Assembly (NCBI GenBank): GCA_943357915.1
Contig: CALRGQ010000010.1
Coordinates: 1-34,881, forward strand
Source: Candidatus Peribacteria bacterium
GTDB lineage: Bacteria; Patescibacteriota; Gracilibacteria; Peribacterales; Peribacteraceae
Reading direction: 5' to 3'
DNA: 34,881 bases
The translations under genes and the position numbers were made by a program. Positions 1 through 34,881 of the stretch are shown one piece after another; the first letter of the stretch is position 1; each line of letters starts with the position of its first letter. The notes beneath the pieces are model-generated. The model worked only from the letters and a program-made list of their open reading frames with translations. It did not search any database and had not been told where the DNA came from.

Positions 1-206
1 GGATGTCATGAGTGTCCTTCTGTCAGTCTGTCTCACGACATGGTGGAGCAAACCCAAGAACTTCTACGCTGCGTACAGTGCAATTGTGCGAAAGTGGCAG
101 AATGCCTAATGCAGAGTCAGTGAGCAGTTACACACGATTCTATTTGCACCTTGAAAGCAGCCCCGTTCCCAAAACACATTCCCGCCAAATTTGCTACTCT
201 AGACGC

Positions 207-1943
207 ATGATGGAAGCACTCTGCCAGAAATGTACATCGACGTTTATAATCGATGATGCCGATCGGGAGTTTTACAAAAGCATGGACGTTCCAGAACCAA
301 CATTTTGTCCGCAATGTCGGCTGCAGAGACGGATGACCCATATCAATACTCGTAACCTCTATCCCCGCGCGCTTACGCCCGGCGCAACGCCCGTGATTTC
401 CATGTATTCCCAGGATAAGCAGTTGAATATCGTGAAAGACGAGGATTGGCATAACCCAAATCACTACGATTTTTTCAGCTTCGGAAAACCGTATGACTTC
501 GGACTGCCGTTCTTCTCGCAATTTCATGATCTCTGGCGAACCGTGCCGCTGCCGCATCTTCAACGCGCGTATTCATCTCTGGAAAACAGCGAATACTGCA
601 ATGCCGTCGCAGACCTCAAAAACTGCTATCTCATGATCAATGCTGACTTCAACGAGTCATGCTCGTACGGTTTTTCCGTCGAAGAATCCAAGTTCTGCAT
701 GGACTTTTCCTTCAGTAACAAATGCGAGCTCTGTTATGAAGTCGTGAATCTGCGTAACTGTTATCACTGCCTCTTCTCGGACAACTGCGAGAACTGCAAT
801 GGACTCATCTGGTGCCAAGATTGCATGGGATGCACGGATTGTTTCGGATGTATTGGACTTAGGCACAAGTCGTATCACCTGTTCAATCAGCCACTCACGA
901 AAGAAGAATATGAACGAGAGATACAGAAGAGAACGCTGAGCTCATGGACATCACAACAAGCAGTACGAGACGAATGTCAGAAATTTTTTCTCACGCAGCC
1001 TCGCAAATGCATGCACGGGAACAGTAATGAGTCCGTCGAGGGCGACTACATTTACGAATCGCGCGATGTGAAAGAATCATTCATGGTAAAAAAAGCGGAG
1101 CATTGCAAGTATGCACATTTCATCGATCATACGACGAACACAACGAACTACGGGTATGACTACACGATGTTCGGTGTGGGCGCGGATCACATCTATGAGT
1201 GCTCATGGTGCGGCCTCGGCGTCAATAATTTGAAATTCTGCGTCTGGAATTACGGTGCCGCTGACTTGGAGTATTGCACTGGCTGTCATTACTCGAAAAA
1301 TCTCTTCGGATGCATCGGGCTGCAACACAAGCAATACTGCATTCTGAACAAACAATACACTCAAGACGAATACGAGGAACTATTGCCGCAGATCAAGCAG
1401 CAGATGATGAGCATTCCCTACGTGGATGCACAAGAAATCGAGTACCGGTACGGGGAATTCTTCCCGAGCGAGCTCAGTCCGTTTGATTACAACCAAACAT
1501 TGGCTCGTGAATTTTGTCCGCTAACGAAAGAAGAAGCCATTGCACAGTCTTTTCGGTGGCACGAAACAAGAGAGCGACCACCGTTGGACTCCGTTCATCC
1601 AGATGACCTTCCGGACGATGTCTCCGATGTCAAAGACGAGTACCTAAGCAAACCGATCCTGTGTAAGGCCTACGAGGATGATCCCATGAAAGCGCTGCAA
1701 CATCATTGTACGCAATACTTCAAAATCATTCCGCAGGAACTGGAGTTCTACCGGAGCAAAGGCTTGGCACTGCCTCGATACTGCCATAACACTCGTCATT
1801 TTCATCGTTTACAACACATCAATCCTTTCCGCTTATGGAGTCGGGTGTGCGATAAATGCGGCAAAGACATTCGGACAACTTATGCCCCAGACAGTCGTGA
1901 AATCGTGTACTGCGAGGAGTGTTATATGAAAGAGGTATACTGA
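207..1943 (+). CDS. Cys-rich multi-zinc-ribbon protein, paralog 1 (uncharacterised family)
   Basis: ORF 12..1943; start set near MMEALCQKC where homology to the other paralogs begins. N-terminal ribbon LCQKC...FCPQCR, two Cys-rich blocks each ending FGCIGLxHKxY..N..(L/Y)T..EYE, C-terminal ribbon CDKC...YCEECYMKEVY*. Confidence 0.85.
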   Translation: MMEALCQKCTSTFIIDDADREFYKSMDVPEPTFCPQCRLQRRMTHINTRNLYPRALTPGATPVISMYSQDKQLNIVKDEDWHNPNHYDFFSFGKPYDFGLPFFSQFHDLWRTVPLPHLQRAYSSLENSEYCNAVADLKNCYLMINADFNESCSYGFSVEESKFCMDFSFSNKCELCYEVVNLRNCYHCLFSDNCENCNGLIWCQDCMGCTDCFGCIGLRHKSYHLFNQPLTKEEYEREIQKRTLSSWTSQQAVRDECQKFFLTQPRKCMHGNSNESVEGDYIYESRDVKESFMVKKAEHCKYAHFIDHTTNTTNYGYDYTMFGVGADHIYECSWCGLGVNNLKFCVWNYGAADLEYCTGCHYSKNLFGCIGLQHKQYCILNKQYTQDEYEELLPQIKQQMMSIPYVDAQEIEYRYGEFFPSELSPFDYNQTLAREFCPLTKEEAIAQSFRWHETRERPPLDSVHPDDLPDDVSDVKDEYLSKPILCKAYEDDPMKALQHHCTQYFKIIPQELEFYRSKGLALPRYCHNTRHFHRLQHINPFRLWSRVCDKCGKDIRTTYAPDSREIVYCEECYMKEVY

Positions 1944-1991
1944 ACACGGACAGAAGCTCCTATAACTACGCATCACGTACAGCACTACAAT

Positions 1992-2819
1992 ATGTCTTTC
2001 GGCCTCGTCCTCTCCGGCGGTTCTGCGTACGGTCTTGCTAACGCAGGAGTCTTAGATGTCTTTGAGAAACATCAAGTACAACCAGACGTTATTGCCGGAA
2101 GCAGTATGGGAGCCATTATCGCAGCACTGTACGCGGTAGGACACGATGCGAAAACTATCTGCTCTCTTGCAGAAGAACTCTCGCCACTATCACTTGTGGG
2201 CGTTTCCAAAACTCCACTCAAGGGAGGCTTCCATGGTGGCATGCTGCGTCAGAAACTTGAGGAACATCTAGCGCCTCTCATTGGAGATACGACTATCGGC
2301 GAGACAAAAATTCCGTTCGTCTGTGTAGCGGGAAGAGTGAAGAAACCTATCGCATGGTCGAAGGCACTGTCCTCACAGTTTCTCCCACATATCTTCGATA
2401 CTATCGAGCCGTACATCTTCCCCAAAGAAACGCGCATTCTGGATGCTCTGGCAGCCTCGTCCGCTCTACCTGTCATCTTCTCGCCTATCGTCATCAATGG
2501 CGAGAGCTTTGTCGATCTGTGTTCTTTCGGTGCTGTGCCCTCACGGTCACTTCGTTCTTCCTACCACGTCGACGTCATCATCGGCACAAAGACAACGCCA
2601 GTCTTCAGGCGTATCAAGCCGTTCCTTCCTGCAGGACTCAAAGCATTTATCCAAGGAGCCGAAGAAAGCCTCGGTAAGAGCCTCGCAGCGTGCGATCTCG
2701 TCATAGAACCTAAACTCATAGGATCACTCTTCGACTTTCACAAAAGCAACGTATTGATTGAAGCAGGAAGGCAAGTAACGGAAGACATGTGGCCAGAGAT
2801 CGAAAAACTTCTTCAGTAA
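1992..2819 (+). CDS. Patatin-like phospholipase family protein
   Basis: LVLSGGSAYGLANAGVLDVFEK and GSSMG (GxSxG) motifs typical of patatin/RssA family. Confidence 0.9.
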   Translation: MSFGLVLSGGSAYGLANAGVLDVFEKHQVQPDVIAGSSMGAIIAALYAVGHDAKTICSLAEELSPLSLVGVSKTPLKGGFHGGMLRQKLEEHLAPLIGDTTIGETKIPFVCVAGRVKKPIAWSKALSSQFLPHIFDTIEPYIFPKETRILDALAASSALPVIFSPIVINGESFVDLCSFGAVPSRSLRSSYHVDVIIGTKTTPVFRRIKPFLPAGLKAFIQGAEESLGKSLAACDLVIEPKLIGSLFDFHKSNVLIEAGRQVTEDMWPEIEKLLQ

Positions 2820-2854
2820 CGTTCTCACTTCCTAAACGTCTGAGATACAGACCC

Positions 2855-3382
2855 CTATTTGGCCTCCGCGGCAGCCTTGATGCCAGCAAGACCTTCATCA
2901 AAATTTTCGCTCATCATCTTGTCCATATTCATGAAGAGACTGGATGCCTTGCCCATAAATGCGTTTTTTCCAAACATGCTCTGGGTCACGTCTGTTTGAC
3001 CATTCTGTTCTTTAAACGTGAATTCGATCGTATTCGTAGCCTTCATAGGCTTCAAGAAACTAACCGTGATTCTGATCAATTCATTCGGCACACTCTCTGT
3101 GATAATCATACGGCCTTCACCAACCTTTGCATTGCCCACCCAATGATACGTTGCACCGACGCCCTCAGGAGCGCCGCCATATGTTTTCTTAGTCGTGGGA
3201 TCCAGCTTCTCCCATGGTGACCACTCTACCCATTTATGAAAATCATTCACCTGGGCGAAGGAAGCAGACGCCGGAGCAGCAACCGTGATCGTACGAGAAT
3301 ATCGGAAATCAGTTGGCTGGATTGCGATCACGATCAAAAGAACGATGATGACCACCAGGGTGATGCGAAGAGCTTTAGACAT
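2855..3382 (-). CDS. SRPBCC / polyketide-cyclase-like family protein with N-terminal TM helix
   Basis: FRYSRTITVAAPASASFAQVNDFHKWVEWSPWEKLDPTTKKTYGG pattern plus an N-terminal hydrophobic segment. Confidence 0.8.
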   Translation of the reverse strand: MSKALRITLVVIIVLLIVIAIQPTDFRYSRTITVAAPASASFAQVNDFHKWVEWSPWEKLDPTTKKTYGGAPEGVGATYHWVGNAKVGEGRMIITESVPNELIRITVSFLKPMKATNTIEFTFKEQNGQTDVTQSMFGKNAFMGKASSLFMNMDKMMSENFDEGLAGIKAAAEAK

Positions 3383-3632
3383 ATGAGAGAGAAGTGCGAA
3401 TGAAGAGCTATAAAGATCGTCCTCATTGTGACAGAAGCTCTAGCTATTCTGCCACTGCTTGATGTCGTGATTCTTGGATGGAGGACAATGCAACATTCGT
3501 GATCACAGCATCCAGCACGACCATAAACTGCAACTAAACCAAAAATGATCCAGGAGATTTGGTATGCATCTGCAGGATTAGTTAAGAACTAAATCATTCT
3601 ACAAATTTCGAGCGAGAAAACAAGCGTGAAAC

Positions 3633-5189
3633 CTACTTGATCTTGTACACCAAGAGCAACGTCGACTTCATTCTCTGAATCGAAAACACCGGATCTTTGA
3701 GCTCGCGATAGGCCTTGGCTTCGGTATAGCGCGTAAAGAACATGACGTAGTCAGACTCAGCGCTACATTCAAACACAAAGTCATCACGCCATGCATACCA
3801 CGTTACGAGGATTCCGGCGGTCGGAACGCAGATCACCGGATCAGGACCAGCGTTCTCGGCCAGCCAATCCATCCCCTGCTTGTATGACCCGCCCCAGTAT
3901 TCGATCTGAAACGACTCATCCAGATCCTGCTTATACGCTAGTTGCAAAATTTCACTGCGATACGAACCTTCAAATGGATGCAGTGTCAGGACTTGTGACA
4001 CAAGCGACATGAAAACCAATCCGAGAAAAATTATTCCTGCGAAACGATTCTTTGAACGCTTTGTCAGAAATGTCAGAAGTTGTTGAAGCCCGATAGCCGA
4101 CAACACTGCAACTGCAGGTAGGATGAAGAAAAACTGTCGCATTCCATCATAACGAACGAGTCCCGGCTTCATGCTGAAAAGCAGTGGGAAGAATATCCAG
4201 AGCAATAGAAACACGTACTCAGTAGACTTTTCAGTCCACGACAGTCTGCGCACGATCACAATAATTCCGACGATAAATGCTATCAGAGCAAGAAGCGGCA
4301 TCGCCATCACAAACTCGAACGGGATATAGTACAAAGGCAAACCAACGCCAGAATATTCGGATCCCATAAACAGAACTTGGCCTGGCCAAAAATCAGCGCC
4401 GAGGAAAAAGAGAATCGAGCGCGGAATCAGAGATACGTCACCCCATGCACTGGGCCAAAAGAGATACATAGCGCCAATGCACGCAATAACCGCACCTATA
4501 AGAACCGGCAACTCTCGGCGTAGAACGGCAGACAGAGAGTGTCCTCGCATCCGGACAAAAACCCATACGAGATATGTGAGACCGAACACCGGCGCCATGA
4601 GAAGCGCATTAATTTTGATTGCCGCAGAAAACCCGAAACAACACGCAGAAAGAATAAGAAGTTTTCTGGAATCTTGTCGAAGGGCAGAGACAAAAATGAC
4701 TGCCGTTAGAAGTATGGCGGTCATCAGCGGAATATCTTTAGGATTATAGTGCGCATGTGCGATGAAAGACGGAAACAGCACGACAAAGCTTGCAGTAAAA
4801 AAACCAGTCCGTCTGCCACCGATCATCTGGCCAAGCATATAACTCAAAAGAACCGCAACCGCTGAGACAAGAACAGTGAGGATGTGATTTGCCTGAACAA
4901 AGGTCAGCCAGCCGTGAGTATAAAAAAGTTCGGAGATAACATAGTTGATATAAAAATAGATCGGTCCGTAGTTGATACCGTGTCCGGGCATGAGCTCTAA
5001 AAGATGTCGGTCGCCAGTTTTCCAGAACATCGCAAAAATTTTGCCCCAGTTACGGTGCAGTGGCTCATCCCAGCTGACGCCGTACTGAGAAAGCTGCGTG
5101 AGCTGAATCAAAAGATAAACTCCAGCAAAGATCACCGAACCAGCCCATGTTTTCCAAGAACGCAGAACGTGCCGAAGGATCGCTGACAT
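3633..5189 (-). CDS. Glycosyltransferase family 39 / ArnT-PMT-like membrane protein
   Basis: Polytopic membrane protein with YGVSWDEPLHRNWG and HYNPKDIPLM motifs; the ORF extends to 5225, MSAILRHV is a likely start. Confidence 0.75.
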   Translation of the reverse strand: MSAILRHVLRSWKTWAGSVIFAGVYLLIQLTQLSQYGVSWDEPLHRNWGKIFAMFWKTGDRHLLELMPGHGINYGPIYFYINYVISELFYTHGWLTFVQANHILTVLVSAVAVLLSYMLGQMIGGRRTGFFTASFVVLFPSFIAHAHYNPKDIPLMTAILLTAVIFVSALRQDSRKLLILSACCFGFSAAIKINALLMAPVFGLTYLVWVFVRMRGHSLSAVLRRELPVLIGAVIACIGAMYLFWPSAWGDVSLIPRSILFFLGADFWPGQVLFMGSEYSGVGLPLYYIPFEFVMAMPLLALIAFIVGIIVIVRRLSWTEKSTEYVFLLLWIFFPLLFSMKPGLVRYDGMRQFFFILPAVAVLSAIGLQQLLTFLTKRSKNRFAGIIFLGLVFMSLVSQVLTLHPFEGSYRSEILQLAYKQDLDESFQIEYWGGSYKQGMDWLAENAGPDPVICVPTAGILVTWYAWRDDFVFECSAESDYVMFFTRYTEAKAYRELKDPVFSIQRMKSTLLLVYKIK

Positions 5190-5229
5190 TCGTTGCATTG
5201 TTGAGCATGCTAACACAGAACACACTTAT

Positions 5230-6195
5230 TTAGCGCAATCCGACGGCTTTTCTCACTTTCGCCATCGTCGCCTTCGCAACGACGCTAGCTTTCTTGGTGC
5301 CTTCATCGATAACACTCTGGATATCCTGAGGCTTCTTCTGGAGTTCCTCACGCTTTTGTCGCATCGGTCCGAAAGTATCCATATACGCAGTAAACAGTAG
5401 TTTTTTCGCATCACCGTACCCAAGTCCCCCAGCCTTGTACTTGGCGGCAAGCTCTTCTGTTTCGGTCTTCGAGAGAAAAAGCTTGTGAATGTTAAACACA
5501 CTACAGCTCTCGGGATCCTTTGGTTCTGCTACACCTTTAGAATCAGTGACGATGCCCATGATCGCCTTCTGGATCTCTTTTTCGGAACCAAAGAGCGGAA
5601 TTGTATTGCCATAACTCTTGCTCATTTTCTGTCCGTCCGTACCAGGAACAACTGCTACATCTTCTTTGATGACACCTTCCGGAACAACCAAAACATCGTC
5701 GTATGCGTTATTAAATTTTACGATGATATCCCGCGTGATTTCCAGATGTTGCTGCTGATCCTTACCAACAGGAACTTTATCGATGTCATAGAGAACGATG
5801 TCGGCTGCCTGCAGCACAGGGTAATTGAACAAACCCGCAGAAGCGGCAATCCCCTTTTCCACTTTTTCTTTAAAGCTCACCGCCCGTTCCAGTAAACCCA
5901 TCGGCGTCATCGTCGAGAGCATCCACATGAGCTCAGTGTGTTCAGGAATATCTGACTGACGGAACAGAATTGTCTTGGCAGGATCAAATCCACACGCAAG
6001 CAGATCAAGCATCATATCCTCGATACTTGACCGAAGCAGTGCCGGATCACGCATCGTCGTCAGTGCGTGCAAATCCGCAATCATGATCATTCCAACATCG
6101 GCTTTCTTGTGCCATTCGATATTCGGACGCACGTATCCGAAGTAATTTCCCAAATGCAATTTGCCGGATGGCTGAATACCTGAAAGAGTTCGCAT
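5230..6195 (-). CDS. trpS: Tryptophan--tRNA ligase
   Basis: SGIQPSGKLHLGNYFG (HIGH-like) and QKMSKSYGN (KMSKS) motifs. Confidence 0.96.
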   Translation of the reverse strand: MRTLSGIQPSGKLHLGNYFGYVRPNIEWHKKADVGMIMIADLHALTTMRDPALLRSSIEDMMLDLLACGFDPAKTILFRQSDIPEHTELMWMLSTMTPMGLLERAVSFKEKVEKGIAASAGLFNYPVLQAADIVLYDIDKVPVGKDQQQHLEITRDIIVKFNNAYDDVLVVPEGVIKEDVAVVPGTDGQKMSKSYGNTIPLFGSEKEIQKAIMGIVTDSKGVAEPKDPESCSVFNIHKLFLSKTETEELAAKYKAGGLGYGDAKKLLFTAYMDTFGPMRQKREELQKKPQDIQSVIDEGTKKASVVAKATMAKVRKAVGLR

Positions 6196-6246
6196 ACGAA
6201 TAAAGCATAGCGCGTCTCCGGAATCAGCGCGATATCGAAACTTGGA

Positions 6247-6906
6247 TTACCGATTATCCTTAAGTTTTTTCAGAACTGCCACAAACGTATGCGGCATCGG
6301 AGACTCGATCACGATTTGTTTACCGGTATCCGGATGTGGAAACTCAGCCTTGGATGCATGCAAGAAAAACCGTTTCATTTTGAGGAACCGTCCGAATGTT
6401 TTGTTCGGCTTATCGTCACCGTACAAATCATCCAAAATCAACGGATTACCGATCATCGACAGATGCCGACGGATCTGATGTTTTTGGCCACGTTCAAAAT
6501 TTACTTCCACCAGCGAGCAACCACGAAACCGTTCAATTACACGATACTTGGTGAGCGCAGACACGTTACCGGTACCACTCCGAGCCGGTAGCGGAATATC
6601 TACTTCACCCTGATCCCGATTCGGCGACCCTGCAACAATCGCAACGTATGTCTTCTTCCATCCGGCAAAAGTCGAGTCCACGATCGTCCGTAACGTTTTC
6701 TTGTTTTTCGCAAATACGACGACGCCTGACGTCTCGTAATCCAGCCGATGAATAGGCGCCAAACTCGGATAGTCTTTGCGTAAAAAATCCAAGAGCGGCA
6801 ACTTCTGAATTTTACCTCTGCCTTTGACGACAAGCTCACCACTGAGTTTGGTCACCGCAAGCAGCCACTGGTCTTCATATAAAATGCGTTCTTTGGCGAT
6901 GGGCAT
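6247..6906 (-). CDS. RluA-family pseudouridine synthase
   Basis: HRLDYETSGVVVFAKN catalytic motif; GQKHQIRRHLSMIGNPLI. Confidence 0.92.
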   Translation of the reverse strand: MPIAKERILYEDQWLLAVTKLSGELVVKGRGKIQKLPLLDFLRKDYPSLAPIHRLDYETSGVVVFAKNKKTLRTIVDSTFAGWKKTYVAIVAGSPNRDQGEVDIPLPARSGTGNVSALTKYRVIERFRGCSLVEVNFERGQKHQIRRHLSMIGNPLILDDLYGDDKPNKTFGRFLKMKRFFLHASKAEFPHPDTGKQIVIESPMPHTFVAVLKKLKDNR

Positions 6907-6936
6907 AACTCACGCAGTGTAGACTATTATGGCTCT

Positions 6937-7773
6937 ATGCGCCGACTCATCCTCAATGCAGACGACCTCGGGATCAACGAACAACGTAGCCACGGCATTT
7001 CCATGTGCCATGAACAGGGCATCCTGACCTCAGCAAGCTTGATTCCAAATTATTCAAACAGCCAGAAAGCCGGACGCAATGCCCGTGAGCGGGATCTATC
7101 AACCGGACTTCACCTGAACATTACCACCGGTTCGCCACTCAGTCGGAACTCAGATATTCATACGCTCCTCACGACTGACGGGTACTTTCTAGGACGAGAC
7201 GGACTTGAGCGTGTACTGCAGGAGAAACAAGTGGATCTTGTGCAGATAGAACGTGAACTCAGAACGCAAATCGAGTGGTTTTTGGATATCTGCGGCCAGC
7301 CCACGCATGTGGACAGTCACCATCATATGCACGTTCATCCCGCTATCGCGCCGATCGTCATCTCACTTCTGGACCGCTACGCGATCTCGTTTATTCGTAT
7401 CCCCAGCGAACCTCCACTCCCCTTCGGGTACGAAATCGAACCTGTCCAATCAGCATTCATTAAACATCTTTCCGAGCGTGCAGAATCTGCAAGAAAACTT
7501 TTCAAAGCCCAAGGCATCGGCACGACTGATAACTTCCGTGGTCTTGCCTTCTCAGGACATGCATCCAAACGCAACTTCAGGCACATCATCGGCCGCCTGC
7601 CGGAAGGCACGACGGAACTGATGTTGCACCCCGGTAGCCCAAACCCACATGCAGAACCCTTCGACGCTGATCCGCAACGCCAGACCGAGATGAACGTGCT
7701 CTTGGATACTGATGTCCTCAAAGAACTTGCCGAACGGGAAATCACGCTGTGCTCGTGGGGGGATTTGTTCTAA
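6937..7773 (+). CDS. ChbG/YdjC-family carbohydrate deacetylase
   Basis: MRRLILNADDLGINE...; HVDSHHHMHVHP; ELMLHPG motifs. Confidence 0.9.
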   Translation: MRRLILNADDLGINEQRSHGISMCHEQGILTSASLIPNYSNSQKAGRNARERDLSTGLHLNITTGSPLSRNSDIHTLLTTDGYFLGRDGLERVLQEKQVDLVQIERELRTQIEWFLDICGQPTHVDSHHHMHVHPAIAPIVISLLDRYAISFIRIPSEPPLPFGYEIEPVQSAFIKHLSERAESARKLFKAQGIGTTDNFRGLAFSGHASKRNFRHIIGRLPEGTTELMLHPGSPNPHAEPFDADPQRQTEMNVLLDTDVLKELAEREITLCSWGDLF

Positions 7774-7835
7774 TCAATATACAAAAATATTGCTTGCCGC
7801 ACATGGGTCCTCACCGTATCGTGATGCCGCTTTCC

Positions 7836-7937
7836 GGACGATTGCTCCCACCTACGCCTTCGGGCTTCGGCGGGCAGGCAGCTGGTTCTTTACTACCTCG
7901 TGAGATTTCCGGACGATTATCCCGCGCCTGCGGGATG
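7836..7937. repeat. REP-like GC-rich hairpin elements with two copies of GGACGATT upstream of the tRNA
   Basis: TTTCCGGACGATT near 7831 and 7906; hairpin TCCCGC-gcct-GCGGGA; CCTACGCCTTCGGGCTTCGGCGGG element. Confidence 0.5.
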
Positions 7938-7967
7938 GTTAGTGCCTAATGTATCTTTCCTATCGTT

Positions 7968-8044
7968 GGACGATTAGCTCAGCTGGTTAGAGCGTGCGAT
8001 TCACATTCGCAAGGTCCTCGGTTCGATCCCGAGATCGTCCACCA
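7968..8044 (+). tRNA. tRNA-Val (anticodon CAC), CCA encoded
   Basis: Cloverleaf GGACGAT..GCTC/GAGC..TGCGA-TTCACAT-TCGCA..CTCGG-TTCGATC-CCGAG..ATCGTCC-A-CCA. Confidence 0.95.
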
Positions 8045-8067
8045 GAAAACTCAATTCGGATCCCGAA

Positions 8068-9345
8068 CTAATCATTATTCCAAGCATCACCATCTCCTTC
8101 TTTCCAACCACCATCCCCTCTAGCCGAATCAGCGTATGACGGTCGGTTAGAATCATTTTTACCTTGCCCCGCAAGCTTGCGAAATGCATCAATGAAAGTT
8201 CGTGGATCATTAGGATCGTATCCCGCATCGAGTAGGACACTCATATTATCCCCTGTATCATCGTGCGGGGGCCGTAAACGACGAACCAAGCTGCGAATAT
8301 CAGTTACCAACTTTTTTAATTCAGGAACACTGATCGCATATTGTATCGATATCTCTGATGATATGAGCGGCGCGATTCGTGGGAAGCTGTCAGCCTTTCG
8401 CGAGCCTGATGCTACTTTGATGATGTGATCAGCCAACCATGTGGTAGAACCACGGAATGTTTCGTTGGGTTTTTTTCCTGAATAATTCTCTGCTTGTACC
8501 GTTATTCTTACCGGACGTTCGCCGAAAAGATGAATTGCCGGATCTCTAATGACCCCTCGAGCTGGTATGGCTGAATTATCTGGTGTGGTCGGCACCATTT
8601 GAGCATCTGAGGATGCTAGCTGATTCAGTTCGGAAGATTTGGATGCGTCGGTAGGATTTTCTTGAACAGGCGTTCTTGAAGCATCAGCACCAGTTGCTTG
8701 GCTTACGTCTGGGGACGTTTGTTCAGAATGGACTCCTCGCTCTGCATTCTCATCATAGAGACGTATTTCAGCAGACGAATGCTTTCTATCCTGCGCTGCT
8801 TCTACATGGGCATCCAAGAGCGCACGGCTTCCTCCGTCTGCGGCGCTATCTTCAATATCACTTTTTGTTGGCTTGCCCACATCATATTCCCTTGCATCTC
8901 GAGCAAATGCACTGTTGTGTTTACTGTGATGCTCTAGATCAAAAAGGATAGATGCTCTTCGTACTTCTTCATCGAATTCAGGAGTCGTAGCATCAGGAGT
9001 TTTTATCATGTCTCTCATGATTCCATCGTCTTTAAGAAGTACTTGAAGTGCGCTGCGTGTTTGCCTGAGAAGACGAACACCAATAAATGCATCCTCATAT
9101 CCTCCTTCTGGATCTGCATACGGTAATGCAGTGATGAAATCAGCAGCGCGATCTCCAGCCTGTTGAATAATTGATAAATAAGTGTTTACGACATTCACGA
9201 CAGCAGTTTCAAAATCTTCACCAAAAGCATCACGAAGCTTTAGATCTGCATAATAATCAAGAGCTGCAAAATTTGGAGAAGGCATATCCAGGGGGCTCAT
9301 GTAAAAATTATTATACATTTGTAAAGAATGGTCAAGTATTGACAT
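8068..9345 (-). CDS. Hypothetical protein
   Basis: Long ORF (to 9420) with probable start MSILDHSLQMYNN; helical N-terminal part, low-complexity middle; no recognised family. Confidence 0.7.
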   Translation of the reverse strand: MSILDHSLQMYNNFYMSPLDMPSPNFAALDYYADLKLRDAFGEDFETAVVNVVNTYLSIIQQAGDRAADFITALPYADPEGGYEDAFIGVRLLRQTRSALQVLLKDDGIMRDMIKTPDATTPEFDEEVRRASILFDLEHHSKHNSAFARDAREYDVGKPTKSDIEDSAADGGSRALLDAHVEAAQDRKHSSAEIRLYDENAERGVHSEQTSPDVSQATGADASRTPVQENPTDASKSSELNQLASSDAQMVPTTPDNSAIPARGVIRDPAIHLFGERPVRITVQAENYSGKKPNETFRGSTTWLADHIIKVASGSRKADSFPRIAPLISSEISIQYAISVPELKKLVTDIRSLVRRLRPPHDDTGDNMSVLLDAGYDPNDPRTFIDAFRKLAGQGKNDSNRPSYADSARGDGGWKEGDGDAWNND

Positions 9346-9391
9346 AATCTCAATAAGATTTAATATCTGTTTTCTATTATTCCGATTCAAT

Positions 9392-10120
9392 ATGCTTCTA
9401 GAGAAACCTGACGATGGCACTGAAATAGTAGAAACAACGCCTGAGTCGCGTCGTGATGACGCTTGGAACGGATTGCAAGAATTTATAAAACAAAAGGATT
9501 GTGACTCTGAACCTTTTCAGAGGGCTCTTGTTGATTTTGCGAGAGCGCACATCGATATTCTCATCGCTGAACATCTTTCCAGTAAGGATGTTGCACCATA
9601 CGAATTTGTCAGAGATACGATGGCAAAGTTGTTTAAGCCACGCGAGGAACTTGATTTTAGGAGTAAAATTTTTCGTCAGATTCGTGCTGTAGTCACAAAC
9701 GAGGCGGCTATGAGAGCTCTGAAAAATAGCGAGCAGAGAACTGGAGATAGTATGTTAGGTCGAAACACAGTTCGCCATTCACACGAAGATTTGGTTACAG
9801 GAATTATCGGTACGTTAGTATCTCATTCAGCTGACGAAAACCTTGATCTAGATCCTTATCGTACTATTAACAACGAGCTTAGCAACGTTCTGGATCCGAT
9901 CGAAATGGAAATGGCTGTTGCTCGTATTGTGAGTGAAGTAACAAGTAGACTGATCACAGCTGCGGCGCCAGTCACTGCTTCTGACACTACAGAAGAAAAA
10001 ATACTGGTGCAGCGTGGGGACGTTGGTATATGGATTCACAGATATCAGTTAGCGCCTTATGACAGAGTGATTCCCACTGCGACTCCTTCGACTAAGGATG
10101 CCGCCTCAGTAGTCGAATAG
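9392..10120 (+). CDS. Hypothetical protein
   Basis: 242-aa ORF, divergent from the preceding gene; no recognised family. Confidence 0.7.
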   Translation: MLLEKPDDGTEIVETTPESRRDDAWNGLQEFIKQKDCDSEPFQRALVDFARAHIDILIAEHLSSKDVAPYEFVRDTMAKLFKPREELDFRSKIFRQIRAVVTNEAAMRALKNSEQRTGDSMLGRNTVRHSHEDLVTGIIGTLVSHSADENLDLDPYRTINNELSNVLDPIEMEMAVARIVSEVTSRLITAAAPVTASDTTEEKILVQRGDVGIWIHRYQLAPYDRVIPTATPSTKDAASVVE

Positions 10121-10161
10121 CTACAGTAGAAAATTCCCTTTCGATTCTTCCGCACACTCCA

Positions 10162-10172
10162 CCCCCCCCCCC
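10162..10172 (+). repeat. C(11) homopolymer upstream of the flavodoxin gene
   Basis: accccccccccc read directly; about 52 nt before the flavodoxin ATG. Confidence 0.9.
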
Positions 10173-10223
10173 GTCTTTCTCAGTAGAGCGTGTTTCCCAT
10201 GAGCACAGTGGTATACTGCCATC

Positions 10224-10712
10224 ATGATCCGGACACTGACTATCATCTATACAACCGGAACAGGTCATACCGAATTTGTCGTTGATACAGTCATCACCGC
10301 TCTCGCGGTTTCTAATCCCGATATTCGCGTCATCAAACAACGTGCTGAAATTTCCAAACCGGAAGACCTCACGAAAAGTGATGCGCTTATATTGGCCTGC
10401 GGAACGTGGAATACAAACAACGTGGAAGGAATGCTCAGCCCCTATATGCATGATCTTCTTGCTGTACGAGCAACCACAGAAGACCTGAAAGGCATACCTG
10501 CCGCAGTGATAGGCCTTGGTGACGAGCGATATTTTTTCACAGCCAAAGCCGCAGACAGACTTATGGAATATCTGAGTGTGCATAACGCCAAGGTGCTACT
10601 GCCTGCGCTGAAAATCGTGAACGACCCCTTTGATCAGACAAAAAAAATCCAGGACTGGGCAAAAGAATTTTCCTCCGCTCTCTCCAAACTTCCAGCTTCT
10701 ATCGATGCATAA
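10224..10712 (+). CDS. Flavodoxin-like protein
   Basis: IIYTTGTGHTEFVVDTV FMN-phosphate loop; LILACGTWNTNN; AAVIGLGDERYF. Confidence 0.85.
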   Translation: MIRTLTIIYTTGTGHTEFVVDTVITALAVSNPDIRVIKQRAEISKPEDLTKSDALILACGTWNTNNVEGMLSPYMHDLLAVRATTEDLKGIPAAVIGLGDERYFFTAKAADRLMEYLSVHNAKVLLPALKIVNDPFDQTKKIQDWAKEFSSALSKLPASIDA

Positions 10713-10713
10713 T

Positions 10714-10740
10714 TTTTCACTTTTCACTTTTCACTTTTCG
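10714..10740 (+). repeat. Heptanucleotide array (TTTTCAC)x3 + TTTTCG
   Basis: Direct reading, ends 8 nt before the korA-like ATG. Confidence 0.9.
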
Positions 10741-10748
10741 TTTCTGCA

Positions 10749-12539
10749 ATGAATCGCGTATCGCTGAAAATCGTTGGCTCGTCAGGACAAGGCCTAGATT
10801 CGATGGGCGATATTGTGGCGAAGGCACTCAAACGGAGCGGTTACTGTGTTTTTGGCTATCGCGAGTATCCGTCACTCATCAAAGGCGGACATGCCAGTTT
10901 TCAGCTCGATGCTTCAAACCAGAAGATCGAGAGTACGGAAACCAAAGTGAACGTTGTCATCGCGTTCAATCACCATGTGCTGGAGAAGAACATTCCGGAT
11001 CTGAAACCGGGAGGCATCCTTATTCACTCAACACCCAACTGGAAATTCCCGACTGCTGATCAGAAACTCATCGATCGCTTGAGCCTCAGTATCGTGTATC
11101 TGCCAGTCGAAGAAATTCTCACGAAACTCGGTGCTAAACCAGTTCTGACAAACGTGCTGCTCACCGCATTCGTCTGGGCAATGCTTGGTCAGAATATCGA
11201 CACACTCAAAAAAATGGTCGGTGAGAGATTCGCAAAGAAGAAAGATCTTCTCGACTTGAATATGCGCTGCATCGATGAAGGTTCCAGGTTACAAAAAGAA
11301 CATAAACTTTCGGTTGCGATGCCAAAGCCCAAGAAAGAGTGGGAGAAATGCCTGATGATCCCCGGTAGTAAAGCGATGGGTCTCGGCACGGTGCATGCTG
11401 GTGTGCGTGTGTACGCCGGATACCCCATGACGCCGAGCTCTCCCCTTCTTTCGTATATTGCCGATATCCAGAACCGGACGGGCATGGTCATTAAACAAGC
11501 AGAAGATGAAATCACGGCCGCGCAGTTTGTCTCAGGCGCCATGCTTATGGGCACTCGAGCACTGACCGGCACCTCAGGAGGCGGCTTTGATCTTATGAGC
11601 GAGACTGTTTCTCTCAATGCGATCATCGAAAATCCGACGGTCTTTGTTCTGGCTCAGCGCCCAGGTCCTGCAACTGGTCTACCGACATGGACTGGCCAAG
11701 GTGACTTGCTGATGGCCATCGGAACATCGCACGGAGAATTCGCACGTTGCGTCATGTCAGTGTCGAACGCAGAAGATTCATTTTATCTCGTGAACGACGC
11801 ATTTAATATTGCCGAGAAATACCAGATCAGCGTGATTTTGATGACTGATAAGCAAACAATGGAAGCGCTGTATACCGAAAAGCCCTATGACCTCACAAAA
11901 ATCGTGATCGACAGAGGTTCACTGGTCACCGATCCTGCGAAACTAAAAAAGCTAAAATCTACCGATCGTTACGATCCGAATGCAAAAGACGGCATTTCGC
12001 CGAGATGGCTCCCCGGAGCCAAGGCTGCGACATATGTGGCCCAAGGCGATGAGCATAATGCCGAAGGAAGCGTGGATGAAAGTGCCGACAATGCAGTGCA
12101 ACAAATGAATAAACGGATGCGAAAACAAGACGCGCTGAAAACAGCGTTGCCGGAACCGGAACTGTATCGAGTGGAAAGTGGAAAGTTGAAAGTGGAAAGT
12201 GCTGATTGGAGTCCGGACGTTTTACTCATCGGATGGGGAAGTACAAAATCAGTCGTTCTCGATGTCCTTAAGAGCTCAGGACTCACAACTCAAAATTCAA
12301 AACTCTCTATCGGCTATCTGCATTTCACATACCTCTGGCCACTGAAGACCGAAAAATTCGAGAAGCTCACAAAGACAGCGAAAAAAACGATCCTGATCGA
12401 GGGAAACTTTCAAGGTCAGCTCGGCGTTCTACTCAGACAAGAGACTGGAATCAAGATTCATGACCGTATTCTCAAATATGACGGACGACCGTTTTTCTAC
12501 GATGAGCTTTTGAATCTGATTTCAAAACATCTTTCGTAG
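10749..12539 (+). CDS. korA: 2-oxoacid:acceptor oxidoreductase, fused gamma-alpha subunit
   Basis: N-terminal GSSGQGLDSMGDIVAKAL (gamma domain), then GSKAMGLGTVHAGVRVYAGYPMTPSSPLL, TGTSGGGFDLMSE. Confidence 0.88.
   Translation: MNRVSLKIVGSSGQGLDSMGDIVAKALKRSGYCVFGYREYPSLIKGGHASFQLDASNQKIESTETKVNVVIAFNHHVLEKNIPDLKPGGILIHSTPNWKFPTADQKLIDRLSLSIVYLPVEEILTKLGAKPVLTNVLLTAFVWAMLGQNIDTLKKMVGERFAKKKDLLDLNMRCIDEGSRLQKEHKLSVAMPKPKKEWEKCLMIPGSKAMGLGTVHAGVRVYAGYPMTPSSPLLSYIADIQNRTGMVIKQAEDEITAAQFVSGAMLMGTRALTGTSGGGFDLMSETVSLNAIIENPTVFVLAQRPGPATGLPTWTGQGDLLMAIGTSHGEFARCVMSVSNAEDSFYLVNDAFNIAEKYQISVILMTDKQTMEALYTEKPYDLTKIVIDRGSLVTDPAKLKKLKSTDRYDPNAKDGISPRWLPGAKAATYVAQGDEHNAEGSVDESADNAVQQMNKRMRKQDALKTALPEPELYRVESGKLKVESADWSPDVLLIGWGSTKSVVLDVLKSSGLTTQNSKLSIGYLHFTYLWPLKTEKFEKLTKTAKKTILIEGNFQGQLGVLLRQETGIKIHDRILKYDGRPFFYDELLNLISKHLS
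12171..12201 (+). repeat. Intragenic heptanucleotide array (GTGGAAA)2 GTTGAAA GTGGAAA GTG
   Basis: Direct reading inside korA-like coding sequence (encodes RVESGKLKVES). Confidence 0.85.
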
Positions 12540-12564
12540 AGACGTGCGCGCCGCCCGTCTCTAC
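12536..12564. repeat. GTAGAGACG palindromic element
   Basis: GTAGAGACG-tgcgcgccgcc-CGTCTCTAC, 9-bp perfect inverted repeat overlapping the korA-like stop. Confidence 0.8.
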
Positions 12565-12592
12565 TGCTACCCGCTAACCGTTTTCCGCTCAC

Positions 12593-13480
12593 ATGCCCAT
12601 CAAACTCGACGCCAACGGCCCCGTCATGAAAGACTTCCACTCCGAGAACCGCTGCACGTGGTGTGACGGCTGCGGCAACTACGGCATCTGGACTGGCGTG
12701 AAATCTGCACTCACGGAACTCGGCATAGCACCGGATCAGTGTCTGCTCTGTTTCGATGTCGGTTGCCACGGCAACGGCAGTGATAAACTAAAGGGCTACC
12801 GTTTTCACGGCTTACATGGCCGCGTTCTGCCGTTTGCGGCTGGGGCGAAACTTGCGAATCCAAAACTGCCGGTCATTGCCTTCGGCGGCGATGGCGCCAG
12901 TTTTTCGGAAGGCATCGGTCATCTAGTCCATGCAGTCCGCAGTCATTATCCGATCACATTCGTTCTGCACAACAACGGTAACTACGGCCTAACGACCGGC
13001 CAGTCCAGCTCACTCACGCCACAAGGACAGATCATGAACACTGCACCAAACAGCATGCCCGAGATGACACTAAATTCGATGGACTTTATTTTCTCACTAG
13101 AACCGACGTTCGTTGCCCGCGCGTTCTCTGGCGACATCAAACAAGTCACGTCAGTCTTAAAAGAAGCCATTCGTCACCGCGGCTTCGCATTCGTCGATAT
13201 TCTGCAGGCCTGTCCGACCTACAACAAGTTCGCAACGCACACGATGCTTCTGGAGAAATATTACAAAGTCGAGGATGAAAACCACGATACTTCAGATTTC
13301 AAAAAAGCCCGTGCTCTTGCTATCGATACTAGTCAGCGCATCGCAACCGGCATTTTGTACCGTAATGAAAATGTTCCCAATTTTTACGAACGGCTGGTAC
13401 CGCGTCAGGGCAAAACGACAACGCCCGTAGAAGAAGTAGAGAAATTTGATGTGACGGAGCTGATGCGGGATTTTTTGTAG
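12593..13480 (+). CDS. korB: 2-oxoacid:acceptor oxidoreductase, beta subunit (TPP-binding)
   Basis: CTWCDGCGNYGIWTGVKSAL; FGGDGASFSEGIGHLVHAVRSHYPITFVLHNNGNYGLTTGQ. Confidence 0.92.
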   Translation: MPIKLDANGPVMKDFHSENRCTWCDGCGNYGIWTGVKSALTELGIAPDQCLLCFDVGCHGNGSDKLKGYRFHGLHGRVLPFAAGAKLANPKLPVIAFGGDGASFSEGIGHLVHAVRSHYPITFVLHNNGNYGLTTGQSSSLTPQGQIMNTAPNSMPEMTLNSMDFIFSLEPTFVARAFSGDIKQVTSVLKEAIRHRGFAFVDILQACPTYNKFATHTMLLEKYYKVEDENHDTSDFKKARALAIDTSQRIATGILYRNENVPNFYERLVPRQGKTTTPVEEVEKFDVTELMRDFL

Positions 13481-13481
13481 C

Positions 13482-14189
13482 CTAACGCGTCATCGCCAAA
13501 AACAATTTGTGTACTTCTGATGAAACTCGTACTTCCGCGTGGAACGTCCCAATCATCACATTTCCCTGACGAATCAGAACCGGTTCACCGCGAAATTTGG
13601 CAAGCACCTCAACATTTTTTCCAACATGTGTGATTTTCGGTGCGCGAATAAACGCGACTGGCACAGGCTTCTGAATGCCGGAAATCTTGAGCTCAGCCTC
13701 AAAGCTATCGATCTGCGTACCGTAAGCATTGCGCTCAAGCGTGGCATCGATCAATCCCAGTGTTTTAGGTGCATTCTTTCCAGTGACTTTTTTTGCGAGC
13801 AAGATTGCTCCAGCACAGGTGCCATACACGATGAGGCTCTCTGTGCCCCCTCCCCGGCGCTCTGGCGCCACCCCTCCCCCCTCCGGGTGGAGGGGAATGC
13901 TGTTTTTCTGAGCACTGTCTAACGAAGCTCCCCTCTCCCGGGACGGGAGAGGGGCAGGCCGCAGCCGGGGGAGAGGGCGTAAGGCTACCCTTCTCACAAT
14001 CTCCTTCCCCACCCCACTCTCCTGCAAAAATTTCCCAATCACCGTTGATTCGCCTCCCGGAATAATCAACGCCGAGACTTTCGACAAATCTTCCAATGAA
14101 CGAACCTCGATTGCGGGCACACGTAACGAATGCAACACCTGAATGTGCTCCGCGAAATCCCCCTGAAATGCGAGAACTCCAACAATCAT
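13482..14189 (-). CDS. pdxT: Pyridoxal 5'-phosphate synthase glutaminase subunit PdxT, with atypical ~49-aa insertion
   Basis: GVLAFQGDFAEHIQVL, IIPGGESTVIGKFL, VYGTCAGAILLAKK, RNAYGTQIDSFEAEL. Confidence 0.92.
   Translation of the reverse strand: MIVGVLAFQGDFAEHIQVLHSLRVPAIEVRSLEDLSKVSALIIPGGESTVIGKFLQESGVGKEIVRRVALRPLPRLRPAPLPSRERGASLDSAQKNSIPLHPEGGGVAPERRGGGTESLIVYGTCAGAILLAKKVTGKNAPKTLGLIDATLERNAYGTQIDSFEAELKISGIQKPVPVAFIRAPKITHVGKNVEVLAKFRGEPVLIRQGNVMIGTFHAEVRVSSEVHKLFLAMTR
13846..13977. repeat. Pair of inverted REP-like GC-rich palindromes inside pdxT
   Basis: CCCCCTCCCCGGCGCTCTGGCGCCACCCCTCCCCCCTCCGGGTGGAGGGG and, inverted, CCCCTCTCCCGGGACGGGAGAGGGGCAGGCCGCAGCCGGGGGAGAGGG. Confidence 0.8.
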
Positions 14190-14200
14190 ACCTACCTATT

Positions 14201-15076
14201 CTACCATCCTCTCTCCGACATTTTCGTGGGAAGATTCGCGATCTCCAACCCCGCCATCGCGCCCGTCAAACCGGTAGAGATCTGTAATAATTTCTTCGCA
14301 TCATTGTAATGCGTTGTCGCCTGGACGATGGCCTTTGCCATACGAGCCGGGTCTTTGGATTTGAAAATACCTGATCCGACAAAGACTCCCTCGGCTCCGA
14401 GTTCCATCAAAAGCGCTGCATCCGCCGGTGTTGCGATGCCTCCCGCAACGAATGTCACGACTGGCAAACGCTGAGCTTTCTTGACGTCACTGACAAGCTC
14501 AGGCGGAACGCGTTCTGCTACGGCAAACTTCTTGAGTTCTGCAGCTGTCATGGACTTAAGCGCTGCAATTTCGCCTTTGATGAGCTTAAGATGCCTAACT
14601 GCTTCAACAACGTTACCGGTGCCAGCCTCGCCTTTGGTACGAATCATGCATGCACCTTCAGCAATCCGACGAAGCGCCTCGCCGAGGTTGGTAGCGCCAC
14701 AGACAAATGGAATTTTTAACGCATTCTTATCAACATGATGAAACGGATCCGCGGGCGTGAGCACTTCCGACTCGTCAATAAAATCGACCGCCATCGCCTC
14801 CAGAATTCTGGCCTCTGCAGTGTGTCCAATGCGGATTTTGGCCATCACCGGAATCGAGACTGCTTTCTGAATCTGAGCAATCAACGAAGGATCACTCATG
14901 CGTGCTACGCCACCCTGAGCACGAATGTCGGATGGAACACGCTCCAGAGCCATGACAGCACACGCTCCAGCAGCTTCTGCAATTTTTGCCTGCTTCGCCG
15001 TCACCACGTCCATGATGACGCCGCCCTTGAGCATCTTTGCAAGATCAACGCCGGTGTGGTTGGTGAGTGTGAACAT
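14201..15076 (-). CDS. pdxS: Pyridoxal 5'-phosphate synthase lyase subunit PdxS
   Basis: [48 protein letters not shown]. Confidence 0.97.
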
Positions 15077-15090
15077 CGTGTGAAGTAATA

Positions 15091-15702
15091 TTACAGCTGC
15101 TTGACTGATGAACCAACGAGCGCAGCAAATTCAGGGTCGATACTAAGTCTGCTTTCTTCGGGTAATACCTGATTCTGATACTTACTGTGTGGTTTGAGGT
15201 TATACGGCGTTTCGGCTGGAGACGTCATCATCTCAAACGCGAGCTGACACACACGCATGCCCGGATATAACGCAACCGGCAGACGGTTCAGGTTACTAAT
15301 CTCAAGCGTTATCGTTCCGACGAAACCAGGATCTACGAAGCCAGCCGTAGAATGCACGATGATACCAAGTCGCCCGAGCGAGCTTCTGCCCTCCACACGT
15401 ACAACCAAGTCATCCGGAACCGTGATCTTCTCCTGTGTGACACCCAAAATGAATTCTCCAGGCTGTACGATGAACGGCTCGCCATCTGGGATCGTAATAA
15501 TCCGCATATTCTGCGCAAACGTCTTTGGGTTCTTCGGGTCTAATACGGCATATTTGCTGTGTTCGTAGACTTTGAAGACGTTTCCAAGCCTCAGGTCCAT
15601 GCTCGACGCATGAATGTACTGAAAGAGTTCCGCTTGATTGGACTCGATTTTCACGCGTCCGGATGCGATGGCCTTCTTGATGTCTCTATCGGACAAAATC
15701 AT
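15091..15702 (-). CDS. dcd: dCTP deaminase
   Basis: [20 protein letters not shown]...; [34 protein letters not shown]. Confidence 0.95.
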
Positions 15703-15722
15703 AAATGTGAGGAGTGAGGAGG

Positions 15723-15766
15723 CCTGCCCTCCATAGCTCCGAAGCGGAGCTAGGAGCGACGGAGGG
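15723..15766. repeat. Nested palindromic element in a divergent promoter region
   Basis: TAGCTCC-gaagc-GGAGCTA nested in CCCTCC...GGAGGG, between dcd and the following hypothetical gene. Confidence 0.75.
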
Positions 15767-15870
15767 AACCGAGGAGGCAAGACTACCACACGCAAGCCAC
15801 GCGCGAGAATAGGAAAATTGCAATGCAACACGCGGGCGTAAAAACCAAAAAAGACTATACTGAGCCTCCC

Positions 15871-17592
15871 ATGGCATTCAAACGCGGACCCGATTCACCG
15901 GCATTAGTCTCAGGCGCCGAAAAGACGAATAGCGAAGACCAGCACACGCTGGAAAGACGAGCGATGGATATTCGAAAGAAATACCGCGAGTACTTCCGGA
16001 TCACCTGTGAGGAATTAGGTGTCGCATCAGAAAAACAAACCGCAGAACTTAAGGGGTGGGCTCTGGATTTTGAGATCACCGAAAAAGAAGTCCGAGATCG
16101 TGAATATTGGTATGAGGAGGATTATGCAAAAAGAATCGGCGCAGCGAAAAATCTCTACTCCGGATTTACATCGATGCTACAAAGTGCCGTGGATGAAAAA
16201 CTGATTTCAAATGCATCCAGACAGCGCTGGATCCAACGCTTACGTGACCGGAATGTAGGTTATAAGGGAAAAGAAGAATGGATTACAGGCGTTTTCCCTA
16301 CGTACTTCAAAGCATGGAAAACAGTCGCGTCAGACCGAGACACGCTGCTGCAGGATGCTAAAAAAAAATCATTCATCCAAGGTCACCCAGTCTTCGGCAT
16401 CATTCTCAATCACGAGAAATTCTTGTCACTTCACTTCACGAAACAACGCGACCTCATCTCGGGGGCATCGGGCGCCTTCAATGCACGAGACAAAAAGCTG
16501 GAAGGCGCATACCGTATTGCCGATGCAAAATTACGCGGTGCAATGCTGCGCGGAACACTGGCACATGGAAAAGCCGGAGTCTGGCTGGATCGTATTTTCA
16601 AAAGCGATGCTTCAGCAGACAAGATTGAGGCATTCGTCAACGGCAATGCCTCTGATTCACTGGAAGGATTAATGCAAAACTGGGCCGCGGTGAAAGATCG
16701 GTATACCGCAGTCATGAAAAAGGCCGCCGAACGAGGTGAGAACTCCGCCGCACGCGGATTCAAACTGGTACTGGCCGATCGATTTTTGGCAATGCATTAC
16801 TCAGAACGGCTTTCCTACGTGAAGCAGGCTGAAGATCGTTTGGAAGATGCAAAGAATATGGCAAATGAACGCCCGATTTTCCTGAGAATTCGTCATGACA
16901 TGGACATGAAGGATTGGCCCGAGGCCAGAGTGCATATCATGGAGGCAAAACTCCTTGATCTCACGGACTCCCAACGACAACGGCTCAAATCAATGGAAGA
17001 ACACATCGCGGCATTTAGCGGGCGAACTACCGTGACCGAATCCTCGAAAGGCGAAAAGGCTCAGGAACGACTAGATATGCTCGTACAGCAGATGGAGCAC
17101 TCTCACTCCGAAATGGTGCCACTTGTGAAACGACTGTTAGCAACCCCCAATGCAAACCGAGGTATTCATCAACTACGGTGGATCGCGTACAACAACATTT
17201 GGTGCCGCACCCACGGCGGGCCGTATCTTGATGATGAGATAGCGCGTAAAGGCTCAAGTCAGGATCAGGCAGAACTGACGAAGTACCGGGCGGAACAGGG
17301 ACAAGACATCGGTCGGCATGATGGTCTGGATCATTCAACATCCGACAGCGCGTACTTCCGCAAGCAAGAAACATCCAAACATAAAGCCACATTCTTGCAC
17401 GCAAACATGGGCGCAGGTGGCGTTGTCAGCGCGCTTGGTGAAAAACTGGAACATGAACAGGATCCTCGCTGGCTCTATTGGACGACACTCTGTCCGCACC
17501 TCGACGGTGAACCAAAAAATGAGGCATGGATGCGCGAATTCTTGCAAATACTCTCAGAGATGCGCTCGCTGACACGCACTCTTGCAGCGTAA
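15871..17592 (+). CDS. Hypothetical helical protein
   Basis: Long ORF (from 15823) with probable start MAFKRGPDSPALVSG; charged, predicted mostly helical; no recognised family. Confidence 0.7.
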   Translation: MAFKRGPDSPALVSGAEKTNSEDQHTLERRAMDIRKKYREYFRITCEELGVASEKQTAELKGWALDFEITEKEVRDREYWYEEDYAKRIGAAKNLYSGFTSMLQSAVDEKLISNASRQRWIQRLRDRNVGYKGKEEWITGVFPTYFKAWKTVASDRDTLLQDAKKKSFIQGHPVFGIILNHEKFLSLHFTKQRDLISGASGAFNARDKKLEGAYRIADAKLRGAMLRGTLAHGKAGVWLDRIFKSDASADKIEAFVNGNASDSLEGLMQNWAAVKDRYTAVMKKAAERGENSAARGFKLVLADRFLAMHYSERLSYVKQAEDRLEDAKNMANERPIFLRIRHDMDMKDWPEARVHIMEAKLLDLTDSQRQRLKSMEEHIAAFSGRTTVTESSKGEKAQERLDMLVQQMEHSHSEMVPLVKRLLATPNANRGIHQLRWIAYNNIWCRTHGGPYLDDEIARKGSSQDQAELTKYRAEQGQDIGRHDGLDHSTSDSAYFRKQETSKHKATFLHANMGAGGVVSALGEKLEHEQDPRWLYWTTLCPHLDGEPKNEAWMREFLQILSEMRSLTRTLAA

Positions 17593-17633
17593 TGGGTTGC
17601 CAATAACTACAGACTTTGCAAAAATGCACCGCT

Positions 17634-18218
17634 ATGCGCACCCCCCACCTCTTTCTTGTACCGGCACTTCTCTGTTCTCTCGCTGCCTGTACACCAGTAC
17701 AAACAAGCATCAACGAGCAGAACCAAAATCCACTGACGGCGTCACGTTACGGTGACGAACTAGCGGATACGATGGCGAACTTTATCATCAGTGATGATCC
17801 AATCGTAAAAGACCCCGCAACACTGAAGCTGATAGAAAGTGAAATCGCCCGTGGAAAAGACATCGGGACAAGCGCACGGGAAATCGTAGGAGATGGCCTG
17901 CTTGGCGGCATCATCAGTATCAAAGCAGATGTGATGGGATATGCGCTTTTGGCTGACAACGTTCTCTATCTTTCATCAGATTTCATCTCAGATCCTGGGG
18001 CATCGTTACATGTGTATCTCACAACTGTCGTTGATCCGCGCGACGTATCTTTCCCTGACGAGACCGCCATTGATCTAGGCTCGCTCCAAGCAACGTATGG
18101 CCCTCAGCAGTATGACGTTCCGGTGCAAGATGATCCGAATGCAATACGTTCATTTGTGCTCTATGACACAAAGCTCAAGATCATCTACGGTTTTGCACAG
18201 ATCTCAAAGTCTGCTTAA
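17634..18218 (+). CDS. Lipoprotein with DM13-like domain
   Basis: MRTPHLFLVPALLCSLAAC lipobox; VLYLSSDFISDPGASLHVYLTTV...IDLGSLQATYGPQQYDVPVQDDPNAIRSFVLYDTKLKIIYGFAQI resembles DM13. Confidence 0.7.
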   Translation: MRTPHLFLVPALLCSLAACTPVQTSINEQNQNPLTASRYGDELADTMANFIISDDPIVKDPATLKLIESEIARGKDIGTSAREIVGDGLLGGIISIKADVMGYALLADNVLYLSSDFISDPGASLHVYLTTVVDPRDVSFPDETAIDLGSLQATYGPQQYDVPVQDDPNAIRSFVLYDTKLKIIYGFAQISKSA

Positions 18219-18220
18219 CC

Positions 18221-18289
18221 GCGGGTAGAAACCCGCTTCCCCTTGAGGGAAGTTTTGATAAAGAAAAACGGGAGCAGGTATCTACCTGC
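18221..18289. terminator. Three consecutive hairpins between convergent genes (probable bidirectional terminator)
   Basis: GCGGGT-agaa-ACCCGC; CTTCCCcttGAGGGAAG; GCAGGTA-tc-TACCTGC. Confidence 0.6.
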
Positions 18290-18300
18290 GTTTAGATGAG

Positions 18301-18900
18301 TTACAGCGGCACCTGTGCCGAATTTTGCAAAACAGCATCGATGGCAGCAGTCAGAGCTTCGATCGTATTCGTGACACGCACGCCATTGACGAAGTATGTC
18401 GGCGTGGAATTCACACCTTTCTTCTCGCCTTCAGCAAAGTCTGCAAGAATCGTCGTCTTCTTGATACCGGACTTCACGCAACGATCAAAAAGCTCTGTAT
18501 CAAGCTTCAGTTCCGCAGCCCACGTTCGGAGTGCTGCACTATTCAAGTCTTTCTGCTTCTCATAGTTCATGTCAAAGAACTCCCAAAACTTACCCTGATC
18601 CGCAGCACATTCAGCAGCCTGAGCGGCCTCAAGTGCATGAACATGGTTCTGGAGTGGGAAATGCTTGAACTCAAAACGTATTTTCCCTTCATATTTTGCC
18701 AGCAGGGGCTTCGTGAGAATCTCATGAGCAGCTTTGCATGCCGGACATTGAAAATCACCATACTCGGTTATGGTGACAAGTGCAGTCTCGGGTCCCATTG
18801 GCGTACGTGAAGACAGTGCGGATAAACCAGTCGTATCCACACCGCAGGCAGCAAGCAGAATACTTCCAATAGCAACCATCGATAGTGCTTTGAGACGCAT
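18301..18900 (-). CDS. DsbA-family thioredoxin-fold lipoprotein
   Basis: Lipobox ILLAAC; EYGDFQCPACKAAHEIL (CPAC active site); STPTYFVNGVRV. Confidence 0.9.
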   Translation of the reverse strand: MRLKALSMVAIGSILLAACGVDTTGLSALSSRTPMGPETALVTITEYGDFQCPACKAAHEILTKPLLAKYEGKIRFEFKHFPLQNHVHALEAAQAAECAADQGKFWEFFDMNYEKQKDLNSAALRTWAAELKLDTELFDRCVKSGIKKTTILADFAEGEKKGVNSTPTYFVNGVRVTNTIEALTAAIDAVLQNSAQVPL

Positions 18901-18953
18901 AGAAAGCAGTGAGGAATAGATATGAAATAGAAAATCATGATCATTATAGCCTA

Positions 18954-18988
18954 TTTTCCATGTTCCATTTCCGATTTTCGATTTATAG
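18954..18988 (+). repeat. Degenerate heptanucleotide array TTTTCCA TGTTCCA TTTCCGA TTTTCGA TTTATAG
   Basis: Direct reading, ends 9 nt before the dnaX ATG. Confidence 0.65.
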
Positions 18989-18997
18989 TCGTATCCT

Positions 18998-20455
18998 ATG
19001 GCGCTTTACCTTACGTACCGGCCACAAACCTTCGCCGATGTCGTAGGGCAGGATCACGTCGTCACGACGCTGGAACAAGCGGTGACGCAAGGCCGCATTT
19101 CACATGCCTACTTGCTCTGCGGCAGCCGAGGAACCGGCAAAACATCGGTCGCTCGCATCATGGCCAAGACGATTTTGCTACGCGGAGTTGATGATGAAAT
19201 CATCAAGAAACAGATGATCCAGGAGATCGAGAATGGCACGTTCGTCGACCTGATCGAAATCGACGGCGCCAGTAACCGCAAAATTGACGACGTCCGTGAC
19301 TTGATCGAAAAGATCAACTTTTCGCCTTCCGTTGCCAAATCCAAGGTCTACATCATCGATGAAGTGCACATGCTCACCAAAGAAGCATTTAACGCACTCT
19401 TAAAGACACTGGAAGAGCCACCTGACTATGCGTACTTCATCCTGGCAACGACGGAACTGCACAAAGTCCCGGATACGATCCAGTCACGGTGCCAACGGTT
19501 TTTATTCAAGCGAGTCAAAGATGAAGACATTATTCGCAGACTGCAATACATCGCGGACCAAGAGAAAATAAAGATCGACCGTGAGGCACTTCGGGCCATC
19601 GCGAGGCACGCTTCCGGGAGCTTCCGTGATGGTATTTCACTCATGGATCAGCTGCATTCACTGGAAAAAATCACGCTCGCCGACGTCACGGAACGCATCG
19701 GCAAGACGTCGGTTGTCTTCATAGAAGAAGTCGCGAACGCGCTCGCAACAAAAGACATTGCCGCCATCACCGAACTCATCAAACAGATGGAAGATGCCAA
19801 TGTACCACTCGACTCGGTAGCAAGTGACCTTCTGACGCTCATAAGAAGCCACATGCACGAGGCGATCCTCAAGAAGGAATCCCCTGCTCCGTTCATTGCC
19901 ATGTCAGACGTGCTACTTTCAACACTAAAAGACATGCGCACCTCACCCCTGCCTGCGCTGGTTTTAGAGTCCGCACTCGTCTCACTGTGTATGGACAGCA
20001 CAGTCCCGATCAAAAATACAGAAAGGCCTGTCAGTACCTCGCCGGTTACTCATATTCCTGCATCGGTCGTTCCAAAGGCACCGCTCGACGTAAAGCCTGA
20101 AGAGACCCCGATAAAATCGGCCGCAATCGATGTTGATGCTTTCAACCTACAGAACGTTCTCAAACATTGGGATACGATCGGCAAAACTGTTCAGCCACCC
20201 TCGGTTCGTATGAGCCTCAAGGACGGCACCATCGTCTCAGCTGATGGAAACACACTCCGTCTCGCATTTGCATCGGCTTTTCACCGAGACAAAATCGCCG
20301 ATACCAAAGCCAGCCGCAGTGTTGAGGAATCGTTGCTATCAGTCTTCAAAAAGCCAATCCGCATCCAATGCGTTCTTGAGAAAACAAGTGCTGCAAGCAC
20401 AGGACCAACAACAGACTTAGTGGAAGCAGCAGCAGAAGTCTTCGGAGGATTTTAA
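18998..20455 (+). CDS. dnaX: DNA polymerase III subunit gamma/tau
   Basis: LTYRPQTFADVVGQDHVVTTL; GSRGTGKTS Walker A; VYIIDEVHMLTKEAFNALLKTLEEPP; SRC motif. Confidence 0.95.
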   Translation: MALYLTYRPQTFADVVGQDHVVTTLEQAVTQGRISHAYLLCGSRGTGKTSVARIMAKTILLRGVDDEIIKKQMIQEIENGTFVDLIEIDGASNRKIDDVRDLIEKINFSPSVAKSKVYIIDEVHMLTKEAFNALLKTLEEPPDYAYFILATTELHKVPDTIQSRCQRFLFKRVKDEDIIRRLQYIADQEKIKIDREALRAIARHASGSFRDGISLMDQLHSLEKITLADVTERIGKTSVVFIEEVANALATKDIAAITELIKQMEDANVPLDSVASDLLTLIRSHMHEAILKKESPAPFIAMSDVLLSTLKDMRTSPLPALVLESALVSLCMDSTVPIKNTERPVSTSPVTHIPASVVPKAPLDVKPEETPIKSAAIDVDAFNLQNVLKHWDTIGKTVQPPSVRMSLKDGTIVSADGNTLRLAFASAFHRDKIADTKASRSVEESLLSVFKKPIRIQCVLEKTSAASTGPTTDLVEAAAEVFGGF

Positions 20456-20471
20456 TTCATTCTCCGTAGGT

Positions 20472-20486
20472 GCGACCCCGGGTCGC
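20472..20486. repeat. GCGACCC-c-GGGTCGC palindrome
   Basis: 7-bp perfect inverted repeat in the 45-bp dnaX to cyclo-ligase gap. Confidence 0.6.
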
Positions 20487-20500
20487 TCGCCGAGAAAACT

Positions 20501-21064
20501 ATGGAAGCCAAAGCTGAACTCCGCCGGGCGATCAAAGAACGGCTTTCGCGAATGACCGAAAACGACCGACGAGTCGAAAGCCAAATCATCGTGCGTGAAC
20601 TCAGAAAGCTGATGCCAGCTGCACCCGCCGTCATTGCAGCGTTTTCGCCCTACATGGATGAACCGAACATCACGCCACTCCTGACAGAATTACTGAATCA
20701 AAAAAACGTGATCTGTATGGGCAAAGTACAGGGAAATCACATGGTCATGCACAGCATCGAATCGCTCGACGATATCGGCAGAAACCCCGTGAGCAATATC
20801 ATAGAACCGGTGGAAAATAATCTTGTCGATGAATCCAGCATTTCACTCGTCATCGTTCCCGGCCGCGCATTCACCCGCAAAGGCCTACGCCTAGGGCGCG
20901 GTAACGGTGGTTATGACCGTTGGCTGGAAGAACAGATGAAACGAAATCCCGCGACGAAAACTATCGGCGTGTGTTTTGACTGTCAGTTACTGAATGAACT
21001 TCCAACCGAATCACATGATCGTCCGGTGGACATTGTTCTGACAACAGGTTGGCACAGTCAATAA
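20501..21064 (+). CDS. 5-formyltetrahydrofolate cyclo-ligase
   Basis: KAELRRAIKERLSRM; VIVPGRAFTRKGLRLGRGNGGYDRWL motif. Confidence 0.88.
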   Translation: MEAKAELRRAIKERLSRMTENDRRVESQIIVRELRKLMPAAPAVIAAFSPYMDEPNITPLLTELLNQKNVICMGKVQGNHMVMHSIESLDDIGRNPVSNIIEPVENNLVDESSISLVIVPGRAFTRKGLRLGRGNGGYDRWLEEQMKRNPATKTIGVCFDCQLLNELPTESHDRPVDIVLTTGWHSQ

Positions 21065-21121
21065 ACCGGCAGTCACGATTCGTTGCACGCTCCCAAAGCC
21101 TCAGATAAAATTCCCGCCATA

Positions 21122-23263
21122 ATGATGACATTTGAAAAATGCAATCGCTGTCTCTGTTTCGTTATTGTTTTCGCAGCATTATTTTATTACGCCCCGTTGA
21201 CAAAGGCTTCTACCGCCGTTCCTCTCTACACCACATCTGGCGTAGATAATACTCCAAATAAACTGAGTATTCGCTACGGAGCAAACATGGCACACGGAGT
21301 GTTTGATCAAACAGGACGGAGACTGTTTGTTTCCGATGCAAACAATAATCGAGTGCTCATATTCAATCTTGGTGCGGATGGTAGATTGATTGATCGTGTT
21401 CCTGATGCCATTCTCGGTCAGCCAGATTTTCGCACGAGTACAGCCGCAACAACGCAATCAGGCTTGAGCGGACCTCGGGGGGTTGCTTACGATTCAGTTC
21501 GTCAGCTCCTCTTTGTTGCTGATATCAGTAATCATCGAGTGTTGATATTTGATGTTGCAGAGATTACGAATGGCGAAAGCGCTACTGCTGTTCTTGGTCA
21601 ATCTCTGTTTACAACAGGAAGTTCTGCGAATACCCAAACTGGGATGAACGCTCCTGCTGGGCTTGCGTACGACTCAACAAATAAACGTCTCTTCGTTTCG
21701 CAATACAATTCTAATCGCATTTCAATTTTCGACATTACAACGATCGACAATGGAGAGTCAGCTATCAATGTACTTGGCCAATCTGACTTTGTTTCGACGA
21801 GCCCCGCTACTGGTACAGGTCGACTACGTAATGTGATTGGCATTGATTACGATCCGATGATGCAATATTTGTATGTAGGGGATACTGGTAATGCTCGAGT
21901 CATGATATTCGACACTACGACGATAACCGATGGAGAAGATGCAGTTTATGTTCTCGGTCAGCCGCATTTTACTTCGAGCACAGCTGTGGCCACGCAAGCT
22001 GGATTAAAGGGATCAGCAGGCGTTACTCTGGATACTGTAAATAGACGATTGTTCGTAGGTGATTTCCCCGGTAATAGAATTCCCGTATTCGACATTACGT
22101 CACTCTCAAATGGGATGAATGCCACAAATGTTCTTGGACAAACTACTTTCACTGGATCGACCGCAAGTACGACGCAAAGTGGATTTGTCTCTCCTTATAC
22201 AGTCGCATTCGACGTTACGAACAATTATTTCTACTGTGCTGACACATCATCGAATCGTCTTCTCGTCTTTGACACGACAACCATTGCCAACGGCGAATTA
22301 GCCGTTGATATGTTGGGTCAGTACGATGATAACCTCGAAACTCCAGGTCCAATTTACACAAAAAGTAGCGTCAATAATGTGCCGAGCATTCTTGGTTTTA
22401 ATGCGCCGAAGCATGCTGTAGTAGATGCAGTCAATCACCGATTTTTCCAATCGGATACAACGAATAATCGCGTGCTAGTCTTCAATTTGAATTCAAATAA
22501 TCAACTCGATGATTTGGTTGCCGATCACGTACTCGGGCAAGCAGACTTTCATACGAAAACTGCCGCGACGACACAAGTGGGAATGTCCTCTCCGCAGGGT
22601 CTCGCCTACGATGCGACGAACAACCGACTCTTCGTTGCTCAAAACGGTAACCATCGCGTTTCGGTGTATGCTTTTACGGGTTCCATCTCAAATGGCATGA
22701 GTGCCGCAAACATTCTCGGTCAGGCAACATTCACTGCTAGTTCTGCCGCTACGACACAAGTGGGGATGTCCTCTCCGCAGGGTCTCGCCTACGATGCGAC
22801 GAACAACCGACTCTTCGTTGCTCAGAGCGGCAACCATCGCGTTTCGGTGTTCGATACTACTACTATTGTCGACGGAGAGGATGCAGTTAATTTACTTGGC
22901 CAGTACGACGATTCAGTCTATGGACCGACCATTATTGCTAGCTCGGAAACAGCTGCTATAGCGACAGAAACTGTTGTGCCGACGATACAGTCAGGTGGAT
23001 CCCGACCTGCTACGAGAGAGCGACGGATACAAGACTATGTGTCTAGCACGCAGATGCAGGAAACCGCTTCAGTTGTCACCACCGTAACACAGGTACGCAC
23101 TTTGACTCCTGTACAAATACAACTCCAACGAAAGCGTACGCTGCTCGTTACCAGATTTGAGGAGAGAATGAATAGTCCATTACCTCCTTCACTGAAGAAA
23201 CTGCTTACCAAGAGGCTACAGCGATTATTGGATAGAATTGATAAACGAATATCGGCTCATTGA
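21122..23263 (+). CDS. Secreted NHL-repeat beta-propeller-like protein
   Basis: Signal-peptide-like N-terminus; many copies of ..P.GLAYDatNNRLFVaqsgNHRVsVFDttti..G..A.nvLGQ. Confidence 0.85.
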   Translation: MMTFEKCNRCLCFVIVFAALFYYAPLTKASTAVPLYTTSGVDNTPNKLSIRYGANMAHGVFDQTGRRLFVSDANNNRVLIFNLGADGRLIDRVPDAILGQPDFRTSTAATTQSGLSGPRGVAYDSVRQLLFVADISNHRVLIFDVAEITNGESATAVLGQSLFTTGSSANTQTGMNAPAGLAYDSTNKRLFVSQYNSNRISIFDITTIDNGESAINVLGQSDFVSTSPATGTGRLRNVIGIDYDPMMQYLYVGDTGNARVMIFDTTTITDGEDAVYVLGQPHFTSSTAVATQAGLKGSAGVTLDTVNRRLFVGDFPGNRIPVFDITSLSNGMNATNVLGQTTFTGSTASTTQSGFVSPYTVAFDVTNNYFYCADTSSNRLLVFDTTTIANGELAVDMLGQYDDNLETPGPIYTKSSVNNVPSILGFNAPKHAVVDAVNHRFFQSDTTNNRVLVFNLNSNNQLDDLVADHVLGQADFHTKTAATTQVGMSSPQGLAYDATNNRLFVAQNGNHRVSVYAFTGSISNGMSAANILGQATFTASSAATTQVGMSSPQGLAYDATNNRLFVAQSGNHRVSVFDTTTIVDGEDAVNLLGQYDDSVYGPTIIASSETAAIATETVVPTIQSGGSRPATRERRIQDYVSSTQMQETASVVTTVTQVRTLTPVQIQLQRKRTLLVTRFEERMNSPLPPSLKKLLTKRLQRLLDRIDKRISAH

Positions 23264-23270
23264 GCCGATA
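23250..23270 (+). terminator. Hairpin overlapping the NHL gene stop codon
   Basis: TATCGGCTC-att-GAGCCGATA. Confidence 0.55.
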
Positions 23271-23323
23271 CCAAAAATCTAAAATATTAGGGGGTAAAAT
23301 GACAGGTGGACTGATACAAGCAC

Positions 23324-23344
23324 TTTTCACTTTTCGTTTTTCGC
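23324..23344 (+). repeat. Heptanucleotide array TTTTCAC TTTTCGT TTTTCGC
   Basis: Direct reading, ends 14 nt before the glyA ATG. Confidence 0.85.
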
Positions 23345-23358
23345 TTTACACTCCCTAC

Positions 23359-24624
23359 ATGCCCACCTACGACAACCTCCAAAAAATTGATCCCGATGTG
23401 TACAAAGCACTTTTTGGCGAAATGAAGCGTCAAGAAGACGGTGTAGAGCTTATCGCTTCTGAGAATTATGTCTCTCCAGCGGTACTGGAAGCGATGGGTA
23501 CGGTTTTTAATAACAAATATTCTGAAGGTTACCCCGGACGGCGTTACTACGGCGGCCAAGAATACACGGATATCGTGGAGAATCTCGCCATTGAACGTGC
23601 GAAGAAACTTTTCGATGCCGGACATGCCAACGTGCAACCTCACGCCGGCGCACCGGCCAACGTCGCGATGTACTTTGCGCTTTTGGAACCTGGTGACACC
23701 GTCATGGGTATGGACTTAAGCCACGGCGGGCACCTGACACACGGTCACCCTGTCACATACCTCACAAAGATTTTTAAGTTTGTGCGCTACAAAATGAAAG
23801 ACGTTGAAACCGGAGAGATCGATTATGATGAAATGCTTGCCGTCGCGAAGAAAGAAAAACCAAAGATGATTTTGGCTGGTTTCTCTGCGTATCCTCGTGA
23901 ACTTAACTACGCAAAGATGAAAGCCATCGCCGATGAAGTGGGCGCAGTCACGGTTGCAGATATGGCTCACATTGCTGGGCTCATCGCCGGTAAGGCCCTC
24001 CGAAACCCCTTTCACGATGGCTTTGATGTCATCACAACAACCACGCATAAAACACTTCGTGGACCACGAGGAGGCATGATTTTGTGTAAAGATCCAGAAC
24101 TCGGAAAGAAGATCGATAAGTCAGTTTTCCCCGGCTTCCAAGGCGGGCCTATCATGCAAATGGTTGCAGCCAAGGCGGTAGCATTTGGCGAGGCACTGAA
24201 ACCAGAGTTTAAAGATTACGCCGCTCAAGTCATCAAAAATAGTAAGCATCTCGCGGACTACTTGATGAAGAAGAATGTGAAACTGGTCACAAACGGAACA
24301 GACAATCACCTCATGCTCATCGACTGCGTCACATCGTGGGGCATCGGTGGTGGAGACGTAGAGACTGTCCTCGATATCGTCGGTATCACACTGAATAAAA
24401 ATATGATCGCAAACGACACCCGAAAACCGATGGATCCCTCAGGCGTCCGTCTCGGTACGCCCGCTATTACAACCCGCGGCATGAAAGAAAAAGACATGGA
24501 AACTCTTGCTGATTTCATGCTAAAAGCAGTGGAAAAACGCGCAGACGAAAGCGCCATCACGAGTCTCAAGCAAGAAGTCATGACCTTCTGCCGAACATTC
24601 CCCGTTCCGGGAATTTCTGCTTAA
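23359..24624 (+). CDS. glyA: Serine hydroxymethyltransferase
   Basis: ELIASENYVSPAVLEAMGTVFNNKYSEGYPGRRYYGGQEYTD; TTTTHKTLRGPRGGMIL. Confidence 0.97.
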   Translation: MPTYDNLQKIDPDVYKALFGEMKRQEDGVELIASENYVSPAVLEAMGTVFNNKYSEGYPGRRYYGGQEYTDIVENLAIERAKKLFDAGHANVQPHAGAPANVAMYFALLEPGDTVMGMDLSHGGHLTHGHPVTYLTKIFKFVRYKMKDVETGEIDYDEMLAVAKKEKPKMILAGFSAYPRELNYAKMKAIADEVGAVTVADMAHIAGLIAGKALRNPFHDGFDVITTTTHKTLRGPRGGMILCKDPELGKKIDKSVFPGFQGGPIMQMVAAKAVAFGEALKPEFKDYAAQVIKNSKHLADYLMKKNVKLVTNGTDNHLMLIDCVTSWGIGGGDVETVLDIVGITLNKNMIANDTRKPMDPSGVRLGTPAITTRGMKEKDMETLADFMLKAVEKRADESAITSLKQEVMTFCRTFPVPGISA

Positions 24625-24637
24625 TCGAGACTCACGC

Positions 24638-25033
24638 ATGAAGAAAACCGTCCGCAGCCTCGGCTACTCAATCGAAGGCATTTTTGATGCATGGCGGGGA
24701 GAGCGTAACATTCGAAACTTCGTTATTTTTCACGCAATATTCTGCATCTTGGGATTCATTATTGGAATACATCTCCTATTTCTGATAATACTCACATTTG
24801 CTGCCGCATATTTTCTAACAATCGAACTACTCAACACAGCGTTAGAGCGGCTCGCAGACGCCTTTGATGACCAAGAGAAAAAGAAACATGGTGGCCACTA
24901 CCATATCGGCGTCAAGGCTGCGAAGGACGTAGGCGCTGCCGCCTCCCTCATAGCTCTCTTGCTCTACATTGCACTGCTCTCGATATGTAGCTTGCCCTCG
25001 CTACTGGTCTGGTTTCCAGGGCTCTACGTATGA
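24638..25033 (+). CDS. dgkA: Diacylglycerol kinase family protein
   Basis: SIEGIFDAWRGERNIRNF; LLNTALERLADAFDD; KAAKDVGAAA motif. Confidence 0.88.
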   Translation: MKKTVRSLGYSIEGIFDAWRGERNIRNFVIFHAIFCILGFIIGIHLLFLIILTFAAAYFLTIELLNTALERLADAFDDQEKKKHGGHYHIGVKAAKDVGAAASLIALLLYIALLSICSLPSLLVWFPGLYV

Positions 25034-25803
25034 CGCTACTGCATGCCGTGATTCTTGGCATCGTAGAAGGCATCACTGAATTCTTGCCGATCTCATCCAC
25101 AGGTCATCTCATGATTGCCGGACACGTGCTCGGTTTGCCGGACACTGATGTTACGAAAAGTTTTGAGATCGCTATTCAGCTTGGCGCTATTGCGGCAGCC
25201 ATCGTCGTGTACTGGAGGATGATCATCACGAATCGCGGCCTTTGGCTGACGATCGTGGCGGCATTCATCCCGACCAGCATCATCGGTCTCCTGCTCTATC
25301 GAATTATTAAAACATACCTCCTCGCAAATCTCACACTAGTCGCAGTCTCGCTAGCAATCGGCGGCGTCATCCTCATTCTGTTCGAACAGTTCCACCAGGA
25401 AGAAACTGCAACCGTCACGGACGCAAAAGACATAACGATCAAACAAGCAGTCATTATCGGTACTGCGCAGGCACTCGCGCTCATCCCTGGCGTTTCGCGT
25501 TCTGCCGCCACAGTCATCGTCGGTATGACTCTAGGTATCAGACGTAGTGCCATCGTGGATTTCTCTTTCCTCCTCGCCATTCCTACCATGGCAGCCGCAA
25601 CGGGCTTAGATCTTCTGAAGTCAGGTGACCTTTTTTCGTCACACGATGTTCTGGCACTCGCCATAGGCCTCGGAGCCTCTTTCATCACAGCATATATAGT
25701 CATTCACTGGCTACTTGCATACATCCGTTCGCACACATTTGTAGCTTTCGGTGTGTACCGCATCGCTCTTGCAGTCATCGTCTGGGTATTCATCCTGCGT
25801 TAA
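25030..25803 (+). CDS. uppP: Undecaprenyl-diphosphate phosphatase
   Basis: GIVEGITEFLPISSTGHLMIAG; IPGVSRSAATVIVGM; ATGA overlap with dgkA. Confidence 0.95.
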   Translation: MTLLHAVILGIVEGITEFLPISSTGHLMIAGHVLGLPDTDVTKSFEIAIQLGAIAAAIVVYWRMIITNRGLWLTIVAAFIPTSIIGLLLYRIIKTYLLANLTLVAVSLAIGGVILILFEQFHQEETATVTDAKDITIKQAVIIGTAQALALIPGVSRSAATVIVGMTLGIRRSAIVDFSFLLAIPTMAAATGLDLLKSGDLFSSHDVLALAIGLGASFITAYIVIHWLLAYIRSHTFVAFGVYRIALAVIVWVFILR

Positions 25804-25812
25804 ATCCAAAAA

Positions 25813-25834
25813 AGGACGCCCATACGGACGTCCT
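25813..25834 (+). terminator. Hairpin after uppP
   Basis: AGGACG...CGTCCT inverted repeat between convergent genes. Confidence 0.5.
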
Positions 25835-25857
25835 CTTCTGTATCTTTGATACGTAAC

Positions 25858-27318
25858 CTATTCGTTAATCGTCAACGTCGCGACACTCGGATCTGAAAGA
25901 GGCGTACTGGCCGTAGGGCTTGAGAGGCTCATGTACACAGCCTCGCCACCGTCGGACAGAGAATCTAGGTAGATCGGAACGTAGAACACTTTACTCGTCT
26001 CGCCCGCAGCGAAACTCAGAGTACCGCTCGTCGCTGCATAGTCAGTACCGACCACCGCAGATCCGCCAGTCGTCGCATAATTGACCGACACCGCACCGAG
26101 TCCACCAGCATGGTTGACCGTGATCATCGCCCGACCGGATGCTTCTGTTGCGGAAAAGTTCGATGAGCTGAATTTTAGAGTGCCACTACCGGTCACCGGA
26201 ACAGACTCATCGTCGTTAATAGTCACCGGTGCGTTCAATGTACCAAGAACTGCACCACCGGTTGGGCTGGAAAGAGTGACGTTAAAAACTCTACTGCCCT
26301 CGATAGAAGAATTGTTGTTGATGGATACTGTAAATGCCTTCACCGTTTCACCAACGCCAAATGTGAAGGTACCACTCGCAGCTGCATAGTCTGTGCCAGT
26401 ATTGGCTGTGCCGTTACTTGTTGCGTAATTAACGTTCATAGCAGCTGTCGTAACACCGGTACGATTTACGGTAATCGTAACAGTGCCAGCATTCTCAGCG
26501 ATGCCGTACGCACTGGCACTGAGAGTGATCGTTGTAGCAGCGCTAGGGATACTGGAGACGGATGATGACGAAGAAGAAGCGACGTTCGGATCATTGATAT
26601 TCAGAACGACTGTCTTCGGCTCTCCGATAACAAGAACGCCCGTAGGCTTGCTGAGTGTAAGATTGACCGTCTTGGTGCCAGACGTCGTCGTATCATTGAG
26701 AATCTTCATTTTTATCTGCTTACTTGTTTCTTTCGTTGCGAAACTCAGGGTACCGGAGAGAGGGGTATAGTTCTTTCCAGTGACAGCAGTGCCATCGGTA
26801 AAAGCATAGTCAACAGTTCCGGCACCGGTATTACCACCAATACGGACGATGGTAATCGCGACTTCTCCGGTCGCAACGTTCTTGTCCACGTTAAATTCAT
26901 TGGCGTTAAAACGAATGGTACCTCCTGGATTGTATGAAGAACTGGAAGATGACGTACTGGAACTGGAAGAGCTGCTCACAGAAGAGCTGCTGCTGGAAGA
27001 ACTGCTGGTCGAGCGGCTACTGGAAATTGAAGATGTGATGCCTTTAAGCTCATTGCGTAGGCGCTGGAAAAGCAGCGCAGCCTGTCCGCGTGTCAGAGCC
27101 TGATCAGGACCAAAGTGTGAACTATCGAGTCCTTTGATAATCCCAAGCTGGTACATCTCTCCGATCGCTTCATCGGCGTAGTGGGTGCTTGGCACATCAC
27201 GGAAAATCGTAGAGCCGCGGAAAGCGGCGCCGATGGACGTAATACCAACTCCGAAGAGCGTACCTGCCAAAAATGTGGCCGGCAGTGCCCGAGTGAAAAG
27301 ACGCTTGGCGCGTGACAT
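25858..27318 (-). CDS. Surface protein: single SLH-like domain, poly-Ser linker, three Calx-beta domains
   Basis: FRDVPSTHYADEAIGEMYQLGIIKG..FGPDQALTRGQAA (SLH); Ser-rich linker; repeated TVNYATsdGTA..G.DYaa.sGTLtF..Get.k.f.v (Calx-beta). Confidence 0.85.
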   Translation of the reverse strand: MSRAKRLFTRALPATFLAGTLFGVGITSIGAAFRGSTIFRDVPSTHYADEAIGEMYQLGIIKGLDSSHFGPDQALTRGQAALLFQRLRNELKGITSSISSSRSTSSSSSSSSSVSSSSSSSTSSSSSSYNPGGTIRFNANEFNVDKNVATGEVAITIVRIGGNTGAGTVDYAFTDGTAVTGKNYTPLSGTLSFATKETSKQIKMKILNDTTTSGTKTVNLTLSKPTGVLVIGEPKTVVLNINDPNVASSSSSSVSSIPSAATTITLSASAYGIAENAGTVTITVNRTGVTTAAMNVNYATSNGTANTGTDYAAASGTFTFGVGETVKAFTVSINNNSSIEGSRVFNVTLSSPTGGAVLGTLNAPVTINDDESVPVTGSGTLKFSSSNFSATEASGRAMITVNHAGGLGAVSVNYATTGGSAVVGTDYAATSGTLSFAAGETSKVFYVPIYLDSLSDGGEAVYMSLSSPTASTPLSDPSVATLTINE

Positions 27319-27405
27319 AGGAAAATGTGGGAAAAAACCGGAAAGTGCGGAGATTATCCGGAAAAAGGCTATTTCAAGCAATAGACAGGCACCCCAATCG
27401 GACTT

Positions 27406-27738
27406 CTAGTACATTCGGCCACCGACCGGTACTTCACTATCTGGCTGCAACAGGATCACCTCGCCGTTTGCATCCGGAACGCCTAATGTCAGAACTTCCG
27501 AAAGAAACGGCCCGATCTGACGAGGAGGGAAATTCACAACACACATCACCTGCCTTCCTGTCAGCACTTCTTTGGAATAATTCTTCACAATCTGCACCGA
27601 TGATCGCTTGGTGCCGATCTCAGAACCAAAGTCGATCGTCAGTTTGTACGCTGGTTTTCTGGCTTCCGGAAAATCCTGAACGTCAGTGATTTTTCCAACG
27701 CGAATATCAAGTTTGCCGAAGTCGTCGATGGTGACCAT
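27406..27738 (-). CDS. csaA: CsaA/EMAP-II-like tRNA-binding domain protein
   Basis: LDIRVGKITDVQDFPEARKPAYKLTIDFG...TGRQVMCVVNFPPRQIGPFLSEVLTLG. Confidence 0.88.
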   Translation of the reverse strand: MVTIDDFGKLDIRVGKITDVQDFPEARKPAYKLTIDFGSEIGTKRSSVQIVKNYSKEVLTGRQVMCVVNFPPRQIGPFLSEVLTLGVPDANGEVILLQPDSEVPVGGRMY

Positions 27739-27813
27739 ACAAAAAAAGTCTATGGAAGGCATGAAGGAAGTGCAAACCGATCCTGATGTCAGGCTGTGAC
27801 GTCAATTTGTTTT

Positions 27814-27838
27814 GTAGAGACGTGCGGCGCGCACGTCT
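27814..27838. repeat. GTAGAGACG-type palindromic element
   Basis: gtagAGACGTGC-ggcgc-GCACGTCT; shares GTAGAGACGTGCG with 12536-12548. Confidence 0.75.
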
Positions 27839-27869
27839 ATCCATGACGCATCTGCTACAATCGATTCCC

Positions 27870-29537
27870 ATGCAGCAAACCTGCGCAAACGGCTGGTGCA
27901 AATCGTCTTTCGACGTCACCGACGATGATCTCGCATTTTACGACAAAGTCTCGCCGGTTTTTGAAGGTAAGAAATATACGATTCCACCACCAACGCTGTG
28001 TCCTGATTGCAGGATGCAACGCAGAATGCTGTGGAGAAATGAACTACACGTCTTTCTCGGCGAAAGTGCGCTGAGTGGCAAAAAAACAATGACGCAATTT
28101 ACACCCAATGCTCCATACGTCGTCTATGCGTACGAAGAATGGCAAAGCGACGCCTGGGATGCAACTGATTACGGTATGACAGCGGATCCCACACAGCCAT
28201 TCTTTTCACAATTTGAAGCACAACTTCATCGTGTCCCCCACCCCAGCCGGAGTGTCATCAGTAATGAAAATTGTGACTACGCAAACGCAACATCGTGGTC
28301 GAAAAATTGCTACATGGTGGGAGCATGCAGTAGGAATGAAGATTGTTCGTACTGTTACAACTTAAGCTACTGCAAAGACTGTATGGATTGCAGCTTCATT
28401 TACAATTGCGAACGATGCTACGGCTGTATCTACTGCAAACAATGTACCGCGGTCCGATACTCCAAGAAGTGTGTGGACTGTAGTGATTCGTATTTTCTTC
28501 TTAGTTGCGAGCATTGTTCCAATTGCTTCGGATGCGCAAATATATCGCACAAAAAATACTGTTTCTTTAATGAACAACTAACCAAAGAAGAGTATGAAAA
28601 AAGAATAAGCAACATAGATCTGACAAGCAGAGACAATGTCCTAGAAATACAAAAGGAAGCTCAGAAACACTGGCTGACTTTCCCACAGAAATACATGCGA
28701 GGCGATATGAATGAAAATGTAACGGGCAATAATATCTCCCAATCAAAAAACGTGCGCTCGTGCTTCGATGCATCAGAGCTAGAAGACTGTGCACACTGCT
28801 GGACACTGCATCAGTCCAGAGACTGCCAAGACTGCTATGGCTGGGGACGAACGGCAGAACTCTGCTACGAATGTACAGAAGTTGGAGACGGCTCCACAAA
28901 TGCAGTGCTCAGCGCCAAGGTCTATGCAAGTCACGACATTCTCTACTCGTTCTCCTGTTATCGATGTCATCATTTATTCGGCTGTGTATCGATGAAAGAT
29001 TCTTCGTACTGCATCTTCAATACGCAATACACCAAAGAAGAATATGACAAGAAAGTTCCAGAGCTTATCGAGTCAATGCGTACACATGGAGAGTGGGGAG
29101 AGTTTTTCCCGATGCAGATAGCTCCATTTGCATACAACGCAAGTGCGGCAATCGACTACTTTCCCCTGACAGAAAGTGAAGCAGAAAGATTACATATTCC
29201 ATGGTATAGAGATGATAATCCTCCTACGTCTCATCTTCCTGCCGCTCCCAATACCGCTGTAGAAATACAAAAAGCCCCGGCTATTTTCCGTTGCAACGCT
29301 ACTCAAGCGCCATTCAAGATCATCGAACAAGAACTCGCATTCTACACACGCGAAGGAATTCCTCCTCCTGATGCCTGTTTCGCTGAAAGAAATAGAAGAC
29401 GTTTCACAGAAAGTGACTCGCACAAGCTCTGGAACCGCACCTGCGCCAAATGCGAGAAGTTGATTTCAACCAGTTACCAGCCTTCGCGCCCTGAAATTAT
29501 TTATTGCGAACAGTGTTATTTGGAAACCGTATACTGA
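27870..29537 (+). CDS. Cys-rich multi-zinc-ribbon protein, paralog 2
   Basis: ORF 27786..29537; start MQQTCANGWCKSSFDVTDDDLAFYDKVSPVF; same architecture as the other paralogs, ends YCEQCYLETVY*. Confidence 0.9.
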   Translation: MQQTCANGWCKSSFDVTDDDLAFYDKVSPVFEGKKYTIPPPTLCPDCRMQRRMLWRNELHVFLGESALSGKKTMTQFTPNAPYVVYAYEEWQSDAWDATDYGMTADPTQPFFSQFEAQLHRVPHPSRSVISNENCDYANATSWSKNCYMVGACSRNEDCSYCYNLSYCKDCMDCSFIYNCERCYGCIYCKQCTAVRYSKKCVDCSDSYFLLSCEHCSNCFGCANISHKKYCFFNEQLTKEEYEKRISNIDLTSRDNVLEIQKEAQKHWLTFPQKYMRGDMNENVTGNNISQSKNVRSCFDASELEDCAHCWTLHQSRDCQDCYGWGRTAELCYECTEVGDGSTNAVLSAKVYASHDILYSFSCYRCHHLFGCVSMKDSSYCIFNTQYTKEEYDKKVPELIESMRTHGEWGEFFPMQIAPFAYNASAAIDYFPLTESEAERLHIPWYRDDNPPTSHLPAAPNTAVEIQKAPAIFRCNATQAPFKIIEQELAFYTREGIPPPDACFAERNRRRFTESDSHKLWNRTCAKCEKLISTSYQPSRPEIIYCEQCYLETVY

Positions 29538-29557
29538 TCACGCTACGGCCGGCAAGT

Positions 29558-29610
29558 GCGCCTGAGAGGCCTGAGATTGTGTACTGCGAGCATTGGAAAC
29601 CGTATACTGA
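29558..29610 (+). pseudogene. 3'-terminal remnant of another Cys-rich paralog
   Basis: Encodes APERPEIVYCE then frameshifts: tgcgagca[7 nt missing]ttggaaaccgtatactga vs tgcgaacagtgttatttggaaaccgtatactga in paralog 2. Confidence 0.85.
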
Positions 29611-29645
29611 CCAGAGATTTTCTAGAGTCTATGTGCCGCCCATGT

Positions 29646-30476
29646 CTACTCTCTTCGCGTTATTCGCTGCAACCACGACTCCGGATCCATTGCCGGCCTC
29701 ACATCTGGTGGCGGCAAGTTTTTGCTGATCGCATCAAAGAAGAAGTGGAAAATCTGACTCATCTGCTCTTGTTTGATCTTGAGGCCGACCTGAGAGTCTC
29801 CATAACATGCTAAATACAATGCAGTGCCCACAAGAAACACAGTCGTAGCGCCTCTGGCGGCCGGAAATTCATCTGGATCAAAATGCCTGGGATCAATACG
29901 GCGAATATACTCAGGCAGCAGCGTTCCGGACGCCTCAATGATCTCGATACCGAGTTTAGATACCTGCGCGTCCCGAAAGAAATCACCCATGAATTTGGAA
30001 AGCGCTATTGACCCCATCTGCTGATCAAACGTATTGGACGTGATCATCCGAATGCGCAGGATTCCCTCGTTTTTGGCTTCGAAAAGAATGTCCCGAAAAA
30101 GACTTTTGATACCTGACGTTCCCTGAAACACCTGCACTGTTGGGACAAAGCCTTCGCCGCGCATCAGCTGCTTGAGCTCGGTCTCGATACTCGGAACAAG
30201 ATTCGTCATCTCTTGGACAACCTGACTACGATCCTCAAGATGAGACTTGATCCCGTCTGTACCCGTGATACCAAAACACTGAATGCCGTCACGCAGAAAA
30301 ACTTTTACCAGCCCCATCGACTCCAGTTTTTTGAGATGTTTATATGTGACGACTCGGTCCTGCTTCAGGCGTGCGGCAATGATAGAGGCAGGCTGTACGC
30401 CAAGACCTGCAAGCGTCAGATAGATCGATTGCTCTTTGTCATTCAAGCCGAGCTTTGCAAGATATTCTTTAATCAT
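29646..30476 (-). CDS. TrmB-family-like transcriptional regulator
   Basis: N-terminal winged HTH: LGLNDKEQSIYLTLAGLGVQPASIIAARLKQDRVVTYKHLKKLESMGLVKV; C-terminal effector domain. Confidence 0.85.
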   Translation of the reverse strand: MIKEYLAKLGLNDKEQSIYLTLAGLGVQPASIIAARLKQDRVVTYKHLKKLESMGLVKVFLRDGIQCFGITGTDGIKSHLEDRSQVVQEMTNLVPSIETELKQLMRGEGFVPTVQVFQGTSGIKSLFRDILFEAKNEGILRIRMITSNTFDQQMGSIALSKFMGDFFRDAQVSKLGIEIIEASGTLLPEYIRRIDPRHFDPDEFPAARGATTVFLVGTALYLACYGDSQVGLKIKQEQMSQIFHFFFDAISKNLPPPDVRPAMDPESWLQRITRRE

Positions 30477-30483
30477 TTTCTGT

Positions 30484-30523
30484 TGTTCTTAAAAGAAGAA
30501 CAGTATACATGAATAGTATACAT
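30484..30523. promoter_or_regulatory. Candidate operator/promoter between regulator and paralog 3
   Basis: TGTTCTT-aaaag-AAGAACA inverted repeat (30484-30502) followed by two AGTATACAT direct repeats (30502-30510, 30515-30523). Confidence 0.55.
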
Positions 30524-30531
30524 CTGTAAGT

Positions 30532-32232
30532 TTGGAAGCGCAATTCCCCATGTTCTCTATGAAGAAACGATGCACACAATGTACAGAAAGCTTCACGGTC
30601 ACACCCGAAGCCATCACGATGCTGGGGCGACTCGCGCCAGTGGTAGGCGGAAAGACACTCGTACTACCTGAACCGACATGTTGCCCAGATTGTCGCCAGC
30701 AGCGACGTCTAACATTCCGAAACGACAGTCACTATTATAAGAACACCTGTGTAAGCTGTAAGAAAAGCGTCATCTCGATTTACTCTCCTGACAAAAATCT
30801 CCCGGTACTGTGTCCGGATTGTTTCTGGTCCGATCAATGGGACGCACTGGCGTATGGTCGGGATTTTGATTTTTCGAAATCATATGCGGAACAGTTTGCG
30901 GAACTAAAGAAAATCGTACCACGGCTCTGTATTTTCAATACGCAGAGTGATAATGCCGACTACACCGTCCACAGTTCCCGTAACAAAAACTGCTACATGT
31001 GCAGCTCTACGCTGGGTAGTCAGGATGTCTATTTCTCGGATTGGTCGATCGATAGTAGTGATAGCAGCGATCTCCTCATGTGCAGTGAAATGGAACTCTG
31101 TTACGCCTGTAACGACTCCCGTCACTGTTTCAATGGCGACTGGCTGGATCTCTGCTCCAATGTCTCAGACAGCTGCCTGTGTTTCGACTGTCACTCATCA
31201 CAAGATCTCGTAGGCTGCGTTTCCATGAAGAACAAGAAAAATATGATTCTCAACAAACCTTCTGATCAAAAGACTGTCAAAGAAACAATTGATCGACTCA
31301 AGACTGATCGTGCATTCCGTGAATCTTTTCAAGAATCCTTTCATGCCCTGAAGCTAACTTTGCCAAAACGTGCTGCATGGAACTTGAACACCGAAGATGC
31401 CAGTGGCAATTACCTCCAAAACGCCAAAGGTGTCCATCAATCGTTCAGTTCAACGAACGTGGAGGACTGCGAGCACGTCTACGATGTCGTCAATGGCAAG
31501 AACTGCATGGACGTAACGCGTGGTGGCGGGTGCGAATCACTCTATGAATGCAAAGGAGTGATCGACCTCACACTCAGTTGCTTCTGCAATCTTACCTACC
31601 AATGTGACAACCTGCTGTACTGTGACAACGCACACGCCAGCAGTTACTGCTTCGGCTGTTTTAGCACGAAAAAGGTGAAGCACTGCATCTTGAATAAGCA
31701 ATACACGAAAGAAGAATACGAATCACTCGTACCGCGCATTATCGAGCACATGAAGTCGATGGGCGAATGGGGCGAATTCTTCCCAACGACACTGTCGTCC
31801 TTCGGTTACAACGAGACAAAGGCATACGAATCATTTCCGATGACCCGAAATGACGTTCTGAAACGGGGATGGCAATGGTCCGATATCGATGAAACTCCGA
31901 CAGCCGGTCTCAAAGTCATCAATGCGGAACGTCTGCCAGATACCATCAAAGATGTTCCGGACGATATTCTGAACCTTGTCATTGCATCCGAAGCCAGCCG
32001 CAAACCATTTCGGATCATCCCACAGGAACTCGCGTTCTACCGAAAGAAAAATCTGCCACTCCCCCATCTCCATCCGCATGAACGGCTCCGGAAACTTGCG
32101 CTGCTTGAAAACCCAAAAAGGCTCTACGAACGTACCTGCGATAAATGCAGCACACCGATAGAAACAACGTATGCGCCTGAGAGACCAGAGATTGTCTACT
32201 GTGAAGAATGCTATTTGAAAGAGGTATACTGA
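30532..32232 (+). CDS. Cys-rich multi-zinc-ribbon protein, paralog 3
   Basis: RCTQCTESF...CCPDCRQQRR; two Cys-rich blocks; ends YCEECYLKEVY*. Start could be 30532, 30550 or 30559. Confidence 0.9.
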   Translation: MEAQFPMFSMKKRCTQCTESFTVTPEAITMLGRLAPVVGGKTLVLPEPTCCPDCRQQRRLTFRNDSHYYKNTCVSCKKSVISIYSPDKNLPVLCPDCFWSDQWDALAYGRDFDFSKSYAEQFAELKKIVPRLCIFNTQSDNADYTVHSSRNKNCYMCSSTLGSQDVYFSDWSIDSSDSSDLLMCSEMELCYACNDSRHCFNGDWLDLCSNVSDSCLCFDCHSSQDLVGCVSMKNKKNMILNKPSDQKTVKETIDRLKTDRAFRESFQESFHALKLTLPKRAAWNLNTEDASGNYLQNAKGVHQSFSSTNVEDCEHVYDVVNGKNCMDVTRGGGCESLYECKGVIDLTLSCFCNLTYQCDNLLYCDNAHASSYCFGCFSTKKVKHCILNKQYTKEEYESLVPRIIEHMKSMGEWGEFFPTTLSSFGYNETKAYESFPMTRNDVLKRGWQWSDIDETPTAGLKVINAERLPDTIKDVPDDILNLVIASEASRKPFRIIPQELAFYRKKNLPLPHLHPHERLRKLALLENPKRLYERTCDKCSTPIETTYAPERPEIVYCEECYLKEVY

Positions 32233-32257
32233 AACCCATGCATCATTCGATAAACTT

Positions 32258-33940
32258 ATGACAAGTAATACGTGTGCCAACGGCTGGTGTCATCAATCCT
32301 TTGAAGTAACCGACGAGGATTTGGTCTTTTTCAGTAAAGTTTCACCAGTATTTGGAGGAAAAAAGTATGCGGTTCCCCCGCCGACGCTATGCCCCAACTG
32401 CCGACAACAGAAGAGACTCGCCTGGCGCAATGAGAGATCACTGCACAAGCGAGCGTGTGATCTCACGGGGAAATCGATCGTGTCACTCTACAGTACCGAT
32501 GCTGCCTTCACAGTCTATGCACAGGATGTGTGGTGGGGAGACTCATGGGATGCCCTGAGCTTCGGGCGCGATATCGATCTTAATCGACCGTTCTTTGAAC
32601 AGTTTGCAGAACTCATGAAGATAGTCCCGCACATGGGCATGTTCATTTCGCACGGGGAAAATAGCGATTACTGTCCGTATTCCACAGATTACAAAGACTC
32701 GTACATGTGTATATCGGGCAGGAAGGGTGAGAATATCTACTATTCGTTCATGCTCAACGATTCGCGTGATTGCATGGATTGTTACGCGTGTCCGCAATCC
32801 GAACTGTGCTATGAATGCGTGAACTGCGTCCATGTCTACAACACGATCCACTGCATCGAATGCAAAAATTCCAATGATCTGGCGTTCTGTATGAATTGTG
32901 AAAGCTGTCAAAATTGCATCGGATGCTACGGATTGCGCCAGCAGAAATTTCACGTATTCAATAAGTCAGTCAGTGAAGAAGAGTATCATCGTCTGAATCT
33001 TGAGTTACGCATAAGCTCATCTGCACTGCAGGAATTTAAAAAGAAAGCTCTCGCCTTCTTCCTGGGATTCCCACGCAGAAACGCGCAGATGATCAATACC
33101 GAACATTCCTCGGGAGACTATCTCGTCAATTGTAGTAACGCATACTGCTGCTTTCTGAGTGAAGATCTGCAGGATTGCGCCTATGTCTGGAACACGCCAC
33201 ATTCAAAAGACTGCGCTGATATCAATTACTCCTCCAAAACACAGCTGATCTATAACGCCATGAGCAACGTGAATTCGTATGCTTGTATCGGTTGTATGGG
33301 CAGCTGGGATATGAAGAATAGCTTGTACTGCTTTCAGTCATTTTACAGTTCTGATCTCTTTGGATGCATCGGGCTCAAGCATAAGAAATACTGCATTCTG
33401 AACAAGGAATACACGAAAGAAGATTACGAAACTCTGGTACCCAAGATCATCGACATGATGCAGAAGAACGGCGAATGGGGCGAATTCTTCCCCTTACAAC
33501 TCTCACCATTCGCATACAACGAAAGTATAGCTCACGAATTTTTCCCGCTAAGCAAAGTACAAGCCGAAGAGCTGGGACTGTCCTGGGAAGAGCACGTGGA
33601 ATCGGTGTCCGGAACAACGAAAACCATTCCCGCTGACCGCCTGCCCGACTCTATCCGTGATATTCCCGATGACATCGTCAACTGGGGCATTCAATGTGAG
33701 ACCACTGGACGCATTTTTCGCATCGTCGCCCAAGAATTACGATTCTACCGGGAAAGGAACGTACCGGTTCCACATCTACATCCTCATGAGAGACACAGAA
33801 AACGGTTGCGATTCATCAATCCCCGCAAACTGTGGGATCGCGAATGTGCCAAATGCCAGAAACCGATCTCGACGAGTTATGCACCCGAACGGCGGGAGAT
33901 TGTATATTGCGAACGTTGTTATCTCGAAACCGTATATTGA
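32258..33940 (+). CDS. Cys-rich multi-zinc-ribbon protein, paralog 4
   Basis: TCANGWCHQSFEVTDEDLVFFSKVSPVFGGKKYAVPPPTLCPNCRQQKR; ends YCERCYLETVY*; 25 nt after paralog 3. Confidence 0.9.
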   Translation: MTSNTCANGWCHQSFEVTDEDLVFFSKVSPVFGGKKYAVPPPTLCPNCRQQKRLAWRNERSLHKRACDLTGKSIVSLYSTDAAFTVYAQDVWWGDSWDALSFGRDIDLNRPFFEQFAELMKIVPHMGMFISHGENSDYCPYSTDYKDSYMCISGRKGENIYYSFMLNDSRDCMDCYACPQSELCYECVNCVHVYNTIHCIECKNSNDLAFCMNCESCQNCIGCYGLRQQKFHVFNKSVSEEEYHRLNLELRISSSALQEFKKKALAFFLGFPRRNAQMINTEHSSGDYLVNCSNAYCCFLSEDLQDCAYVWNTPHSKDCADINYSSKTQLIYNAMSNVNSYACIGCMGSWDMKNSLYCFQSFYSSDLFGCIGLKHKKYCILNKEYTKEDYETLVPKIIDMMQKNGEWGEFFPLQLSPFAYNESIAHEFFPLSKVQAEELGLSWEEHVESVSGTTKTIPADRLPDSIRDIPDDIVNWGIQCETTGRIFRIVAQELRFYRERNVPVPHLHPHERHRKRLRFINPRKLWDRECAKCQKPISTSYAPERREIVYCERCYLETVY

Positions 33941-34011
33941 ATGTGCTTGCTCTCATATTACACTCATAGTACAATAAAGACAGTGATTGTTACTTTTTAC
34001 CACTCAGTGCT

Positions 34012-34344
34012 ATGGCATCCTCTATCCGCATCACACTCACGCCCAAGATCGAGCGGGTTCTGAAAGAGCTCCAAGAAGAGCGCTTTGGTCTGCTGGAACC
34101 TGCGGAGATCATTCGTGCCATTCTTTCGGAGTATGACGCTTTCCGGCAACAACGTCGGTCATCAGCTCTCCCTGGGTGGATGACAAATCCGGAGTGGAGA
34201 GCATTCCAAGCTTGGGAAGCGTCTTTGCCCATCACAGAACTCTCTAAAGAGCAGTGGCAAGGCATTGATACGGCTAGACAAGAGGAAGGAGTTTCTCTGC
34301 CCCGAACTGAACTTTGGAAGAATATCCCACCACGTCGGGTATGA
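34012..34344 (+). CDS. Putative antitoxin of a type II toxin-antitoxin pair
   Basis: Small ORF with RHH-like N-terminus (SSIRITLTPKIERVLKELQEERFG), overlapping by ATGA with a RelE-like ORF. Confidence 0.75.
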   Translation: MASSIRITLTPKIERVLKELQEERFGLLEPAEIIRAILSEYDAFRQQRRSSALPGWMTNPEWRAFQAWEASLPITELSKEQWQGIDTARQEEGVSLPRTELWKNIPPRRV

Positions 34345-34637
34345 CCTACACGCTCATCTACAAACCGCGCTTCATTCGCCGCTTGCGTGATCTGGTGGCT
34401 GCGGATCGCTCATTACGTGCACGTATTGATAAAACACTCGGTCAGTTGGAAAAGAACCCCATGCATCCGGGTCTTCGTACCCATAAAATCACCCGCGTTA
34501 CGGGTGAAAATGCCTTTGCAGCCCGCGTTACTGGAGACCTGCGGATCATCTGGGAATTCAACGAACAGCAAGCATATCTGCTCGACATTCTGGACATGGG
34601 AGGTCACGAGGGGGGCAAGAAAGTTTATCGTCGATGA
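34341..34637 (+). CDS. RelE/YafQ-like toxin
   Basis: MTYTLIYKPRFIRRLRDL...ENAFAARVTGDLRIIWEF..QAYLLDILDMGGHEGGKKVYRR; ATG at 34341 overlaps antitoxin TGA. Confidence 0.85.
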   Translation: MTYTLIYKPRFIRRLRDLVAADRSLRARIDKTLGQLEKNPMHPGLRTHKITRVTGENAFAARVTGDLRIIWEFNEQQAYLLDILDMGGHEGGKKVYRR

Positions 34638-34662
34638 TTGCCAAAACTGGTAGCATACTTTC

Positions 34663-34734
34663 ATGCACAAAACCTGTGCCAACGGCTGGTGCAAAGAACC
34701 TTTCGAGATCACCGACGATGATCTCGCATTTTAT
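34663..34734 (+). pseudogene. 5' fragment of Cys-rich paralog 5, interrupted by an insertion sequence
   Basis: MHKTCANGWCKEPFEITDDDLAFY aligns with paralog 2 MQQTCANGWCKSSFDVTDDDLAFY; homology stops at 34734. Confidence 0.88.
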
Positions 34735-34881
34735 GGCTTAATGGAAGTTTTTGGGGGCTACTTTCCTCGTAAAAGCTCCTGAATCAACTTTTGTTTGCGA
34801 TCAATTCTGAGTCCTGGATGGACGTTGATTTTCTTCTTGAGATGGGTGAAGGAACCTTCGAGAGAATTGGTGGTATTTGGC
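34735..34881. mobile_element. Insertion sequence, one end only (continues past window)
   Basis: Abrupt loss of paralog homology followed by a reverse-strand transposase C-terminus. Confidence 0.8.
34758..34881 (-). CDS. DDE-type transposase, C-terminal part
   Basis: Reverse strand reads PNTTNSLEGSFTHLKKKINVHPGLRIDRKQKLIQELLRGK*; N-S-L-E-G resembles the catalytic-Glu region of DDE transposases. Confidence 0.75.
   Translation of the reverse strand, partial: PNTTNSLEGSFTHLKKKINVHPGLRIDRKQKLIQELLRGK

Follow-up and report, generated by a model that had tools for sequence, protein, structure and literature searches.

The window analyzed here, a stretch of 34,881 nucleotides, is a complete contig of the 1.39-Mb genome (97% complete) of a Candidatus Peribacteria bacterium. 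It encodes four cysteine-rich paralogs, together with a TrmB-like helix-turn-helix (HTH) regulator; paralogs of the family are about 40% identical. D1 and D2 denote two successive triplet-phased domains, "in phase" refers to cysteines on a common three-residue register, and all coordinates are those of the window. The features are as follows:

204 to 1943, + strand: paralog 1 (P0001), aligned part (ORF list, family alignment)
597 to 851, + strand: D1 of paralog 1, 15 of 15 Cys in phase
27870 to 29537, + strand: paralog 2 (P0002) from its likely ATG (mechanical ORF, 27786-29537)
27870 to 28040, + strand: N-terminal zinc-finger-like module of paralog 2, CxxxxC...CxxC, treble-clef-like, with invariant Cys columns (AlphaFold2 pLDDT 94-97)
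28269 to 28583, + strand: D1 of paralog 2, 20 of 20 Cys in phase, 12-residue period, every third residue inward
28557 to 28616, + strand: cap 1 of paralog 2, YCFFNEQLTKEEYEKR..., a predicted strand then helix closing D1 (AlphaFold2 secondary structure)
28713 to 29033, + strand: D2 of paralog 2, triplet phase in segments, ending in cap 2 (YCIFNTQYTKEEYD...)
29277 to 29534, + strand: C-terminal zinc-finger-like module of paralog 2, CxxC-x17-CxxC, resembling PF23477 zf_Tbcl_2 and LIM
29646 to 30476, - strand: TrmB-like HTH regulator, divergent from paralog 3 (PF01978, E 1e-7)
30565 to 32232, + strand: paralog 3 (P0003), aligned part (mechanical ORF from 30532)
30991 to 31218, + strand: D1 of paralog 3, 10 of its 11 Cys in phase and many inward positions occupied by Ser
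32258 to 33940, + strand: paralog 4 (P0004) (ORF list, family alignment)
32672 to 32926, + strand: D1 of paralog 4, 15 of 15 Cys in phase (modeled alone with AlphaFold2)
33119 to 33400, + strand: D2 of paralog 4, to cap 2 (family alignment, phase)

The mechanical ORF of paralog 1 begins at position 12; an ATG at 207 or 210 is the likelier start, and the gene sits at the contig edge. Family members occur at both contig ends (204-1940 and 32258-33937), as if the assembly broke at the arrays, and a short remnant near the contig end (34669-34758) shares 60% identity with the beginning of paralog 4.

From the N-terminus, the proteins consist of a zinc-finger-like module, D1, a cap, a variable helical linker, D2, a second cap, another linker, and a C-terminal module that terminates in CEECYLxxVY. 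The cap motif, xYxxxNxQxTKEEYE (N-x-Q-x-T-x-E-E-Y), closes both D1 and D2, the D2 copy being better conserved. The CxxC/CxxC sites of the end modules, which are predicted to bind zinc, lie outside the solenoids. By eye, the two end modules resemble each other, as do D1-cap and D2-cap, and each pair may have arisen by duplication. Searches with Pfam, NCBIfam, and PADLOC signatures yielded just sub-threshold zinc-finger matches for the family. For example, the N-terminal region of paralog 1 gave a weak match to Pfam zf_Tbcl (E 4.5e-4, under cut-off), and the C-terminal module matched PF23477 zf_Tbcl_2 (E 0.002, under cut-off) and LIM chains (E 0.002). The best zf_Tbcl_2 and TIGR04272 scores, both from paralog 1, were 25 bits against a cut-off of 27 and 21.9 against 36, respectively, with the other paralogs lower. 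The treble-clef families zf_Tbcl, zf_Tbcl_2, and TIGR04272 (CxxC-x17-CxxC) resemble the end modules, always under curated cut-offs; the solenoids themselves are not zinc fingers. Hydropathy shows no hydrophobic N-terminus and no visible signal peptide, in agreement with the original prediction that none precedes the first zinc-finger-like module. No description of this protein family was found in the open literature. The Cys-rich proteins reported from Ca. Peribacter (PMC4736985) appear to be different, because they are large (mean 1,655 aa) and carry signal peptides.

The original prediction, made from the letters of the window, placed 60 of 61 central cysteines of the four paralogs on one three-residue phase, and this count was reproduced exactly. 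In paralog 2, all 20 cysteines between residues 163 and 259 (28272-28562) are in phase, with gaps of 12,6,6,3,6,3,3,6,3,3,3,3,9,3,9,3,3,3,9; the corresponding counts are 15 of 15 in paralog 1 (597-851), 15 of 15 in paralog 4 (32672-32926), and 10 of 11 in paralog 3 (30991-31218). Among 217 homologs, the modal phase accounts for 2943 of 3145 D1 cysteines (0.936), relative to 0.453 in shuffled sequences (maximum of 50 shuffles, 0.466), and every D1 cysteine (100%) is in phase in 114 of the 217. The N-terminal region served as a control and has no such phase (0.481 versus 0.532 shuffled). The triplet phase of the central cysteines is real and confirmed. In the D1 family alignment, the inward positions hold C (43%), S (17%), and L (8%), then N, V, G, T, I, and A, and the residue preceding them is mostly N, D, Y, or G. 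D2 appears as a second solenoid in each protein, with a phase that is divided into segments because of short insertions.

Statistics on 205 non-redundant sequences define the length of the turn. Similarity between column profiles peaks at +12 only (0.22; permuted, -0.02 +/- 0.05; 0 of 1000 permutations). The Cys-Cys correlation is +0.10 at +12, as expected of the thiol ladders along the axis that had been proposed, -0.12 at +6, -0.07 at +18, and near 0 elsewhere, and the bootstrap intervals at +12 and +6 exclude zero. In contrasts over 102 nearest-neighbor pairs, where most shared ancestry cancels out, z is +3.4 at +12 and -3.3 at +6. Likewise, the volumes of inward residues correlate at -0.19, -0.10, and -0.12 at +3, +9, and +12 (nearest-pair z of -9.3, -3.0, and -3.6), with outward positions at ~0; these separations are those of in-turn and stacked neighbors in a square tube. 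The core volume per turn (four inward residues) has a variance 0.68 of expectation (z -12.5), and the summed volume of eight inward residues has a variance ratio of 0.515, compared with 0.97 for outward controls. The number of cysteines per turn is only weakly conserved (variance ratio 0.92). Cys numbers are 48% even and 52% odd, with no even preference. On the outside, faces A and B are conserved (entropy of 1.3-2.25 bits), while faces C and D are hypervariable (2.8-3.6). By themselves, these sequence statistics support an arrangement of four triplets per 12-residue turn.

The AlphaFold2 model of paralog 2, built with 130 sequences (pLDDT 90.7, pTM 0.91), has beta-bridges at every third residue in both D1 and D2 and no separate ribbons. 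These isolated bridges sit one residue past the inward residue (Cys+1). A tight beta-solenoid with inward-facing phase residues is thus the predicted fold, and the model, the +12 column similarity, and the volume compensation all agree with the solenoid of one inward residue per triplet and four triplets per turn that was originally envisaged. Confidence in D1 of this model is 70-84 over most of its length, including the Cys-dense middle, and 93-98 at its end; D1 of paralog 4, modeled alone, reached a pLDDT of 81 and a pTM of 0.56, with 50-55 in the middle. Given this weak confidence in mid-D1, the fold there rests on the statistics, which share the family alignment with AlphaFold2 and are independent of the model. 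Foldseek found no match at E<=0.001 in the PDB or BFVD; its weak best matches were left-handed beta-helices (E 0.003-0.05, TM 0.1-0.3).

Among known folds, the beta-helix of beetle antifreeze proteins (TmAFP/DhbAFP, 1EZG; PF02420, IPR016133) comes closest in architecture; it likewise combines a 12-residue turn with a Cys-rich core. In the beetle protein, positions 2, 5, 8, and 11 of each turn point inward and disulfides join cysteines six residues apart (PMC8038014). The family differs in lacking this C2-C8 pairing (the opposite is seen), the TxT face, and the signal peptide, and in possessing caps, zinc-finger-like modules, two solenoids, and hundreds of residues. No match to Pfam PF02420 was obtained from the family. 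Pentapeptide-repeat and left-handed (hexapeptide) beta-helices share the inward ladders of small residues; however, their turns are of about 20 or 18 residues and their units of five or six, as opposed to 12 and three in the family. The five-residue period of the A(D/N)Lxx pentapeptide is absent, the periods being 3 and 12, and there was no Pfam match; nor is there a positive signal at +18, the turn of the hexapeptide helix (Cys correlation -0.07; Foldseek TM <=0.3).

Apparently related arrays also occur in viruses. Searches with tblastn and PHROGs led to phage proteins in which CXX triplets follow one another without a break (27 and 23 Cys). The profile of PHROG 15341 (Campylobacter phage CP220 gp032, Vibrio phage 1.238 gene 69) matches window proteins at E 1.2e-5 and 2.6e-6, values that are inflated by Cys bias, and the match is weak because of this compositional bias. 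These PHROG proteins share the triplet Cys array and, unlike the family, are single, short domains of pure (CXX)n without zinc-finger-like modules. Two of the phage loci encode almost pure (CXX)n proteins of 23 and 27 Cys (L098:2872-3246 and L099:2899-3270), one of which is annotated as an insect antifreeze protein. Overall, (CXX)n proteins were found in 17 Campylobacter phage records and in about 36 distinct viral-contig ORFs, many with diverse codons; many simple DNA repeats also came up when viral contigs were scanned for the pattern, and only ORFs with diverse codons were kept. A match in Flavobacterium phage FL-1 was set aside, as the gene annotated at that place encodes an A-P-I/V repeat from a different reading frame of this repetitive DNA. 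No 12-residue period was detected in the outward residues of the phage (CXX)n arrays.

A cap profile built without the Cys part was run on 16,884 ORFs of viral loci and recovered (CXX)n proteins, those of L143 and L211 at E 2e-7 and those of L173, L168, L170, and L222 at 0.001-0.02, the last three within 0.006-0.02, along with some short ORFs containing the cap alone. The viral loci had been preselected for CXX arrays, so the informative point is that the matches fall in the array-bearing proteins themselves. The cap turned up in other viral (CXX)n proteins and not in the CP220 or Vibrio members of PHROG 15341. The small viral proteins of L170, L222, L143, and L168 combine (CXX)n with the same N-x-Q-x-T cap as the family; they differ in having one solenoid and no end modules, and in L143 and L168 the cap lies about 25 residues further on. 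In L170 (7408-8263) and L222 (183-551 and 2950-3396), small genes stand in tandem, each with a Cys-triplet array and an N-x-Q-x-T-E-x-E-Y end, like one D1-cap unit; L170:7743-8006 encodes a viral protein of 87 aa. Other viral (CXX)n families (L111, L161, L176, L188, L201, L139, L196) carry two recurrent N-terminal modules (RWYDENNNSW... and W[IV/L]TDANGN...), with several copies per virus. The capped viral proteins are likely homologous to the family; for the uncapped, pure (CXX)n arrays, convergence and homology are equally possible.

One rival idea, that the region is a string of independent CxxC zinc knuckles whose phase arose by chance or from repeated DNA, could appeal to the abundance of CxxC and to the flanking zinc-finger-like modules. 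It is refuted by the phase and covariation statistics and has next to no credibility: the phase holds over 90 residues and in 217 proteins, there is 12-residue covariation with volume compensation, and AlphaFold2 gives beta-bridges and no separate ribbons. The gaps of 3, 6, 9, and 12 are also unlike those of knuckles, in agreement with the original claim. An exported beta-helix stapled, like the beetle antifreeze protein, by disulfides between the i/i+6 cysteines of each turn is suggested by the beetle repeat TCTxSxNCxxAx, which matches the family in turn length (12 residues) and in placing positions 2, 5, 8, and 11 inward (PMC8038014). The D1 profile does bring up 1EZG, at E 3, and the antifreeze annotation of one phage (CXX)n protein points the same way. 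This explanation is nonetheless very improbable. Its i/i+6 chemistry is contradicted by the mutual avoidance of cysteines at +6, by the lack of an even preference (48/52), and by the missing signal peptide; there is no hydrophobic N-terminus, and outward Thr amounts to at most 6% on any face, so that no TxT ice-binding face is apparent. Closely spaced cysteines without disulfides have been described in beta-solenoid structures of another fold from other bacteria (the 2026 Knotted Solenoid paper; PMC13123833).

Metal binding is a more serious contender, albeit an unlikely one. Rings of four thiols might hold Zn, Cu(I), Fe, or Fe-S for metal storage, buffering, or stabilization, a notion favored by the presence of up to 20 Cys in about 100 residues and by Cys at every inward position of the phage arrays. 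In addition, the last D1 ring, C-x2-C-x2-C-x2-C (alignment columns 215-224), is nearly invariant (0.80-0.96 Cys) and holds more cysteine than packing alone needs; Cys is also frequent at columns 185-194, and in 93% one Cys or more is retained across the tube at pairs such as 209/215 and 206/212, above expectation. On the other hand, most inward positions change freely from Cys to S, L, V, T, or G in the D1 family alignment, the four-Cys sets are broken in many homologs, and no metal gene was noticed among the neighbors. Because core volume is much more tightly constrained than Cys number and these residues replace Cys, the main role of cysteine appears to be that of a small, reduced residue packing the core. 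Thus, of the original suggestion that reduced thiolate or metal coordination is likelier than disulfides, the part disfavoring disulfides stands, while the metal part yields to packing. A broader version, in which a widespread Cys-triplet beta-solenoid with an N-x-Q-T cap, common to phages and Patescibacteria, binds metal axially in its core as a protein-sheathed metal-thiolate rod, small and stand-alone in phages and amplified to large, variable arrays in episymbiont-type bacteria, is a long shot.

The family is expanded in its host. The genome has about 19 copies, most of them near full-length, one in two pieces, plus fragments; about 15 near-full-length paralogs lie outside the window. The paralog split in two (G000:C21:3774-5436; L018, L020) is probably a decayed copy. 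A profile of these own-genome paralogs recovered at least 575 confirmed stretches, mostly from Peribacteria, Peregrinibacteria, and Gracilibacteria. Of the 145 genomes sampled from this class, 95 have a match at E<=1e-3, some with tens of copies and others with weak single matches that may be zinc modules only; outside the class, only two sampled genomes of the phylum have a match. A plasmid search gave no family match. Relatives on contigs labelled Micrarchaeota and Nitrospirota (L077, L092) are possibly binning errors, and members in three genomes (G043, G066, G135) contain 5-18 in-frame TGA codons, as would be expected if TGA encodes an amino acid there.

A TrmB-like HTH gene adjoins family genes in many loci, on the opposite strand and mostly divergent. 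In the host genome, five of eight TrmB-like copies lie inside arrays (~3e-6 if arrays make up 3.6% of the genome, a rough span estimate), and the arrays are regulated, or at least accompanied, by such genes. A TrwB/TraG-like ATPase (PF02534, PF10412) adjoins family genes in 11 loci outside the host genome and lies downstream of a family gene on the same strand in 10 loci. The ATPase loci noted include L027:7718-9967 and 10 similar ones, as well as G000:C37:4445-6064 and C21:10-759, and the gene is usually directly downstream on the same strand. Two of the four coupling-type ATPases of the host adjoin family arrays. The family might accordingly be a substrate or adaptor of the neighboring type IV secretion-type coupling ATPase, given this linkage in 10 outside loci and beside two host arrays and the conserved C-terminal CYLxxVY end. 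We consider this doubtful, since most arrays, those of the window included, lack such an ATPase and no secretion signal was identified in the family proteins. Work on Patescibacteria type IV secretion allows for recruitment of such coupling ATPases to other uses (PMC12102498).

We therefore favor, as a reasonably probable account, two 12-residue-turn solenoids with reduced, packing cysteines, forming scaffolds in the cytoplasm that are bracketed by zinc modules and bind a range of partners through their variable faces. The central phase would be the signature of a beta-solenoid with four triplets per turn, one per side, in which the middle residue of each triplet (consensus [N/D]-[C/S]-x) faces the core. 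Both D1 and D2 would be shut by the conserved N-x-Q-x-T-x-E-E-Y strand-helix cap, with zinc-finger-like modules at the protein ends. Core Cys would be interchangeable with S/L/V/I/T/G/A at constant core volume, with no cross-tube disulfides. Outside, two faces are conserved as N/D and Tyr/Phe ladders and two are hypervariable. The gene has expanded into tandem arrays whose copies have diverged; a divergently oriented TrmB-like regulator often accompanies them, and in some cases the T4SS-coupling-type ATPase follows. The binding role is suggested by face variability and copy number, and a family of binding scaffolds with different targets appears to be the most economical interpretation; the reduced state and cytoplasmic location are likewise what we would infer.

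If true, the family would provide a natural bacterial and phage case of the minimal 12-residue beta-helix, best known so far from beetle antifreeze proteins, and one held by reduced thiols instead of disulfides. It would also offer a readable sequence code in which every third residue is inward and volume-compensated. The small domain would let the role of stacked thiols, be it packing, redox, or metal, be measured directly. Finally, for a streamlined lineage, devoting about 2% of a 1.4 Mb genome to this one family implies strong selection.
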